A program made the translations under genes and the position numbers. This document shows positions 1 through 64,000 of a stretch of 64,000 bases of DNA, piece by piece; position 1 is the stretch's first letter; the number at the start of each line of letters is the position of its first letter. The stretch is from NCBI GenBank assembly GCA_012270555.1, contig JAAXIC010000006.1:1-64000 (forward strand), in the 5' to 3' direction. Below the pieces are notes generated by a model. The model was not told the DNA's origin and did no database searches. It saw nothing but the letters and a program-made list of their open reading frames with translations. This DNA comes from Chloroflexota bacterium (GTDB taxonomy: Bacteria > Chloroflexota > UBA11872 > VXOZ01).

Positions 1-88
1 GGGCGCAGCGCACGATCAAGGACAGTGCCAGCAACCCCCCTCAATCCGCTGCGGCGATGCAGTTTTGCAAGCCGCATGATGCCAAGAG

Positions 89-112
89 GCGGGGGACAAG
101 CCCCCGCGCTAC
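89..112. repeat. GC-rich hairpin repeat, family C
   Basis: The stretch starts GCGGGGGACAAGCCCCCGC and ends GCTAC, forming a GCGGGGG/CCCCCGC stem. The same unit recurs at 30327-30350, and with its core inverted (CTTGT) at 30467-30490. I see no convincing gene in positions 1-209. Confidence 0.75.
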
Positions 113-209
113 TTTAATGCGACAGCATTAGGGCTCGTCCCCCGCTCTTGCATCGCATGGGGTCTGTTTACGCACGCTATTGGCCGCACTGCCGGGGAGG
201 TCTACTGCC

Positions 210-1424
210 ATGCCCCAAAAGCAACTTGATGTCGCCTTCATCGGTGGCCCCCAGTACGACGCGCTCTATAGCCGGTTGCCGCAATTCGAGCAGGAAACCG
301 GTTACGCGGTAAACGTCCATGTGCAACTGCCACACCCGGCGCTGAACGCGCACATCGACGAGGTGTTTGCTGCTGGCACAGCAACCTACGACGTCATCTC
401 CACCCACGTCAAATACGCCCCGGCCCAGCAAGCGTGGCTGCTTCCTCTCGATACGCACTTTTCTGAAGCGGAACTGGCGGATTTCTCGCCCGCTTTGCTC
501 AAGCTGGCGCGGGTTAATGGCGCGCTTGTGCAGATCCCGCGCAATGTTGACGCCCGCATCCTCTTCTACCGCAATGATTTGTTGGAGAGTCCGGCCGAGC
601 AGGCGCGGTTTCAGCGCCAATACAGACGCACGCTACGGGTACCGCAGACGTGGGACGAGGTGCGGGACGTTGCCACCTTCTTCACGCGTCCGCCCGACCT
701 CTTTGGCTTTGCCTTTCCCGGTCACTCATCGGGCTTGTTTGGGACGTTCTTCGAGCTGGTCGCGATGGCGGGCGGGACTCTGTTCGACGAGGAACTCAAC
801 CCGTCGTTCAATACGGCCGCGGGCCGTTGGGCGCTGGGTTTCCTGGCCGATCTTTACCAGCAGGGCTTGACGCCACGTGACCTTATGGCTACCTATTTCG
901 ATGAGGTATCGCAGATCTTTCGTGAAGGGAAGTGCGCCCTGGCTGCCGACTGGCCCGCCTACTACGGCCTGCTCACCGATCCAGAGACAAGCGCCGTCGC
1001 CGATAAGTTTGGCGTGGCGCTCTATCCGGTAGGCCCGGCGGGCACGCGTGCCGTCTATGCGGGCGGCCATTCGTTCGCCATCCCCATGTCTGTGCAGGAC
1101 GTGGAGGGCGCATTGGCGTTGGTGCGCTTTCTCACCTCCCCGGAGAGCCAGTACGTGGAGGCACAGGCCGGCGCCATCGTGCCACGCAGCGCGGTGATGG
1201 CGCGTGTCCGCAGCGAGACGCCTGCCGGCACGGTGCACGCGCAGCGCCTGGCGCTCATGGAAGAGACCATCCAAAACCACATGCTCACGTTCCCGAAGTT
1301 CGGTGCCTACCCGCAAGTGGAGGAAGTCTGCGCAGAGACACTGCAAGCGGCTATTCGCGGTCAGGTGATGCTGCCGCGAGCACTGGAGTTCATGGAAGAG
1401 CAAGTACGGGATCTACTGTCCTGA
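210..1424 (+). CDS. ABC-type sugar solute-binding protein-like, no signal peptide
   Basis: A 404-residue protein with the layout of family 1 extracellular solute-binding proteins, which deliver sugars to ABC importers. It has an N-terminal beta strand (LDVAFIGG), a YDVIS segment near residue 65, a central GTFFELVAMAGG region and a C-terminal helical bundle. The start is the ATG at 210, nine bases after GGGGAGG; a TTG at 180 lacks such a site. Unlike a normal exported binding protein, the N-terminus (MPQKQLDVAF) has no hydrophobic, Tat or lipoprotein signal, and no in-frame upstream extension supplies one before the TAG at 129. No permease or ATPase gene is nearby. It may be cytoplasmic, or an exported protein whose signal was lost; the family call is by overall pattern. 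Confidence 0.7.
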   Translation: MPQKQLDVAFIGGPQYDALYSRLPQFEQETGYAVNVHVQLPHPALNAHIDEVFAAGTATYDVISTHVKYAPAQQAWLLPLDTHFSEAELADFSPALLKLARVNGALVQIPRNVDARILFYRNDLLESPAEQARFQRQYRRTLRVPQTWDEVRDVATFFTRPPDLFGFAFPGHSSGLFGTFFELVAMAGGTLFDEELNPSFNTAAGRWALGFLADLYQQGLTPRDLMATYFDEVSQIFREGKCALAADWPAYYGLLTDPETSAVADKFGVALYPVGPAGTRAVYAGGHSFAIPMSVQDVEGALALVRFLTSPESQYVEAQAGAIVPRSAVMARVRSETPAGTVHAQRLALMEETIQNHMLTFPKFGAYPQVEEVCAETLQAAIRGQVMLPRALEFMEEQVRDLLS

Positions 1425-1514
1425 GATGGGGGCGCGCGTGGTATCATGGCAGCGCAGTAGCGGCTTTGTGCGAGGCGGTGTTGGCGCGCATTGTCATTCC
1501 CTGTAAATGTTGAC

Positions 1515-1742
1515 TAATTCGTTGACAGTCTTGGTGTAAAGAGCGGAAGATCGAGCGTCGTATATGCCACTACACATGTCATTCCGAACGGAGCGCAGCG
1601 CAGTGAGGATTCTAGAGTGGTGAGATCATTGGACTGTGTAAAGCAATGGCCCTAGATTCCGCGAACGCTGTTCGACGCTGCATTCGGAATGACATAAACT
1701 GTCAACACTGTCTATTGGTCAGGAGATTCTGTCAACGAATTA
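1515..1742. repeat. Candidate MITE-like element with 14-bp terminal inverted repeats
   Basis: TAATTCGTTGACAG at 1515-1528 is the exact reverse complement of CTGTCAACGAATTA at 1729-1742. Nested inside, GTCATTCCGAA (from about 1579) pairs with TTCGGAATGAC (to about 1693), next to the GAGCGCAGCG and TTCGACGCTG sequences common in dispersed repeats. No coding region is visible in the 419-bp gap 1425-1843. I found no clear target-site duplication. Confidence 0.5.
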
Positions 1743-1843
1743 CCCAACACGTACAGGAATGTCGTTATATACAGTTTTGACAATTTGAGCTAACGGAAGC
1801 CGGTGACTAAGAGTGCGGGTAATCTTGGAAGAAAGGTAATTCC

Positions 1844-2692
1844 ATGGCAGACATCAAAGTTGGCGTGCGGCTCATCTGTTTGCATACACCCGGGCCGGCG
1901 GGCCTGGAAACCGCGGCTGAGATTGGGTCCGACAGCGTGCAGTTGACGGTGGGTCACGGCGAATACGCCCCTGAGGAGCTCAATGCGACGGGCATTAAGG
2001 AAGTCCAGCAGCGCGTGCAGGACTTGGGCATGGTGATCTCGGCGACAGACGGCGGCCTGGGCGACTTTGGTGACGCGGAGACGGTAGCTGAGCGGGTAGA
2101 CCATACCAAGCGTCTCATTGATCACACTCGCGCGCTCGGCGCACCGGCCCTCACCAGCCACATTGGCATCGTGCCCAAAGACGCTAATGCGCCCCGGCGG
2201 CAGGTCTTTCGTGAAGCCATGGAAGCAATCGGCAGGCATGCGGAGCAGACGGGCATGTACTTCGGCATCGAGACCGGGCCGGAGCCCGCGTCCGTGCTAC
2301 TGGATCTGATCAATTCAATCGATACCGACAGCATAAAGATAAACCTCGACCCGGCGAACTTCATCATTTGGCCGGCGCGCATCGCCGAAATCGAGGGACG
2401 TCCCTACGATCGCGCGGAGGCGTTTGCCGAATCCGATCCCCATGATGCAGTCTACACGCTCAGAGAACACATCATTCACACCCACATCAAGGATGCCCGC
2501 GTTAAGGAAGGCGAAAAAGGCGAGACGCCCGTGGGACAGGGCTGGATCGACTGGCCGCGCTACCTCAAGTCGTACCAGGACATCGGGTTCACCGGCTACC
2601 ACTGCATCGAGCGCGAGGCCGGGGAAAACCGCGTGGAAGAGATGCGCGAAGCGATTGCCTTCGTGCGCCGGATTTGGCAAGAGTTGGACTAG
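1844..2692 (+). CDS. Sugar phosphate isomerase/epimerase (xylose isomerase-like TIM barrel)
   Basis: A 282-residue TIM-barrel protein of the AP endonuclease 2 / xylose isomerase-like family, whose members isomerise or epimerise sugars at a divalent metal. Barrel landmarks follow in order: GSDSVQLTVGHG, TSHIGIVP, FGIETGPEP (metal-ligand Glu), IKINLDPANFI (Asp), HIIHTHIKDAR (His) and GYHCIEREAG (Glu). The start ATG follows GAAAGG. It ends 12 bp before the MraY-like gene, so the two are probably co-transcribed, though no functional link is obvious. The substrate cannot be read from sequence. Confidence 0.85.
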   Translation: MADIKVGVRLICLHTPGPAGLETAAEIGSDSVQLTVGHGEYAPEELNATGIKEVQQRVQDLGMVISATDGGLGDFGDAETVAERVDHTKRLIDHTRALGAPALTSHIGIVPKDANAPRRQVFREAMEAIGRHAEQTGMYFGIETGPEPASVLLDLINSIDTDSIKINLDPANFIIWPARIAEIEGRPYDRAEAFAESDPHDAVYTLREHIIHTHIKDARVKEGEKGETPVGQGWIDWPRYLKSYQDIGFTGYHCIEREAGENRVEEMREAIAFVRRIWQELD

Positions 2693-2704
2693 CAGTCGCA
2701 CTCT

Positions 2705-4207
2705 ATGGACGTACTCACAACCGTACTGGTGCTGGGTGGTGCCACCGGGCTGACATTGCTCTTGAGTGCACTCCTGGGCCGCCTCTTTCCGCGCTTTACG
2801 TCCGGCCAGGTCAAGCCGGTCGTGCAAAGCAAAGACCATGAAGACCTCCCGAGCCTGCGCCTGCCCAGCGTTGGCGGCATTGCGCTGATCGTTACGCTGT
2901 GGTGCCTCAGCGGTGTTTGGTGGTTCGTGTGGCCCGAAACGAGCGCGATCCTGCTCCTGCTCACGCTGCTCACGACTCTCTTCTTTGGTATAGGTTTTGC
3001 CGACGACTGGCTGAAGTGGCGGCACGGCACCGGCTTTGGGGACAGCGCTTATTTGCTCGCCCACGCAATTGCGGCGCTGGTTACGGTAGCAGCGCTCTTT
3101 TGGTGGCCGGGCGACTTCACGCAGACCGGCTTCACGCAGGCCGCCACACAGGGCGGCAGGGTGCTGCAGGCCCTCAACGTCGTCGGCGCGGTCGGGCTCG
3201 GACTCACGCTGGTCTGGCTCTTTGCGCTCACGCTCGGCTCAGCGTTTTCGGTGGCAGTGAGTGACGGCATAGACGGTCTGACCGCCGGCATGGCGAGTAT
3301 CGCCGGCGGCAGCATGTTGCTCTCACTCATCATACGCGAGGCAAACGGCGAGTTGATTGCCTTCGCGGCGGCGCTGCTGGGCGTAAGCATCGGGCTGCTG
3401 CTCTTCAACCAACCCTCCGCCTGGTCGTCCACGGGCACCGTGAAGCGGCGGGCGCGCATCTATCTCGGCGACAGCGGCGCGCTGGGCCTCGGCGGCGCCT
3501 TTGCCGCCTTGGCGCTGTTCGGCGGCGCGGACGCGATTTGGCTCTTCGTGGGCGGCGTCTTCTTGCTGGACGGCGGTTCCGGGTTTGTGCAAGCCAAAGT
3601 CGTCACGCCGTTCTTCCGCCACTGCGTGCGCTTGGGCCGTTATGCAGGGACGCCGCACTTTGTGCCGCATACGGAGTTTTCGCTGCCGTTTACGGCCACG
3701 CCGCTGCATCACCACTTCGAGATGCTCGGCATCGGCCGCCTGCGCGTGGTCTGGCTGCTCTGGACGTTCAGCGCGTTGGCGGCAATCAGCGGGATCGTGG
3801 TCGCCGCCTTTCCCACGTTTCACGTGGCGCCGGTGGGCGGCGCGCTGCTTCTCTACACCGTCTTGATCGGCAGTGCCGTCTGGACGACGGGACGCTTTCT
3901 TGGCATCACGAAAGCGGACGATGGTTCTGAGGTTTTGGCGGTCTGCGGCGGCAGACCGTACACGGTGTTTGGACGCCGGTTGTATCGGGTTGTCGAAATG
4001 ACGGCGACACCGCTGCCAGCCGCCCGCGACCGCCAGATGATTACCCTTTGGCAGCCAAGCAACCGCTGGGACGTGCTGGCAAACCTGGCGTATGCCCAAG
4101 CCCTGGCGGGAGAAAAGGATGCAGCACGAGGGACGTGGGAACGCATCCCGGAAGCGAGCCGGAAGTTGCGGATCGAGCACCCAGTGGCAGCAGTTCTCGA
4201 CAAATGA
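2705..4207 (+). CDS. mraY: MraY-like phospho-N-acetylmuramoyl-pentapeptide transferase with C-terminal extension
   Basis: An integral membrane protein of the polyprenyl-phosphate N-acetylhexosamine-1-phosphate transferase family. MraY transfers phospho-MurNAc-pentapeptide to undecaprenyl phosphate, giving lipid I. Signature motifs are present: FADDW near residue 98, VSDGIDGLTAG near 185, YLGDSGALGLGG near 255 and the MraY-type PLHHHFE near 335, with about ten hydrophobic helices. At 500 residues it is much longer than the usual 320-360. The last ~110 residues (from about GITKADDG) are soluble and contain a TPR-like ANLAYAQALAGEKDAA segment. It stands outside any dcw cluster, though murD lies 17 kb away. 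It could be the sole MraY or a paralogue. Confidence 0.8.
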   Translation: MDVLTTVLVLGGATGLTLLLSALLGRLFPRFTSGQVKPVVQSKDHEDLPSLRLPSVGGIALIVTLWCLSGVWWFVWPETSAILLLLTLLTTLFFGIGFADDWLKWRHGTGFGDSAYLLAHAIAALVTVAALFWWPGDFTQTGFTQAATQGGRVLQALNVVGAVGLGLTLVWLFALTLGSAFSVAVSDGIDGLTAGMASIAGGSMLLSLIIREANGELIAFAAALLGVSIGLLLFNQPSAWSSTGTVKRRARIYLGDSGALGLGGAFAALALFGGADAIWLFVGGVFLLDGGSGFVQAKVVTPFFRHCVRLGRYAGTPHFVPHTEFSLPFTATPLHHHFEMLGIGRLRVVWLLWTFSALAAISGIVVAAFPTFHVAPVGGALLLYTVLIGSAVWTTGRFLGITKADDGSEVLAVCGGRPYTVFGRRLYRVVEMTATPLPAARDRQMITLWQPSNRWDVLANLAYAQALAGEKDAARGTWERIPEASRKLRIEHPVAAVLDK

Positions 4208-4448
4208 GCGCAGTTCGGACGTGTCCACAACGTCTGCGCAGAGATGATCGCAGTGCATAGACGATTTAAGCTCGTTGTCTAGCTGCCTAACGCCGTGCAT
4301 GGTGGTACCATGCGGGAGAGCGGCGGATGAGAGGCATCGCGAGGCGATTGCTTGGGAGAAAGCCCGAGCGGAGAGAGGTCTACTCATTGATTTGCCCCTT
4401 GGTGTGCCACGCCGCGTGTATGTGGACACAGCCTAAAGGAGGTGTGGT

Positions 4449-5129
4449 ATGCGGCTACAATCCATAAACGGGCTTGCGGGGTTTGCGCTGATTGTCGGCC
4501 CGGTGGTGACCGTGGTCGCCTATCTCTTTCAGCCGGGTGGCATGCTCATCGCCAGCGCTGAGGCCAGTGACGCCGCAGGGTCGATTGCGGCCTTGGTAGA
4601 GAACCGCGCCCTCGCTAATTTCACGTCACTCCTGATAGCCGCGTGCCTCACGTTGACGCTCTTCGGGTATCACATTCTCTTGAGAGGCGTCAGAGGCGGC
4701 GGTATCGGCAGAGTGTCGGCGCACTTTGGGTATCTGATGCTCACGGTGGGCGTCTTTGGCTGGATTCTGATGCAGGGACTCGCACTCGGCATGACGCATG
4801 AGACCGTCCAGCCCGCCGCGGCGATTTTCGCCGTTCAGTTCAGCATCGGCCTCATTGCAGGTCTCGCCGTTGCCCTTGGCTTCCTGCTGCTGAGCCTCGG
4901 CTTGCCCGCGCGTGAAGGCTATGGCAGACCGGTGGCGTTAGCTGTCGCGGTCATTTCTGCGATTGCGCTCCTCAGTCAAGTGGTGGGGATTAGCGATCCC
5001 GCGCTGTACGACACCATGGTGACGATCACGCGCGCGTGCTACTTCCTCTGGGTAGCCTGGAGCGCAGTCCTCGGCGCGCAACTCTTCAGGCAGAGCGAGT
5101 TTAGCGCTGGCGCGAGCGAGAACGACTGA
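4449..5129 (+). CDS. Multi-pass membrane protein of unknown function
   Basis: A 226-residue protein with roughly six hydrophobic helices (for example GFALIVGPVVTVVAYLF, ANFTSLLIAACLTLTLFGY, FGYLMLTVGVFGWILMQG, GLIAGLAVALGFLLLSLGL) and short polar loops. An AAAGGAGG ribosome-binding site lies a few bases before the ATG, so it is probably well translated. I recognise no catalytic motif; it resembles small DUF4386-type membrane proteins only in layout. Upstream, 4297-4313 holds a small hairpin (GCATGGT-GGT-ACCATGC) with no T-tract. Confidence 0.65.
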   Translation: MRLQSINGLAGFALIVGPVVTVVAYLFQPGGMLIASAEASDAAGSIAALVENRALANFTSLLIAACLTLTLFGYHILLRGVRGGGIGRVSAHFGYLMLTVGVFGWILMQGLALGMTHETVQPAAAIFAVQFSIGLIAGLAVALGFLLLSLGLPAREGYGRPVALAVAVISAIALLSQVVGISDPALYDTMVTITRACYFLWVAWSAVLGAQLFRQSEFSAGASEND

Positions 5130-5274
5130 GCGCGCAGTCCGCCGACCCATTTCATGCACCGATCCCATCGACCCATCCATTTGCAGGCGGTGAGGGTGCA
5201 GCCCACGGTAACTACACACGCCGTTGCGCCCTTGCCTGTGGCATGGTCTCATTAGGAACAGGAGGCCAAGTCAC

Positions 5275-6720
5275 ATGATCGGTACCGTGACCAACAGCAC
5301 GCTAGCGCCGCTGGTGCAGCAGTTACCGGAAACTGTATTGCCGCATGCGGTCGCGCCGGCGTTCGCCCATTGGCCGGGACTCGCGCTCCTCGAAAGCAGC
5401 CAACAGGGGGCGCTGGGACGCTACTCTTATCTCACTGCCGATCCATTTCTACGCGTTGAGTGCACCGGGGACCGCACTCGCATAGAGTGGTGTCACCAGC
5501 CCCGACGTTCCACCGTGCGCCGCGGGCAGCCCTTTGCCGTGCTGCGTGAACTCTTAGCGGAGTTTGCTTTGCCGCCTGCACCGGATGGTCCACCGTTTCA
5601 AGGCGGCGCGGTGGGCGCGTTCGCCTATGACTTGGGGCGTCAGCTAGAGGAATTGCCTACATATGCGCAGTGCGACGTGCCTACGCCGGAGATGAGCCTG
5701 GGCCTCTACGACTGGGTCCTGGCGCACGACCACCATACGAATACGTCATGGCTGGTGACCACCGGCTTGCCGGACCGCACGGAAGCGAGCGCCCTCGCGC
5801 GGCAGACTGAGATCATGGGAATCCTGACTGCCTGGCAAAGCCGTAACGGTGCCTGGGAAGGCACCACGACCGACTTTCGCTTGACCACGCCCTTGGCATC
5901 CAATGTGACCCACGAGCAATACCTCGCCATGGTGCGGCGGGCACAGGAGTACATCGCGGCCGGCGACGTCTATCAGGTGAACCTCTCGCAGCGCTTCACC
6001 GCTGGCTGGGAAGGATCGCCGTGGGCACTCTACCAGCGCTTGCAGCGGGAAAGCCCAGTACCGTTTGGAGCCTTTCTTGATCTCGGCGAGCGTTGGGTGG
6101 TTTCTGCATCGCCGGAGCGCTTTCTGCATGTGCGTGAGGGTGTCGTAGAGACACGGCCCATCAAAGGCACACGGCCGCGCGGGCGCACCACGGCCGAGGA
6201 CGAGAGGCTGGCGCGGGAATTGCGCACCAGCGAAAAAGACCGCGCCGAGAACCTCATGATCGTGGACTTGCTGCGCAACGACTTGGGAAAGGTCTGCCGG
6301 CCTGGGTCGATACACGTGCCTGCGCTTTGGCAAATTGAGGGCTACAGCAACGTGTGGCAACTCGTCAGCACAGTTACGGGGGAATTGCGGCCGGAAGCCG
6401 ATGCCGTGGCGGCGCTGGAGGCCGCTTTTCCCGGCGGTTCGGTAACCGGTTGTCCCAAGATCCGGGCCATGGAGATCATCGAGGAGCTTGAACCCGTGCG
6501 GCGCGGCATCTACTGCGGCGCTATCGGCTATCTGGGCTTTGATAGCACGATGGACACGAGCATTGTCATCCGCACGCTCATGCTCACCCGCGACCACCTC
6601 TACCTGCAAGTGGGCGGCGCGGTGGTGGCCGATTCCGATCCCCAGGCGGAATACGACGAGACGTTGGTGAAAGCCCAAGCCGCCCGGCGCGTGTTGGAGG
6701 GAACGACCTCGCAGCAGTGA
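5275..6720 (+). CDS. pabB: Aminodeoxychorismate synthase component I
   Basis: A 481-residue chorismate-binding enzyme. With a glutamine amidotransferase subunit, PabB converts chorismate to 4-amino-4-deoxychorismate for p-aminobenzoate and folate. The N-terminal anthranilate-synthase-like domain is followed by the chorismate-binding domain, with PIKGTRPRG, ENLMIVDLLRNDLG and, near residue 385, FPGGSVTGCPK. The GGS-TG form of that motif favours PabB over TrpE. AGGAGG lies ten bases before the ATG at 5275; an earlier in-frame start at 5224 lacks a site. It is followed without a gap by a fold-type IV PLP enzyme, as in many pabB-pabC pairs. No pabA is visible in this window. Confidence 0.9.
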   Translation: MIGTVTNSTLAPLVQQLPETVLPHAVAPAFAHWPGLALLESSQQGALGRYSYLTADPFLRVECTGDRTRIEWCHQPRRSTVRRGQPFAVLRELLAEFALPPAPDGPPFQGGAVGAFAYDLGRQLEELPTYAQCDVPTPEMSLGLYDWVLAHDHHTNTSWLVTTGLPDRTEASALARQTEIMGILTAWQSRNGAWEGTTTDFRLTTPLASNVTHEQYLAMVRRAQEYIAAGDVYQVNLSQRFTAGWEGSPWALYQRLQRESPVPFGAFLDLGERWVVSASPERFLHVREGVVETRPIKGTRPRGRTTAEDERLARELRTSEKDRAENLMIVDLLRNDLGKVCRPGSIHVPALWQIEGYSNVWQLVSTVTGELRPEADAVAALEAAFPGGSVTGCPKIRAMEIIEELEPVRRGIYCGAIGYLGFDSTMDTSIVIRTLMLTRDHLYLQVGGAVVADSDPQAEYDETLVKAQAARRVLEGTTSQQ

Positions 6721-6761
6721 TACCCAGTCGCGCAAGAGCTGGAGGCAATTTACGTTGGAGG

Positions 6762-7664
6762 ATGGACGGCATCAGCGAGAAGCCAGTCTGCTACGTGAAC
6801 GGGCAACTCGTGCCGGAGGGCACAGGCGCGGTCTCCGTACTTGACCGTGGTTTACTGCTGGGCGACGGGCTTTTCGAGACTATGCGCGTGTTGGGAGGCG
6901 GCATTCTGCAGTGGCAGCGGCATTGGGAGCGCCTGCACACTGGGGCGCAGACGATTGGGCTCGCGCTGCCGTGGACGGCGGATGAGTTGCACCAAGCAGT
7001 GGGCCAGACACTCCACGCCAATAACCTGTGTGAAGCCACCGTCCGTCTCACGGTCACGCGCGGGTTTTCGCCCGCCGCGCGCGGCCTGCTGCCGCCTGCC
7101 GACGCGCCGCCGACGCTTCTCATCCGTGCAACCCCGTTCGCGCCTTACCCTGACCACCTTTATCGTGACGGCATGAGAGTGATCATCAGCCGCAAAGTGC
7201 GCCGCAACGAGCAGTCGCCCCTCTCCCGCGTCAAGTCGCTGGGCTATCTCGAAAACATACTGGCGCGCCAAGAAGCAGCAGATAAAAGCGCTGATGAAGC
7301 GCTAATACTCAACACGCAGGGCAATGTGGCCTGTGCTACTGCTGCCAACGTCTTCTGTGTGCACGCAGGCCGCTTGCACACACCGCCGCTGGAGGCCGGC
7401 GCGCTGTCGGGCACCATCCGCGCGCTGGTGCGTGAAGATTTGGCACCGAGCACAGGCCGTGTCGTCGACGAAACGCAGCTAGACGATTCGGCTCTGCTCA
7501 ATTCTGACGAGGTCTTTCTCACGAACGCCCTCATGGGCATCATGCCCGTCTGCGCCATAGACGGTCAGCAGATTGGCAGCGGCATCCCAGGCTCGGTCAC
7601 GCAGGCTCTCCGCACTGCATACGAGGAGTGGGTTTCAGCGCAGTGCGCGGTGGAAAAGGGGTGA
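6762..7664 (+). CDS. pabC: Fold-type IV PLP enzyme, probable aminodeoxychorismate lyase
   Basis: A 300-residue class IV aminotransferase-fold protein. PabC splits aminodeoxychorismate into p-aminobenzoate and pyruvate. Family landmarks are the N-terminal YVNGQLVPE, SVLDRGLLLGDGLFETMR and SRVKSLGYLENILARQEA, where Lys158 is the expected Schiff-base lysine. In the following VACATAANVF segment, Cys191 stands where the family has the glutamate that contacts the PLP ring nitrogen. The start is chosen at ATG 6762 by family N-terminus; a GTG at 6717 overlapping the pabB stop is also possible. Branched-chain or D-amino-acid transaminase activity cannot be excluded. Confidence 0.75.
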   Translation: MDGISEKPVCYVNGQLVPEGTGAVSVLDRGLLLGDGLFETMRVLGGGILQWQRHWERLHTGAQTIGLALPWTADELHQAVGQTLHANNLCEATVRLTVTRGFSPAARGLLPPADAPPTLLIRATPFAPYPDHLYRDGMRVIISRKVRRNEQSPLSRVKSLGYLENILARQEAADKSADEALILNTQGNVACATAANVFCVHAGRLHTPPLEAGALSGTIRALVREDLAPSTGRVVDETQLDDSALLNSDEVFLTNALMGIMPVCAIDGQQIGSGIPGSVTQALRTAYEEWVSAQCAVEKG

Positions 7665-7689
7665 CAAAGAGGGTGTTCGCTGCTATACT
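7661..7689 (+). promoter_or_regulatory. Sigma-70-type promoter for the tRNA pair
   Basis: GTGACA at 7661-7666, a 17-bp spacer and TATACT at 7684-7689 form a near-consensus -35/-10 pair. It overlaps the pabC stop codon and lies about 43 bp before tRNA-Tyr, the right place for the start of the tRNA transcript. Confidence 0.65.
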
Positions 7690-7731
7690 GAATCCAGGTA
7701 AGTGCGTATACCTGCTTGCTGCCTGATTTAT

Positions 7732-7815
7732 GGGTCGGTGGGCGAGCGGTCAAAACCACCAGACTGTAAATCTGGCGCCGTAACGGCTACGGAGGTTCGA
7801 ATCCTCCCCGGCCCA
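7732..7815 (+). tRNA. tRNA-Tyr (GTA)
   Basis: The acceptor arms GGGTCGG and CCGGCCC pair with one G-U. The anticodon arm is CCAGA-CTGTAAA-TCTGG with anticodon GTA. A long class II variable arm and a GGAGG-TTCGAAT-CCTCC T-arm are present, and the discriminator base is A. The following bases are CCG, so CCA is not fully encoded. Confidence 0.97.
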
Positions 7816-7849
7816 CCGCGATTGTTCTCCGCGTAATTGAGAACGTACT

Positions 7850-7927
7850 GGTCCCGTGGTGTAGTTGGCCTAACACACGGCCCTGTCAAGGCTGAGATCG
7901 CCGGTTCGAATCCGGTCGGGACCGCCA
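7850..7927 (+). tRNA. tRNA-Asp (GTC)
   Basis: The acceptor arms GGTCCCG and CGGGACC pair perfectly. The anticodon arm is CGGCC-CTGTCAA-GGCTG with anticodon GTC. The T-arm contains GGTTCGAATCC, the discriminator is G as expected for tRNA-Asp, and a 3' CCA is encoded at 7925-7927. It lies 34 bp after tRNA-Tyr and is probably co-transcribed. Confidence 0.97.
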
Positions 7928-8217
7928 CTCCAACACAAAGCCTGGGCAACCGGAGTTGCGTCGGAACGTGAGAGGATTGTGGAGGCACGATCCTCTTCTT
8001 CATTTAAGCATGTAGCCGCATGGCTCTCGGAGCAATCTGAAGGGATTTTGTACGAGGGAGTCCTCTCTTGCCGAGATTGCCGCCACGTGACTCTCGCGGT
8101 CAGAAGGCTCCATCAGGTTCCAATGGGGATCTTTGCGTAGGTTTCCAGTGGGACTGCATAGGGCGCAAGACCGGGACACAGTGAAGCGCGTCCCAATCCG
8201 GCAAAGAGGATAAATGA

Positions 8218-8249
8218 AGAAGCCGCGAGCAATGCCGCTCGCGGCTTCT
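8218..8249 (-). terminator. Intrinsic terminator of the zinc-ribbon gene
   Basis: A perfect 13-bp stem (AGAAGCCGCGAGC against its complement) with a six-base loop lies 57 bp past the stop codon of the minus-strand gene at 8307-8777. On that strand the stem is followed by TCATTTATCC, a weak T-rich tail. The rest of 7928-8306 shows no gene. Confidence 0.7.
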
Positions 8250-8306
8250 CGGGCTTCCGATCCCCTACCCAGCGGAGCCAATGGCAGGGAGTCCGACTAC
8301 CGACAT

Positions 8307-8777
8307 CTAGCGCGCTACCGGCTGCGCCGTGGTCTCAGCAGAGTCAATCATCTTGTGCAGACGCGCTTCCTCGCGCTTCTTCTGGGCCCAGCGCTTGGTA
8401 GTGATGAGGCGCTTGCGGCGGTATTCGGCGTCGGTGTGGTACTTGTTGCGCACGTAGCACTTCCGGCAGCGGAGCGCGCGCTGGACGACGGTGCCGCAAT
8501 CGATGCAGAACTTCGGTTCCTTGGGCTTCTTGGGCTGCTTGCTCAAGCGGATACGGCGCAACTCGGCCACACGCTCCTTATTCTCCCGCGCCCACCGGCG
8601 ATTCTTTTCCAGAATCTTCTCTTTGTTGCGCTGGTAGTAACGCTTGAAATAGGTAGAGAGCCGCTCCGCGCGGCCGCAGCGCGCGCACAGGCCGGCACGC
8701 TTGGATTTCCCGTCACGCTGACCGGTAATGTCGGTCTCACAGCGCGCGCAGGTAAGAACTTGTACTGTTGCCTCCAT
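8307..8777 (-). CDS. Small basic protein with two zinc-ribbon knuckle pairs
   Basis: A 156-residue, lysine- and arginine-rich protein of unknown function. An N-terminal CARCETDI...GLCARCGR pair and a central CIDCGTV...LRCRKCYVRNKYH pair could each bind zinc. Between them lies YYQRNKEKILEKNRRWARENKE, a charged helix like that in small phage-type zinc-finger and HNH-associated proteins. No HNH catalytic residues are evident. GGAGG six bases before the ATG supports the start. DNA or RNA binding is the likely role, by inference. Confidence 0.65.
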   Translation of the reverse strand: MEATVQVLTCARCETDITGQRDGKSKRAGLCARCGRAERLSTYFKRYYQRNKEKILEKNRRWARENKERVAELRRIRLSKQPKKPKEPKFCIDCGTVVQRALRCRKCYVRNKYHTDAEYRRKRLITTKRWAQKKREEARLHKMIDSAETTAQPVAR

Positions 8778-9419
8778 CTGGAACCTCCGGCGTAAACTGA
8801 ACGAATGTACCCGAAACTAGCCACGTGCTGCACACAGACATGGTGCGCAATTGCGCCAGCAATACTGGTAAGCTTTCCTTGCCCTGAACTCCCATGCATA
8901 CTTTGTGTGCGATTTCACATGCATAATCAAGCATATCTAATAGTAGCGTCTGCTGTCAAGCTCCAGGAAAGACGATTGATGCGCGCCATTACAGGGAAAA
9001 GTGCCTCTTCGCCCTGATTCCCTGCGCAAAATTTCCTAAGAGATTGATAAGAAATTCGGCCTTGCCCACACCGTGACGTGTTGCGCACGTACGCTATGTA
9101 GAGCAACAATGGAACGCACTCGCGATTCTTTGCATACTACAAAATGCAGGAACCTGACAGGGTATTTGGCGCTGCCCAAAGTCGGCGCTAGAGCAAAGAA
9201 AACGCTCTTCCAGCCTGGTTCTGGCGTTCCGGTGTGCTACCTTATTGACATATTCTGTGCTAATTGCTTTTGTGTTACAGTTATCACAAGCTCCGCTGTC
9301 CAGCTCTTGAGAGTTGAGGATTCACAAGGTATTCACGCCCGCCAGCGCCTGTGCGCCTGAGGGATTTGGAGACAGTGAAGGAAGTTTTCTCAATACAAGC
9401 CGCCATAGGGGCGTAGTGG
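8778..9419. other. Gene-poor region of 640 bp
   Basis: I find no open frame with a credible start, composition and ribosome-binding site. A TTGACA at 9245-9250 has no good -10 at standard spacing. The sequence is more A+T-rich than its neighbours around 8900-9300 and could hold leader or regulatory sequence for the gene at 9420. Confidence 0.4.
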
Positions 9420-10355
9420 ATGACTCGCTCATCGGCGCCGGAGTCTCCGGCTTGGCACGCGCATCCACCTTCCGGGTGGAGTTTTCCGGCGTTCGCGCTG
9501 GGTGCGCTCTGGTATTTTCAGCAAGGCCTAACCGCCAAGGGGCGCATCCTGTTGGTGCCCCAAGGCGCCGTGATCATCCTCGCGCTCATCAACGCGGTGT
9601 TCATCTTTCAGCAAGACCCTTTGGAGACGGCAGCGCTGCGTGCCGGTGTCGCGGCACTCGTGCTCTGGTCGCTGGTCAGTTCGTATTGCGCCGCGTCGTT
9701 TCGCGGTGATGCCTACCGCCGCTGGTGCGAAGCGAACGGCCAGACGCCGCTCGTACCGACGCGGTGGCAATGGGGGGCCTTTCTGCTTACCGGCGGCTGG
9801 TACGTGGCGCACGGCATGCGCGTGAAAGGGCTATGGCTCTGGCTGGCCTTCTTTACGTCGGTGGGCAGCATCGTCGGCATCCCGCTGGCGTTCGCGCTCA
9901 TGTGCTACTGCGGCGCGAATTTCCGGGCGGAGCGATTCCTGGAGAAGCCGCCAGCGAGTATCGGACCCACACCGCAAGAGCGCTGGATGCACCAGGACGT
10001 GCTGAAGGCACTGACAGCGGTTGCGCAAACTCCCCAGGTGTCGCTGCGCGCCTCGCTGATTGAGTCCGCCGTGCGCGGGCTGCGCCGCCAGGGGTACACC
10101 GTGGGCCTGAGTGACGACCAGGATGCAAGTGCCGCCGCCCTTACGCTGGAGCGCGGCTCGCGTTTTCTGGCGGTGCGCGTTGTCCCGGCGGCGCCGGTAC
10201 CGGCAGAGGAGGTCGAGAAGCTGATCGCGGTCTTGGAGGATGATGACTACAAGGTGGGCGTGCTCGTAGTAAACGGACTGCTCACCGACGAGGCCCAGGC
10301 TATGGCAACGCGAGCACACCTGCGGGTCCTGAATGTGCAAGATGCGGAATCGTAG
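9420..10355 (+). CDS. Membrane protein with C-terminal Mrr-like (nuclease-fold) domain
   Basis: A 311-residue protein of two parts. Residues ~20-175 carry about five hydrophobic segments, including GRILLVPQGAVIILALINAVFIF and a WLWLAFFTSVGSIVGIPLAFALMCY stretch, with WYFQQGLTAKG and WYVAHGMRVKG resembling DUF2628-type membrane modules. Residues ~215-305 (LRRQGYTVGLSDDQDASAAALTLERG...RFLAVRV...YKVGVLVVNGLLTDEAQAMA) follow the strand-helix pattern of Mrr/restriction-endonuclease-like domains. The usual catalytic D...QxK is not intact (AVRV in place of VQCK), so nuclease activity is doubtful. AGGGG lies nine bases before the ATG. The Mrr assignment is inference from pattern. Confidence 0.6.
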   Translation: MTRSSAPESPAWHAHPPSGWSFPAFALGALWYFQQGLTAKGRILLVPQGAVIILALINAVFIFQQDPLETAALRAGVAALVLWSLVSSYCAASFRGDAYRRWCEANGQTPLVPTRWQWGAFLLTGGWYVAHGMRVKGLWLWLAFFTSVGSIVGIPLAFALMCYCGANFRAERFLEKPPASIGPTPQERWMHQDVLKALTAVAQTPQVSLRASLIESAVRGLRRQGYTVGLSDDQDASAAALTLERGSRFLAVRVVPAAPVPAEEVEKLIAVLEDDDYKVGVLVVNGLLTDEAQAMATRAHLRVLNVQDAES

Positions 10356-10634
10356 CAGCGCGAACCGCTGGCGCAAGACGGGCTTTGCGGTCCTCAGCCG
10401 CGGAGTTCCCTTGTGCTTGCCGCATCATGCCTTCTCCTCCCGCAAAATTCTACGTCTTGCCGGTCTGGCGCGACAGCTATCCCCACGCACACCGGCCTCT
10501 GCCCCGTTGTCTCCCTCTGCTATACTAGCGATGATGCCCCTTGTGGTTCCTGTCTTACACATTCGGACAAGTGGTCCGAGAGAGTGTTCGGGAGCAGGGG
10601 AACTTAGCAGGTGTGGCAAAAGAGGGGATACACA

Positions 10635-11303
10635 ATGGAACTGGGACGCTTCCTTTCAGGCTTTATCAGACAGAGCGGAGACGACGCGGCGATGCCGGAG
10701 AGCGTGCATGAGGAGGCCGCCGACGCGCTGGACGCCCGGCCCACGGACCGCTCGCGCGTGCCGCCGGGCCAGTGGGTCACGCGCGGCTGGCCTGTGCTCA
10801 CCTACGGTTCCACCCCGCGCTTTGATCCCGCCCGCTGGGACCTCCGCATCGTCGGGCTGGTGGATAACCCACTCACGTGGGACTACGAGACCTTCATGAA
10901 TCTGCCCACCAAGAAGGTGCTCTGCGACATTCACTGCGTCACCACGTGGAGCCTGCTCGATAGCGTGTTCGAGGGCGTCCCGGCCGAGTATGTCGCGGAG
11001 CAAGCTGGGATCAAACCGGAGGCGACCCACGTCATCGCCCACGCCGAGCAGGGCTATACCGCCAACCTGCCGCTGGCGGACTTCCTGCGCGACGACGTGC
11101 TGTTGGCGTACAAGCACAACGGCGAAAACCTCACCCTCGACCACGGCTGGCCGCTGCGCCTCATGGTGCCCCATCTCTATTTCTGGAAGAGCGCCAAGTG
11201 GCTGCGGGGCCTGGAATTCGTCAATGCCGACGAACCCGGTTTCTGGGAGGTGCGCGGCTACCACATGCACGGTGATCCCTGGACTGAAGAACGATACGGG
11301 TAA
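10635..11303 (+). CDS. Sulfite oxidase-like molybdopterin oxidoreductase, cytoplasmic
   Basis: A 222-residue protein of the molybdopterin-binding sulfite oxidase family. Family members bind the Mo cofactor through a conserved cysteine, here probably Cys101 in CDIHCVTTWS. Other landmarks are WDLRIVGLVDNPLTW, GYTANLPLADFL, GWPLRLMVPHLYFWKSAKWLRGLEF and a final RGYHMHGDPW. It lacks the Tat signal of MsrP-type enzymes and the haem and dimerisation domains of true sulfite oxidases. It therefore belongs with the short stand-alone subgroup of unknown substrate. The ATG at 10635 follows AGAGGGG; an in-frame GTG at 10611 is less likely. Confidence 0.85.
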   Translation: MELGRFLSGFIRQSGDDAAMPESVHEEAADALDARPTDRSRVPPGQWVTRGWPVLTYGSTPRFDPARWDLRIVGLVDNPLTWDYETFMNLPTKKVLCDIHCVTTWSLLDSVFEGVPAEYVAEQAGIKPEATHVIAHAEQGYTANLPLADFLRDDVLLAYKHNGENLTLDHGWPLRLMVPHLYFWKSAKWLRGLEFVNADEPGFWEVRGYHMHGDPWTEERYG

Positions 11304-11449
11304 CAAACGGTCACGGCAATTCAGTCCATCATTGCCAAACGCTCAAGCCTCTTGGCGGCTGTGCTCCGGTAGCGCAGGTTTGTAACCTGCGCCCGAATGC
11401 CCTAGATGAATGGCGAGGGCAATGTGTCCTCTGACGATATTGGACACGT

Positions 11450-11477
11450 GTAGGGGCACGATATATCGTGCCCCTAC
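11450..11477. repeat. 28-bp palindrome, family A, copy 1
   Basis: A perfect palindrome whose left half is GTAGGGGCACGATA. Nearby, 11374-11394 is another hairpin (GCGCAGGTT-TGT-AACCTGCGC), possibly a separate repeat or the terminator of the preceding gene. Confidence 0.9.
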
Positions 11478-11521
11478 GCGCGTCGCATGGAATTGGAAGA
11501 GAAGTCCATAAAGGAATTGTT

Positions 11522-12355
11522 ATGACGAACACAAGCTGCTCGACGGCACTCTTCAGAGACCGCGACCTGCCCGCGGCCTTGGACGGCATTGCCGCGGTCG
11601 GGTTTCCCCAGGTGGAACTCAACGTGCGGGAGCCCCACGTCTATGGGTCGGATGCTGCCGAAGAACGCCGCCTCAAAGCGCTCTTTGCCGGGCATTCCGT
11701 GCGGGCGCGGACGATGCACGCGCCGGCGGGCCGCAACATCCTGGCCGTGTTGGACGAGGAATGGCTAAGTGAGAGCGTCGGCGCCTTGAGCGGCTACCTG
11801 CGGCTGGCGGGCAGTCTCGGCCTCACGGAGATGGTCATTCATCCCATTCCGAATCCCAGCTTCTTGCCCGATCCCGACGACCCGACACTCGGTCAGCAGG
11901 AGCGTGATGGCATTCGTCGCACGCTGGACGCGCTGATGCCCACCATCGAACAAGTGGGTGTGCGCGTGACCTTGGAGAACCTGCCCTATCCTGACATGCC
12001 GCTCAACAATATGGCAGAACTGCGCGAGGTTGTGGCACCCTACCCCAGCGAGCGCGTGGGTCTCATCATCGACCTGGGGCACGCCGGCAAGGTCAAGCGT
12101 GATCCGGCGGACGAAATCCGCATCGCCGGCGACCGCCTTTGCGGAACGCATATCCACGATCTCGACGCGCCCAACGGCGACGTGGACCACCACTCACCCG
12201 CGTTAAACTCCTACGATTGGGTCGCGATCCGCCAAGCCTTCGCAGACATCGGCTACCAGGGACCCTGGACGATGGAGGTCTCCCAGACGAGCCGCGGCGA
12301 GAGCCTGGAGGAGTTGGTCGCCGAAATCAGCGTTTGGCTGGCTGGTTGGGTCTAG
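11522..12355 (+). CDS. Sugar phosphate isomerase/epimerase, TIM barrel
   Basis: A 277-residue xylose isomerase-like protein, not closely similar to the one at 1844. Barrel strands include GFPQVELNVREPH, MVIHPIPNP, VTLENLPYPDMP (catalytic Glu), VGLIIDLGHAG (Asp), LCGTHIHDLD (His) and GPWTMEVS (Glu), the usual metal-ligand positions. AAGGA precedes the ATG at 11522; a longer frame starting at 11468 would lie inside the palindromic repeat. It is probably transcribed alone. The substrate is unknown. Confidence 0.85.
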   Translation: MTNTSCSTALFRDRDLPAALDGIAAVGFPQVELNVREPHVYGSDAAEERRLKALFAGHSVRARTMHAPAGRNILAVLDEEWLSESVGALSGYLRLAGSLGLTEMVIHPIPNPSFLPDPDDPTLGQQERDGIRRTLDALMPTIEQVGVRVTLENLPYPDMPLNNMAELREVVAPYPSERVGLIIDLGHAGKVKRDPADEIRIAGDRLCGTHIHDLDAPNGDVDHHSPALNSYDWVAIRQAFADIGYQGPWTMEVSQTSRGESLEELVAEISVWLAGWV

Positions 12356-12397
12356 CAACCTGGGTGGGAATGCGGCGCACTGCTACCCCGCCCCCAC

Positions 12398-12425
12398 TGG
12401 ACTCCGGCTTTCGCCGGAGTGACGG
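12398..12425. repeat. Hairpin repeat, family D, copy 1
   Basis: TGGACTCCGGC and GCCGGAGTGA arms flank a TTTC loop. Related copies with varied inner stems lie at 30394-30420, 34806-34834 and 46019-46045. It lies between convergent genes. Confidence 0.7.
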
Positions 12426-12485
12426 AATACAAGCCAACCGTGCCCTCACCACACGCGCGCAATTTAGCGCAACCCAGAACAGCCG

Positions 12486-13208
12486 TTAACGCCGCTGCCA
12501 CATGGCTTCCAGCCGGTCTTGCGGTGTGAAACCCAGCAGGCGCTTGTTCTTCTCGTTGGAGAACCGCTGGTGGGGCAGGTCGGCGTGAATGTTGAAGACT
12601 TCGCAGCGGGAGGGCAGCGTCGCCAGGTCTACCTCCAGACCCAGCCGTATGGCTTCAGCCGCATCGCGCCAGGAGATGGCAAACGGGTGGTCTCCGCGCA
12701 GTGTCGGATTGTTGTGATCGCGGAATTCGTAGAAGAGATAGGTGAGTACGTGCACGTCGTGGTTTTCCGTAAACACCTTGCAGATCTCCTGCCCTACCCC
12801 TTTGCTGAGCGCGTAGGGGTTGGTGCTGGGATGCGGCGGCACGTCGGGATTGATCTCGTAGTCAAACGTCGTGTAGGTATTGCCTTGGATGGTGAAGTGC
12901 GGGCCGGTATTGATGACGCGCGAAATGCCATGCGAGACGGCTGCCCGCATCATGTTGTAGCAGCCTCGTGAATTCACGTCGAAGGCCGCCCGACGGCGGC
13001 CTTCACGTTCCACCGAGCAGTTCACGATGGCGTCCATGCCCTCCGCCGCGCCGTGCACCTCAGCGGGTGAGGCGATATCCACTTGCTGGAACTCATGCTG
13101 CGTTTCAACCGGCACGATATCGGTTACGCGTAAGGTATGTTCGCCTTCCAGCGCGCGTATCACGTGGGGCCCCAATCGGGCGGCACCACCGACAATCAAG
13201 ACCTTCAT
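12486..13208 (-). CDS. NAD-dependent epimerase/dehydratase (extended SDR)
   Basis: A 240-residue Rossmann-fold protein. The N-terminal VLIVGGAARLGPHV is a dinucleotide-binding GxxGxxG variant, and the active-site tyrosine-lysine pair is present in NPYALSKGVG. The C-terminal substrate domain is short. Its start overlaps the stop of the upstream SDR by four bases, and that gene in turn overlaps polA, so all three form one transcript. The nucleotide-sugar or other substrate is unknown. A link to DNA replication is not implied. Confidence 0.8.
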   Translation of the reverse strand: MKVLIVGGAARLGPHVIRALEGEHTLRVTDIVPVETQHEFQQVDIASPAEVHGAAEGMDAIVNCSVEREGRRRAAFDVNSRGCYNMMRAAVSHGISRVINTGPHFTIQGNTYTTFDYEINPDVPPHPSTNPYALSKGVGQEICKVFTENHDVHVLTYLFYEFRDHNNPTLRGDHPFAISWRDAAEAIRLGLEVDLATLPSRCEVFNIHADLPHQRFSNEKNKRLLGFTPQDRLEAMWQRR

Positions 13209-13921
13209 GCGTCACCGCCGGGATTGGTGCTGAGCGGCGAAAACTCTAGCCCCTGCCGGGCTTTTTCAGTCGTAAATCGCGCCCCTGGAAACTCGGACTG
13301 AATGTGATAAATCCCCCAGGGTTCCGGCGGCGCTGCCAAAGCACATTGAAAAGCCCGCCCGGCGTCCGCATACGAAAGCCACGTCTGATCGGGCGGTTGT
13401 GCGGCGCCATTGGTGCTCGCGCCAAGAGTGCCCAAGCGCAGGCACGTAACGGCCAGGCGGCCTTCCCGCGCGAACTCGCGGCACACAAACTCGCCCAAGT
13501 GGTGCGCCAGAACCTGCGACTCCGTGGAGGGCTGAGGCCGCCATCTTTCGTTGATTGCCCAATCGTCATGGCAATTGGCAAAGACGCTGAGGCTGCCAGC
13601 GAAAATGCAACGCGAGACCCCGGCCTCACTGGCGGCATGGAGCAAGTTATACGTGCAACGGGTGTGAAAGTCGAGCTGGCGGTTTGCTGACTCTTCCGAG
13701 CTATCTATCTGCGCCGGCGGCAGCGCGGCCAAATGAATGAGCGCATCTACGCCGGCCACGAGCCGGTCGGTGGCCGCATCATGGCCGAGATCGCAGCGCA
13801 CGAACGGCCACGTCGTCTGCACGTCGATAACATCTGTCAGGCGCACGTCATGGTCATCGGCAAACGCCCGCGCCAACTCTTGCGCCAAAGGCGTAGCGCC
13901 TGACGTGATCAGCAGGTTCAC
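13205..13921 (-). CDS. Degenerate SDR-family protein (NAD-dependent epimerase-like)
   Basis: A 238-residue relative of extended SDR proteins: the DALIHLAALPPAQ and CIFAGSLSVFANC segments match strands four and five of the fold. The nucleotide-binding loop is altered (TSGATPLAQEL), and the YxxxK active-site pair is replaced around SQVLAHHLGEF. It may therefore bind a ligand without classical oxidoreductase chemistry, or pair with the intact SDR encoded immediately downstream. Start and stop each overlap a neighbour by four bases. Confidence 0.7.
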   Translation of the reverse strand: MNLLITSGATPLAQELARAFADDHDVRLTDVIDVQTTWPFVRCDLGHDAATDRLVAGVDALIHLAALPPAQIDSSEESANRQLDFHTRCTYNLLHAASEAGVSRCIFAGSLSVFANCHDDWAINERWRPQPSTESQVLAHHLGEFVCREFAREGRLAVTCLRLGTLGASTNGAAQPPDQTWLSYADAGRAFQCALAAPPEPWGIYHIQSEFPGARFTTEKARQGLEFSPLSTNPGGDA

Positions 13922-16632
13922 GCCAGCGGCTCCATGTCGTCCCAGCTCTTGCCCACCTTGGCATCCACCTTCACCGGCACGTCCAGCGACACGGCGTTTT
14001 CCATGAGCGGGATCACGAGATCGGTGGTCGCGTCAATGACGGCTTCATCGCACTCGAAGACCAGTTCATCGTGCACCTGCAGCAGCATATGTACGGGGAG
14101 GCCGGTGGCGGCCAGTTGATCGGCCACGTGGAGCATCGCCACCTTGATGATGTCCGCCGACGTGCCCTGCACGGGCATATTGATTGCCATGCGCTCGGCG
14201 GCCTGCCGCACGTTGAAGTTGGAGGACTGGAGTTCCCGCAGGTAGCGGCGGCGGCCCAGCAGCGTTTCCACGTAGCCGTGCTCGTGGGCGAATTGCTTGG
14301 TTCGCTCCGTGTACTCCCGCACTCCCACATGGGTCTTGAAGTAGCTGTCTATGAGTGCCGCGGCTTCCTGGAAACCGAGGTCGGTGCGTTGCTCCAGGCC
14401 GTGGGCGGTCACGCCGTAGATGATGCCGAAGTTCACGGTCTTGGCCGTGCGCCGCATGTCTTCCGTTACACTGCCCATCCCCACGTCGAACAACTGGGCG
14501 GCGGTAAAGGTGTGGATGTCCTCCCCGTTGCGGAAGGCCTTGCAGAGTTCTTCGTCCTGGCTGAGGTGCGCCAGCACGCGCAGGTCGATCTGCGAGTAGT
14601 CGGCGGCGAGCAGGACTTGGCCGGAACCACCGGCAACGAACGCCTTGCGTATCTTCCGTCCCTCCGCGGTGCGAATGGGAATGTTCTGCAAGTTGGGATC
14701 GTTTGACGAAAGCCGCCCGGTGGCAGAGCCGGTCTGTTCGAATGACGTATGGATGCGCTGTGTCTGCGGATTCACCTTGGTCGGCAGCGCGTCGAGATAC
14801 GTGGACTTGAGCTTCGTAAGCTGGCGGTAGTTCAGGACGAGATCGACAACTTCATGCGCACCCCGCAGCGGTTCCAATACCGAGGAATCTGTAGAGAAAC
14901 CCGTCTTGGTCTTCTTGGTCAAGGGAATGTCAAGCTCATGGACGAGGATGTCGCCAAGTTGTTTGGGAGAATTGATCTTGAATTCATGCCCGACAGCCTT
15001 GTAGATTTCGCTCTCTATAGCCGCTATGCGCCCTGCCATGTCCGCCGTGAGTTGCTGCAGCAATTCCACGTCCACCGCGATGCCCGCGAACTCCATGTGC
15101 GCAATGACTGTCGCCAGCGGCAGTTCCAGTTCATCATGGAGCGTGCGCACGTTGCGCTCGTCCAGATACTCTTCCAGCGCGGCGCGCAACGCCAGCAACA
15201 TCTCCGCCTCGTGAGCGGCTGCCTGCGCCAGCGTTGCGGCATCGGCAGCGGCCAGGGACTTCTTGCGGTCACGGAGATCGTCCACGCCCTCCAGCGTCGC
15301 TCCCAGGACGTCGAAGACGGCTTGCTTTAGCGTGGAAGAGCGGGCGCCGATGACGTTAGCAAAGTAGCCAGCCAGGTGGCAGTCGAATACCACGCCTCCC
15401 ATGCCGACACCGTGGGTGAGCAGCGCCAAGTAGAGCGCTTTGGCGTCGAATACGATCTTGGGTATCTGCTGGTCGCTCAGCACCGGAGCAATGGCTGCCA
15501 GCGCCTCTGACTCCGCTAATTCAACATAGGCCGCTTCGTTCCCGCCCCACGCGAACGCCAATCCCAGGAGACGGGGCCAGGCGGGCGGATCGGGATCAAG
15601 CACGGGTAGGACGGCGACGTCACCCACGTCGCGCAGCGTTGCGCACAGATCCTCAATCGCGCCGACGTCGCTGAGCACCTGAGCTTGTGTATCGGTCTTG
15701 GCTTCGCCAAAGAGCGCGGCCTGTTCTGTGGCCGCGCCGGCCGGCTGCGGCAGGCGGTCGAGCAGTGAACGGAAGCTCAACTCGCGAAACAGCGCCAGCA
15801 CTTCATCTTGGTCGTAATCGCCCAGTTCACTTTCCGCAGTATCGAGCGTGATATCCATGTCCCGTACAATCGTCACCAAGCCACGGCTCTGGGCGAGTTG
15901 CTCTTGGTTCTCCGCCAGCGCTTTCTGCTGGCGGGTAGGCAACTCATGGATGTTTTCAAGAATGCCCTCGATATCGCTGTATTTCTGTAGCAGAGTCCCG
16001 GCGGTCTTCGCGCCGATGCCGCGCACGCCGGGCACGTTATCCGAGGTGTCTCCCACCAGCGCTTTGTAGTCGATGACCTGCTCTGGCGTAAGCCCCTGGA
16101 AGCGCTCCGCCACCTCCTCGGGTCCCACCTCTGCCAGTTCCCCGGAGCGCGGCCGGGGCACCAGCAGGTGCACCGTGTCATCCACAAGTTGGTAGGTGTC
16201 GGTATCGCCGGTGACGATGAAAGTAGGTATCTGCTGTTCCGCCGCCTGGCGGGAAAGGGTGCCGAGCACGTCGTCCGCCTCGTAGCCCTCTACCGCGAAA
16301 ATGGGGATGTTGAACGTCTCTACTACCTGGCGCACCCGGTCCATCTGTTGGAAGAGCAAGGGATCGCCCTCCGGCCGCGTCGCCTTGTACTCGGCGAACT
16401 GCTCGTGGCGAAAGGTGGGGCCGGGCAGATCGAAGGCGACGGCAACGTACTTCGGCTTCAACTTGTCGATGACGTAGAGGAGCGTGTTCGTGAAGCCAAA
16501 GACGGCGTTGGTCGGTTCGCCGGAAGCGCTGGTGAACTCCTTCGGCACCGCAAAGAACGCCCGATGGACGATGGAGTGTCCATCTATGAGGACAAGCGAA
16601 TCGGCGGGGGTTTTGGTGTTGGTGGGGCTCAT
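13918..16632 (-). CDS. polA: DNA polymerase I
   Basis: A 904-residue family A DNA polymerase for gap filling, Okazaki-fragment maturation and repair synthesis. Residues 1-~290 form the 5'-3' exonuclease/flap domain (GHSIVHRAFFA, VEGYEADDVLGT, GDTDTYQLV, GDTSDNVPGVRGIG). Residues ~320-500 correspond to the 3'-5' exonuclease fold but lack the DxE metal-binding motif, so proofreading is probably absent. The polymerase domain has motif A DYSQIDLR (678), motif B RRTAKTVNFGIIYG (727) and motif C QVHDELVFE (852). It is the first gene of a three-gene overlapping operon. Confidence 0.97.
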   Translation of the reverse strand: MSPTNTKTPADSLVLIDGHSIVHRAFFAVPKEFTSASGEPTNAVFGFTNTLLYVIDKLKPKYVAVAFDLPGPTFRHEQFAEYKATRPEGDPLLFQQMDRVRQVVETFNIPIFAVEGYEADDVLGTLSRQAAEQQIPTFIVTGDTDTYQLVDDTVHLLVPRPRSGELAEVGPEEVAERFQGLTPEQVIDYKALVGDTSDNVPGVRGIGAKTAGTLLQKYSDIEGILENIHELPTRQQKALAENQEQLAQSRGLVTIVRDMDITLDTAESELGDYDQDEVLALFRELSFRSLLDRLPQPAGAATEQAALFGEAKTDTQAQVLSDVGAIEDLCATLRDVGDVAVLPVLDPDPPAWPRLLGLAFAWGGNEAAYVELAESEALAAIAPVLSDQQIPKIVFDAKALYLALLTHGVGMGGVVFDCHLAGYFANVIGARSSTLKQAVFDVLGATLEGVDDLRDRKKSLAAADAATLAQAAAHEAEMLLALRAALEEYLDERNVRTLHDELELPLATVIAHMEFAGIAVDVELLQQLTADMAGRIAAIESEIYKAVGHEFKINSPKQLGDILVHELDIPLTKKTKTGFSTDSSVLEPLRGAHEVVDLVLNYRQLTKLKSTYLDALPTKVNPQTQRIHTSFEQTGSATGRLSSNDPNLQNIPIRTAEGRKIRKAFVAGGSGQVLLAADYSQIDLRVLAHLSQDEELCKAFRNGEDIHTFTAAQLFDVGMGSVTEDMRRTAKTVNFGIIYGVTAHGLEQRTDLGFQEAAALIDSYFKTHVGVREYTERTKQFAHEHGYVETLLGRRRYLRELQSSNFNVRQAAERMAINMPVQGTSADIIKVAMLHVADQLAATGLPVHMLLQVHDELVFECDEAVIDATTDLVIPLMENAVSLDVPVKVDAKVGKSWDDMEPLA

Positions 16633-16927
16633 CGGAGGCTCTCTTGTCGCCTGTTCAATTCTGCAAACGCGGGGTGGCTGTTGTTCTTAAGCATACGCCG
16701 CCGCGATGCCCTGAGCAAGACGGCGAAACTCTGGAAAGACTGGCGCAGACATGGCGAGCGGGTCGGATAAGGATTTCTGGTAAGGTATCGCATGTATGCA
16801 TGCGGGAGCCGCTGCCATGCAGCAAACCCTGTCGCAGCAGTCGGGGTTTAACGCTGCGGCGGCTGCGCGCATGCCGGCTCTGGCTCAAATCGAACTGTCC
16901 GCCGCAGTCCGCCACTGAGGAGGCTTC

Positions 16928-17983
16928 GTGCAACTCAGGCACTTCTTCGTTCGCAACAGCGACGCTCCGGAGCTCATCGAGCTTTTTCTCGTCGCGGGCG
17001 TAGCTTCGGTGCTGGCCATACGCGGCGCGCTTGCCGCCACCGGCTATCCGCAGTTGGGCGGCGAGGGACTGCACATTGCCCACATGCTCTGGGGCGGGCT
17101 CTTCATGACCGTTGCCCTGCTCGTGCTCTTTGCCGCCTTGGGGCGTGTGGCCCAGCGGCTCGCCGCCATTTTGGGGGGCATCGGGTTCGGCACCTTTATC
17201 GACGAGCTGGGCAAGTTCATCACCAGCGACAACAACTACTTCTACGAGCCCACCATCGGCCTGATCTACATCACCTTCATCGTAATCTTCCTGGTGCTCG
17301 AGGCCTTTCGGCGGCAGGAACCGGGGCCGAGCGAGGCGCTGGCAAATGCCTTCAACCAACTGGAATTGGCCGCCGGCAGACCCCTTGACGCGGAGACCAA
17401 GCAGAGCACGCTCAGCCTGCTCGCCAAGTCGGACACGTCCGATCCTGTCGTTCAAGGGCTAACGGCTTTCGTTCAGACCATCGAGCCGCAGCCAGTGCAG
17501 GATATGAGCTTCTACTTCCGGGCGCGGGACTACGCCGTGCAACTTTACAGCCGCGTGGTGCTCTCCCGCTGGTTCAGACCGGTCTTGATCACCTTCTTCC
17601 TGTTGGCGGCCGCTGTGCAAATTACTGCGGTGTTGCTCATCGCGTTGGCGCGCCTGCTAGTGAGCGATCCCAACACCCTGTCCCTTGGATTCACAGACAC
17701 GGCAAGCCTGTTTTCTGTCGCAGTATCCGGTGTGCTGACCTTCATTGGTATTTTCCAACTGCGGCGCTCTCGCCTCGCGGCCTACCACTGGTTCGTGCGC
17801 AGTGTGCTCGTGAGCATCTTTGTCACCCAGGTATTCACGTTTCTTGAGTCTGAACTCTCGGCGCTCTGGGGATTCACACTCAATATCCTGATATACACTG
17901 CGCTCAAGATCATGATCGAGCGCGAGCAGTTTATGGCTGCGGAGGCAGTGTCGGCGCTAGCCGCGGATGAGGCCGAGTCCTAA
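16928..17983 (+). CDS. Conserved multi-pass membrane protein
   Basis: A 351-residue membrane protein. The N-terminal half has four hydrophobic helices around a conserved-looking loop (HMLWGGLFM, GGIGFGTFIDELGKFITSDNNYFYEP). A cytoplasmic-type helical linker follows (residues ~120-200), then four more helices (about 215-335). Charged residues inside the first helical group (DELGKF) suggest a functional site, but I know no characterised homologue. The start is GTG at 16928, five bases after GAGGAGG, with no ATG upstream. Confidence 0.7.
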   Translation: MQLRHFFVRNSDAPELIELFLVAGVASVLAIRGALAATGYPQLGGEGLHIAHMLWGGLFMTVALLVLFAALGRVAQRLAAILGGIGFGTFIDELGKFITSDNNYFYEPTIGLIYITFIVIFLVLEAFRRQEPGPSEALANAFNQLELAAGRPLDAETKQSTLSLLAKSDTSDPVVQGLTAFVQTIEPQPVQDMSFYFRARDYAVQLYSRVVLSRWFRPVLITFFLLAAAVQITAVLLIALARLLVSDPNTLSLGFTDTASLFSVAVSGVLTFIGIFQLRRSRLAAYHWFVRSVLVSIFVTQVFTFLESELSALWGFTLNILIYTALKIMIEREQFMAAEAVSALAADEAES

Positions 17984-18012
17984 GCGCGATTCGATTGGAA
18001 TTGGATAAAGCG

Positions 18013-18672
18013 ATGCTGCGCGTACCCCGCACAAAAGCACAGGCACGAGCGAGCTACGACAGAATGAGCCGCTCGTACGATCTCTTTGCCGGTAACTTTG
18101 AGAAGAGGCTGCGGAATCTGGCCTTGGAGCGGCTGGATGTGGCGAGTGGCGAGGCCGTGCTTGAGATCGGCTTTGGCACGGGACATAGTCTGGAGCGCAT
18201 TGCCACGGCGGTGGGTGAGAAAGGGCGCGTGTCCGGCGTAGACCTATCTCGCGGCATGCTGACGGTCAGCCGCAAACGGCTTGACCGCGCGGGGCTTTCT
18301 GAAAGAGTCGAGCTGCACTGCGGGGATGCGGCGCAACTACCCTATGCTGATGAGGACTTTGACGCCGCCTTTATGAGCTTCACGCTGGAACTTTTCGATA
18401 CTCCCGAAATCCCAATCGTGCTTGGCGAAATCAAGCGTGTCCTGAAGACCGGCGGCAGGTTGGGCGTAGTGAGCTTATCCCGCGAGGACGGTCTTTCGCT
18501 CATGTTGCGCGTGTATGAATGGCTGCACCAGCGCCTGCCGCAATACATCGACTGCCGGCCGATCTACGTCGCCCAGGCGCTCCAGGACGCCGGGTTCCGG
18601 ATAGCCCACAGCGAGAAAGAGCGCCTCTGGGGTCTGCCCGCCAAGATTGCGGTCGGGATGAAGGGTGAGTAG
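18013..18672 (+). CDS. Class I SAM-dependent methyltransferase
   Basis: A 219-residue methyltransferase of the UbiE/COQ5-like type. Motif I VLEIGFGTGHSLE binds S-adenosylmethionine; the acidic VSGVDLSRGML and CGDAAQLPYADEDFDAAFMSF follow, then LKTGGRLGVVSLSRE. The substrate region does not identify the acceptor. It begins about 30 bp after the membrane protein gene, so the two may be co-transcribed. The start is uncertain: ATG at 18013 is preferred, and a TTG at 17995 is also in frame; neither has a strong ribosome-binding site. Confidence 0.85.
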   Translation: MLRVPRTKAQARASYDRMSRSYDLFAGNFEKRLRNLALERLDVASGEAVLEIGFGTGHSLERIATAVGEKGRVSGVDLSRGMLTVSRKRLDRAGLSERVELHCGDAAQLPYADEDFDAAFMSFTLELFDTPEIPIVLGEIKRVLKTGGRLGVVSLSREDGLSLMLRVYEWLHQRLPQYIDCRPIYVAQALQDAGFRIAHSEKERLWGLPAKIAVGMKGE

Positions 18673-18721
18673 GCAAGACGGGCGGCGTCACCGACGATCA
18701 CCCTTGACCCGACCGTCAGGC

Positions 18722-18749
18722 GTAGGGGCACGATATATCGTGCCCCTAC
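18722..18749. repeat. 28-bp palindrome, family A, copy 2
   Basis: Identical to the copy at 11450-11477, with left half GTAGGGGCACGATA. It lies between convergent genes. Confidence 0.9.
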
Positions 18750-18915
18750 CGTGATTACGTGCGCTTCTTCCCACGCGTTGCGTCCGAGAGATGCCGGGCC
18801 GCAGTCAGGATGGATTCCCGAATTACGCGGGTATGGTGGACACGAGGTACCACTCTACGGGGCAAACGTGCCGTTGCCGCGGACAATGGTCTGCGACTCA
18901 ATGTCAGACGTCTTC

Positions 18916-20130
18916 TTAGTCTTGCATAGCTTCGCGCAGCATATCCAGCGCGGCGTTCTCATGCGAGAAGATGTCACTGATCTGCGGCTGCATGCGCCCA
19001 AAGAGATCGTTGATCCATGCCTCGTCACGGGGGAAGGCAGCGTCGGCATCCGGGCGCATGGCTTCGAATTCCTTGCCAAGACCCACAATTGTGTCCGCCT
19101 GATCGTCCCCGCCAGCCATGATGGCAGCTTCGCGTCGATCGAGCACATCCCGGGCGGCGGCAAGGGACTCGACCGCGGGATCGAGGGACATCTCCGCGAG
19201 TGCGCGCCACTTTGCGCCAATGGCACGGTATTCTGCGGCGGCGTCATCCAAGACCGGTGCTCCCAGGACTACCGCGGCTTCCGCAAGAAAGTCGGCATAC
19301 ATGCCGCGCAGGGCGGTGCCGTCACTGCCTTCGTGCATGATGCCTTCGTACACCGAGACCAGACCGGAGAAGAGGCACTTTCCTTCCGCGAATACGGTGG
19401 GCCAGCCTTTGGCATTCTTGGTATCCGTGAGCATTCGCGCCCACTTGCGCAGCGTGGGCAGCGCGAATGAGGTTGACTTCGACCCCAGATACTCGATGTT
19501 CCCTTGAATGCCGTCTCTGATGGCTGCCGGTAGGTCCATAGATTCCGGCGGCGAAAGCAGTAGGAGGCGGTTCTTGAATGACGGGATGCGCTGGCGCGCG
19601 GCGGTAAGCGACGCGCTCGGCACCGTGAACGGCACCGCGCCTGTGTCGTCTATTGTGAACGAATCTGCCGTGGCATCGTAACCGCAAGCGGTTACAACCC
19701 AACTGAACCAGCCCGTGTCGTCGGGATCGCGATTGTAGTAGTCAAGCAGCTCGCGTTCCAACCAGAGAATCGCGGGCTTCCCCGCCGCCAGGGCGTCGTG
19801 CAGCGTCTGGCCCGCTTTCTTCATGCCGCCGGTCTCATGAAACTCGGATGTGACGCCGATCCGCTTACAGAAATTCTCGACATAGCGCACCGGATAGTTG
19901 AACAGGTGTTGCCAGCCGAACACGATCGCCGGCCGGTTATGCTCCTTGAACTCCCAGAGGATGTAGCACGCGCCCAAGCCGCCCGCAATGCCAAATACCA
20001 TGGCCTCCGTGAAGGGCTCACCCGTGGCCGGATTCTTCACGCCCAAATATCGCAGACAGTTGGCGATCGTGGCGGTCTCCGGGTGAATGCCGCCAAAGTG
20101 CTCGTAGCCATTGATTACGGTAGGGGTCAT
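18916..20130 (-). CDS. BtrH-like protein (BtrH_N plus DUF4872-type layout)
   Basis: A 404-residue protein. The N-terminal HFGGIHPETATIANCLRYLGV, followed by FGIAGGLGACYILWEF and a strand-rich acyltransferase-like region, matches the pattern of the butirosin biosynthesis protein H N-terminal domain. The C-terminal helical part resembles DUF4872. BtrH moves an acyl group from a carrier protein onto an aminoglycoside, but most homologues have no known role. The histidine-cysteine usual at the start of the domain reads His-Pro here (residues 16-17). GGAG precedes ATG 20130. No carrier-protein or aminoglycoside genes are nearby, so a biosynthetic role is not supported. Confidence 0.65.
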   Translation of the reverse strand: MTPTVINGYEHFGGIHPETATIANCLRYLGVKNPATGEPFTEAMVFGIAGGLGACYILWEFKEHNRPAIVFGWQHLFNYPVRYVENFCKRIGVTSEFHETGGMKKAGQTLHDALAAGKPAILWLERELLDYYNRDPDDTGWFSWVVTACGYDATADSFTIDDTGAVPFTVPSASLTAARQRIPSFKNRLLLLSPPESMDLPAAIRDGIQGNIEYLGSKSTSFALPTLRKWARMLTDTKNAKGWPTVFAEGKCLFSGLVSVYEGIMHEGSDGTALRGMYADFLAEAAVVLGAPVLDDAAAEYRAIGAKWRALAEMSLDPAVESLAAARDVLDRREAAIMAGGDDQADTIVGLGKEFEAMRPDADAAFPRDEAWINDLFGRMQPQISDIFSHENAALDMLREAMQD

Positions 20131-20246
20131 GTGTGCTCCGTTTCTGTTCGTAGTTATTCCTATTCCTGACCGCTGAGCACCTGCACTGCGCCGTTTGGGC
20201 AAACGCCGCTGCTACGGGTTATCCAAGCCTGAACTCACGCGTCATC

Positions 20247-21113
20247 CTAATCGTCTTCTATGATCCCTTTGGCTTCCTCAGTCATCTCATACTTTCGAGG
20301 CTTGGACTCTTGCCGTTTAACTCCTCGCTCTTTCAGAATCGGCCAAACTTTGTTGCCGAACTCTATCCCAAATTGTGGACCTGACATACCGGCCATAGGA
20401 TGTCTTGGCAAGTATTCTTTGATGATTGCCTGACACTCTGTACTCTTGAAAACACTTACGGGAATCTGCTTCATAATCAGTTCGGCAATCTCATTGAGTT
20501 GCCCTGCGTTGTTTTCGCCCTTCTTGGTCGAGCGCATGGGGGACTTAGATTGAGTCTTGGTCTTGGCTGGAAAACGCACTACGTGGATATGGTCATTGGG
20601 GAAATACTCTCTTATAGTGGCTGATCGTGTCTTGTCACGGTCAGTCATCACCCAGAGGAACGGGGGTTTTCTTTGATTCAACTCTTTCAATTTCACATAG
20701 ACTGCCATGAAGTCACTATCGTCACTCATGGCAGCCACGAATTGCGTATTGCCGGACAAGAAGTCAGTCACAGCGTCGAGCGCCATTGTGATGTCTGCTG
20801 CATTCTTGGATGGCTGCTTGCTAAAGTGCTGAGTCCCTCGGACTGTTAACACCAATTGGGAATATTTACTCTCAGCCCACATTTCCCATAGTTGCGCTTG
20901 GTCTGCTTGGACGTAGAGGTTCAACCGTTTGAGAGGAGGTATCTCATTGGGCCAAGATTCAATAACCCCTTGAACAAGAGCCTGGGCACTATCTTGAAGG
21001 TTCTCGGTATCTACATATAGCGTTGCCCCTGCGGGTTGCCCAGTAGCACCAAGAACAGCAGGAGACTGGTCAGCCTGCTTCGGCGGGTTATCGCAATGAT
21101 TATCTGTGTTAAT
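20247..21113 (-). CDS. NYN-domain (PIN-like) nuclease with ATT start codon
   Basis: A 288-residue protein if started at ATT 21113. The NYN fold is indicated by LYVDTENLQD (Asp35), KNAADITMALDAV (Asp107) and VAAMSDDSDFMAVYVKL (Asp131, Asp134), the expected acidic metal-binding set of LabA/DUF88-type RNases. A basic linker and a C-terminal ~90-residue helical domain follow. The only usual start codon, TTG at 20924, would delete Asp35. The frame is open upstream, and AGGAGG ends seven bases before ATT. Base composition is visibly more A+T-rich than the neighbours, suggesting transfer. It lies 51 bp downstream of murD on the same strand. Confidence 0.75.
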   Translation of the reverse strand: MNTDNHCDNPPKQADQSPAVLGATGQPAGATLYVDTENLQDSAQALVQGVIESWPNEIPPLKRLNLYVQADQAQLWEMWAESKYSQLVLTVRGTQHFSKQPSKNAADITMALDAVTDFLSGNTQFVAAMSDDSDFMAVYVKLKELNQRKPPFLWVMTDRDKTRSATIREYFPNDHIHVVRFPAKTKTQSKSPMRSTKKGENNAGQLNEIAELIMKQIPVSVFKSTECQAIIKEYLPRHPMAGMSGPQFGIEFGNKVWPILKERGVKRQESKPRKYEMTEEAKGIIEDD

Positions 21114-21126
21114 GCAATTACCTCCT
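21111..21126 (-). promoter_or_regulatory. Strong Shine-Dalgarno with ATT start
   Basis: On the minus strand AGGAGG (21126-21121), seven bases and ATT (21113-21111) form an initiation site that decides the start of the NYN gene. No in-frame ATG, GTG or TTG lies between the upstream in-frame TAG and codon 64. Confidence 0.6.
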
Positions 21127-21164
21127 AGAGTCCAGACATTTCTTGCCTTCGTCCACCCATGCTA

Positions 21165-22517
21165 TCACTCCGGCAAAGCAGCGACCCACGTCCGAAAGGC
21201 GTCACCCCGCTCGAACTCGTGTGTGAACATACCAAAGGACGCGCACCCTGGTGAGAGGATGACGGCATCGCCGCTGCGGGCCAGGGCGACGGCCTGCTCC
21301 AGCGCCTGCGCGATGTCCGCATAGCGTCCTGCGACCGGCAGAGGCAACGCCGCCGCCAACTGGTCCGTGGCGCTGCCTTCCAAAAGCACGATGCCTCGAA
21401 TCGTGTCTTGGTGGTCGTGTAACGTCTGCGCCAGACCCGAAAAATCGAGGCGCTTATCCGCGCCACCCAGCAGGAGGACTTTCGGGCCGGGAATAGTCTC
21501 GATACAGGCAACGGTGGCGGTGGGCATGGTAGCGGTGGTGTCGTTGATGAAACGGATACCGTGCCACTCCCGCACAAGCTCCTGCCGGTGCGGCACGCCC
21601 GTGAAATTCCGCACAGCCGTTGCAATAACGCTGTCGTTCACGTCCCACTGTCGTGCCGCGGCGCTCGCCGCAGCCATATTTACCCGCTGGTGCGCACCGC
21701 TCTCCGGCGCGTCCGCCGCTCCGGGAATAGCATCTTGACCGGAGAACCACACTACCTTGCCCGGAGCCCGCGCGCCCATGGCTCGCGTGTATTCATTGTC
21801 CCGGTTGAGAACAGCCACGTCAGTCTGGCGCTGGCAACGCACATTGATCTCTTTGGCAGCGGCGTAGTCGTCCATGCCCGCATAGCGGTTGAGGTGGTCG
21901 ATCAGCACGTTCGTCACCACGGCCAAGGGCGGACTGTACTCATGCGGCACGAAGGCTTCCAACTGCCAGCTCGAAAGCTCCAGCACCACACGCGTCTCCG
22001 CTGTAATCTCCGCAAGCTGGCTCAGCATCGAGATGCGCAAGTTGCCGGCGGTCACGACGTGATAGCCCGCGGCGTCCAGCATCTGGGAAAGCAGCACGGT
22101 AGTCGTGGTCTTGCCTTTGGTGCCAGTGATTCCCGCTATGAATTCACTGGGACATGCCTGTACAAATAGACTGCTCTCCATCTCAATGCGAGCGCCCGCT
22201 TCCTGTGCCAAGGCCAGGTACGGTGAATCCAATGGCACGGCGGGGTTGCGCAGCACGAGATCGGCATGACGAAAATCCGCGTCCTCATGCCTTCCCAACA
22301 CATAACGCAGCGGCAAGCCTTCCAGTTCAGCCAAAGACGGTTGTAGCGTCGCCTCATCGCGGAGGTCCGTCACCGTTACCATAGCGCCCTGAGCCGCCAG
22401 ATACTGGGCTACGCCGACACCGCCGCCATGCAGACCCAGCCCCATGACCACGGCGCGGCAGCCGGCAAGGTTTCCCTCGCCACGCTCCAAACGGTCGCTT
22501 GCACGTGATTGTTCCAT
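21165..22517 (-). CDS. murD: UDP-N-acetylmuramoyl-L-alanine:D-glutamate ligase
   Basis: A 450-residue Mur ligase adding D-Glu to UDP-MurNAc-L-Ala in cytoplasmic peptidoglycan precursor synthesis. It has an N-terminal Rossmann-like domain (VVMGLGLHGGGVGVA), the ATP-binding GITGTKGKTTTT near residue 130, LELSSWQLEAF, TNVLIDHLNRYAG and, in the C-terminal domain, FINDTTATMPTA, LLLGGADKRLDF and LSPGCASFGMF. The last two are MurD-like. The start is taken at ATG 22517; a TTG at 22559 is possible. It lies outside a dcw cluster. Confidence 0.93.
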   Translation of the reverse strand: MEQSRASDRLERGEGNLAGCRAVVMGLGLHGGGVGVAQYLAAQGAMVTVTDLRDEATLQPSLAELEGLPLRYVLGRHEDADFRHADLVLRNPAVPLDSPYLALAQEAGARIEMESSLFVQACPSEFIAGITGTKGKTTTTVLLSQMLDAAGYHVVTAGNLRISMLSQLAEITAETRVVLELSSWQLEAFVPHEYSPPLAVVTNVLIDHLNRYAGMDDYAAAKEINVRCQRQTDVAVLNRDNEYTRAMGARAPGKVVWFSGQDAIPGAADAPESGAHQRVNMAAASAAARQWDVNDSVIATAVRNFTGVPHRQELVREWHGIRFINDTTATMPTATVACIETIPGPKVLLLGGADKRLDFSGLAQTLHDHQDTIRGIVLLEGSATDQLAAALPLPVAGRYADIAQALEQAVALARSGDAVILSPGCASFGMFTHEFERGDAFRTWVAALPE

Positions 22518-22969
22518 ACTCTTACCACAATACTTGTGCCCTTGGCCGTACACGGGCAAGAATCACCTCTCGGCTTCCACTTAGGAGATCCTTGCCCAAG
22601 CTTGCGCACTGGGCCGGATCAGCCAAATCTCATTCTGCTGGTATCGGGACTGCCTGGCTCCGAATCTCCCTCACCCCCGAATCATCCGATTCTACGTATC
22701 GGCGTACGGGGCAGGCTCTAGCCCTCTCCCAGTGGGAGAGGGGACTTTCTCGCCGCAGCATGGGTTTTTTGGTGGTCTCCCTGCGGAGAGGGAGGTAGGA
22801 CCGCTCGTGCGCAGAATAGCCATCTCGTGCTCAGGCTTCCTTTCTGGCAATAGGAGTAGCCCGAGAGTTCCTTTGCTACTATTGTACTATGCAGCTTCCG
22901 CCACGCGGCGGCGATTGGACGCCGGCAAAGCTGCGCCGTGCGCTCTCTTGAGTACGAAACGTTACTGGT
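22518..22969. other. Intergenic region between divergent genes with CTCTCCC repeat
   Basis: This gap separates murD and the glycosyltransferase. Positions 22722-22743 are a CCCTCTCCC-AGT-GGGAGAGGG hairpin, preceded by TACGGGGCAGGCTCTAG, the same composite unit as at 49517-49576. No gene is visible. Confidence 0.6.
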
Positions 22970-24274
22970 ATGGCACGTTTCTTCTTCGTTTCGATTCCCG
23001 CCGCTGGGCACGTCCATCCCACGCTTCCGCTTGTGCAGGCGCTCATGGCACGCGGGCACGAGGTCGGTTACGCTTCCGGACCTGGCGTGGAGCAGACCGT
23101 CGCACCGTTGGTTACGCGGTACTTTCCGGCGGGTCCGCCTATCACAGCGGAAGAGGCCCTGACGCGCTGGCCAGAGTTTGGGCGGCTGCGCGGCAAGCAG
23201 GGGCTGGACTTCTTGGCTCGTGAGGTAATGTTTCCGTTTGCCGCCACCGCTGCCCGCGAAGTCTTGGATGCCGTGACGTCGTGGCAACCCGACGTGCTCG
23301 TATTCGATTCCTTCACCCATCTTGCCAGCATCGTGGCGCACGTCACCGGCCTGCCGTGGGCAACGACGACCGTATTTCCCGGTCTGATGGAGAGCAAGGG
23401 CGCACACCCCTTTGGGATCGGATTGCCCTATCCTCCAAGCTCTCTCCAGCGCCTCGTCGCGCCGCTGTTCTGGCCGCTCCTGCGTTTTGCGGCGCGCAGA
23501 CACGACCGTCAGTTCAACGCGATCAGGGCAGAATTCGGTTTGCCGCCTATCCGCGATAGCTTTCTCAAGAGTACGCTGTCTCCGTTCTTGGTGCTCGCGC
23601 TCATGCCGCCGGAGTTCGAATACCCGCGGCGAGCCTGGCCGCCCCACGTGCACTTCGTTGGCCCGTCTCTCTGGGACCGTCCGCATGACTATGCAGTGCC
23701 GGACTGGCTGGCGGGCTTGCCAAGCGAACGTCCCCTTGTCTACGCGACCATCGGTACGGTGCAAAGTCTCTACCAGTCTGCGTTCTTTGAGACGCTTTTT
23801 GACGCGGCGCGGGGCCTCGACGCGGACGTGGTGGTTACAACGGGCGGCAACCCTGCCGATCTGCCCACGCCGCCGTGCAACGTGCGGGTGGAACGCTATG
23901 TGCCCAACAGCCTCATCATTCCCAAGGCACAGCTTGTGGTGCACCATGGCGGCGCGAGTTCGACAGTAGGCACACTGCTGCACGGCAAGCCCGCCGTGGT
24001 TGCGCCCTTTGCGCACGACCAGCCGGACAACGCCCAGCGCGTACGGTGGCTCGGCGCGGGAACCGCGATTGACCCCTTCGAAGTATCGAGCACGGCGCTG
24101 CGCGGAGCTATTGAGACAGTGCTTGCTTCAACCGCAATGCACGATCGCGCCGCCTCGCTTGGCGAGCAGTTGCGGCAATACGACGCCGGCCAAACCGCCG
24201 CAAAACTGCTGGAGAAACTAGCGGAAACGCAGGCGTCGGTGTACCGGGAAGAAATACGGCACACCGGGACGTAG
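22970..24274 (+). CDS. MGT-like glycosyltransferase (GT1 family)
   Basis: A 434-residue GT-B fold glycosyltransferase of the UDP-glycosyltransferase/macrolide type, which transfers sugar from a nucleotide donor to a small lipophilic acceptor. N-terminal acceptor domain: FFVSIPAAGHVHPTLPLVQAL. C-terminal donor-binding signature: HHGGASSTVGTLLHGKPAVVAPFAHDQPDNAQRV near residues 325-358. The acceptor could be a carotenoid, sterol or polyketide. The neighbouring convergent gene is a polysaccharide deacetylase, only 14 bp away at the 3' end. Confidence 0.88.
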   Translation: MARFFFVSIPAAGHVHPTLPLVQALMARGHEVGYASGPGVEQTVAPLVTRYFPAGPPITAEEALTRWPEFGRLRGKQGLDFLAREVMFPFAATAAREVLDAVTSWQPDVLVFDSFTHLASIVAHVTGLPWATTTVFPGLMESKGAHPFGIGLPYPPSSLQRLVAPLFWPLLRFAARRHDRQFNAIRAEFGLPPIRDSFLKSTLSPFLVLALMPPEFEYPRRAWPPHVHFVGPSLWDRPHDYAVPDWLAGLPSERPLVYATIGTVQSLYQSAFFETLFDAARGLDADVVVTTGGNPADLPTPPCNVRVERYVPNSLIIPKAQLVVHHGGASSTVGTLLHGKPAVVAPFAHDQPDNAQRVRWLGAGTAIDPFEVSSTALRGAIETVLASTAMHDRAASLGEQLRQYDAGQTAAKLLEKLAETQASVYREEIRHTGT

Positions 24275-24288
24275 AGGCTCATCCCCTC

Positions 24289-25140
24289 CTAGGTTTCCAA
24301 TGCGCCTTCCAGATAGCGGCGAAAAGCTGCGGGCGTGAAGATGAGCGCGTTGATCTCCATAGACGGCAGACGGTAGGGATCGGCATCGCGCGTGATGTAC
24401 CGCGCGGCGTGGGGCGGGCCGCCATCAGGTTCATCCGCGCCGGGCACGCCCACCAAGTCCGCGTAGCGAGTCTTGCGACCGTCCACTTGATACTCCGCGC
24501 CGACGATCCACAAGCGTCCGAAACGGTAGCGCGCTTTCACCTCGCGTTCCGCAATGCTGCTCCAACTGGTGCCGGTGAAAGCAAAGTCCTGGGGCGTGAT
24601 GCCGAGGTGCCGCTCAATCGTCTCGTCACATTGCGCAAGCTCGGCGCGCAGCTTGGCGCCGGTGGGGTCTTCCCGGCTGAGTTCGGAGAGGTTGGGGTGA
24701 GTAACCGTATGCGCGCCGATCTGCCAGCCGGCCTCCGCCAGTTCAGCGGCCTCTTCCCAAAGCAAAATCTCCCGCTCGGTAAAGTCCGGCACGCCTGCTT
24801 CGTACATGTCGTTCATCAGCCCCGTATTGATGAAGAGGTTGGCCGTGTAGCCGTAGCGCGCCAGCACGGGCATCACCTCATGGCGCATGGACTTCATCGG
24901 ATGATCGAAGTCGAACATGATCGGGCGCTCAGGCAGCGTGCCGCCCTGCCACAACCATGCGGCGAGATCGTCGTAGCTGATTGACTGGAAACCTAGCTCA
25001 TGGGCAATCGCGACCAGTTGCGCGAAATGGTCCTGGGTCAGCGGATTCCGCTTGCCCGGAATCTGGTCGGTACCGTGCGACATGGTTATAGGAATTCTCA
25101 CGGGCACCGGCTCCTTGGCTGCTAATGGCGGGACGTGCAT
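24289..25140 (-). CDS. Polysaccharide deacetylase family protein (NodB-like)
   Basis: A 283-residue carbohydrate esterase 4-like protein. Motif 2 (IGAHTVTHPNLSEL) has the expected metal-binding histidines. Motif 1 reads MFDFDHPMKS instead of the usual TFDDG, keeping two aspartates but in altered spacing. FINTG and the LSREDPTGAKLRAEL helix also fit. No signal peptide is seen from the ATG at 25140. Earlier in-frame starts up to 25320 run through dispersed repeats and look spurious. The true start may also be ATG 25083. The substrate is not deducible. Confidence 0.75.
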   Translation of the reverse strand: MHVPPLAAKEPVPVRIPITMSHGTDQIPGKRNPLTQDHFAQLVAIAHELGFQSISYDDLAAWLWQGGTLPERPIMFDFDHPMKSMRHEVMPVLARYGYTANLFINTGLMNDMYEAGVPDFTEREILLWEEAAELAEAGWQIGAHTVTHPNLSELSREDPTGAKLRAELAQCDETIERHLGITPQDFAFTGTSWSSIAEREVKARYRFGRLWIVGAEYQVDGRKTRYADLVGVPGADEPDGGPPHAARYITRDADPYRLPSMEINALIFTPAAFRRYLEGALET

Positions 25141-25677
25141 CCAGTGTAACCGACGCCGCAGCGATTGGCTGACGACACCGTAGGCGCCCTCCCCGTTCGC
25201 GCCGTAATGTGTGCGCCGTTCGTGCTGAGGGCTGCGCGAAGCCTGGGCTTTACGAAAACCCTTGTCGAAGCATGGGCGGCAGTGAATATAAAGGCAATAC
25301 GGGTTCAGCTCTCCGTTCACCTTTCGACAGGCTCAAGGCGAACGGGAGGGTCAGCGGGGATCTTGCCGTTCGTGCTGAGCCTGTCGAAGCATGAGCGGCG
25401 GGAGTGAAGGAAAAACTTGCACTGCCCTCCACTTGCCTTTCGACAAGCTCAAGGCGAACGGAGAGGTTTCCATTCGCTCAGGGCGTACGGAGACCCTTCG
25501 ACCTTTCGACTGGCTCAGGACGGGCAAGCTCAGAGCGAGCGGATTCGAGGGTGGCATGGTTGGACATTGCCCCCTCTCCCATGTGCCGTGTGTTCCCTGC
25601 CGCACAGTGTATAATCACACGTAATCGAGCAGAGATGGCGTTCACAATAGCGATCAAAAAAAGAGAAGGACGAAGGT
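25141..25677. repeat. Cluster of TTCGACAGGCTCAGGACGAAC-type repeats
   Basis: This 537-bp gap holds at least five variants of the repeat (TTCGACAGGCTCAAGGCGAAC at 25325-25345, its reverse complement at 25368-25390, TTCGACAAGCTCAAGGCGAAC at 25439-25459, and degenerate copies near 25217 and 25506). Single copies lie near 30546, 47318 and 63050. No gene is supported here. Confidence 0.75.
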
Positions 25678-26841
25678 ATGGCAAGCAAGCAACTCACCGT
25701 TCACGCAGGTAATCACGACCGCAATGAGTGCCCGGTCTGGGCCGCCGCTGACGGGCTGGATGCGGCGGCAAGCTATGTCGCGCGCGATGACACCACCGGC
25801 GACGAACTGCCCGCGCAGATTGTGCCGGGCTGCGAAGGCGCGCACCTCGTGTGGGTAGTGCCCGCCTTGGCCGCGGGCGCGTCGCGCACCTACACCGTGC
25901 GGGAAGGGTTTGGGCAAGGAGGCGTGACGGTAGCGGATGGCGAGCACGGCGTGGACGTGCACATGAACGGCGCGCTCTTCACCACCTACCGCTATGCCGT
26001 GCCGGTAGTAAAGCCGTATCTGTATCCCGTCATCGGCCCCACCGGCGAGGGCATGACCCGCAACTACCCCATGATCCCCGACGTGCCGGGCGAGAAGCAC
26101 GATCACCCGCACCACAAGTCGATCTACGTCTCCCACGGCGAGGTGAGCGGCGCGGATGTGTGGAGCGAGGTGGAGGGCCACGGCTACCAGCGGCACGTGG
26201 AATTCCTGCCGGCTTATGGCGGCAGCGGCGATCATGTCAGCGGCCCGGTGCTGGGCGCTATTCGCTCCACCAACAACTGGGTCGGGTCTGACGAGCAGAA
26301 GGTAGTAGAAGACGAGCGGCGGTTCACGTTCTACCCGTTGCCCTCCGGCGCAAGGCTGATTGACGTGGAGATCACCTTCCGCGCCACGGCGGGACCGGCG
26401 CACTTTGGCGATACGAAAGAGGGCGGCATCATCTCGCTGCGGGTCGCCACCAGCATGGACGCCTCGGACGACGGCCGCATGGAGAATGCCATTGGCGGCA
26501 TCGGCGAAGCGGAGTGCTGGGGCAAGCGGGCCCAATGGCTGGACTATACGGGGCCGGTGAAGGGCGAGACCGTCGGTTTCGCGGTCTACGACCACCCCTC
26601 TAGCTTCCGGCATCCGACGTACTGGCACGCCCGCAACTACGGGCTCTTTACCGCCAACCCCTTTGGCCTGCACGACTTCTACGCCAACCCGGGCGTGGAC
26701 GGCAGCCACGTACTACCCGAGGGGGGACTGCTGCGTTTCAAGTACCGCATCTACGTCCACGCTGGCGATACCGCCGCCGCCCAGGTCGCGCAACGGTACC
26801 ACGACTACATCACACCGCCGGAAGTCTCGGCGGCTGAGTAG
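25678..26841 (+). CDS. PmoA-family protein (DUF6807)
   Basis: A 387-residue protein of the so-called methane oxygenase PmoA family, which in heterotrophs sits among sugar-catabolism genes and is not a methane monooxygenase subunit. Landmarks are GMTRNYPMIPDVPGEKHDHPHHKSIYVSHGEV split across residues ~125-160, FGDTKEGGIISLRVA near 245 and FTANPFGLHDFYANPG near 325. The fold is probably a galactose-mutarotase-like beta sandwich. There is no signal peptide. GAAGG precedes the ATG. It lies 156 bp before a sugar-type ABC binding protein, which suggests a carbohydrate role. Confidence 0.82.
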   Translation: MASKQLTVHAGNHDRNECPVWAAADGLDAAASYVARDDTTGDELPAQIVPGCEGAHLVWVVPALAAGASRTYTVREGFGQGGVTVADGEHGVDVHMNGALFTTYRYAVPVVKPYLYPVIGPTGEGMTRNYPMIPDVPGEKHDHPHHKSIYVSHGEVSGADVWSEVEGHGYQRHVEFLPAYGGSGDHVSGPVLGAIRSTNNWVGSDEQKVVEDERRFTFYPLPSGARLIDVEITFRATAGPAHFGDTKEGGIISLRVATSMDASDDGRMENAIGGIGEAECWGKRAQWLDYTGPVKGETVGFAVYDHPSSFRHPTYWHARNYGLFTANPFGLHDFYANPGVDGSHVLPEGGLLRFKYRIYVHAGDTAAAQVAQRYHDYITPPEVSAAE

Positions 26842-26917
26842 GCCGCGGCTGGAATTGCCTGAAGGCGGCTGGAAATCAGTCGGTGAAACAGCAGTTTTTG
26901 TTGCTTGCGCACGCAAT

Positions 26918-26947
26918 TTGACACGATATTGTGCGTTGATGCAGAAT
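26918..26947 (+). promoter_or_regulatory. Promoter upstream of ABC binding protein
   Basis: TTGACA at 26918-26923, an 18-bp spacer and CAGAAT at 26942-26947 make a plausible sigma-70 promoter about 50 bp before the start at 26998. Confidence 0.5.
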
Positions 26948-26997
26948 TTTAATTTGGTGACGTGTTCTAGTACTAGAGCAGAAAGAAGGAGATGTGG

Positions 26998-28410
26998 ATG
27001 AATACGAGCACCGTGGGAAGTAGCATCACCCGCAGAACGATGCTTGGCGGTTTTGCCGTCGGAGCCGGAGCCGTGCTCGCCGCAGCGTGCGGTGGCGCGA
27101 CCGGAACCATGATGGAAGAGGAAAAGCCGGCAGAACAGATGGAGGAGAAGCAGGCCGAAGAAGCGCCCGCCGCGCCCGAACCGGTCAACATTCTCTATCT
27201 CACATATACGCGTCCGGCCCGCAACGAGGCCGAGCAGGCGCTCTATGGCGGCTTTCAGGAAGCCAATCCCGGCATCACCCTGGACATCAAGATCGTGGAT
27301 GGCGGCGGCACCGGCGTGCGCCAGAACATTCCGATTCTCTTCGCCGCCGGCACGCCCGTGGGCCTCTTCGAGAACACCTGGGGCACCTGGCTGCAATTCG
27401 TCGATGGCGACCTGATCGCTCCGCTGACCCCGCTGATGAGCCGCGACGGGATCAATCCCTACGAGACGTTCATCGCCGAGGGCGTGGACTTCGTCTCGAA
27501 CCAGGGCGTGACCTGGGGCTTCCCCGCCAGCATGTCCGTGGACACGTGGGCCTACAATAAGAACATCTTCGACGAGGCAGGCGTGCCGTATCCGCCGTCC
27601 GACCCGGCCGACGAGAGTTGGACGATGGAAGCGTACATCGACGCCATGGAGAAGCTGACCAAGGGCACCGAGCAGTTCGGTATGCGCCGCGGGTACACCG
27701 GTTTCAACACCTTTGGCATCGGTGACGGCACCTTCTTCGGCGGTCTGGCCTGGGACGCCGAGAATAACAAGGCGACCATGAACAACGATCACTACGTCCA
27801 GGGCATCAACTTCTGGATCGACATCGTGGACAAGTTCCGCGTGATGCCGACGGGCGATGAGCATGCCGCGATCGTTGGTGGCAGGAGCGGTCACCCGTTC
27901 TTCACCACCGGCGCTTTTGGCATCTCCGTGATGTTCGTGGTACCGCCGGAAGCCAAAGAAGCGGCGTTCGACTGGGGTATTGGTGCGCTGGCGTACACCG
28001 GCGAGCCGCCGAACCACTCCGGCCGCCACTACACGCACGCGGTCTTCGCGGGCAACACCGATCACATCGACCAGACGTGGGAAGTGATGAAGTGGTTCTT
28101 GGAGGGCGACAACGGTCTCACCTATCTTGAGGTGACCGGCCACGTGGTAACGCCCATGCTGCACCTCTTCGATCAGGCCAAGTCGCACTGGGAAGCCAAG
28201 TACGACGGCCAGGTTGACGGCACCACCTACTTCCTCGAGGCCCAGCACACGCCGCAGTCCGGTCACGGTATGTTGAAGTACTCCAACTTCTACGACATCC
28301 GCGACATCCTGCAGCCGATCTACAACAGCGTGCGCGCACGCGAGGCCTCGATTGAGGAATTCCTGCCCTTCGCCGAGACTACGATCAACGAGCAACTCAA
28401 GGTCGAGTAG
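26998..28410 (+). CDS. ABC sugar transporter substrate-binding lipoprotein
   Basis: A 470-residue family 1 solute-binding protein. The N-terminus carries a Tat-like motif (TRRTML) and a lipobox (VLAAAC), so it is probably exported by Tat and anchored as a lipoprotein. A Glu/Ala/Pro-rich linker follows (about residues 38-62), then the binding fold (FQEANPGITLDIKIVDGG, PILFAAGTPVGLFENTW, WGFPASMSVDTWAYNKNIFDEAGVP). AAGGAG lies six bases before the ATG at 26998; the ATG at 26992 is too close to that site. No permease or ATPase genes adjoin it, so it must rely on components elsewhere. Confidence 0.9.
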   Translation: MNTSTVGSSITRRTMLGGFAVGAGAVLAAACGGATGTMMEEEKPAEQMEEKQAEEAPAAPEPVNILYLTYTRPARNEAEQALYGGFQEANPGITLDIKIVDGGGTGVRQNIPILFAAGTPVGLFENTWGTWLQFVDGDLIAPLTPLMSRDGINPYETFIAEGVDFVSNQGVTWGFPASMSVDTWAYNKNIFDEAGVPYPPSDPADESWTMEAYIDAMEKLTKGTEQFGMRRGYTGFNTFGIGDGTFFGGLAWDAENNKATMNNDHYVQGINFWIDIVDKFRVMPTGDEHAAIVGGRSGHPFFTTGAFGISVMFVVPPEAKEAAFDWGIGALAYTGEPPNHSGRHYTHAVFAGNTDHIDQTWEVMKWFLEGDNGLTYLEVTGHVVTPMLHLFDQAKSHWEAKYDGQVDGTTYFLEAQHTPQSGHGMLKYSNFYDIRDILQPIYNSVRAREASIEEFLPFAETTINEQLKVE

Positions 28411-28468
28411 GACAGGGACCGGCAACCAAACACTCGCAATCACGAGCGTTTGGTGGAGATCGACAAAG

Positions 28469-28499
28469 AAGGAGGGTCACCCAATGGGTGACCCTCCTT
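28469..28499. terminator. Strong intrinsic terminator
   Basis: A perfect 15-bp inverted repeat (AAGGAGGGTCACCCA and its complement) around one base, followed by TTT, lies 58 bp after the ABC binding protein gene. Its AAGG/CCTT ends could also act on the other strand. Confidence 0.75.
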
Positions 28500-28602
28500 T
28501 GGCTTCTTCCGGTGGATTTCTGCGCGCCCTGGCTGGCGCTCTACTCCCACCCCACCGTTGCTCCTTCTTGATTGTCTTCATCTGCACATGTGATGCTACG
28601 TT

Positions 28603-28875
28603 GTGGTACTAAAGCTGTATACGAGAAGGAAGCATCAGCGTACGCTAGAACGAGTTTTCGCAGGGACTACACCATCCGACATCAGGTGGGCAGACAGCGA
28701 GAGTATGTTAGAGGCGGTGGGTGTGGAGGTCTCAAAGGGGTCAGGGTCGCGGGTGCGCCTAGTTGCTACGGACAGGGTGATGGTTGTTCATCGCCCACAC
28801 CCGCAGCCAGAGACAGGAAAAGCAACCGTAAGGGATGTTGCCGCGTTTCTTGCGTCTGTAGGAGTTGAGCCATGA
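28603..28875 (+). CDS. hicA: HicA-type toxin (mRNA interferase)
   Basis: A 90-residue protein of the longer HicA subgroup. HicA cleaves mRNA in a ribosome-independent way through a double-stranded-RNA-binding-like fold. LYTRRKHQRTLERVFAG, DIRWADSESMLEAVGVEV, GSGSRVRL and HRPHPQPETGKATVRDVAAFL match the subgroup; the catalytic histidine is probably in VVHRPHP. The GTG start at 28603 has no clear ribosome-binding site. The stop overlaps the hicB start by four bases (ATGA), the usual hicAB arrangement. Confidence 0.85.
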   Translation: MVLKLYTRRKHQRTLERVFAGTTPSDIRWADSESMLEAVGVEVSKGSGSRVRLVATDRVMVVHRPHPQPETGKATVRDVAAFLASVGVEP

Positions 28876-29207
28876 TGGAGTACAAGGGCTACGTTGCCAC
28901 GGTCGAATTCGATGACTCTGTCGGCTTGCTACACGGCAGAGTTGTGAATAGCGGCGACTATCCCATCGCTACCTTCGAGGCAACCGACGTGGCAGGGCTG
29001 CGTGCCGAGTTCCGCCTATCCGTGGACGAATACCTTAGTGCGTGTAAAGAAGCTGGAATCGAGCCCCGGCCGCCGTTCTCCGGCAAGCTCAATCTACGGC
29101 TCGGATCGGACCTGCATCGGCGCATGGCGGTCTCAGCGCTACAGAGCGGCATGAGCATTAACGAGTGGATCAAGCACGTGCTTGAAGAGAGCTTACAGAG
29201 TGCGTGA
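28872..29207 (+). CDS. hicB: HicB-type antitoxin
   Basis: A 111-residue antitoxin. The N-terminal YKGYVATVEFDDSVGLLHGRVVNSGD and FRLSVDEYLSACKEAGIEPRPPFSGKLNLRL form the partial RNase H-like HicB domain. The C-terminal LHRRMAVSALQSGMSINEWIKHVLEESL is a ribbon-helix-helix DNA-binding segment that would autoregulate the operon. It is translationally coupled to hicA by an ATGA overlap. Confidence 0.88.
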   Translation: MMEYKGYVATVEFDDSVGLLHGRVVNSGDYPIATFEATDVAGLRAEFRLSVDEYLSACKEAGIEPRPPFSGKLNLRLGSDLHRRMAVSALQSGMSINEWIKHVLEESLQSA

Positions 29208-29333
29208 ATACGCGAACTGCATGCTGAGCCGCGCGTAGGCATTGTGCCAACAGGGGGCTGAGAGGATCTCAATGTCGGCGGACGCATAGCGCCTCTCAGA
29301 GGGTACCGGAGAGATAGGCACGCGAGGGTGCGG

Positions 29334-29837
29334 TTACGCAGCGTGCACCGGTTGGCGGTTCCTGCATCTCTCGAGCGACCAAGCTGCTCTGCGACGAACT
29401 TCTGCGTCTTCGTCCAAGGTAAGGGTCTTAAGCGCAGTGATTGTTCTTTCGTCCCACGTTGGCAGGATAGCGAGAGTCGTTGTTGCCTTTCTTCTCACGC
29501 GAATGCTCGTATCTTCCGTCGCCCGCTTGATTACGAGACCTATCGCGTCGACGTCTAACGGGACAGATTTACACTCGTCACAGATGAGAGAATGAAGGGC
29601 GTGACGACGAACATCGGCTATCGGATCCTCAAGTGCCTCGGCGAGCGGCGCGACACACCGTTCGTCCGCAACGTGATCCATGAGCTCCGCGCAGTTCTTC
29701 CGGACTTGCCGGTTTTCGTGCTTCAGGCCGGAAATCAGAATCGGAACCACGTCCTCGTTCGACTGCATGAGCGATTTGCGCGCCTTTCTGCGCGTGGCGT
29801 AGTCGGGCGCACCTAGTTTGCAGAGAATATCATCCAC
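29334..29837 (-). CDS. HEAT-repeat protein
   Basis: A 167-residue alpha-solenoid protein. Repeated units such as DVVPILISGLKHENRQVRKNCAELMDHV, RCVAPLAEALEDPIADVRRHALHSL and ITALKTLTLDEDAEVRRRAAWSLERC give about four HEAT/PBS-lyase-like repeats. The start is GTG 29837, six bases after AAAGGAGG; earlier frames lack a site. It lies 59 bp downstream of rplT on the same strand and may be co-transcribed with it. It is probably a protein-interaction scaffold. Confidence 0.75.
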   Translation of the reverse strand: MDDILCKLGAPDYATRRKARKSLMQSNEDVVPILISGLKHENRQVRKNCAELMDHVADERCVAPLAEALEDPIADVRRHALHSLICDECKSVPLDVDAIGLVIKRATEDTSIRVRRKATTTLAILPTWDERTITALKTLTLDEDAEVRRRAAWSLERCRNRQPVHAA

Positions 29838-29896
29838 CGGGATCCTCCTTTGCAGCCCAATTGAAAACAACTGAGAATCTTCAATTATCCAGGCGG

Positions 29897-30262
29897 TTAG
29901 GAAGCGGCCGGCTGGGCGCCTTTGGCCACGTTGGCGAGTTCGGCGAAGGCCGCGCTGTCTTCCACGGCGAGTTGCGCCAGCATCTTGCGGTCCAGGGTGA
30001 CGTTGGCCTCGCGGAGGCCGTGCATGAAGGCGCTGTAGGAGAGGCCGTTTTGACGCGCGGCGGCGTTGATGCGCACGATCCAGAGGCGGCGCATCTCGCG
30101 CTTGCGGGTGCGGCGGTGGCGGTAGGCAAAGGCCATGCCGCGCATCACGGCTTCGTGGGCACTCTTATAGAGACGGGAGCGGCCGCCCCAGTAGCCTGAG
30201 GCTCGCTTAAGCACTTTCTTGTGGCGTTTGTGGGAGGTGACGCCGCGTTTTACTCGAGGCAT
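29897..30262 (-). CDS. rplT: 50S ribosomal protein L20
   Basis: A 121-residue L20, an early-assembly 23S rRNA binder. [26 protein letters not shown] is the typical basic N-terminal tail, followed by [42 protein letters not shown] and LNLR-equivalent C-terminal helices. It is downstream of rpmI, as usual, but separated by an unusually long 319-bp gap. Confidence 0.97.
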
Positions 30263-30581
30263 GGTCTCTCTACTCTTTGGTGTTTGCTACGCTTTTTCTT
30301 AACTCTCGCGGACTTTAGTGTGAACGGCGGGGGACAAGCCCCCGCGCTACGGCCCGGCATCCGTAATTATCATGAAAATAGCACGACGGACTCCGTCATT
30401 CCCGCGAAAGCGGGAATCCATCTTCTCTTTGCCCCTGAAGTTTGTTACCTGTCTTTCCGTAATTTGGCGGGGGCTTGTCCCCCGCGCTACTGTCCGTCGT
30501 TGCTTTGCGGTCTCGTTTCAGGTGTATTCTCCTGCCCGTTCATCCTTCGACAGGCTCAGGACGAACGGCGGCGATTGGCAC
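30263..30581. repeat. Repeat-filled gap inside the rpmI-rplT unit
   Basis: The gap holds family C repeats at 30327-30350 and, with inverted core, 30467-30490; a family D hairpin at 30394-30420 (GTCATTCCCGCGAAAGCGGG); and a TTCGACAGGCTCAGGACGAAC copy near 30546-30566. No gene is visible. Confidence 0.8.
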
Positions 30582-30788
30582 TTACTTGATCCCCGCGCCG
30601 GGGAGGAGGCTCTTCACGCGCTTGCGTTCGCCGTCGGGGGCCTCGAAATACTGCGTGGCCATACGCAGCGTGCGCGGCTGCTTCTTACGGCGCAAGTGGT
30701 TCATGCTCCCTTTCGGCCGCATCAGCTTGCCGGTGCCGCTCACCTTGAAGCGCTTGCGCGTGCTCTTGTGTGTCTTCATCTTAGGCAC
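30582..30788 (-). CDS. rpmI: 50S ribosomal protein L35
   Basis: A 68-residue L35 (KMKTHKSTRKRFKVSGTGKL, NHLRRKKQPRTLR, C-terminal LLPGAGIK). The start is placed at GTG 30788 because this gives the canonical MPKMKTHKS N-terminus, with GAGAGG upstream; ATG 30779 would lose three conserved residues. infC, normally immediately upstream in bacteria, is absent: the divergent uvrB follows instead. Confidence 0.95.
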   Translation of the reverse strand: MPKMKTHKSTRKRFKVSGTGKLMRPKGSMNHLRRKKQPRTLRMATQYFEAPDGERKRVKSLLPGAGIK

Positions 30789-30927
30789 GAATCTATCACC
30801 TCTCTTCATTGAGGAATCGAAGGCTATGGTATCATACACCGAGTAGTGGGCACAACCGCCTGTCGCCCCAAGCGCGCTCTGCGCTTCACCTCCGTCGTTA
30901 CTCACATGCTGCTTTGGGAGAGAGTCT

Positions 30928-32919
30928 GTGCCGCCGTTTCAAATGGTCACAGAGTTGGAGCCACGGGGCGATCAGCCGGAAGCTATCGGCCAATTGATCG
31001 ACGGCTGCCACGAATCTTATCCCTTCCAAACGCTCCTCGGCGTGACCGGTTCCGGCAAGACGCTCACTATGGCGCGGGTCATCCAAGCCATTCAGAAGCC
31101 TGCGCTCGTGCTGGCCCCCAATAAGACCCTGGCCGCGCAGCTCTTTTCCGAGTTTCGCGATTTCTTTCCCGAGAACGCGGTCGAGTACTTCGTCTCTTAC
31201 TACGATTACTACCAGCCCGAGGCCTACCTTCCGCGCACGGACACGTACATTGAGAAAGACTCAGATGTCAATGAAGAGGTGGAAAAACTCCGGCTCTCGG
31301 CGACGCGCTCTCTGCTGGAGCGGCCCGATGTCGTCATCGTCGCTAGCGTCTCGTGCATCTACGGCATGGGCTCGCCCCACGACTACGGCCAGGTGGTCGT
31401 CGCGCTGAAGGTCGGTGAACAGTACCGCCGCCAGAATGTCTTGCGCCACTTAAACGACATTCAATATGAGCGTAACAATGTGGACTTCCAGCGAGGCACG
31501 TACCGGGTAAAGGGCGATGTGCTCGACATCTTTCCGGCGTATGGCGACACCGCAATCCGCATTGATTTCTTTGGCGACGAAGTAGACCGCATCATCGAGA
31601 TCGATCCGCTGACCGGCGAGATTCTCGACCAGCGGCAAGCCATCAACATCTACCCGGCGAGCCACTTCGTCACGCCGGTGGAGCGCATCGAAGCGGCCAT
31701 CAAGAGCATCGAGGCGGAACTCGACGAGCACGTCGCCATGTTGCAACGCGAGGGGAAACTGCTTGAAACCCAGCGCTTGCTCCAACGCACCCGCTTCGAT
31801 CTGGAAATGCTGCGGGAGACCGGCCACTGCAAGGGCATCGAGAACTACAGCCGCCACCTCGATGGTCGCAGCGCGGGCGACCCCTCGTGGACGCTGCTCG
31901 ACTACTTCCCCAAGGACTTCCTGATGTTCATCGATGAGTCCCACGTGGCCGTGCCGCAACTGCGCGGCATGTACGCCGGGGACCGCTCGCGCAAACAGGT
32001 GCTGGTGGACTACGGCTTTCGCCTGCCGAGCGCGTTGGACAACCGGCCGCTCATGTTTCAAGAGCTCGAACAGCGGCTCAACCAGGTGATCTTCGTGTCC
32101 GCCACGCCGAGCATGTACGAGCGCGAACGGAGCAGCCAGGTAGTGGAGCAGATTATTCGTCCCACGGGCTTGGTAGACCCCTCCATCGAGATTCAGCCCA
32201 CCGCCGGACAGATAGACCATCTTGTCAACCAGATCCGCCAGCGGGTAGCAGAGCATGAACGCGTGCTGGTGACGACGCTGACGAAGCGCATGGCGGAGCA
32301 ACTGGCTGACTACCTCAACGAAATCGGCATCAAGGTGCACTATCTCCACTCGGAGATCGATACCCTGGAGCGCGTGGAGATCCTGCGCGACCTGCGCCTG
32401 GGCGTCTACGACGTGGTGGTCGGCATCAACCTGCTGCGCGAGGGTCTGGACCTGCCGGAAGTCTCACTGGTTGCGATCCTCGACGCCGACAAAGAAGGGT
32501 ACCTACGCAGCGAGACCTCGCTGGTGCAGACCATCGGCCGCGCCGCGCGCCACATTCACGGCCACGTGGTCCTCTACGCCGACAACGTCACCGATTCCAT
32601 GCGCCGCGCCATCGACGAGACCTACCGCCGCCGCGACAAGCAACTCGCCTTCAACGACCAGCACGGCATCAAGCCGGAGAGCATCAATAAGGCGATCCGC
32701 GACATTACGGACACCATTCGCGCCGTGGCGGAAGAGGAGTCCAGCTACCAGGCGGAACACAAGCCGCTCTCGGCCAAGGAGGCGCTGAAGCTCATCAAGG
32801 AGCTTGAGAAGCAGATGCGCAAGGCGGCGAAAGACCTGGACTTCGAACGCGCCGCGTTGCTCCGCGATCAGATTCGCGAAATCCGCGCCGGCCAGCAGGA
32901 AGTCGTGGTCGTCGAGTAG
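30928..32919 (+). CDS. uvrB: Excinuclease ABC subunit B
   Basis: A 663-residue UvrB, the damage-verifying helicase-like subunit of nucleotide excision repair. Walker A GVTGSGKT lies at 38-45, the beta-hairpin [13 protein letters not shown] near 90, and [11 protein letters not shown] is Walker [30 protein letters not shown] and QTIGRAARH are the later helicase motifs. The C-terminal UVR motif ([24 protein letters not shown]) contacts UvrC. The start is GTG at 30928 after GGGAG. Confidence 0.98.
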
Positions 32920-33462
32920 GGAAACAGTCTCACGCAACCGAGTTCGTGAGATGAAGGTAGGGAGACGAGGCAGTACGCTAAGCGCACGTTCTTCTAAAGT
33001 GAGGTGCCGGTGGCGCTTTCTCGCTGCTTCAGCGGGCTCCTGAATTTTCTACCTACGCTTCTGTGAATGTGAGTTCTCTCCTCCCCAGCATCTGCGTGGA
33101 CTCTCATTTTGTGTCGCTTAGCACTCCCTCTCCCCTTTCGTCGCATCGATCCCCTTTTCCTCTCGTGCCGCTCGGCACCCACTCTCCCAAGAGTGGGAGA
33201 ATACACTTTCTATCTTTGCGTCGCGTAACGACTCCCTCTCCCACGCTTGGGAGAGGGTTGGGGTGAGGGTTGACCTGCACGCTTCAAAAGCGTCGGCGGT
33301 GAAGGGACACGATATATCGTGCCCCTACGAGACGGACGAACTGCGGCGGTACGACGCCAAATAGCAGACACTGAGCAAGTGGCGGGTAGGAAGATCTAAG
33401 CCACACTGCAGACAATGCAGTATCATCGCACTATTAGATCAAATAAAGACAGCGAGGCACGA
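32920..33462. other. Repeat-rich intergenic region
   Basis: No gene is seen in this 543-bp gap. It contains ACTCTCCC-AAGA-GTGGGAGA near 33182, the CCCTCTCCC...GGGAGAGGG unit with GGGGTGAGGG tail at 33234-33269, and a diverged family A palindrome at 33301-33328. Confidence 0.65.
33301..33328. repeat. 28-bp palindrome, family A, copy 3 (diverged)
   Basis: The right arm and core match the family A consensus; the left arm starts GAAGGGACAC, with two changes from GTAGGGGCAC. Confidence 0.8.
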
Positions 33463-34605
33463 ATGGGGGCAACTTTAATGAGCAATAAGATATTTGATGC
33501 GGAAGACATTGCGGCGGTAACGCGGGTGCTGGAGTCCGGCGTGCTCAGCGCCGGGCCGGAGGCGGCGGCGTTGGAGGAAGAGTTCGCGGCGGCGCTGGGG
33601 GCAGGCCATGCGATTTCCTGCAATGCGGCGATGGCAGGGCTGCACGCGGCGCTCTGGGCGGTAGGTGTCGGCGCCGGGGACGAGGTGGTGTGCGATCCCC
33701 TGGTGCTCTTTGGGGGACTGGCAGTGCTCTACACGGGGGCCATGCCCGTCTTCGCGGATGTGGATGAACAGACACACAACATGGACCCCACCTCGCTGGC
33801 TGAGCGCATCACGCCCCGCACGAAAGCCATCATCGTGACCCACCACTGGGGCGAACCGGCGGACATGGGAGGTATCCTGGCGGTCGCGGAGGCGCACAAA
33901 CTGCCGGTGGTCGAGGATTGCGCGCACGTACTCTTCGGCAAGTGGCAGGGGCGCAACGCGGGCACGCTCGGCTCCGTGGGCGTCTTCAGCTTCCAGTCGT
34001 CGAAACATCTGAGTACCGGCGACGGCGGCATCGCGGTCACGAACGATCCCTATCTTGCGGAACAGGTGCGCGCCATCGTTACGTTTGGCGCCGCGCCGAC
34101 GCGGCTGGCCCACAATTTCCGCATGACGGAAATGACCGCCGCCGTCGCGCGGGTGCAGTTGCGCCGCGCGCGCGGCTACGTGGCGGAAGATCGCGCCTCC
34201 GCCCAGCTTTATGCGCAAGCGGTGGAGGGCTGCGCCTGGCTGCGTCCACAGCAGGCGAGCGCGGACAGCGTCCACTCCTATCACCTGTGGGTGGCAGCCT
34301 TCGTGCCGCAACCGGGTGGGCCCTCGCTGGATGAGTTTAAAGAAGCCTGCGCCGCGGAAGAGGCCAACTTCAGTTTCGGGTATGTGGGCGTGCCGGCGTA
34401 CTTGCACCCGGTCTTCAGTCTTGGCGGGTCTTTCGGCGTGAGCCGCGACCCGCAGGCGCAGCCGCTGCCGTATCGGCGGGGGTGGTGTCCGGTGACAGAG
34501 TCCTTAATGCCGCGCCTGATGATCACGGGCGTCAGCGCACGTGATGGGGACTTTCACCGCCGTAATGCTGATGCGCTTGCGAGGGCTATCAGGCGATTCT
34601 CCTGA
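33463..34605 (+). CDS. DegT/DnrJ/EryC1-type PLP aminotransferase
   Basis: A 380-residue sugar aminotransferase-like protein. Landmarks are VTRVLESGVLSAGPEAAALEEEFAAALG, GAGDEVVCDPLVLFGG, MPVFADVDEQTHNMDP, IIVTHHWGEPADM, VVEDCAHVLFGKW and VFSFQSSKHLSTGDGGIAVTND, where the Lys after SS is the PLP Schiff base. These enzymes make amino sugars from nucleotide-linked keto sugars. No partner dehydratase lies beside it. ATG 33463 follows GAGG; ATG 33478 is a possible alternative. Confidence 0.88.
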   Translation: MGATLMSNKIFDAEDIAAVTRVLESGVLSAGPEAAALEEEFAAALGAGHAISCNAAMAGLHAALWAVGVGAGDEVVCDPLVLFGGLAVLYTGAMPVFADVDEQTHNMDPTSLAERITPRTKAIIVTHHWGEPADMGGILAVAEAHKLPVVEDCAHVLFGKWQGRNAGTLGSVGVFSFQSSKHLSTGDGGIAVTNDPYLAEQVRAIVTFGAAPTRLAHNFRMTEMTAAVARVQLRRARGYVAEDRASAQLYAQAVEGCAWLRPQQASADSVHSYHLWVAAFVPQPGGPSLDEFKEACAAEEANFSFGYVGVPAYLHPVFSLGGSFGVSRDPQAQPLPYRRGWCPVTESLMPRLMITGVSARDGDFHRRNADALARAIRRFS

Positions 34606-35094
34606 GACCAGTTTCTGCTCCTTGATGCTATCATCACCAGACAACTGACATGCAATAGCCATTCCGAGCGCAGCGTCGAACCTTGTTTGCAGAATCTAGA
34701 GCCTGTGTCCCGCAATTCTGCGAAATCTCACGCCTCCAGACCACCGCGAAATGGTGGCGAAGGGCTTGTTCCACCCGACTCGGGATTTGTGAGAGCAAGA
34801 GAAGATGGATTCCCGCTTGCGCGGGAATGACGGACTTCTATCGGGAGTTGGAATGCACACCCAAGGCTGCTGCAGGCGGTACATGACGGTGCCGACGGGA
34901 TATACTAAGGGCGGACGGTTTGCAGGGCAAGCTGGCAAGTCTTGGTTAGCCACTGGTCTGTTGTTCGCAGACAGCGGGTTTGTCAAATGCCATAAGCGTG
35001 CTCAGGTATGGCCTGCATTGGGAAGAGCGATAGTCCGTGCGTTCTCAAGGATGATGAGCGCGGACAATGCAGATAAAGAAAGGAATGATGCGCG
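34606..35094. other. Intergenic region with family D hairpin
   Basis: No gene is supported in this 489-bp gap. A hairpin repeat (TGGATTCCCGC and GCGGGAATGACGGA arms) lies at 34806-34834, and a degenerate CATTCCGAGCGCAGCGTCGAA repeat at 34660-34680. Confidence 0.6.
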
Positions 35095-35439
35095 ATGGCT
35101 TTATTCATGTCCCAGTTTTCCTACGATAAGGAAACCTGGAATCAACTGACAGAGAATCCGGAAGACCGGCGAGACGCCATTGAGCCGTTGCTGGAGAGCC
35201 TTGGTTGCCGCCTGGTCGCAGTGTATTACGCTTTTGGCGACTACGACGGGGTGGTGATTTTCGAAGCTCCCGATGGCGTCACGGCCGCAGCGGCGGTGAT
35301 CGCCGCGATCAAACCGGGACACGTCAGCTCCGTAAAGACCACGCGGCTGCTCACGGTAGATGAGATGCAGGATGCACTGGCCAAGACCAGAATCGTCGCC
35401 GAGCAAACGTCGTACGACCGCCCCGGCGGATCGGGCTAG
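35095..35439 (+). CDS. GYD-domain protein
   Basis: A 114-residue protein of the GYD family, a small alpha/beta-barrel fold of unknown role. LVAVYYAFGDYDGVVIFEAPDGVTAAA holds the family GxYD motif. Position 63 bp upstream of an aminotransferase class V gene on the same strand suggests co-transcription. Confidence 0.8.
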   Translation: MALFMSQFSYDKETWNQLTENPEDRRDAIEPLLESLGCRLVAVYYAFGDYDGVVIFEAPDGVTAAAAVIAAIKPGHVSSVKTTRLLTVDEMQDALAKTRIVAEQTSYDRPGGSG

Positions 35440-35502
35440 CCGCCGGAGGACAAGATTTCCGCAATCAAAGCCAGATGGTTAAGGAGCACTAGGGGAACAG
35501 GC

Positions 35503-36666
35503 ATGTTGGACATTCCGCGCATTCGCGAAGACTTTCCGGCGCTGCAAAACGGCATCTATCTGCACACGGCCGGCATCGGCATGAACGCCCGTCCCGTGCT
35601 GGAGGAAGTGACCGACCGCTGGCAGTTCTTTTTTCAGAACGGTCCGTGGTTGCAGAGCCGCCGCGACGAGCGCTTTCTGCACCGGCAACGCACGCGGGAA
35701 GCGCTGGCGCGGTTTTTCAACGTGCCTGCCGATACCATTACGATGGTCAACAACGTCTCCAATAGCGTCAGCCTGGTCGTCTCCGGCCTGCCGCTGACGC
35801 CGGGTGATGAGATCATTACGAGCAATGAGGAAGACGACGCCCTTTGGTTGCCGCTGTATAACATCGGCCGCAAGCGCTACGGGGCGGTGATCCACCACAT
35901 GCGGGTGGGCGCGACACCGGCAGAGAACCTCGCCAACTTTGAGGCGCTTCTCTCCCCGCGTACCAAGCTCGTTGCCCTCAGCCACGTGGTGCAGGACCGG
36001 GGCACGGAGCTCCCGGTTGCCGAGATGTGCCGCCTGGCGCGGGAACGGGGGGCGTTTGTCTACCTGGACGGCGGCCAGGCCGTCGGTCAGGTAGACGTCG
36101 ACATTAGCGCCATCGATCCCGACTTCTACGCCGTGCTCGGCTACAAATGGATGATGGGACCCTACGGCAGCGGCTGCTTCTACGTGGCCGAGCGCATGCG
36201 CGACGTGCTCGACATTTCCTGGACCGGCAGCCACGTGGCGAAGCACATCGACTTCGAGACCGGCGCGGTCGACTGGGAGGACTACCCCCGGCGGCTGGAA
36301 ATGGGTTCGGTAAACTTCCCCACCATGGCGGGGCTGGGCGTCGCCGTGGAGTACCTGGAAGGCCACGGCATCGCGGCCATCGAAGCGCGCAGCAAGCACC
36401 TCTCGCGCTGGCTGCGCGGCGAACTGCTCAAGCACCCGAAAGTGGTCTGCTACGAACCGGAGGAGTTGGGCCACACCGGTATCGTGGCGTACGGCGTTGA
36501 GGGGGTATCGGGGCAGGACCTCGCGGCCTATCTGCACGAAAACGAAGTCTGGTGCCGCGCGCTCATGCACGACGGCATGGAGGGTGTGCGGCTGTGCACC
36601 GCCTTCATGAACAGCGAGGAAGAAATCGAGCGCGCCATCGAGATCATGGCAGCCATGCCGCGGTGA
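35503..36666 (+). CDS. Aminotransferase class V (cysteine desulfurase-like)
   Basis: A 387-residue fold-type I PLP enzyme. PLP-site features are VYLDGGQAVGQVDVD (Asp contacting the ring nitrogen) and YAVLGYKWMMGPYGSGCFYV (Schiff-base Lys). NNVSNSVSLVVSGLPLTPGDEIITSN is the phosphate-binding region. A cysteine-desulfurase active loop is not obvious, so isopenicillin-N-epimerase-like or selenocysteine lyase-like activity is equally possible. The start ATG lies just after AGGGGAACAGGC. Confidence 0.85.
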   Translation: MLDIPRIREDFPALQNGIYLHTAGIGMNARPVLEEVTDRWQFFFQNGPWLQSRRDERFLHRQRTREALARFFNVPADTITMVNNVSNSVSLVVSGLPLTPGDEIITSNEEDDALWLPLYNIGRKRYGAVIHHMRVGATPAENLANFEALLSPRTKLVALSHVVQDRGTELPVAEMCRLARERGAFVYLDGGQAVGQVDVDISAIDPDFYAVLGYKWMMGPYGSGCFYVAERMRDVLDISWTGSHVAKHIDFETGAVDWEDYPRRLEMGSVNFPTMAGLGVAVEYLEGHGIAAIEARSKHLSRWLRGELLKHPKVVCYEPEELGHTGIVAYGVEGVSGQDLAAYLHENEVWCRALMHDGMEGVRLCTAFMNSEEEIERAIEIMAAMPR

Positions 36667-36730
36667 GGGTGGTGGGGATTTGGCTTTCCCACGCCCTAGG
36701 ATTTAGACACACACAGGAGTCCATGCATGT

Positions 36731-36758
36731 GTAGGGGCGGTTCGCGAACCGCCCCTAC
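36731..36758. repeat. 28-bp palindrome, family B, copy 1
   Basis: A perfect palindrome with left half GTAGGGGCGGTTCG. It shares its GTAGGGG/CCCCTAC arms with family A but has a different core. It overlaps the last codon of the minus-strand gene 36755-37996 and supplies its TAG stop. Confidence 0.9.
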
Positions 36759-37996
36759 GTCTCATCCGGCCAGATGCGCACCGTGCCGTAGAGCCCGTCG
36801 TACCCCGGCTCGATCACCAGGTCGCCACTGCGCATGCGCCCAACGCCTGCAGCGATACGTTCCCCGGCAACGGTCGCAATGGCCCCCAGAGGGGTTTCCA
36901 GCAGTATGCTGAGTTCTGCGCCGAGCGCCGTGATGAGTTCGGTGTAGACGCGCGCCACGGTCTTGGTGCGCTCACCGACGCCGAGGGCTTCCGCCAAGAT
37001 CTGCGCCAGCGGAACCACACGCTTGAAGGGCGGACGTCCGTCCGGTCCATGCAGAAAACCTTGCTCATCAGCTTTCACAGAAGATTCCGGTCGGGTCGCC
37101 AGCGCCTCCACGCGCTCCAGCACACCCACCGTAAGCGTACGGTTGCAGACGGGACACGACGTGCCCCGCGCTTGCGTATCCGCCGGTAGGTAGCGCACGT
37201 TGCAGGCGCGGTGACCGGTGGCGTGGTACTTGCCCTCCTCCGGGTAATACTCCACCGTGTAGGCGATGCGTTCTTCTCTGAGGGCGGTAGCCAGCCCGTC
37301 AAACGTCAGCGGTCCCTGAAAAGCGGTCACTTCGCGTCCCAGATTCCGCAGCGAATGCGCGTCTGAGAACGAGACGATGCTGCGTCCGTCACCATCGGGC
37401 ACGCGCCAATTCATGGCAGGGTCGCTCGATAAGCCCGTTTCCAGCGCGGGAATCGCTGGGGCGAGGTCGCCGAAGCACTCTTCCAGGGAAGCGAAACCGG
37501 ACTTGGAGCCGAAGAGCGCGTACCAGGGCGTCCAGGCGTGGGCCGGAATGATAATGCTGCGGGGGTCGATCTCAAGGATCGCGGCGGTAAGCTCACGTGC
37601 ATGCAGGGAAATGAACGGACGCCCATCCCACGCGAGCTTCGCGCCAATGCGCTCCAAGAACCGGCAGAGCTTCTCGACGGCTGCGAAGCTCGGCACGTAC
37701 ACCAGCAGGTGCATACGGCGGCCTCTGCCTGCGTGCTTGAAGACGCAGGAGAGCTCGGTGCCGAGGATGAAGTGGATGTCCTCGTAAGTGAAGAGATCGC
37801 CCGCGGCGGGTTGCAACGTCTCTTGCAGATGGGCGCGCCAAGCCGGGTGCGTGAAGTCGGCGGCGGCCAGCAGGTGGATGCCTTTGCGCCGCGCCCATTG
37901 GGCCAACGTGGGGATGGTGATGTCGTTCGCTGTGCCCTGCGCATACGATGAGTGGAGGTGGGAGGTCCGCCCGGTAACTTGCCGGCTGGGAATCAT
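36755..37996 (-). CDS. Endonuclease Q-like DNA repair enzyme (PHP domain)
   Basis: A 413-residue protein matching the EndoQ (TIGR00375) pattern. EndoQ, known from Thermococcales and some bacteria, nicks DNA 5' to deaminated bases and other lesions. Metal-site features are HLHSSY (His13, His15), LLAAADFTHPAW, IIIPAHAWTPWYALFGSKSGF (His153) and VSFSDAHS. A zinc finger is formed by GHRACNVRYL (Cys265) and TSCPVCNRTLTVGVLERVEALA (Cys281, Cys284). The first Asp of the usual DLHxHS is replaced (TSHLHS). The C-terminal part may belong to the damage-binding region. It is transcribed alone. Confidence 0.8.
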   Translation of the reverse strand: MIPSRQVTGRTSHLHSSYAQGTANDITIPTLAQWARRKGIHLLAAADFTHPAWRAHLQETLQPAAGDLFTYEDIHFILGTELSCVFKHAGRGRRMHLLVYVPSFAAVEKLCRFLERIGAKLAWDGRPFISLHARELTAAILEIDPRSIIIPAHAWTPWYALFGSKSGFASLEECFGDLAPAIPALETGLSSDPAMNWRVPDGDGRSIVSFSDAHSLRNLGREVTAFQGPLTFDGLATALREERIAYTVEYYPEEGKYHATGHRACNVRYLPADTQARGTSCPVCNRTLTVGVLERVEALATRPESSVKADEQGFLHGPDGRPPFKRVVPLAQILAEALGVGERTKTVARVYTELITALGAELSILLETPLGAIATVAGERIAAGVGRMRSGDLVIEPGYDGLYGTVRIWPDET

Positions 37997-38232
37997 CGCG
38001 TCCCGCGTCCGCAGTGGTGTCTGCTACGCGCTGCCAGGCGAACAGGGAGTCTTGCTGCAATGGTGTCGGCGGCACGTCACGCGCCATAGTGTTTTTGTTC
38101 TTCCCTACCTGATCGTATTTGCAGGGAGAGTCCGCAGGTTTTCCAGCAGTTTTCTCTATGCTACGCGATCAGTCTCGCGTGCGAGACGGTTTAGAGAGGT
38201 AGGAAGCGCCCGCTATCCCCTGCCTCGTGCTG

Positions 38233-38721
38233 CTACTCCTGCGGGTTCTCCTGCGCCGCAAGCTCGGCGCGAATGAATAGATACGCCTGCAAGCAGGCAA
38301 GTTCGGGCGTTTCCGCCACCACGTCGGCAATGCGGCGGCTCACTTCGTCAAAGCAGATGCAGGCAAAGTCGCCCTGGTAGCAGTCCAGCACGGTGTGGGG
38401 CGAAACCGCGTTCAGCATGGCGAGAAGTTGGTCGAGGCGCGGGACCCAGCAGACCGCGCGATCAGCAGTGATATCGCTGCCATCCGCCGCCCGGTCTTCA
38501 GCGAGAAGACACACAGCGTCTTCCCGCAGCACCCAATCGCCAACGGTCGGCGTCCACTCTGCGGATAAGTCTCTGCGCGCGGCGCGGCAACGCTGCACAT
38601 AGGAAGATGCAAAAGGCTGGAGACTCTTTGGCTCCTCGTCGAGCGGCATCGTTCGCGTCTCATTGTGCCATGCAGATCCGGTGTTCTTCTGCTGCTGGCG
38701 CAGCGCTACCCAGTGTATCAT
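38233..38721 (-). CDS. Hypothetical protein
   Basis: A 162-residue protein I do not recognise. It has SSYVQRCRAARRDL, TVGDWVLREDAVCLL and a CYQGDFACICFDEVSRRIADVV segment; YLFIRAELAAQ is a terminal helix. The WTPTVGDWV pattern occurs in small phage-like proteins, but this is weak. The start is uncertain between ATG 38721 and ATG 38649, neither with a good ribosome-binding site. There is no signal peptide. Confidence 0.5.
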   Translation of the reverse strand: MIHWVALRQQQKNTGSAWHNETRTMPLDEEPKSLQPFASSYVQRCRAARRDLSAEWTPTVGDWVLREDAVCLLAEDRAADGSDITADRAVCWVPRLDQLLAMLNAVSPHTVLDCYQGDFACICFDEVSRRIADVVAETPELACLQAYLFIRAELAAQENPQE

Positions 38722-38836
38722 GGATATGAGAGAACCTAACGTAGCTGACGTCTTGCTCCAAACCTCGCGCTTCGCTCTTAAGGTCTGACAGTACCAAACT
38801 GCATCTCAATTGCTCGATGCAGACAAAGGACGCGGC

Positions 38837-40165
38837 ATGATTTATAGCACCGGCACTCGCAGCCTCAGTCGTGGCAAGAGAGCGTTGAAGCTGGGACCTC
38901 TCCTCGCCTTGGTTGCACTTTTTAGCCTTCTTGGGAGCGCGTGCGGCGGAGACGAGCTGGAGCCGCCCGCCGCAACGCCCGCTGTCGCGACGACCATTCC
39001 TACGCCAATAGTAGCCACGCCAGCGCCGGAACCCACGGCGCCGCCCGCACCCACTGCGGCGCCAGCCCTAAGCACACCCCAACCGCCGGCAGCAGGCGCC
39101 TATGCGCTTGAGGCTGTCGGAACGGGTTTCAAACGCCCGCTCTACCTCACCTATGCGCCCGGTGACGCCAGCGGCAGGCTCTTCATCGTGGAGCAGGATG
39201 GCACCATCGCCATTCTCAAAGACGGTCGACGGCAGGAGCCTCTGTTTCTCGATATAGACTCCCGCGTCGGCTCTCGCGCCAACGAGCAGGGACTCTTGAG
39301 CATGGCGTTCGACCCCGATTACGCGACAAACGGCATCTTCTACGTCTATTACACGGATACCGGCGGGGATACGGTGGTCGCCCGCTATCGCGTTGCGGCC
39401 GGCAATCCGAATGCGGCTGATCCCGATAGCGAAGAGGTGATTCTGCGCGTGGGGCAGCCGTACAGCAACCACAACGGCGGCCTCATCAAGTTTGGGCCAG
39501 ACGGCTACCTCTACGTCACCCTGGGTGACGGCGGTTCCGGTGGTGATCCGCTCAACAGCGGGCAGGACCGGAGCACGCTGCTCGGCACGCTGCTTCGCAT
39601 TGACGTGCGCTCAGGGAGCCCGTACGTCATTCCGGCGGACAATCCCTTCGTGGGACATGAAGGCGTGCGTCCGGAAATCTGGGCGTGGGGCCTGCGCAAC
39701 GTCTGGCGCTTTTCGTTCGACCGCGCGACCGGCGATCTCTTCACGGCCGACGTGGGACAGAATAAGCTGGAGGAGGTGAACTTCCAGCCGGCATCTAGCC
39801 CCGGCGGCGAGAACTACGGCTGGAAGCTCTTTGAAGGCAGCGAGCAATTCAGCGGCAGCCGTGAGGGCATGGCCCGCAGGGAGATGGTCTTTCCCATCGC
39901 GGAGTACGGCCGCAGCGAGGGCTGCTCCGTAACTGGCGGCTACGTCTACCGCGGCCAGCAACTGCCGGACCTCGCCGGCAACTACATCTTTGGCGACTAC
40001 TGCTCCGGCATTGTCTGGACGCTGACCCCGCAAGCCGACGGCACCTGGCTGCGTACTGTGCTTATGCAAGCGCCATCTGAAATCACCTCGTTCGGCGAGG
40101 ACGCCGACGGTGAGGTGTACGTGATCATCCGCCCCGGCACGATCTATCGCATCACGAGCAAGTAG
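38837..40165 (+). CDS. PQQ-dependent sugar (glucose/sorbosone) dehydrogenase, lipoprotein
   Basis: A 442-residue soluble-aldose-dehydrogenase-like beta-propeller. The N-terminal signal ends at lipobox LLGSAC, and a Pro/Thr/Ala-rich linker (residues ~45-90) tethers the domain outside the membrane. Propeller motifs are GFKRPLYLTY, GRLFIVEQDGTIAIL, RANEQGLLSMAFDPDYATNGIFYVYYT, SNHNGGLIKFGPDGYLYVTLGDGG and AWGLRNVWRFSFDRATGDLFTADVGQN, typical of the GSDH family. AAAGGA lies six bases before ATG 38837; the earlier in-frame ATP-less start at 38810 is unlikely. PQQ dependence is inferred from the family. Confidence 0.9.
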   Translation: MIYSTGTRSLSRGKRALKLGPLLALVALFSLLGSACGGDELEPPAATPAVATTIPTPIVATPAPEPTAPPAPTAAPALSTPQPPAAGAYALEAVGTGFKRPLYLTYAPGDASGRLFIVEQDGTIAILKDGRRQEPLFLDIDSRVGSRANEQGLLSMAFDPDYATNGIFYVYYTDTGGDTVVARYRVAAGNPNAADPDSEEVILRVGQPYSNHNGGLIKFGPDGYLYVTLGDGGSGGDPLNSGQDRSTLLGTLLRIDVRSGSPYVIPADNPFVGHEGVRPEIWAWGLRNVWRFSFDRATGDLFTADVGQNKLEEVNFQPASSPGGENYGWKLFEGSEQFSGSREGMARREMVFPIAEYGRSEGCSVTGGYVYRGQQLPDLAGNYIFGDYCSGIVWTLTPQADGTWLRTVLMQAPSEITSFGEDADGEVYVIIRPGTIYRITSK

Positions 40166-40268
40166 AGTCCCCTTCGCTTCGTGCGGGATAGCAGAGTTGC
40201 TGAAGCAACTAAATGTACGCACGTAATAGCCCCAAGTCTCTTCTGGCGCGGAATGTGGAGCATCTACG

Positions 40269-41507
40269 GTGACAACGCTCAACAACGAACAACTGATGCA
40301 GTTGTTGCGTGAAGGCGAATCGGACCGCGTCGAGTTCAAGGAGTCGTTGCGCGGCGATGCGCCCAACCGGATACGCGAAGCCATCTGCGCCTTTGCCAAT
40401 GATCTCCCCGACCACCGCGAGCTAGGAGTCGTTTTCGTCGGCGCGAGGGATGATGGTATACCCACCGGCCTGTCGGTGACGGATGAATTGCTCCGGCAAC
40501 TGGCGGACATGAAGACTGATGGCAGTATTGTGCCGCCACCTTCGATGACCGTAGAGCGACGTTCTTTCGCTGGAAAAGACGTTGCCGTAATCGCGGTGCG
40601 GCCATCTGATTCACCGCCAGTTCGATACGGAGGACGGTTGCATGTTCGCATAGGCCCCAGGCGAGGGATAGGGTCGGCGCAGGACGAACGTATTCTCAAC
40701 GAGAAACGCCGGCATGCAGACATTCCTTTCGACATCCATCCGATTCCCTCTGCTACGTTGGACGACCTCATCCTGCCAGAGTTCGTGTACGACTACCTGC
40801 CGCAAGCCTTCGCGCCAGACGTTTTGGAAGCTAACGACCGTAGCCGAGAAGAACAGTTGGCCGCAACGAAGATGATAGCCTCAGCCGATGAGGCTATCTC
40901 CACCGTGTTGGGATTACTTGTGCTGGGTAAACGCACTCTAGACTTCATTCCGGGAGCATACATTCAATTCTTGCGCTTTGCCGGTAATGAACCGACGGAC
41001 CCGATTTCCGATGAAGAGGCAATCAGCGGAACAATTAGAGATGTGCTACGCCGTCTCGACGAGAAGCTGAACGGCCACAATCGCACGGCGGTTGACATTA
41101 TTTCCGGCCCGATCGAGAAACGAATGAGCACATATCCGGTCGCCGCGATCCAACAAATCGCCCGCAACGCGGTCATGCATCGTTCGTACGAAGGCAACAA
41201 TGCGCCCGCGCGGGTTTACTGGTATGACGACCGCATAGAAATCATGAGTCCTGGGGGCGTTTTCGGCTCGGTTACGGCTCAGAACTTCGGGCAACCGGGC
41301 ATTACGGCATACCGCAATCCCAACCTCGCGGAAGCCATGCGCAATCTCGGTCTCGTACAACGCTTCGGGTTAGGTATTCCATTGGCCAAGAAGCTGCTGC
41401 GCGAGGCGGGGCATCCTGAAATTGAGTTTGACGCGGATTTGCACAACGTTCACGTTACTATACGGGCACGTGAGAAAGACGACAAAGTTAGCGCTGCGCA
41501 GAATTGA
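40269..41507 (+). CDS. AlbA_2 / HATPase_c_4 regulator-like protein (COG2865)
   Basis: A 412-residue protein of the RecG-like transcriptional regulator group. The N-terminal Schlafen AlbA_2 domain shows ESDRVEFKESL, FANDLPDHRELGVVFVGARDDGIPTG and VRYGGRLHVRIGPRRG. The C-terminal GHKL-type domain shows AAIQQIARNAVMHRSY, WYDDRIEIMSPGGVFG and NPNLAEAMRNLGLVQRFGLGI. Such proteins bind nucleic acid and are frequent near defence and mobile regions. It starts at GTG 40269 with GGAG eight bases upstream. Composition is slightly lower in G+C than neighbours. Confidence 0.82.
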   Translation: MTTLNNEQLMQLLREGESDRVEFKESLRGDAPNRIREAICAFANDLPDHRELGVVFVGARDDGIPTGLSVTDELLRQLADMKTDGSIVPPPSMTVERRSFAGKDVAVIAVRPSDSPPVRYGGRLHVRIGPRRGIGSAQDERILNEKRRHADIPFDIHPIPSATLDDLILPEFVYDYLPQAFAPDVLEANDRSREEQLAATKMIASADEAISTVLGLLVLGKRTLDFIPGAYIQFLRFAGNEPTDPISDEEAISGTIRDVLRRLDEKLNGHNRTAVDIISGPIEKRMSTYPVAAIQQIARNAVMHRSYEGNNAPARVYWYDDRIEIMSPGGVFGSVTAQNFGQPGITAYRNPNLAEAMRNLGLVQRFGLGIPLAKKLLREAGHPEIEFDADLHNVHVTIRAREKDDKVSAAQN

Positions 41508-41539
41508 TGACAGCCTGCTCTGATGGTTCCCTGCTTGTA

Positions 41540-41567
41540 ATAGGGGCACGACATGTCGTGCCCCTAC
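41540..41567. repeat. 28-bp palindrome, family A, copy 4 (core variant)
   Basis: The arms match family A, but the core reads CGACATGTCG instead of CGATATATCG. The two core changes are compensatory, keeping the palindrome. Confidence 0.85.
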
Positions 41568-41677
41568 CTTGATTCTGTGTTTGCGCGCCGCTTGTATGTC
41601 CCTTGCGCGCCTGAGTACAATGCAGCCAACGATGTACTCGATTTCTCCGTGAATTACGCTTCTGGGGAGCCTTTGCT

Positions 41678-44635
41678 ATGGATAGAACGACATTCAAGAA
41701 TCCTGGTGTTGAATATCGCGCCGTGCCGTTCTGGTCGTGGAACGACTGGCTGGAAGACGACGAATTGGTACGGCAGATCGATGAGATTGAGAAGGCCGGC
41801 TGGGGCGGCTTCTTCATGCACTCGCGGTTGGGTCTCGAGACGCCCTATATGACGCCGGAGTGGATGGACCGCGTGCGCACCTGTGTAGAGGAGGCGCGGC
41901 GGCGCGGCATGCACGCCTGGCTCTACGATGAGGACAAGTGGCCCAGCGGTTTCGCCGGCGGCATGACTGCGCTCAAGAGCCCCGACTACCGCATGCGCGT
42001 GCTTGCCTTACGGGTGTTCAATCGCTACGACACCTATCCTGAGAGCGTGGCCGTTTTCGCGGGCAACCTCAATAGTGGCGTGCTCACCAACGCGCGGCAG
42101 GTCGATAGCCAGCAGGACGAAGCACACCTCACGTACCTGCAGTTCCATGAGTGGATCGCGCCGCTCGGCAGCCCGTGGTTTAACGGCGCCGCCTACAGCG
42201 ACCAGCTCAGTGTGGATGCCGTAGGCGAATTCATCGAAAACACCTACGCCGCTTATCGCGAGGTCGTGGGCGACGACTTTGGCGGGGTAATTCCCGGTAT
42301 CTTCACCGACGAGCCGAATTTTCTCTCCTTCCATCAGGAGCACCCGGAGCTCTGCGTGCCCTGGACAAAGGGGTTTGCCGATATCTTTCAGAAGAAATTC
42401 GGCTATGATCTGGTTCCGCACTTGCCGTCGCTCTTCTATGACACCGGCGACTTCCGCAAGGTGCGCTACCACTACTGGCGCGCGATCACGGAACAGTTCG
42501 TCGAAGCGTTTTCTAAGCAGATTTACGACTGGTGCGATGCGCACGATCTCAAGCTCACCGGACACTATCTCTACGAGGATTCCTTGCAGCAGCAGGTGCC
42601 GGTCTCAGGCGCGGTGATGCCCCATTACGAGTACATGCATTGCCCGGGCATGGACCACCTGAGCCGCAACATTAACGATCTCGTGACGCCGAAGCAACTG
42701 GATAGCGTGGTCTGCCAGCTTGGCAAAGAGCGGGCGCTCTCCGAGACCTACGGCTGCTCCGGCCAGAACCTCTCGTTTGAAGGCCGCAAGTGGATTGGCG
42801 ACTGGCAATGCGTGCTGGGGGTGAACTTTCTCAATCCACACCTGTCGTCGTATACGCTGCGCGGGGCGCGCAAGCGTGACTATCCGCCGGACATCTTCTA
42901 CCAGCAGCCCTGGTGGCCGCACAATGCGCTGGTAGACGACTACTACGCCCGCCTCTCCTATGCCCTCAGTCAGGGTGAGCGCGTGGTGGACCTGCTGATC
43001 GTGCATCCCATCGGCAGCGCCTGGTCGGAATACCGCCCGCAGAATCCGCACGCGGCGCGGAAGATCAACGATCCGTGGGTAACTCTTTCCACACGGCTCC
43101 TGGAGGAGCACTTCGACTACCACTTTGGCGATGAATCGATCATGGCGCGGCACGCCCGCGTGGAAGGCGATAGCCTGGTCGTCGGCCGCATGCGCTATCG
43201 CGTCGTCATCGTGCCGCCGAGCATTACCTTGGCAAGCACGACCGTGGCGCTGCTTCAGGCGTTCAAAGCCGCGGGCGGCGTGGTGTTCTTCTGCGACGAG
43301 AAGCCCACGCTCATTGAAGGCGAACGCGACGAAACCGTCGATGCCCTGATTGCGGCCTGTGACACGCTGCCGCTCGGTGAGGGACCCTTGGCGGCAACGC
43401 TGGAGCAACACCTTAGGCGGCCAGTGCATGTGACTAATGGCGACGGCAGCGCCGTGCCGCACGTCTGGTACAACCTGCGCCGCAACGGCGGTGAGGACAT
43501 ACTCTTCCTGGCGAACACGAGCCAAGAGGAGGGCGGCGACTACACGGTGCACCTGCCCAACGGCGGCAACTGGCGGCTCTGGGATGCCGCCACCGGCGAG
43601 ATAGGGCCGCTGCCCGCGCGGGACCCCGAGGCGAACGGCGCGGTCACGTTGCCGTTCGCGCCGGTCGGTTCGTACCTGCTCGTGAACGATGGAAGCGGAC
43701 CAGCCGATGTGGCAGCACCCGCGCCGGAGTTTACCGAGACTGTCGCCGCGGGCGACACCTGGGATTTGGAATTGCTCGATCCCAATGCGCTCACGCTCGA
43801 TTATTGCGCCTGTCGCGTTGCTGACGGCGCGTGGCAGGCGCCCATTCCGCACCTCAAGGCCCTGGAATACTTGCGGAGAGCCGGCAATCTCGAGCACATG
43901 AGGGTACAAGGGGCCGGCGTGCCGTTTGCCGTGCGGTACACCTTTGAATCCGATCTGCCATCGGGGCACGAACTCACACTGGTACTGGAACGTCCCGGTG
44001 ACTTTCGCATTGCCGTGAACGGGACGACGGTCCAGCACGATCCGGACGACGGCTACTGGCTGGATACGACGTTCCGCCGCATTCCGATCGGCGCCCTTGC
44101 CCGGCCAGGCACAAATTCGATTACGCTGGAGGGCATCACGAGCCTCGATATGGAGATCGAAGCCTGCTACGTGATTGGCGACTTTGGCGTCGAGCAGGCA
44201 GACGGCGGCTTCAGGCTGGTGGACGCTCCCACGCAGGCGCGGTCAGGCGACCTCACGCACCAGGGACTGCCATTCTATGCCGGCCGCGTGCGGCTCAGCC
44301 AGCAGGTGCAGATTGCCCGCAACGGCGGCGCTGCCGCGCTGGCGCTCGATGGTCTCGACGCTACCGTTACCATCGTGCGCGTGAATGGACAGGAGGCCGG
44401 TAAGATCGTCTGGCGGCCGCACGAGCTCAATATTTCGTCTCACCTGGTCGCGGGTGAGAATACCTTGGAGCTTGAGCTGGTGTGCACGCTCCACAACCTG
44501 CTCGGCCCACACCACCATCGCGACGGCGAAATCCTCAGGGTCTCGCCAGCCACGTTTTCCGATTGGCTGAACTGGACGGATGATTACAACTTCGTGCGGT
44601 TCGGTGTGGAGGGTGCCCGCATCCGGGTGGCGTGA
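41678..44635 (+). CDS. GH106-like glycoside hydrolase (alpha-L-rhamnosidase type)
   Basis: A 985-residue glycosidase. The N-terminal (beta/alpha)8-like domain opens FKNPGVEYRAVPFWSWNDWLEDDELVRQIDEI and contains GGFFMHSRLGLETPYM, WLYDEDKWPSGFAGG and PGIFTDEPNF, a pattern typical of GH106-type alpha-L-rhamnosidases. The acidic residues in DEDKWPSG and TDEP are catalytic candidates. The C-terminal ~250 residues are beta-sandwich modules (FRIAVNGTTVQ, NTLELELVCTL). No signal peptide is visible, so it would act on imported oligosaccharides. It may form a unit with the MFS gene 81 bp downstream. Confidence 0.78.
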   Translation: MDRTTFKNPGVEYRAVPFWSWNDWLEDDELVRQIDEIEKAGWGGFFMHSRLGLETPYMTPEWMDRVRTCVEEARRRGMHAWLYDEDKWPSGFAGGMTALKSPDYRMRVLALRVFNRYDTYPESVAVFAGNLNSGVLTNARQVDSQQDEAHLTYLQFHEWIAPLGSPWFNGAAYSDQLSVDAVGEFIENTYAAYREVVGDDFGGVIPGIFTDEPNFLSFHQEHPELCVPWTKGFADIFQKKFGYDLVPHLPSLFYDTGDFRKVRYHYWRAITEQFVEAFSKQIYDWCDAHDLKLTGHYLYEDSLQQQVPVSGAVMPHYEYMHCPGMDHLSRNINDLVTPKQLDSVVCQLGKERALSETYGCSGQNLSFEGRKWIGDWQCVLGVNFLNPHLSSYTLRGARKRDYPPDIFYQQPWWPHNALVDDYYARLSYALSQGERVVDLLIVHPIGSAWSEYRPQNPHAARKINDPWVTLSTRLLEEHFDYHFGDESIMARHARVEGDSLVVGRMRYRVVIVPPSITLASTTVALLQAFKAAGGVVFFCDEKPTLIEGERDETVDALIAACDTLPLGEGPLAATLEQHLRRPVHVTNGDGSAVPHVWYNLRRNGGEDILFLANTSQEEGGDYTVHLPNGGNWRLWDAATGEIGPLPARDPEANGAVTLPFAPVGSYLLVNDGSGPADVAAPAPEFTETVAAGDTWDLELLDPNALTLDYCACRVADGAWQAPIPHLKALEYLRRAGNLEHMRVQGAGVPFAVRYTFESDLPSGHELTLVLERPGDFRIAVNGTTVQHDPDDGYWLDTTFRRIPIGALARPGTNSITLEGITSLDMEIEACYVIGDFGVEQADGGFRLVDAPTQARSGDLTHQGLPFYAGRVRLSQQVQIARNGGAAALALDGLDATVTIVRVNGQEAGKIVWRPHELNISSHLVAGENTLELELVCTLHNLLGPHHHRDGEILRVSPATFSDWLNWTDDYNFVRFGVEGARIRVA

Positions 44636-44666
44636 AATGAAACAGAATGACGAATGAACCTCAACC

Positions 44667-44694
44667 GTAGGGGCACGATATATCGTGCCCCTAC
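44667..44694. repeat. 28-bp palindrome, family A, copy 5
   Basis: A perfect copy (left half GTAGGGGCACGATA) lying in the short gap between the glycosidase and MFS genes, 31 bp past the glycosidase stop. Confidence 0.9.
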
Positions 44695-44716
44695 CTACTA
44701 GAGCAAAATCTACCCC

Positions 44717-45922
44717 GTGGCAGCAACCCAGCAAGAAACTACCAACGATTCCCCCACACGCCCTGATCGGCTGACCATCTGGGCATTTTATGTGGGCACG
44801 TTTCTCTATTGGGGCGCGCTGTACGTCTACTCGCCGATCCTTTCGGTGTATGCGGAGTCGCTGGGCGCGACGTTTACGCTCATCGGCATCGTGGTGGGTA
44901 CCTACGGTCTCGTGCAGATGGTGATCCGCATCCCGCTGGGCATACTATCCGACCGCTGGGGCCGGCGGTTACCGTTTCTCTATGCCGGGCACTTCTTCAA
45001 CATTGTCGGGTGCTTAGGACTAGCGCTCGCGCCGACTGCCACGTATCTGGCAGTGTTTCGCGGCGTGCTGGGCATCAGCGCCGCCACGTGGGTAGCGTTT
45101 ACGGTGCTTTACGCCAGCTATTTTCCGTCGGATGAAGCCCCCAAGGCCATGGGCATCATGTCGGCCATTAACGGCCTTTCGCTCATCGTGGTGCACCTTG
45201 CAGGCGGTCAGATCGCCGAGTCGTGGGGCATGGTCGCCACGTTCTACGCCGGCGCGGGCTTGGCTGTCATCGGCTTCCTTTCGACCGTGCCCATCAAGGA
45301 ACAGCGCGTCAGGCGCACGCCACCCACGATGCGGCAGATTTGGCGCATAATGACCCATCCGGCGCTGATTGTCGTCGCGTCGGTCACGGCGCTCAACCAC
45401 TACGCTTTCTGGGCGACGACATTTGGCTTTGTTCCCGTTTACGCCGACGATCTCGGCGCGAGCAAGTTTACGCTGGGTCTGATTGGCGTGGTCTCACTGG
45501 TGCCGTATACACTTGCTTCCTTGGTAAATCACCGCTTCGCGCAGCGGCTCGGCGACAATTGGGCGGTCTTCGCCGGCATGATGATTATGGCCGCCACCAC
45601 GTTTGTCGTACCGCTCATCCAGGACATACCCCTCCTGGCAGCATCCCAAGGCATCAACGGCATCGGGCGCGGCATCGTCTATCCCTTGCTCATGGGTCTC
45701 AGTATTCGCGAAATCTCCGGCGAGGACCGCGCCACCGCCATGGGAGTATTCCAAGCGGTGTACGCCATCGGCATGTTCGTCGGCCCCATGACGGCGGGCG
45801 CGGTGGCTGACTGGCTGGGACTTGGCGGCGCGTTTATCCTGTCAGGGGGAGTCTCGGTCTTTGCGGCGCTGACGGCGCTCGTGCTCATCAAGCGGAAACC
45901 GGCGGAGCAGGCTGCCACGTGA
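44717..45922 (+). CDS. MFS transporter
   Basis: A 401-residue major facilitator protein with about twelve hydrophobic helices. The loop 2-3 motif is present (GILSDRWGRRLPFLYAG), and PTMRQIWRIMTHPAL marks the central loop between the two halves. A MGLSIREISGEDRATAMGVFQAVYAIGMFVGPM region fits helices 10-11. The start is GTG 44717 without a clear ribosome-binding site. Its position after the GH106-like gene suggests sugar or oligosaccharide transport, by inference. Confidence 0.88.
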   Translation: MAATQQETTNDSPTRPDRLTIWAFYVGTFLYWGALYVYSPILSVYAESLGATFTLIGIVVGTYGLVQMVIRIPLGILSDRWGRRLPFLYAGHFFNIVGCLGLALAPTATYLAVFRGVLGISAATWVAFTVLYASYFPSDEAPKAMGIMSAINGLSLIVVHLAGGQIAESWGMVATFYAGAGLAVIGFLSTVPIKEQRVRRTPPTMRQIWRIMTHPALIVVASVTALNHYAFWATTFGFVPVYADDLGASKFTLGLIGVVSLVPYTLASLVNHRFAQRLGDNWAVFAGMMIMAATTFVVPLIQDIPLLAASQGINGIGRGIVYPLLMGLSIREISGEDRATAMGVFQAVYAIGMFVGPMTAGAVADWLGLGGAFILSGGVSVFAALTALVLIKRKPAEQAAT

Positions 45923-46228
45923 CGCATACACGTCGAGGCACGGGGGACTGAAGCCCTCGGTCATCTGACGGGGAGCAATGGCATTGCGGTCAGCTTTCAA
46001 ACACTGCCCGGGATGCCCTGGATTCCGGCTTCCGCCGGAATGACGAAGACTCGCATGTCTGCAACACATTGAGAATCCCTGGACTGCGTGCGGCATCTGG
46101 GCGGAGGCTGCGTGCAAATCGCGCGGGAGTTGTCCACGCGGTGTAGCATACATAGAGAGCGTCGAAATGGCACCTCAACTAATGGGCGCCCTCACGCTAA
46201 GTCGCATTTGAGCAAAGGAGCAAGCGCC
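45923..46228. other. Intergenic region with family D hairpin
   Basis: No gene is supported. A hairpin repeat with TGGATTCCGGC and GCCGGAATGACGA arms lies at 46019-46045. Confidence 0.6.
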
Positions 46229-47221
46229 ATGAAACTCGGTGTACGCGTGAATCGAAACACGCTGGATAACAGGGGCGACGACTACCTCCGCTATTTACAG
46301 CAAATCGGCGTGGACTGCATAGACATCGAACTCGGGTTAGTGGCGGGCTACAACGAGACCGGCTGTTTTTCGCGTGAGGCATTGCATTCGCTCGTGGCCC
46401 GCTCTGCGGCATTCGACCTGCGCATCGAGCGCGCCAACGCCATCAATTCGCAGCATCTCGACGCCCTAATCGGCGGGCCCAAGGCGGCGCAGCAGCGCGA
46501 TCACCTCTGCACCATGGCGGAACTGCTGGGGGAAGTAGGCGTGCCGGTGCTTGGCATCCAGTGCTATCAAGCCGCCAATGCCGCGACCGGCAGTGGAACG
46601 GGGCGCTCACATCCGGAGGGACGTGGCGGCTACCGCTACTACCACTTCGATCTCGCGGCGGAAGAAGCGGCGCAAGGCGCCCCACGCTTCACCGTTTCTG
46701 CCGATCAACTCTGGGAGAATCTTCTTCTCATCTACAAGCAGGTCATTCCCGTGGCGGAGAGTGCGAACATCAAGGTGGCGATGCACGGCAACGATCCGCC
46801 GCTGTACGAGCTATACGGCAACCCGCAAATCATGTGCCGCTTTGCCGACTTTGACCGCCTCTTCAGCGAGGTGCCAAGTGCGCACAACACCATGACCTTC
46901 TGCGTCGGCACCCGCTATGAATCGGGTGAGGACATCTTTGACGGCATTCGCCACTTCGGCGGGCAGGGGAAGATTGCGCACGTGCATTTCCGCAATGTGC
47001 GCGGCACGCTGCCGGCAAACGGCAGCTACTCGGAGGTCTTCTTGGACGAAGGCGACATGCACATGCAGAGAGTCGTGGAGGCGCTGCATGCGGTACACTA
47101 CCAAGGTGCCATCGACTTCGACCATGTGATGCAGATAACGGGCGATACGGCCAACGGTCACCAATACGTGGCCTACTCGGTGGGCTACGTGCGAGCGCTG
47201 CTGCAGGGGTTGGGGAATTAG
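46229..47221 (+). CDS. Mannonate dehydratase-like TIM-barrel protein
   Basis: A 330-residue protein of the UxuA family, which dehydrates D-mannonate to 2-keto-3-deoxygluconate. Family features are MKLGVRVNRNT, VDCIDIELG, KVAMHGNDPPLYELYGNPQIMC, TFCVGTRYESGEDIFDGIRHFGG, KIAHVHFRNVRGTLP, VFLDEGDMHMQRVVEAL and GAIDFDHVMQI, giving His/Cys/Asp metal positions. It is shorter than E. coli UxuA (~394). AAAGGAG precedes ATG 46229. With the aldolase at 47605 it could form a hexuronate route. Confidence 0.85.
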   Translation: MKLGVRVNRNTLDNRGDDYLRYLQQIGVDCIDIELGLVAGYNETGCFSREALHSLVARSAAFDLRIERANAINSQHLDALIGGPKAAQQRDHLCTMAELLGEVGVPVLGIQCYQAANAATGSGTGRSHPEGRGGYRYYHFDLAAEEAAQGAPRFTVSADQLWENLLLIYKQVIPVAESANIKVAMHGNDPPLYELYGNPQIMCRFADFDRLFSEVPSAHNTMTFCVGTRYESGEDIFDGIRHFGGQGKIAHVHFRNVRGTLPANGSYSEVFLDEGDMHMQRVVEALHAVHYQGAIDFDHVMQITGDTANGHQYVAYSVGYVRALLQGLGN

Positions 47222-47604
47222 GAGAATTGTCTCGTAGTCTCGGCGAACTATCGGTCGGTTGTAGGTTGTGGGAATCTCTAGCCTGTTAAGTTGCAGTTGG
47301 CACGCGCCAAGAGTGCTTCGACAAGGGCTTCGCGAAGCCCACTCAGCACGAACGGTGTGGGGAGCCTCAGCCAACTGTCCTTGGCGTTGTTGGTGTCATT
47401 TGAGAGAGAGTCTAGCCGTTCGCCCCCGTATTGAGTACGGGGCAGGCTCTGAGCACAGTCGAAGGGTGAACGGCGGCCTTACAACGAAAGGTAATGTGTC
47501 GAGACTCTGCGAGAGCAGGCGAAGCCAATGGCAACTCGAATGGAGAATACCACCGCGAACAGAATCCAGGCTTTTTCCGAGGAACACTAAGGAGTACATA
47601 GGAG
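47222..47604. other. Intergenic region with composite repeats
   Basis: No gene is supported in this 383-bp gap. It contains a GCTTCGACAAGGGCTTCGCG...CTCAGCACGAACGG repeat at about 47318-47355 and CCCCCGTATTGAGTACGGGG, a hairpin, at 47426-47445, followed by GCACAGTCGAAGG. Confidence 0.6.
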
Positions 47605-48369
47605 ATGCAGAAGAACCGAGCCCTGGCGAAAATTCGCAACGGCGGCATCACCGCCGGGCCGGCGATGGGTATCGATTCGCCGGACCTGGCGGAGCAGGTC
47701 GCCCACGTGGGCTTCGATTTCGTGAGTTTCGACTGGCAGCACGGGCAGTGGACCGAACTCTCGTTGAACAATGCCCTCGCGCGCTTTCTCCATACCGATA
47801 CCGTGCCGATTGTGCGCGTGAAAGGCCACGAGCCCGGCACCATCAACCGCGTGCTCGACATGGGCGCCATGGGCGTGATCGTGCCAATGGTGGAGACCGC
47901 CGAGCAGGCCGCGGCCGCGGCGAGCCCGGCATTCTATCCGCCCAAAGGCAATCGATCCGGGGGCGGGATTCGCCTAGGCCTCATCGGCGGCGGCACGGCG
48001 CAGGACTACTACGCCGCTGCCAATGACGAAGTTATAGTCATCGTCATGGTGGAGAGCGAAGAGGCCATTGCCAACGTCGAAAGCATCATGCAGGTGGATA
48101 ACGTGGACGTGGTGCTCATCGGCCCCGGCGACCTCATGATCAACGTGCGCGCCCACGACCACGACGAAGCCCACCATGAAGCGCTGGTGCAAGAGGTCGC
48201 CGCTGCCAGCAAACGCACCGGCAAGGCAGCGGGCTACGTTTGCCAGAGCTACGAGCAGGCCCAGCAGCGCGTCGCCGAGGGGTTTCGCTTCCTCTGGTTC
48301 GGCAACGACAGCGTCTTCGTAAGCGTCGGCATGCAGAATCTCCGGGAGGAAATAGAAACGCTGGGATAG
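47605..48369 (+). CDS. HpcH/HpaI family aldolase
   Basis: A 254-residue class II pyruvate aldolase of the phosphoenolpyruvate/pyruvate-binding barrel superfamily, such as 2-keto-3-deoxy-sugar-acid or hydroxyoxoheptanedioate aldolases. FDFVSFDWQHGQW holds the catalytic histidine; MGVIVPMVETAEQA, VIVMVESEEAIANVESI (metal-ligand Glu) and VVLIGPGDLMINV (Asp) follow the family order. GLIGGG replaces the usual RG(V/I)G segment. AAGGAG lies upstream of the ATG. With the mannonate dehydratase-like gene it could cleave a keto-deoxy acid. Confidence 0.88.
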   Translation: MQKNRALAKIRNGGITAGPAMGIDSPDLAEQVAHVGFDFVSFDWQHGQWTELSLNNALARFLHTDTVPIVRVKGHEPGTINRVLDMGAMGVIVPMVETAEQAAAAASPAFYPPKGNRSGGGIRLGLIGGGTAQDYYAAANDEVIVIVMVESEEAIANVESIMQVDNVDVVLIGPGDLMINVRAHDHDEAHHEALVQEVAAASKRTGKAAGYVCQSYEQAQQRVAEGFRFLWFGNDSVFVSVGMQNLREEIETLG

Positions 48370-48426
48370 GCGCCAGATTCTTCAAAGCAGAGCGAGGTTC
48401 TTAGGCACAGCAAAGCGAGGAGAGCC

Positions 48427-49494
48427 ATGAGCAGCGAATTGCGGGCGGGCGTATTGGGCGTAGGACGGGGGGTGAGCTTTGTCCGCGTAATGCAGGCCAT
48501 GGACGGTGTCAGCGTCGCCGCCGTGGCGGATATGCACGCTGAGCGGCTGAAATCGGTCTGCGCAGAGCACAACGTACCCAAGGGCGTTGCCACGCTCGAC
48601 GAGATGCTGGAAGAAGACTTGGACCTGGTGGTGGTAGCAACACCGGTGCCCCAGCACACTGAGCATGCCATACAGGTGCTCGAGGCAGGCGTGAACGTGC
48701 TCTCCGAAATACCGACGCTCGCCACGCGGGAGGAGGCCGACCAACTGGTGGCCGCAGTGGAAAAGAGCGATGCGCTCTACATGTGCGGCGAAAACTGCAA
48801 CTACTGGGCGTACGTGCACTCGCTCAGGCACCTCAACGAGCGGGGTGACTTTGGCGAGATCTTTGCCGCGGAAGCCGAGTACATTCATTCAATCCCCGGT
48901 CTGCGGCGTGACGAGCACGGCAACCCCACGTGGCGCGCGACGATGCAGCCAATCATATACCTCACGCACAGCCTCGGCCCGGTCATGTGGGTCACCAGAC
49001 AGTATCCGGTGGAGGTGGTCTGTCTGGGCGCAAAAGAGTACCACGAACCGGGCCTCACCGACATACAAATGGCAATCTTCCGCATGACGGATGACAGTGT
49101 CGTGCGCATAACGTGTTCGTTCGCTAACTGCCACTGGGGCAATCATCGTCAGTCCTTCTTGGGCACGAAAGCCACGTTCGATTCCGGCTGGATCGGCAAG
49201 GATGAGCCGAAATTTCGCTACGCGGGAGAGGATGAATTCACGGTGCCGGACAACCTGCCGCTGGGCACGAACTTTCCCGAAGCGCCGGCAACGGCAGCGC
49301 TCGGTGGTCACGGCACCGCCGAATGGTACATGCTGGAAGACTTCTTTACAGCCATCCGCACCGGTGGCTCCGTGCCGATCGACGTTTACGAAGGCATCAT
49401 GTACAGTCTGCCGGGCATTTGTGCGACAGAATCAGCCGCCAACGGTGGGCGGCCGGTAGAAATTCCGCAGTACCAACTCCAGCGCAAAGCATAG
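48427..49494 (+). CDS. Gfo/Idh/MocA oxidoreductase, copy 1
   Basis: A 355-residue NAD(P)-dependent oxidoreductase of the Gfo/Idh/MocA family. The Rossmann motif GVLGVGRGVSF (Gly11, Gly13) is intact. The usual EKP segment reads EIP (residues 94-96), so the customary catalytic lysine is missing there. The C-terminal beta-sheet domain has AEAEYIHSIPGLRRDEHGNP and YLTHSLGPVMWV. It is part of the sugar-acid gene set and has a tandem close paralogue at 49762. Confidence 0.87.
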   Translation: MSSELRAGVLGVGRGVSFVRVMQAMDGVSVAAVADMHAERLKSVCAEHNVPKGVATLDEMLEEDLDLVVVATPVPQHTEHAIQVLEAGVNVLSEIPTLATREEADQLVAAVEKSDALYMCGENCNYWAYVHSLRHLNERGDFGEIFAAEAEYIHSIPGLRRDEHGNPTWRATMQPIIYLTHSLGPVMWVTRQYPVEVVCLGAKEYHEPGLTDIQMAIFRMTDDSVVRITCSFANCHWGNHRQSFLGTKATFDSGWIGKDEPKFRYAGEDEFTVPDNLPLGTNFPEAPATAALGGHGTAEWYMLEDFFTAIRTGGSVPIDVYEGIMYSLPGICATESAANGGRPVEIPQYQLQRKA

Positions 49495-49761
49495 CGCGAG
49501 AAGCAATGGGTGTTTAGACGCCCTCACCCCCGTATCGAGTACGGGGCGGGCTCTAGCCCTCTCCCCCGGGAGAGGGAATAAGACCACCGCTCTTAACTGA
49601 ACTGATGACCGGTGGAGAGGTTTCTGGATGGCAATTGGATGGCGGGCAAAGGCCGAATTAACAACATCATCCCCCGTATCATGTCTAGGGTAGACTCTAA
49701 CCCTTTCCCATTGGAGTGGGAACTTACTCTCAACTAGTGGCAAAACGGAGCGAGGAGTGCC
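49495..49761. repeat. Spacer between duplicated genes with two CTCTCCC units
   Basis: A composite repeat lies at about 49521-49576: CCTCACCCCC, hairpin CCCCCGTATCGAGTACGGGG, GGCTCTAG, then CCCTCTCCCCCGGGAGAGGG. A degenerate second copy lies at about 49670-49725 (CCCCCGTATCATGTCTAGGG, CTTTCCCATTGGAGTGGGAA). Confidence 0.7.
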
Positions 49762-50829
49762 ATGAACAGCGAATTACGGGCGGGCGTACTCGGCGTGCGG
49801 CGCGGACGGAGTTATGTGCGCGTGCTCCAGGCCATGGAAGGCGTCAGCGTTACGGCGGTGGCGGATTGGGATGCCGAGCGGCGGGAAACGGTCTGCGCGG
49901 AGCACAACGTGTCCAAGGGTTTCGCGTCATTGGAGGAATTGCTGGCAGAGGATCTGGATCTGGTCGTTGTGGCGACACCGGCGCCCCAGCACGCGGAGCA
50001 TTCAATCCAGGTGCTCGAGGCGAACGTGAACGTCATCTCCGAGATTCCCATTCTCGCCACGCGGGAAGAGGCCGAACAATTGGTGGCCGCGCAGGAAAAA
50101 AGCGACGCCCTCTACATGTGCGGCGAGAACTGCAGCTACTGGGCGTATGTGCACACGCTAAAGCACCTCAACGAGCGGGGTGACTTCGGCCAGATCTTTG
50201 CCGCGGAAGCCGAGTATATACACAACATTCCCAGACTGCGGCGCGACGAGCACGGCAATCGCATGTGGCGGTCGTACATGCCGCCTATCACCTATCTCAC
50301 CCACAGCCTCGGCCCGGTTATGTGGGTCACCGGACAATATCCGGTGGAGGTCGTCTGTCTCGGTGCAAAGGAGCACTATGAACCGGACCTCGACGACTAC
50401 CAGGTGGCGATCTTCCGCATGACCGACGACAGCATCGTGCGCATTTCCTGCTCATTCGCCAATTCCCACTGGGGCAATCACCGCCAGGTCTTCATGGGTA
50501 CCAAGGCAACGTTTGATTCCGGCTGGATTCGCAAAGACGAACCGAAATTCCGTTACGCGGGAGAACGCGAATTTACCGTACCGGACAATTTGCCACTGGG
50601 TATAAACTTCCCCGACGCGGAGGAGGCCGCAACTCTCGGCGGCCACGGCACTGCCGAATGGTACATGCTCAAGGACTTCTTCAAGGCCATCCGTACCGGC
50701 GGCCCGGCGCCAATCGATGTATACGACGGCATCATGTACACCCTGCCGGGCGTCTGCGCCGCGGAATCCGCCGCCAGCGGCGGCCAGCCAGTCGCCATTC
50801 CTCAGTACCAGTTACAGCGCAAGGCGTAG
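49762..50829 (+). CDS. Gfo/Idh/MocA oxidoreductase, copy 2 (altered nucleotide-binding motif)
   Basis: A 355-residue tandem paralogue of the preceding gene, about four-fifths identical by eye and of identical length. In the dinucleotide-binding loop, copy 1 has LGVGRG but this copy has LGVRRG, so Gly13 is Arg (GGA to CGG). It also has EIP at 94-96. Almost all other blocks are shared (MCGENC, NYWAYVH/SYWAYVH, TAEWYML), so it is under constraint. It may use another cofactor orientation, or have lost catalysis while retaining a structural role. Confidence 0.87.
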   Translation: MNSELRAGVLGVRRGRSYVRVLQAMEGVSVTAVADWDAERRETVCAEHNVSKGFASLEELLAEDLDLVVVATPAPQHAEHSIQVLEANVNVISEIPILATREEAEQLVAAQEKSDALYMCGENCSYWAYVHTLKHLNERGDFGQIFAAEAEYIHNIPRLRRDEHGNRMWRSYMPPITYLTHSLGPVMWVTGQYPVEVVCLGAKEHYEPDLDDYQVAIFRMTDDSIVRISCSFANSHWGNHRQVFMGTKATFDSGWIRKDEPKFRYAGEREFTVPDNLPLGINFPDAEEAATLGGHGTAEWYMLKDFFKAIRTGGPAPIDVYDGIMYTLPGVCAAESAASGGQPVAIPQYQLQRKA

Positions 50830-50849
50830 CATAAAGCCAAGAGTGTCCC

Positions 50850-51056
50850 ATGAATAAACTCCACGAGAGACTGTTGACCGCGATCAGGAATCACCCAGGT
50901 CTAACTGAACGCAAACTGGCCGAGCTGTTGTACGGGTCAAACAAAGGCTATCAGCAGCTTGTTAATTGGCCACTAAGACAGTTGCGAAATAAGGGGCTTG
51001 TGAAACGTGAAGGCAAAGGTGGATTCAGCGACCCATACCGCTACATTCAGTCCTAG
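50850..51056 (+). CDS. Small winged-helix protein
   Basis: A 68-residue protein with a MarR/ArsR-like helix-turn-helix pattern: LLTAIRNHPGLTERKLAELLYG, then WPLRQLRNKGLVKREGKGGFSDPYRY (recognition helix and wing). It is probably a DNA-binding regulator. Composition is more A+T-rich than the upstream gene. It starts 20 bp after the Gfo/Idh copy and might be co-transcribed with it. Confidence 0.6.
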   Translation: MNKLHERLLTAIRNHPGLTERKLAELLYGSNKGYQQLVNWPLRQLRNKGLVKREGKGGFSDPYRYIQS

Positions 51057-51120
51057 CCAGATTGGCTAGTCATCTTGGTAGATTTAGATGACATTGCTTC
51101 ACCGACTCGGCGAAAAGACC

Positions 51121-51153
51121 CCCTCTCCCAGCGGGAGAGGGTTGGGGTGAGGG
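51121..51153. repeat. CTCTCCC hairpin repeat
   Basis: CCCTCTCCC-AGC-GGGAGAGGG with a GGTGAGGG tail, between convergent genes. It belongs to the same family as 33234-33269, 54231-54264 and 57093-57124. Confidence 0.75.
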
Positions 51154-51239
51154 AGAATCCTTTCCGTGCTGACTACATCACACCGCCTACGCGCAAGTGA
51201 CTGGGCACTTGAGGAAAGTCTACCTGTAGGCCTAAGGGG

Positions 51240-52112
51240 TTAGCCAAAGCGGCCGGTGATGTACGCCTCGGTGCGCTCGTCGGTGGGATTCGTGAACAGA
51301 TCGGTAGTGGGGCCGAACTCGATCAGCTTGCCCCGCGCCGTATCGTCGGAGAGCATGAAGGCCGTGAAGTCGGAGACGCGGGCGGCCTGCTGCATGTTGT
51401 GGGTCACGATGATGATGGTGTAGTCCTTGGCGAGCTCGCGCATGAGGTCTTCGATCTTCAGCGTCGCGATGGGGTCCAGCGCCGAGCACGGCTCGTCCAT
51501 GAGCAACACTTCCGGCGACACCGCGATGGCGCGGGCGATGCAGAGGCGCTGCTGCTGACCGCCGGAGAGCGCGAGCCCGCTCTGCTTGAGATCGTGATTG
51601 ACCTCATCCCAGAGGGCCGCGCCGCGCAGGGCCGCCTCCACCAGTTCGTCTTCATCGGCCTGGTAGCCGTTGACACGGGCGCCGAAGAGGATGTTGTCGC
51701 GGATTGAGCGCGGGAACGGATTCGGTTTTTGGAAGACCATGCCGACGCGCCGCCGCACCTCGACCGGGTCCACCGTATCCGCATAGATATCGGTGCCTTC
51801 CAGCAGCACGTTGCCTTGCGTGCGCACGCCGCCGATGAGCTCGTTCATGCGGTTAATTCCGCGCAGAAGCGTGCTCTTCCCACAGCCCGAGGGACCGATC
51901 ACCGCCGTGATCTTCTTGCGGGGAAACTTGATTGAGACGTCGGTGACCGCCTGGAAGTCTCCGTACCACAGGCTGAAGTTGTTCACTTCCACTGCGGGAT
52001 CAGGCATCTCCGCGGGAACGTCTTTGGGTAACTCCGTAGAGACAGGCTCTCGCACCACGGCCTCGACCGTACTCTCTTCCTCTTTGGCCTTTGTGAACGG
52101 CACCTTAATCAT
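51240..52112 (-). CDS. pstB: Phosphate ABC transporter ATPase PstB
   Basis: A 290-residue ATPase energising high-affinity phosphate import. Walker [10 protein letters not shown] lies at 73-81, the signature is LSGGQQQRL, Walker B is [13 protein letters not shown], and the switch histidine is in [28 protein letters not shown] is the PstB-type Q-loop. A ~40-residue acidic N-terminal extension precedes the ABC domain. It lies 22 bp after pstA in the minus-strand order S-C-A-B. phoU is not in this window. Confidence 0.96.
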
Positions 52113-52134
52113 ACTGTTCTTCCCTTCTCGCAGG

Positions 52135-53030
<896 letters not shown>

Positions 53031-53031
<1 letters not shown>

Positions 53032-53972
53032 CAGTCGTACTCCTCGCGGAAGCGGCGCACAAACCAGTGGGCAAAGATATTCATTGCAAAGGTCAAGAAG
53101 AAGAGCATGGTGCCCACGGCGAAGATCGTGCGGTACTCAAGTGACGCAAACGGCGTATCCCCCAGGCTTACCTGCACGATGTAGGCCGTCATGGTCTCGA
53201 TGGGTACACGGGGATCAAGCGTAAAAGTGGGGTTCTGGCCCGCCGCGATCGAGACGATCATGGTCTCGCCCACGGCGCGCGAGAGCGCCAGCACCGCCGA
53301 CGCCACGATACCCGAAAGCGCCGCCGGTACCACGACTTGCAGCGCCACCTCGAAGCGGGTCGCCCCCAAGCCGTAGGCGCCTTCCCGCAAGGCCTGGGGC
53401 ACGGCGCCGATGGCATCCTCGCTCAAGGAGGCAACCATCGGAATAATCATGATGCCCATCACGATGCCCGCGCTCAGCGCGTTGAAGATGCGCATGCCGG
53501 GAATGAACTCCTGGAGAATGGGCGTGACCAACGTCAGCGCGAAATAGCCGTACACCACCGTCGGCACGCCGGCCAGCACTTCAAGCACGGGCTTTATGAC
53601 GTCGCGCACCCGCGGACTGGCAAATTCACTGAGATAGATGGCAATGAGCAAGCCGGTAGGAATTGCCACCGCCAGCGCAATGAAGGCCACAAGCGCCGTA
53701 GCGGTTACCAGCGGCCAGATGCCGAATTTCTTTATGGCGAAGAGCGGCGTCCACTCTGTCTCGGTGAGAAACTCGACAAGCGACACTTCTCGAAAGAAGA
53801 ACAGGGTCTCTCCCGTAAGTGAGAGCAGGATGCCGATGGTGGTAACGATGGACAGGGTTGCCGTAGCCAGCAGCACATAGCGAATGGCTTCCTCTTTGAA
53901 GCGCCGACTCGCCCGGCTGCTCATGTCACTGCGCGGCGGATAGTGTGAGAACGGGGATACGTCCTCTGCCAT
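53031..53972 (-). CDS. pstC: Phosphate ABC transporter permease PstC
   Basis: A 313-residue permease of the PstC type. [36 protein letters not shown] and [16 protein letters not shown] are family landmarks, and the EAA loop reads [33 protein letters not shown] before ATG 53972 supports this start over an earlier one at 53987. It is separated from pstS by a 531-bp repeat-rich gap. Confidence 0.94.
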
Positions 53973-54503
53973 CGAAGTCCCTCTCAATCACTGTTACACG
54001 TGTAACGCAGTTGCCTCACTACACCTCAACGCTTTCTTCAGCCCCCCCTCTTCAGGGAATCTGACCTTGCGTGAAGTGCTGTCCAGACACTCCCCTTACG
54101 GAGGAATTCCCCTCACCCTAACCCTCTCCCCCGGGAGAGGGAATCGGAACCGAGACAAATCCAGAACCGAAAGGGAACCAGAACCGCTTCCCGTCTACTT
54201 GGCACGTGTCTACTTGGCTCCGCATTCCGCACCCTCTCCCGCTGGGAGAGGGCCGGGGTGAGGGGGAGATGTTCTGCCGTCTAACCAGCCACCCGTGCTT
54301 GATGCGGGGCGTCCATCCAAAGGAGCGTGGGGTACTTACCGTAGCTTGCCGTCAAGCCTCCTATCACTCCCATCCCAGCTTTCCTCCATCAAGGAGAAAG
54401 GGGTTTTGCAGGGACTCCCCTGGGCGAGTGTCGGTCGCACTTTTTCAACTGTTCACGCCGATCAACTAAACACGAACTGCCTCTACGTATCCGCCAATCT
54501 GCG
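53973..54503. repeat. pstS-pstC spacer with two CTCTCCC repeats
   Basis: The unusually long gap inside the pst operon holds CCCTCTCCCCCGGGAGAGGG at 54122-54141 and a second unit with GGGGTGAGGG tail at 54231-54264. On the minus strand these hairpins lie in the transcribed spacer and could reduce expression of pstCAB relative to pstS. No gene is seen. Confidence 0.7.
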
Positions 54504-55535
54504 CTACTGCATGTAGCGGTCGAGCGATGCGCCGACCTCAGCGCCGTTCGGCCACAGCGTGCCGGTGACGCGATCAGCGAAGCGCTGCGTGAGCGCCGCA
54601 TACACGTCATCGCCGAGCTGTACGTAGCCAACTTCCGGGCTGGAAATCAGCGGCGTAAACTCTTTGCTCAGGTAGTACTTGATGAACGCATCCACCTCCG
54701 GGCGCTCAGCCGCGTCTTTGCGCACATAAATGAAGATTGGGCGGCTCAGCGGTTGATAGCTGCCGTCCGCAACCGTTGCGAAGGTCGATTCCACACAATT
54801 GCCATTGCCGGAGTCAATTGGGACACCCCGAACCTTATCGGTATTCTCCACGTAGTAGGAGAAACCGAAATAGCCGATAGCGCTTCTGCTGCCAGAGACG
54901 CCGGTCACGAGTACGTTGTCGTCCTCGCTGGCCTGGAAGTCGCCACGGCTGGACTGCGCCTCGCCAACAATGGCCTCGGTGAAGTAGTCAAAAGTACCGC
55001 TATCGACGCCAGGGGCGAAGAGATCCAGCGGCAAGTCCGGGAAACCGTCGCGGATCTGATTCCAGTTAGTGATGGTCCGCTGGGCCGCGGGCTCCCACAT
55101 CTTCTTCAACTCGTCTACCGTCAGGCAGTCCACCCAGTCGTTTTCGGGATTTACGACCACGGTCAAACCGTCATAGGCAACCGGGATTTCGATGTAATCA
55201 AAGCCCGCGGCTGCGATGGCCTCAGCCTCGGAGGGCTTGATGGGCCGGGAAGCGTCCGAAATATCGGTCTCACCGGCGGCGAATTTCTTAAAGCCACCGC
55301 CCGTGCCGGAGACGCCAACGCTCACGCGCACGCCGGAATGCTTCAGGCTAAACTCTTCGGCGGCGGCCATGGTGATGGGAAAGACCGTGCTGGAACCGTC
55401 GACGATGATGTCGCCCTTCAGCTCACCTTCAGTGTCGCCGTCATCGCCCCCGCAGGCGGCCAGCAGGGCAAAGCCCGCCAAGCCCGCCGTGGCAAAGGTA
55501 AACCGTCGTCTGCTCATCCGAACCGGTGCTGTCAT
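54504..55535 (-). CDS. pstS: Phosphate-binding protein PstS, lipoprotein
   Basis: A 343-residue periplasmic-type phosphate binder. The N-terminal SRRRFTF is Tat-like and FALLAAC a lipobox. [43 protein letters not shown] and the [16 protein letters not shown] segment are phosphate-contact loops of PstS. AGGAAAGGTA precedes the ATG. It is the first gene of pstSCAB on the minus strand. Confidence 0.95.
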
Positions 55536-55907
55536 TACCTTTCCTCCTCTTTCTCTCGGTGCGACAGCACTCCGTACCTACGCGCCCGGCGCGCCCGTGT
55601 GGTGCACGCCCCCCCTTTATCATTGCCACCTGCCCATCTATGGGCAGCCCCTGCAACTCTCTGCCAAGAGAGCCAGACATGGAACAAAGAATTACTACCA
55701 ACAGTGGGGAAAGTAGCACGGGGCCCGAAACACGGTCAACGCAAACGGGGAGTGTGTTAACAATCAGATAAAGGCGCGGAAATTGGCTCTATAACAGGAA
55801 AAGAGGCACTTTAGGAAACGCGCCTGTCTCTCCCGCCAATTCCCTTGATTTGGCGTAATATAAGGCAGCGCGTGGCTTGGTGGGGTGAGGGAGTGAGATA
55901 AGCGATG

Positions 55908-55945
55908 TTCATCTAATTTTCACATTATGCTTACGTTGCGTTCAT
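55908..55945. promoter_or_regulatory. Candidate Pho box: four 11-bp-periodic repeats
   Basis: TTCAT (55908), TTCAC (55919), CTTAC (55930) and TTCAT (55941) recur exactly every 11 bp, with A+T-rich linkers. This is the spacing of PhoB/PhoP direct-repeat sites. It lies about 375 bp upstream of pstS in the 511-bp gap before it; a TATATT on the minus strand near 55856 could be the associated -10. The orientation relative to pstS is reversed compared with E. coli boxes. Confidence 0.4.
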
Positions 55946-56012
55946 AGATCGGAGGAGTGTGGTGGGAATAGGCGGGAAGAGCGGGTGATAATGAGCCCGT
56001 AGGTTTGAGACG

Positions 56013-56040
56013 GTAGAGACGGTTCGCGAACCGCCCCCCA
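56013..56040. repeat. 28-bp palindrome, family B, copy 2 (diverged)
   Basis: The core ACGGTTCGCGAACCG is identical to the copy at 36731. The outer arms are degraded (GTAGAG and CCCCCA). It lies just past the stop of the deacetylase gene. Confidence 0.8.
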
Positions 56041-56046
56041 CACGGG

Positions 56047-57033
56047 TCAGGACTGCGCAAGCCCATCCACGAGCGCAACCACCGCTTTGCCCAGGCCCTC
56101 TAGGTCGTAGCCGCCTTCTTGCACTGCCAGTATCGGCACGGCGAGGGCCGCCAACTGTTCGCCGATGGCCTGGTAGCACTCGTCGGTAAGCGAGAATGCG
56201 CCGACGGGGTCGCCGGCGCGGGTGTCGAACCCGCTGGAAAGAATGAGATAGTCAGGGGAGTACCAGGCAATCTTCCCCAAAGCCTGAGAGAACGCCTCTA
56301 AATACGACTGGTTATCCGTAAACATAGGCAACGGCAGATTGAGGTTGAAATCCGCGCCCGCGCCTGCGCCTGTCTCTTCCGGCCAGCCGCTGAAGCGCGG
56401 GTACGCCCAGGCGGGGTGCCCGTGCAAGCTGACGTAGAGCACCTCGTCGGTCTCATAGAAGATTTCCTGCGTGCCGTTGCCGTGGTGAAAGTCGATGTCG
56501 AGCACGGCAACGCGGCCTTGGCTTTTGAGGGTATGGGCGGCGACGGCGGCGTGGTTGATATAGCAATAGCCGCCGTACTTGTAGCGTCCCGCATGGTGCC
56601 CCGGCGGGCGCTCCAAGGCGTAGACGCAGGGTACTCCGCTGCGCAGCATGTCTGCGCCGGTCAGCACGACGCACGACGCCAGCCACGCCTGCTCTAGCGT
56701 ATTGGCTGTCAGCGGTGTGTCGGGACTGATCGTGTACGGCGTCTCCAGCACCGAGTCTCCATCTGACCCGGCAAGGCGGAGCGTGGTCTGCTCCAAGAAT
56801 TCGATGAGGCTCTCATCGTGTACTGTGGCGGCGAATTCGAGGGGATACGCGCGCGGCTCCACGAAGCTGTCAGTGTACCCGGCCTGCCGCAAGGCTTTGG
56901 CCATCACTTCGACGCGCTCAGGCACCTCAGGGTGATCCACCACGATGTTGTAGGAAAGCTCGATGCGCGGCGCATGGGGTTGGTGCAGCGGCGTGTAGAT
57001 GATGGGAAGCGTGCGAGGATTGGCAGGAGTCAT
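56047..57033 (-). CDS. Class II histone deacetylase-like / acetylpolyamine amidohydrolase
   Basis: A 328-residue zinc amidohydrolase of the arginase-deacetylase fold. Active-site elements are ERPPGHHAGRYKYGGYCYINHAA (His146, His147), LDIDFHHGNGTQEIFY (Asp181, His183), SSGFD (Asp270) and QEGGYDLEGL (Tyr). The N-terminal DHPEVPERV also fits acetylpolyamine amidohydrolases. Substrates in bacteria are acetylated polyamines or proteins; none can be chosen here. It is probably a monocistronic gene. Confidence 0.9.
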   Translation of the reverse strand: MTPANPRTLPIIYTPLHQPHAPRIELSYNIVVDHPEVPERVEVMAKALRQAGYTDSFVEPRAYPLEFAATVHDESLIEFLEQTTLRLAGSDGDSVLETPYTISPDTPLTANTLEQAWLASCVVLTGADMLRSGVPCVYALERPPGHHAGRYKYGGYCYINHAAVAAHTLKSQGRVAVLDIDFHHGNGTQEIFYETDEVLYVSLHGHPAWAYPRFSGWPEETGAGAGADFNLNLPLPMFTDNQSYLEAFSQALGKIAWYSPDYLILSSGFDTRAGDPVGAFSLTDECYQAIGEQLAALAVPILAVQEGGYDLEGLGKAVVALVDGLAQS

Positions 57034-57092
57034 GGTGGAGGCATTCCCAGTGCGGCTCGGACTCTTTCAACTCGATTGTGCGCTGCTGTTTC

Positions 57093-57124
57093 CCCTCACC
57101 CCGGCCCTCTCCCCAGGGAGAGGG
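57093..57124. repeat. CTCTCCC hairpin repeat
   Basis: CCTCACCCCGGCCCTCTCC followed by CCAGGGAGAGGG, in inverted orientation relative to the copy at 51121. It lies upstream of the deacetylase gene. Confidence 0.75.
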
Positions 57125-57223
57125 AGTCTTCTCGCTTGCTGACTAGGGTTGCGCAAAGCTCTCCTTGAGAAGAGGGGACAAATTTGGCGCTTCATTGTCT
57201 GCCCAGTCCATCTGGAAACGGTT

Positions 57224-58501
57224 CTAGGTGGAGCCGATGGCATACGGGCGCAGCGCCGGCCAATACTTCCGTGGGAGCGTCCCTTCGATCACGGTGCCGT
57301 CGGGACGGTGTTGCTCGCGGCGGATGCTGCCTCGCTGGTGGAAGAGGCTGACCAGACGCCCCTCTTGGTAAGGAATCCTCACCTGCACGTCAACCGAGAG
57401 TTGCGCGTTGAGCGTATTGGCAACCGTCTCCAGGAGGGTATCCAAACCGTCACCCTCGCGGGCGGAGATGAAGACAGGATTGGGGTAGTCCGCCGGATTT
57501 GGCGCAAGTCCCTCAAGCTGGTCGATCTTGTTGAGGACCGTGATGACGGGTTTATCCTCGATGCCAAGATCGGCCAGGGTTTCGTATACCGCTGCCACTT
57601 GGCGTTCGCACTGCGGATGGCTGACGTCCACCACGTGCAACAGCAAGTCGGCAGCGAGGATCTCCTCGAGCGTGGCGCGAAACGCCGCGATGAGGGTTGG
57701 CGGCAGGTGGCGGATGAACCCCACCGTATCGCTGAACACCACTTCCAGACCGTTAGCAAGCTTCACGCGGCGCGTGGTTGGGTCTAGCGTGGCGAAGAGC
57801 TTGTCCTCCGCCAGTACGCCGGCCTGGGTCACGGCATTGAGCAAAGTGCTCTTACCAGAGTTGGTATACCCGACAAGCGATGCCACGGGCACGTCGTTCA
57901 CCGTGCGTCGCTCACGTTGACGGGCCCGCCGTGCGCGCACCGTTTCCAGGCGTGACCGCAAGTGCGAGAGCCGCTGGCGGATGAGCCGCCGGTCCGCCTC
58001 AATCTGCGTCTCGCCCGGGCCGCGGGTGCCGATGCCCGCGCCGAGTCGTGAAAACTCCACCCAGAGAGTGGAAAGCCGCGGCAGCAGATACGTAAGTTGC
58101 GCCATCTCGACCTGCAGCTTGCCCTCGGTGGTCTGGGCGCGCGTCGCGAAGATATCGAGGATGAGCGCCGTGCGGTCGAGCACCTTAACGTCAAGCCGCT
58201 CTTCCAGGTTGCGCTGCTGGCTCGGCGTGAGGTCGTTATCGAAGATGACGAGGTCATAGGGCTGCTCGTGCCGCAGCGCTTTTAGCTCCTCCACCTTGCC
58301 CTTGCCGATGAAGGTTGCCGTGTCCGGCTTGCGCCGCTGCTGATAGCACGTGTCCACCACAATTGCGCCGGCGGTGCGCGCCAAGCTGGCGAGTTCTTGC
58401 AGCGACTCTTGCACCGGCCATTGCTCGGGGTCATTGCCGAGCTTCACGCATACCAGCACCGCGCGCTCTGTACCAATGCTATGTTGCGTGAAATCTAGCA
58501 A
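57224..58501 (-). CDS. hflX: GTPase HflX
   Basis: A 425-residue ribosome-associated GTPase that rescues stalled or heat-damaged ribosomes. The N-terminal HflX domain ([59 protein letters not shown]) precedes the G domain, with GYTNSGKS at 211-218, [10 protein letters not shown] and [11 protein letters not shown]-terminal beta-rich tail ends near RPYAIGST. Length is typical. Confidence 0.96.
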
Positions 58502-58666
58502 GAAATGTACCTCTTCATGCGAATATATGCCCGCATTGTACCATAGGATTTGCGGCCATTGAGCGGTTTATGTGGGATACTAGGCGAGTCCGCATGGTGT
58601 TAGGCGAGTCGAGTTCGAACAAGCTTCGTAAAGTGAGCAACCTTATCAAAGTGGAGAAAGAGCAGC

Positions 58667-59095
58667 ATGGATATCTCGGTTTATTTGGCACCCGGTTCTC
58701 TCGTCATCTCATTAATATCTGCGGTCTTCGCAGGGATGGCACTGATTAATTCAAGACGGCTCCAAAAGGAGCAATGGGAGCAAGATAAACTAAACCTAAG
58801 ACGAGACGTTCTCCGGCGTCTGTTTGCCTACCGCTACAGACTTACCGAGTCATTGATGGGTGGTGATGGAGAGCCGTTCATTGCGCTGAATGAGGCAAGA
58901 ATAGTGTACGCCGGCTTTCCTAGAGTCACTGAGGCGTTGAATAAGATGCACCGAGAGCTTGGAATTGAGGGGCTGCTTAGCCTAAACATAGTGGCTCTTG
59001 TCAGAGCGATGGCAAATGCGGCAAATGTCTCCGTCGACGACCTAGACGAGAGCTTTATTGAACGCCCATTTACCCCTCCAGCGGCTAAGCAATAG
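58667..59095 (+). CDS. Small membrane-anchored protein of unknown function
   Basis: A 142-residue protein: one N-terminal transmembrane helix (PGSLVISLISAVFAGMALI) and a cytoplasmic helical domain (KLNLRRDVLRRLFAYRYRLT, FIALNEARIVYAGFPRVTEALNKMHREL). The order resembles DUF6680-type proteins, but this is only by eye. Composition is A+T-rich compared with hflX. It faces, tail to tail, the NYN nuclease gene 63 bp away, which has similar composition; the two may have arrived together. Confidence 0.55.
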   Translation: MDISVYLAPGSLVISLISAVFAGMALINSRRLQKEQWEQDKLNLRRDVLRRLFAYRYRLTESLMGGDGEPFIALNEARIVYAGFPRVTEALNKMHRELGIEGLLSLNIVALVRAMANAANVSVDDLDESFIERPFTPPAAKQ

Positions 59096-59157
59096 CGCTG
59101 ATTATGGGCATTGGAGACCCAAGTACGAAGCCCTTATCGGGGTGCTTGCATTGAGCT

Positions 59158-59781
59158 TTACCAACCCACGGGTTTCCTTATGGTGCCTTGAGCATCTGAG
59201 AATTCGTCCGGGAAGAGGCTGGCACTAAGTGGCCCCTTGCGCAATAGCCTGTACCATGAAGCTGCGCCGTGGAGTTGGAAGCTCCGCTTGTGGCTTGGGT
59301 CGTAGACGCCGACCTGCTTGCCCAGCTTCGACCGTGCCATTTCGATGGGAAGCTGGAGGTCGGAGTCGTTGGAAATTACCACGGCCAATTCGTATTGATT
59401 CTCGAAGCCATCCATTAGCAAAAAGGAGGCCAAATTCACATCGGACCCCTTCTCCTCGGTGTCGAGTACTTTGACAATTCGAGATCCCATTTCTGGCGGC
59501 TGCGCCAAGGGCCTCCGCTTGGTCTTTGGCAGGAAATGTCCGTAGTGGATGGTCAAATTGGGGATCGTCTGAAGTGCCCGAAGGTACTTCTGCTGCCGCT
59601 GGGCCTGCAAAGGGTCGCTAGGGCGGTTGGTGACAAGAGCAGTGAAGTACCGTATCCGAACAATATGATGCCTTGGCAAGAGTATTCGGGCCAACTTGCC
59701 AACATCGAGCCACCTGTTTGGTGTCCCTTGCAAGGCGCGATAGTATAGGTTGAACCCATCTATGTAAATGTTGGTTCGGAT
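59158..59781 (-). CDS. NYN-domain (PIN-like) nuclease with ATC start codon
   Basis: A 207-residue protein if started at ATC 59781. The N-terminus then reads (I/M)RTNIYIDGFNLYYRALQG, the classic NYN beginning with Asp8. GSDVNLASFLLMD (Asp114) and VVISNDSDLQLPI (Asp139, Asp141) complete the acidic site. The first usual start, TTG at 59733, would remove Asp8 and the IDGFNLYY strand. The reading frame is closed by TGA at 59796-59794, so at most four more codons are possible upstream. GAGGA lies nine bases before ATC. The domain is usually an RNase. Confidence 0.78.
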   Translation of the reverse strand: MRTNIYIDGFNLYYRALQGTPNRWLDVGKLARILLPRHHIVRIRYFTALVTNRPSDPLQAQRQQKYLRALQTIPNLTIHYGHFLPKTKRRPLAQPPEMGSRIVKVLDTEEKGSDVNLASFLLMDGFENQYELAVVISNDSDLQLPIEMARSKLGKQVGVYDPSHKRSFQLHGAASWYRLLRKGPLSASLFPDEFSDAQGTIRKPVGW

Positions 59782-59795
59782 TAGTACACGTCCTC
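59779..59795 (-). promoter_or_regulatory. Shine-Dalgarno with ATC start
   Basis: On the minus strand GAGGA (59795-59791), nine bases, then ATC (59781-59779). No in-frame ATG, GTG or TTG exists between the preceding TGA and codon 17. Confidence 0.6.
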
Positions 59796-59796
59796 A

Positions 59797-59829
59797 AAAA
59801 AAGCTAAGGCTGCCTTGCGGCAGCCTTGC
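59797..59829 (-). terminator. Intrinsic terminator directly upstream of the NYN gene
   Basis: On the minus strand AAGGCTGCC-GCAA-GGCAGCCTT forms a nine-bp stem, followed by AGC and a run of T. The T-run touches the GAGGA of the NYN gene. It could end transcription from the gene at 59984-60673, or act as an attenuator for the NYN gene. Confidence 0.75.
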
Positions 59830-59983
59830 GCCCTGTTGCCGGAGCGTACAGGGGGTGTATACGAATATGGTAACCGACTTTGGTTGACACTGTCAACCTG
59901 CTGTGTTTTTGGATCAGGCTCTACCTAGACGAAAGTTCCAACCAAGAGACTCAAGAGCTTCATTCAGACGATCTTCGCAGTCG

Positions 59984-60673
59984 TTAGGACTCCTCTGCTT
60001 CCGCCGCATCATCTTCGCCGTCCAAGTGGAAGTTCACGCCCAGGTCCATGAGTTCTTTGAACGCCTCAGCGAGACTCAAGAGGCTTTTGCCCTTGGTGGT
60101 GAACGTGAACTCATGGCGCTCGCCAAGCAGGCCGAAGAATATCTTCTTGAGCTCGTCCGTCAAGCAGCCGCTATCGACGAGCGATTGTACGGCCTTCATT
60201 TCCAACTCCGGAGAGGGCGTTCGCGCGATGTCACGGTCGGTCACAACACTCTGGAACTTGGTCAGCGCATCGATGCCGCGCCGGTCGAGCAGCTCCACCA
60301 CAGTCGGTACGAGAATGGCGCGCACCGTGTCGGCAAACTCCTCGCGCGTACGCTCTGCGTTGCGTCCCGCCTGATAGCGGAAGATGTCGTGGTAGCCGGG
60401 AAGCATGAGCGAGGGAGGTATGTAGTCCGGCGTCACGTCGAAGGTTGTGCCGCGGGTGCGGCTCTCGTGCTTGACGCCAAAACCCAACTGCGTGAGCCGG
60501 CCCAGGCTCTCTTCCTGCACACGCGTCGGGCTGAACTCCTGTCCTTTCATCGTGCGTCGCGCGGACTGATAGAGAATATCAATGTGCTGGTCGCCCAGGT
60601 CTCGCGCATACATCTCGCGCACCTGCGTGATAAGGTCGTCAACCTGGATCTCCTTTTGCATGTCGATAGCCAT
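59984..60673 (-). CDS. Hypothetical protein
   Basis: A 229-residue, largely helical protein that I do not recognise. It has a regular charged composition, FSPTRVQEESLGRLTQLGFGVKHES, a PDYIPPSLMLPGYHDIFRYQ turn-rich segment and a very acidic C-terminus (DGEDDAAEAEES). There is no signal peptide or membrane helix. AAGAGGG lies five bases before the ATG at 60673. It is followed by an intrinsic terminator. Confidence 0.6.
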   Translation of the reverse strand: MAIDMQKEIQVDDLITQVREMYARDLGDQHIDILYQSARRTMKGQEFSPTRVQEESLGRLTQLGFGVKHESRTRGTTFDVTPDYIPPSLMLPGYHDIFRYQAGRNAERTREEFADTVRAILVPTVVELLDRRGIDALTKFQSVVTDRDIARTPSPELEMKAVQSLVDSGCLTDELKKIFFGLLGERHEFTFTTKGKSLLSLAEAFKELMDLGVNFHLDGEDDAAEAEES

Positions 60674-60938
60674 GAGCGCCCTCTTTTCCGTTCTCGCTAT
60701 TCGCCGCGTGCCTGTTCGCTGACTATGCCTATACTAGCGGTTGATCGGCTATTCTGCACACACGCTACCATGCGAATGGGCGAGCGTCAAGCAGTGCATC
60801 AGCCGCTTGCTCGCTTGGGGTCATGTTCTGCTATTGGTTGGCATCAGAGCGCTCCGTCTGGTAGCATGTGTTCACCCACAGCATATGTGAGCTAAAGGAA
60901 GAAGAGCACGCAGTCGAGGGCTCACGTGCCAGTGCTCA

Positions 60939-61694
60939 ATGGCGCCTGCTGGCACCCTACGTCTTGCCCGTATCGCAGCAGGGGTAGCACTGGTGGCACC
61001 GTTGACTCGACGCCTTGTTTTGAAATACGCCGGGCTCTTCGTGCCCGCTACGCGGCTGGCCCAACGTGAGTTGCCGCTTCCCGCAGAGCAAGAACCTATC
61101 TACCAGCTTCCCTTTGCTACGCCCCCGGGACCGAGCACGTGGTACGTGGAGCAATGGTACGGCAATACGAACATTGCGTACTACCTGCGCAACACGGTGT
61201 ATCGGGAAGGACAGGGCATGCACTTCGGCATTGACTTTGCTTGCCCGTGCGAGACTGAGGTCATGTGCATCGGTGACGGCGTGGTGATAGGCGCGGACGA
61301 CCTCTCCTACGGCGCCGGGCCCCACAATGCCATCGTGGAGCATCCCAACGGCGACCTCTCTCTTTACGGACACTTGCATTGGTTTCCTGAGGTGCGGTGG
61401 GGGCAGGCGGTCAAGGCCGGCGACCTCATCGGCTACTCAGGTGACTGGCTGGACAACTGGGGCTGCGCGGCATCGCCGCACCTCCATCTGGAGATTCGAC
61501 GACCGAACCGCAACTTTGCGGTGAACCCGGTGCACTTGATCAAGGCCGACTGGCACAGCGCGTCTCTTGGCCGTTTCCTTGGCTTTGCGAAAGACCTGGA
61601 TAATCCACGCCGCTGGCAGACCCTTGAAGACCAGCCGGAAACCACGTTTGGGGGACGCATCTTGAACGATTACAACAGCCTCTGGATGCGTTAG
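60939..61694 (+). CDS. M23 family metallopeptidase
   Basis: A 251-residue LytM/M23 peptidoglycan endopeptidase-like protein. An N-terminal hydrophobic stretch (IAAGVALVAPLTRRLVLKYAGLFV) may anchor it. The zinc-site motifs are GMHFGIDFACP (His, Asp) and ASPHLHLEIRRP (HxH), with SLYGHLHW between. GDLIGYSGDWLDNWG is the family glycine-rich loop. These residues are complete, so it is probably active on cell wall or a related polymer. Confidence 0.85.
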   Translation: MAPAGTLRLARIAAGVALVAPLTRRLVLKYAGLFVPATRLAQRELPLPAEQEPIYQLPFATPPGPSTWYVEQWYGNTNIAYYLRNTVYREGQGMHFGIDFACPCETEVMCIGDGVVIGADDLSYGAGPHNAIVEHPNGDLSLYGHLHWFPEVRWGQAVKAGDLIGYSGDWLDNWGCAASPHLHLEIRRPNRNFAVNPVHLIKADWHSASLGRFLGFAKDLDNPRRWQTLEDQPETTFGGRILNDYNSLWMR

Positions 61695-61700
61695 GGCACC

Positions 61701-62906
61701 GTGGCACGGCGATTGAGGCTCCCGCTGGTATTGGGCTTGCTGCTAGGGCCGTGGCTGCTCATCGCCACCGCCTGTTCGATTGAGTATGTGCCGGACGCCC
61801 AGGGCACGCCCAGACCGCTACTCCGGTTGCCCGCAACGCCGGTATCTGCCACGACGCAGTCTGCGCCACCGGCCGCGGCTACGGCGCCGGCCGGGCCTAC
61901 TGCTGCCGCGCCTGCGTCCACTCCCGACCTCGCACCCGCCACGCCGGCCCCGCTGTCGACCCCAGCGCTGAGACGCCTGACCGAACCCGGCTGCTGCAGC
62001 GGCGTCTGGTGATCCGCCGACGGGTCGCAAGTGCTCTACGTGGATAGACCCGACGAGGGCCCCGCCGCAATCTGGGGAGTCGATGCGGCAACCGGCGTCC
62101 GGGAGCCGTACAGCACGGTGGTTGGCGTGCTGCAACATGACGACCGCTTTGCGATAGTGCCGATCCTGTGGTCCGCGCAGAGCGTCACCCTCCACGATAG
62201 AGAGACAGGAGAGAGTTGGGGACTCTTCGGCGTTGGCAGCCTCCCCTTCGTTTCGCCGGACGGCATGCGCATCGCCTATGACGGGCGGGTCGCGCAGGAG
62301 CCGCTCTATGCGAACACCAGGTATGCGCCAATCGTCGTATCTGACCTGGGCGGCGGCAACCCACGCTCCCTGGTTACGATCTATGGAGGCGGCATCGTCG
62401 GCTGGTTCCCCGATGGGTCACGCTTGCTGATTCTGGGCAGCGAGACTTTTGGTGAAGAACGCACGTCGCTCTGGACCGTGAACGTGACCACCGGCGCCAC
62501 CGCAAAGGTCGGCGATGCGGCGCAATTGCGCGATGCTTCGATTTCACCCGATGGCGCATGGGTGGCGTTTCTCGCCCTCTTTGAGAAAGACCCCACCTTG
62601 AATACCACGTGGGCGACAAATGTGCATTCAGGAGAGAAACGGCGGCTCGATTTCGTGGGTGGCTATGAGTGGGTAAAAAGTGAGCCGGCGACACTGGTGT
62701 ACGTGCCGATGCGGGACGCGCTGGACGAAGGATTTGCGGTGTATCGCCTCGACGTGGCGGCCGGCGAGCGGACGCGGCTCATCGATCCGGCCCAAACACC
62801 GCTCTTCATCGCCAATGGGGACTGGGCGCTTGCCCCCGACGGCAAGCGATTCGCCTTCGTTTCTCATGAGGACTACGCGATCTGGCTGCTCGACATGGCC
62901 CCATAA
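61701..62906 (+). pseudogene. Beta-propeller lipoprotein interrupted by an in-frame TGA
   Basis: A 401-codon frame from GTG 61701, broken by a single TGA at 62010-62012. The N-terminal part is a lipoprotein signal (LLIATAC) and an Ala/Pro/Thr-rich linker. The rest is a TolB/PD40-type propeller with repeats SADGSQVLYV, SPDGMRIAY, FPDGSRLLI, SPDGAWVAF and APDGKRFAF. The TGA lies immediately before SADGSQ, exactly where PD40 repeats usually have Trp, so TGG to TGA is the simplest explanation. TGA is a normal stop in this genome (pabB, hicA). Readthrough or a sequencing error remains possible. Confidence 0.75.
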
Positions 62907-63304
62907 CAGCCGGGATCGCAGGGGAGCGGGGGAACGGTAATGCTGTCGCATTAATCCCTTGTGCACGCCGTTCGCCCTGAGCTACGTCGAAGGGTGAGCG
63001 GATGGGAGAACGGATCGTCGGTTTCGGGCATGCTGCTCTCCGTTTGTGCTTCGACAGGGGCTTCGCGCAGCCCTCAGCACGAACGGAGAGAACTAATCCC
63101 ATCCGCTTTTATGCGACAGCATTGCGGGGGAACGGTCTACTGCGGTCGCTTGGGGATCGGCTGCGCCTGGCGCTTTGCATTCGTCACGGTTTGGGCCCGG
63201 GAACGGCTGACGCCTGCGGCAGTCTGTGCGTACTTTACTCCTCGCTCACCCCCGGCCGCGCCCTGTTACTTGCAGTTCCGCAGGAGGATTGCTGGCTTCT
63301 CAAT
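62907..63304. other. Intergenic region with repeats
   Basis: No gene is supported in this 398-bp gap. It carries ATGCTGTCGCATTAATCCCTTG near 62940 and TTTATGCGACAGCATTGCGGG near 63108, an inverted pair also related to sequence at 116-130, plus two degenerate TTCG...AACG repeats near 62970 and 63048. Confidence 0.55.
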
Positions 63305-63763
63305 ATGAAAGTCTTCACGCTGGAAACGAGCCTCTGGCTGCCGCAGCCAGTAGAGGACGTGTTTGCCTTTTTCGCCGATGCGGCAAACCTGGAAAGCCTC
63401 ACGCCGCCGTGGCTGCACTTCAAGATCCTCACACCCCTGCCAATTGAATTGGCGGCCGGCACCCTCATTGACTACCGGCTGCGGTACCGCGGTTTCCCGT
63501 TGCAGTGGCGCACTGAGATTTTGGTCTGGGAGCCGCCGCGCCGGTTCGTTGACTGCCAGATCAAAGGGCCCTACCGCCGCTGGGTGCACGAGCATCGCTT
63601 TGTGGAACAGGACGGTGGGACGCTGGCGATAGACAGGGTGGAGTATGCGCTGCTGGGCGGCGCGTTCACCAACGCGCTGTTTGTTGGCCGAGACTTAGAA
63701 AGAATCTTCGCCTACCGGCGGCAACGCATGCTGGAGATCTTTGGCGGCACGGCCGAGGAATAG
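63305..63763 (+). CDS. SRPBCC (START-like) family protein
   Basis: A 152-residue lipid- or hydrophobic-ligand-binding fold. It opens FTLETSLWLPQPVEDVFAFFADAANLESLTPPWLHFKIL and continues TLIDYRLRYRGFPLQWRTEI, RRFVDCQIKGPYRRWVHEHRFVEQDGGT, the strand order of the polyketide cyclase/CoxG-like superfamily. The start is taken at ATG 63305, which gives the family N-terminus; an in-frame start at 63002 would cover repeat sequence. AGGAGG lies rather far upstream (about 20 bases). Confidence 0.78.
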   Translation: MKVFTLETSLWLPQPVEDVFAFFADAANLESLTPPWLHFKILTPLPIELAAGTLIDYRLRYRGFPLQWRTEILVWEPPRRFVDCQIKGPYRRWVHEHRFVEQDGGTLAIDRVEYALLGGAFTNALFVGRDLERIFAYRRQRMLEIFGGTAEE

Positions 63764-63788
63764 CGCGCGTAGCCCGCGCCGGGATCCG

Positions 63789-64000
63789 CTAGTCCGACCC
63801 TTCATTCTTCGAATGGCCCTGTGTGACCGCAGCAAAGTACGCCCGTTCCAACGGTCCAAGTCTCAGGCCACCAAGCTGCGCGAGCGGAACGAACTCGACC
63901 GAGAGTTGGTCTTCATCCGGCGCTTGCAGCCTGGCGTGCTTACTGTGGGCGTGCGCTCGAAAGACCAGCCAGAAGAAGTCGGGGTAGGGGTACGCGTATT
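63789..64000 (-). CDS. 3' end of a Nudix hydrolase-like gene (partial)
   Basis: The minus strand is open from the window edge to a TAG at 63791-63789. The 69 residues include YPYPDFFWLVFRAHAHS, DEDQLSVEFVPLAQL and LGPLERAYFAAV, like the C-terminal half of NUDIX-family proteins. The Nudix box itself would lie beyond the window, so the family call is tentative. Confidence 0.5.
   Translation of the reverse strand, partial: YAYPYPDFFWLVFRAHAHSKHARLQAPDEDQLSVEFVPLAQLGGLRLGPLERAYFAAVTQGHSKNEGSD

Follow-up and report, generated by a model that had tools for sequence, protein, structure and literature searches.

In the window, that is, the whole 64,000-nt stretch of Chloroflexota DNA that was analysed, the segment 59158-59896 on the minus strand is best read as a two-gene module made of a structured RNA with its own promoter and a predicted NYN ribonuclease. 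The features of the locus are as follows.

58502-59983, no strand assigned: block nearly identical in the window genome and genome G005, with 8 differences in 1,482 nt
59158-59781, minus strand: NYN-domain nuclease gene, proposed toxin; 207 aa, ATC start; Pfam NYN, PADLOC HEC-09, PHROG 7929
59791-59795, minus strand: GAGGA, a possible ribosome-binding site by its sequence, 9 nt before the ATC
59797-59861, minus strand: two-hairpin RNA linked to the NYN gene, proposed antitoxin RNA; 65 nt; covariance model R1, 61.8 bits, E = 1.6e-16
59831-59853, minus strand: hairpin 1 (CCCUGU ... ACAGGG); MFE and centroid structures identical; counterpart of the 33-nt repeat in the E. coli plasmid relatives
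59803-59829, minus strand: hairpin 2, the 'terminator' of the initial annotation, followed by a T7 tract at 59802-59796
59867-59896, minus strand: predicted sigma-70 promoter of the RNA; TTGACA at 59896-59891, 18 nt, TACCAT at 59872-59867; 10 of 12 matches

The NYN frame extends on the minus strand from an ATC at 59781-59779 to a TAA at 59160-59158 and is open throughout. Its product matches the Pfam NYN domain (PF01936, 37.6 bits against a cut-off of 24.2), the PADLOC HEC-09 profile PDLC04163 (E = 1.5e-38 over residues 2-207) and PHROG 7929 (E = 2.4e-58), and PDLC04163 is matched by all 48 of the aligned NYN sequences. Residues D8, N11, E110, D114, N116, D124, D139, and D141 are invariant in this 48-row alignment, and the window protein keeps every one of them. 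An AlphaFold model, for which the alignment was built without plasmid-derived rows, has a pLDDT of 95 and the NYN fold; its best solved matches are VPA0982 (2qip) and the NYN domain of MARF1. No ToxN fold is among the listed structural hits of the model, a PDB sequence search with the protein returned chance hits only, and NCBIfam holds no family for the nuclease or its two neighbours. The protein is predicted to be a PIN-like ribonuclease. When its codons are compared with those of the nearest relative, which is 75% identical, the changes are mostly synonymous (dN 0.17, dS saturated); therefore, the NYN protein has been under selection for most of its history. Several plasmid NYN genes of the superfamily (H41, H50, H56, H62, and H75) carry the annotation 6-hydroxy-3-succinoylpyridine monooxygenase (HspA/NicB), apparently an error passed on from record to record.

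The initial annotation placed the start of the gene at the ATC at 59781, with a TGA at 59796 leaving almost no room for any other, and both points agree with our reading. The minus-strand order is TTTTTTT, the in-frame TGA (59796-59794), GAGGA, and then GGA CGT GTA CTA ATC, which are the only codons available; those after the ATC are CGA ACC AAC ATT TAC ATA GAT GGG TTC. Between the in-frame TGA and the first strand of the NYN protein, there is no ATG, GTG, or TTG, and the next canonical start in the frame, a TTG at 59733, is downstream of the catalytic Asp8. Since the TGA lies upstream and the TTG past Asp8, the ATC is the only plausible start. The spacing of the GAGGA and the T-tract of a nine-bp hairpin ahead of the gene were also correctly described, as the sequence and the terminator scan confirm. 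Two artefacts were considered and rejected. The bases at the NYN start are identical in a second genome, SB0662_bin_44 (loci L122/L006), so it is unlikely that a sequencing error produced the ATC. A one-base frameshift from an out-of-frame GTG at 59789 shows no sign of an indel, because the spacing from the T-tract to the ATC equals that of the 75%-identical relative.

In that relative, the same ATC codon is codon 4 of an ATG-started frame. The initial annotation proposed a tabulation of start codons across NYN homologues, and the outcome goes against conservation of the ATC: among about 168 distinct loci of the family with readable 5′ ends, some 165 have a canonical start codon (ATG, GTG, or TTG) in the aligned position or close to it. 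Of the three exceptions, one is the window's lineage, with ATC, another is an Eremiobacterota locus with ATT, and the third is a truncated contig. The ATC as a feature of the NYN family is thus rejected, and its predicted use as a start is confined to the window's lineage. In this lineage, the ATC would lower the output of nuclease and may mark the way to losing the proposed toxin. Together with the hairpin and its T7 tract, long by the standards of the family (3-6 T in most copies), the ATC suggests that the window's NYN copy may well be weakly expressed.

A second NYN gene in the window, at 20247-21113 on the minus strand, starts with ATT at 21113 behind AGGAGGT, and the relevant stretch contains no ATG, GTG, or TTG. 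A congener (L269, 71% protein identity) keeps the arrangement AGGAGGT-N6-ATT, and ATG is found in the more distant L270 and L271. The ATT is a possible IF3-sensitive start. The gene itself is a member of another family and lacks an R1 RNA. The initial annotation was right that a rare start class occurs in two NYN genes of one window, as both appear to start at an ATH codon. The regulatory logic that it proposed for the pair did not hold up: the families differ, the gene at 20247-21113 lacks the RNA, and neither start is kept in distant relatives. The two rare starts are real, and no common mechanism for them was found.

The leaders of NYN homologues are alike even at 45-50% protein identity and follow a common plan, in which one to three bases separate a hairpin CCC...GGG from a second, GC-rich one, and a short T-tract comes last. 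In the window, the terminator scan places the 9-bp stem of hairpin 2 at 59827-59806, with a GCAA loop, AGC, and then seven T, and the window RNA has a folding z-score of -4.68 (in SD below shuffles). A sequence-only MAFFT alignment of 32 leaders contains 18 pairs, 13 of which show compensatory changes. The covariance model R1 was built from this alignment, which was itself made without reference to structure. Among the 109 matches to R1 (108 distinct), aligned by fitting to the model as the 32 sequences were not, double-sided changes occur in all 18 pairs (8/8 in hairpin 1 and 10/10 in hairpin 2), and 94.7% of cells are paired. The covariation score is 0.590, against 0.219 for shuffled alignments and at most 0.129 with partners slid. 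Rfam 15 gives no match for the RNA of the window, of 13 relatives, or of 8 further loci, and a nucleotide search of plasmids with one RNA found no match. That a conserved RNA gene is linked to the NYN gene is virtually certain. The hairpin is the end of a putatively transcribed structured RNA gene and more than a stop signal.

The -10 box of the window's RNA promoter ends 5 nt before the start of the RNA model. Across the family, and in all orientations, a promoter with at least 8 of 12 matches is found at 100 of 111 RNAs, against 38.5 expected after shuffling, and in 82 of those 100 the -10 box ends 3-7 nt before the RNA. A perfect palindrome, GGTTGACAGTGTCAACC, at 59882-59898 on the minus strand overlaps the -35 box of the window's RNA promoter and is a possible operator; it is absent from the 75%-identical relative.

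The linkage of RNA and nuclease is near-obligate and takes three orientations. In the GTDB genome set, the R1 RNA is directly beside the NYN gene in 79 of the 80 nearest loci, a few of which re-find seed loci of R1 (e.g., L122, L141, L161, and L182) while the great majority lie outside the seed. It is upstream on the same strand in 61 loci, immediately downstream and convergent in 14, and upstream and divergent in 4. By their genome records, the 80 loci fall in at least 12 phyla, including Chloroflexota, Actinomycetota, Acidobacteriota, Armatimonadota, Gemmatimonadota, Planctomycetota, Verrucomicrobiota, Spirochaetota, Pseudomonadota, Myxococcota, Latescibacterota, and Eremiobacterota, among others. 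Chromosomes, plasmids, and prophages are all within the family's range. The RNA-NYN linkage is also seen on 27 viral contigs; most NYN relatives on viral contigs that are below about 33% identity lack the R1 RNA. A link of the RNA to NYN genes in general was rejected, as the R1 RNA is absent from the genome's other NYN genes, from the first NYN family, and from distant relatives (28-36%). A recognisable RNA is missing beside the NYN gene of L197 and, in a strict scan, beside five, among them L033 with a weak match. At L184, L188, and the Actinomycetota loci L127, L129, L130, L168, and L172, the convergent RNA ends 1-25 nt from the 3′ end of the NYN gene, so the RNA's terminator may serve both genes.

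The RNA also occurs in multiple copies. Among 61 related genomes, two copies precede 12 of the 54 intact NYN genes, each with its own promoter-like sequence in the examples read. In small E. coli plasmids, hairpin 1 is repeated in tandem as a 33-nt unit, four times in L068 and five times in L273, and a strong terminator lies between this array and the NYN gene downstream. The last of these repeats has a compensated stem, in which CCTGTGGC/GCCGCAGG has become CCTACGGC/GCCGTAGG. More distant plasmid NYN genes (29-35%; L274, L275, L276, L278, L280, and L281), from Klebsiella, E. coli, Thiothrix, and Xanthomonas, have a different upstream sequence, partly repeated, and then a strong intrinsic terminator; in L274, GCGATTAAGTTACGC occurs twice upstream of the NYN gene. 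These upstream sequences probably represent additional RNA families with a like arrangement.

A strict scan of the 61 related genomes finds a strong RNA within 400 nt of 49 of the 54 intact NYN genes. The two partners are not equally often alone: 32 of 93 RNAs have no intact NYN gene, against 5 of 54 NYN genes without an RNA. Four of the 32 orphan RNAs are beside NYN remnants according to the search table, and others show remnants on closer reading. The window genome has a second RNA of the family, on contig C26 at 14404-14472 (L102 2005-2073), with no intact NYN gene; orphan RNAs with flanks similar to those of this copy are found in G005 and G004 (L088 and L095).

The window's own locus can be compared with sister genomes at the orthologous site, which is flanked by a 229-aa gene (86-97% identical) and hflX (89-93%). 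In the sister species G001, G002, and G004, the RNA is present at this hflX site and the NYN gene is missing; the stretch that is absent, 58573-59797, contains the NYN gene and a 142-aa ORF. Most simply, the proposed toxin was lost and the antitoxin retained. Alternatively, the NYN gene may have been inserted later beside an older RNA. In the block shared with G005, there are no differences in the RNA or its promoter and two in the NYN gene (624 nt), against 3-6% in the flanking genes. Recent exchange of the whole block or an unusual constraint could account for this near-identity. The 142-aa ORF (58667-59095, plus strand) has no family match and is convergent to the NYN gene; it is in the block in common with G005 and is missing in the sister species. 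The 229-aa protein (59984-60673, minus strand) has no Pfam, PADLOC, PHROG, or NCBIfam match and is kept beside hflX in the genus (86-97%).

We propose that the module is a type III-like toxin-antitoxin or abortive-infection system, in which the RNA inhibits the NYN nuclease; on the arrangement of the genes and by analogy with known RNA antitoxins, this reading is likely. Hairpin 2 would terminate most transcripts, so that the RNA would be made in excess, and read-through, or a separate promoter in other lineages, would supply a small amount of nuclease. The folded RNA would bind the nuclease and keep it inactive. A fall in the supply of RNA, such as might follow the shutdown of host transcription by a phage, would free the nuclease to cut RNA, its presumed target, with a putative toxic effect. 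The asymmetry between orphan RNAs and solitary NYN genes is as expected of an antitoxin and a toxin and so supports the antitoxin reading, although orphan RNAs might equally reflect an independent role of the RNA or the insertion of NYN genes next to RNAs already in place. We consider it somewhat better than an even chance that HEC-09 NYN proteins in general serve as toxins in a new, phylum-wide class of immune modules with RNA antitoxins, whose RNA gene may lie on either strand, ahead of the nuclease gene or after it, and that hairpin 1 alone is inhibitory and has been multiplied into arrays in enterobacterial plasmids.

The antitoxin reading has to be weighed against others. The RNA might be an activating cofactor or scaffold in a ribonucleoprotein nuclease, required by the NYN protein for folding, target choice, or the sensing of infection. 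Near-obligate linkage and encoding in trans would fit such a role equally well. A cofactor, however, should decay with its enzyme, and orphan RNAs are frequent and NYN genes without an RNA rare; the RNA is almost wholly two helices, with no variable guide segment, and the order of repeats, terminator, and nuclease in the E. coli plasmids matches that of RNA antitoxins. We regard the cofactor as unlikely. Still less probable is a cis leader, whose hairpins would attenuate or terminate NYN transcription on a signal or on cleavage of its own leader by the NYN protein. Such a leader is suggested by the 61 of 80 loci where the RNA shares the strand of the NYN gene and stops shortly ahead of its start, and by the likeness of hairpin 2 to a terminator. 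Yet in 18 of the 80 loci, the RNA is encoded opposite to the NYN gene, either after or ahead of it and mostly with its own recognisable promoter, and orphan RNAs persist without any NYN gene. Occurrence on either strand, before or behind the gene and with its own promoter, therefore indicates a trans-acting RNA gene rather than a cis leader. In the same-strand layout, the RNA may act as a secondary attenuator of the NYN gene.

The reading of the initial annotation, an ordinary terminator plus a rare ATC as a double brake common to the genome's NYN genes, is the least probable account of all, even though the sequence does contain the ATC, the T7 tract, and, at the other NYN gene, the ATT start. 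The ATC is not conserved, the hairpin belongs to a conserved RNA, and the genome's other NYN genes lack the RNA. The shared start logic is refuted, and a low-expression effect in the window's lineage is possible. As to the double limit itself, the hairpin with its T7 tract can terminate and the ATC is the likely start, but the hairpin is part of an RNA gene and the start is not conserved. The initial annotation made its reading depend on conservation of the ATC and the terminator among close relatives; homologues have ATG, and the terminator is conserved, as an RNA gene.

A different question is whether the window nuclease is a decaying remnant, its start lost, the toxin silenced, and the RNA kept; this concerns the window copy only and does not compete with the antitoxin reading of the family. 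The sister species that have the RNA and no NYN gene at the site, the want of a canonical start in the window copy, and the NYN remnants behind intact RNAs elsewhere all lean that way. The ORF and its catalytic residues are intact, however, and only 2 differences in 624 nt separate the two genomes, with flanks at 3-6%, although recent exchange would explain this too. Moreover, an ATC behind a good GAGGA can initiate weakly, as in Streptomyces infC (PMC5472188). We consider the decay of this copy possible but doubtful.

If the RNA is the antitoxin, the module, found in at least a dozen phyla, would bring a further toxin fold into the class of systems with RNA antitoxins, and the orphan candidate HEC-09 would gain its missing RNA partner. 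To our knowledge, RNA antitoxins are known for few toxin families. No paper on a NYN protein with an RNA antitoxin was found in the open-access literature, and a report elsewhere is possible. A defence screen with the protein only may then fail, as the nuclease would kill the host or be without its regulator. More generally, what has been taken for a terminator hairpin can be a gene.

The rare start of the window's NYN gene is of the class that IF3 discriminates against, like those of infC (ATT in E. coli, ATC in Streptomyces) and sigR (GTC) (PMC5472188). The use of ATC for infC in Streptomyces means that this codon can initiate translation (PMC5472188). The rare starts of infC and sigR are described as regulatory (PMC5472188), whereas the window's ATC is confined to one lineage. 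A rare start conserved among homologues, as expected of an IF3-regulated gene, is not seen in the NYN family (about 165 of 168 canonical). The window protein has in common with the NYN ribonucleases MARF1 and VPA0982 (Pfam PF01936) the fold and the catalytic acidic residues. Unlike them, its family has an extra C-terminal region ending in KPxxW and a linked RNA gene; none was found for MARF1 or VPA0982 in the literature searched. By profile, the window protein is a member of HEC-09, whose PADLOC model covers the protein only and does not include the RNA partner. HEC-09 has been correlated with phage susceptibility in Pseudomonas and is a candidate defence label only (PMC12447246).

A close parallel is AbiF/Abi_2 with the RCd22 RNA (abiF motif, RF03085) of a Clostridioides difficile prophage. 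There, as in the window, the order is promoter, RNA, intrinsic terminator, and toxin; the RNA motif occurs twice, the system is prophage-borne, and the toxin is expressed by read-through from the RNA promoter (PMC12373285). RCd22 neutralises the AbiF toxin in cis and in trans (PMC12373285); neutralisation is thus proven for AbiF/RCd22 and proposed, by analogy, for the window. The toxin of AbiF is of the Abi_2 type, with a relationship to the ancestors of Cas13, whereas the proposed toxin of the window is a NYN protein with an unrelated RNA that has no Rfam match; conversely, RF03085 has no match in the window, 13 relatives, or 8 further loci.

In ToxIN-type systems, the order is RNA repeats, terminator, and endoribonuclease (PMC8860590). 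The E. coli plasmid relatives share this order with ToxIN, CptIN, and TenpIN, which are mobile and often plasmid- or phage-borne. The RNA gene is directly linked to the putative toxin, as in type III systems (79 of 80 loci; 61.8 bits for the window RNA). The repeats before the terminator and toxin number four or five in the E. coli plasmids, one or two elsewhere, and one in the window, unlike the long repeat arrays of ToxI. An endoribonuclease is predicted from the NYN fold and the invariant acidic residues. This fold is NYN/PIN-like and not that of ToxN or AbiQ: the model matches NYN domains (2qip, MARF1), with no ToxN among the listed hits. The type III RNA is a pseudoknot, whereas the RNA of the window's family consists of simple hairpins as far as predicted, and its gene, unlike in type III systems, may be on either strand and either precede or follow the nuclease gene. 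Given this difference in toxin fold, and with neutralisation proposed by analogy, we do not file the module as a strict type III system, alike as the layout is. The plasmid relatives with four to five repeats make the module testable in E. coli.
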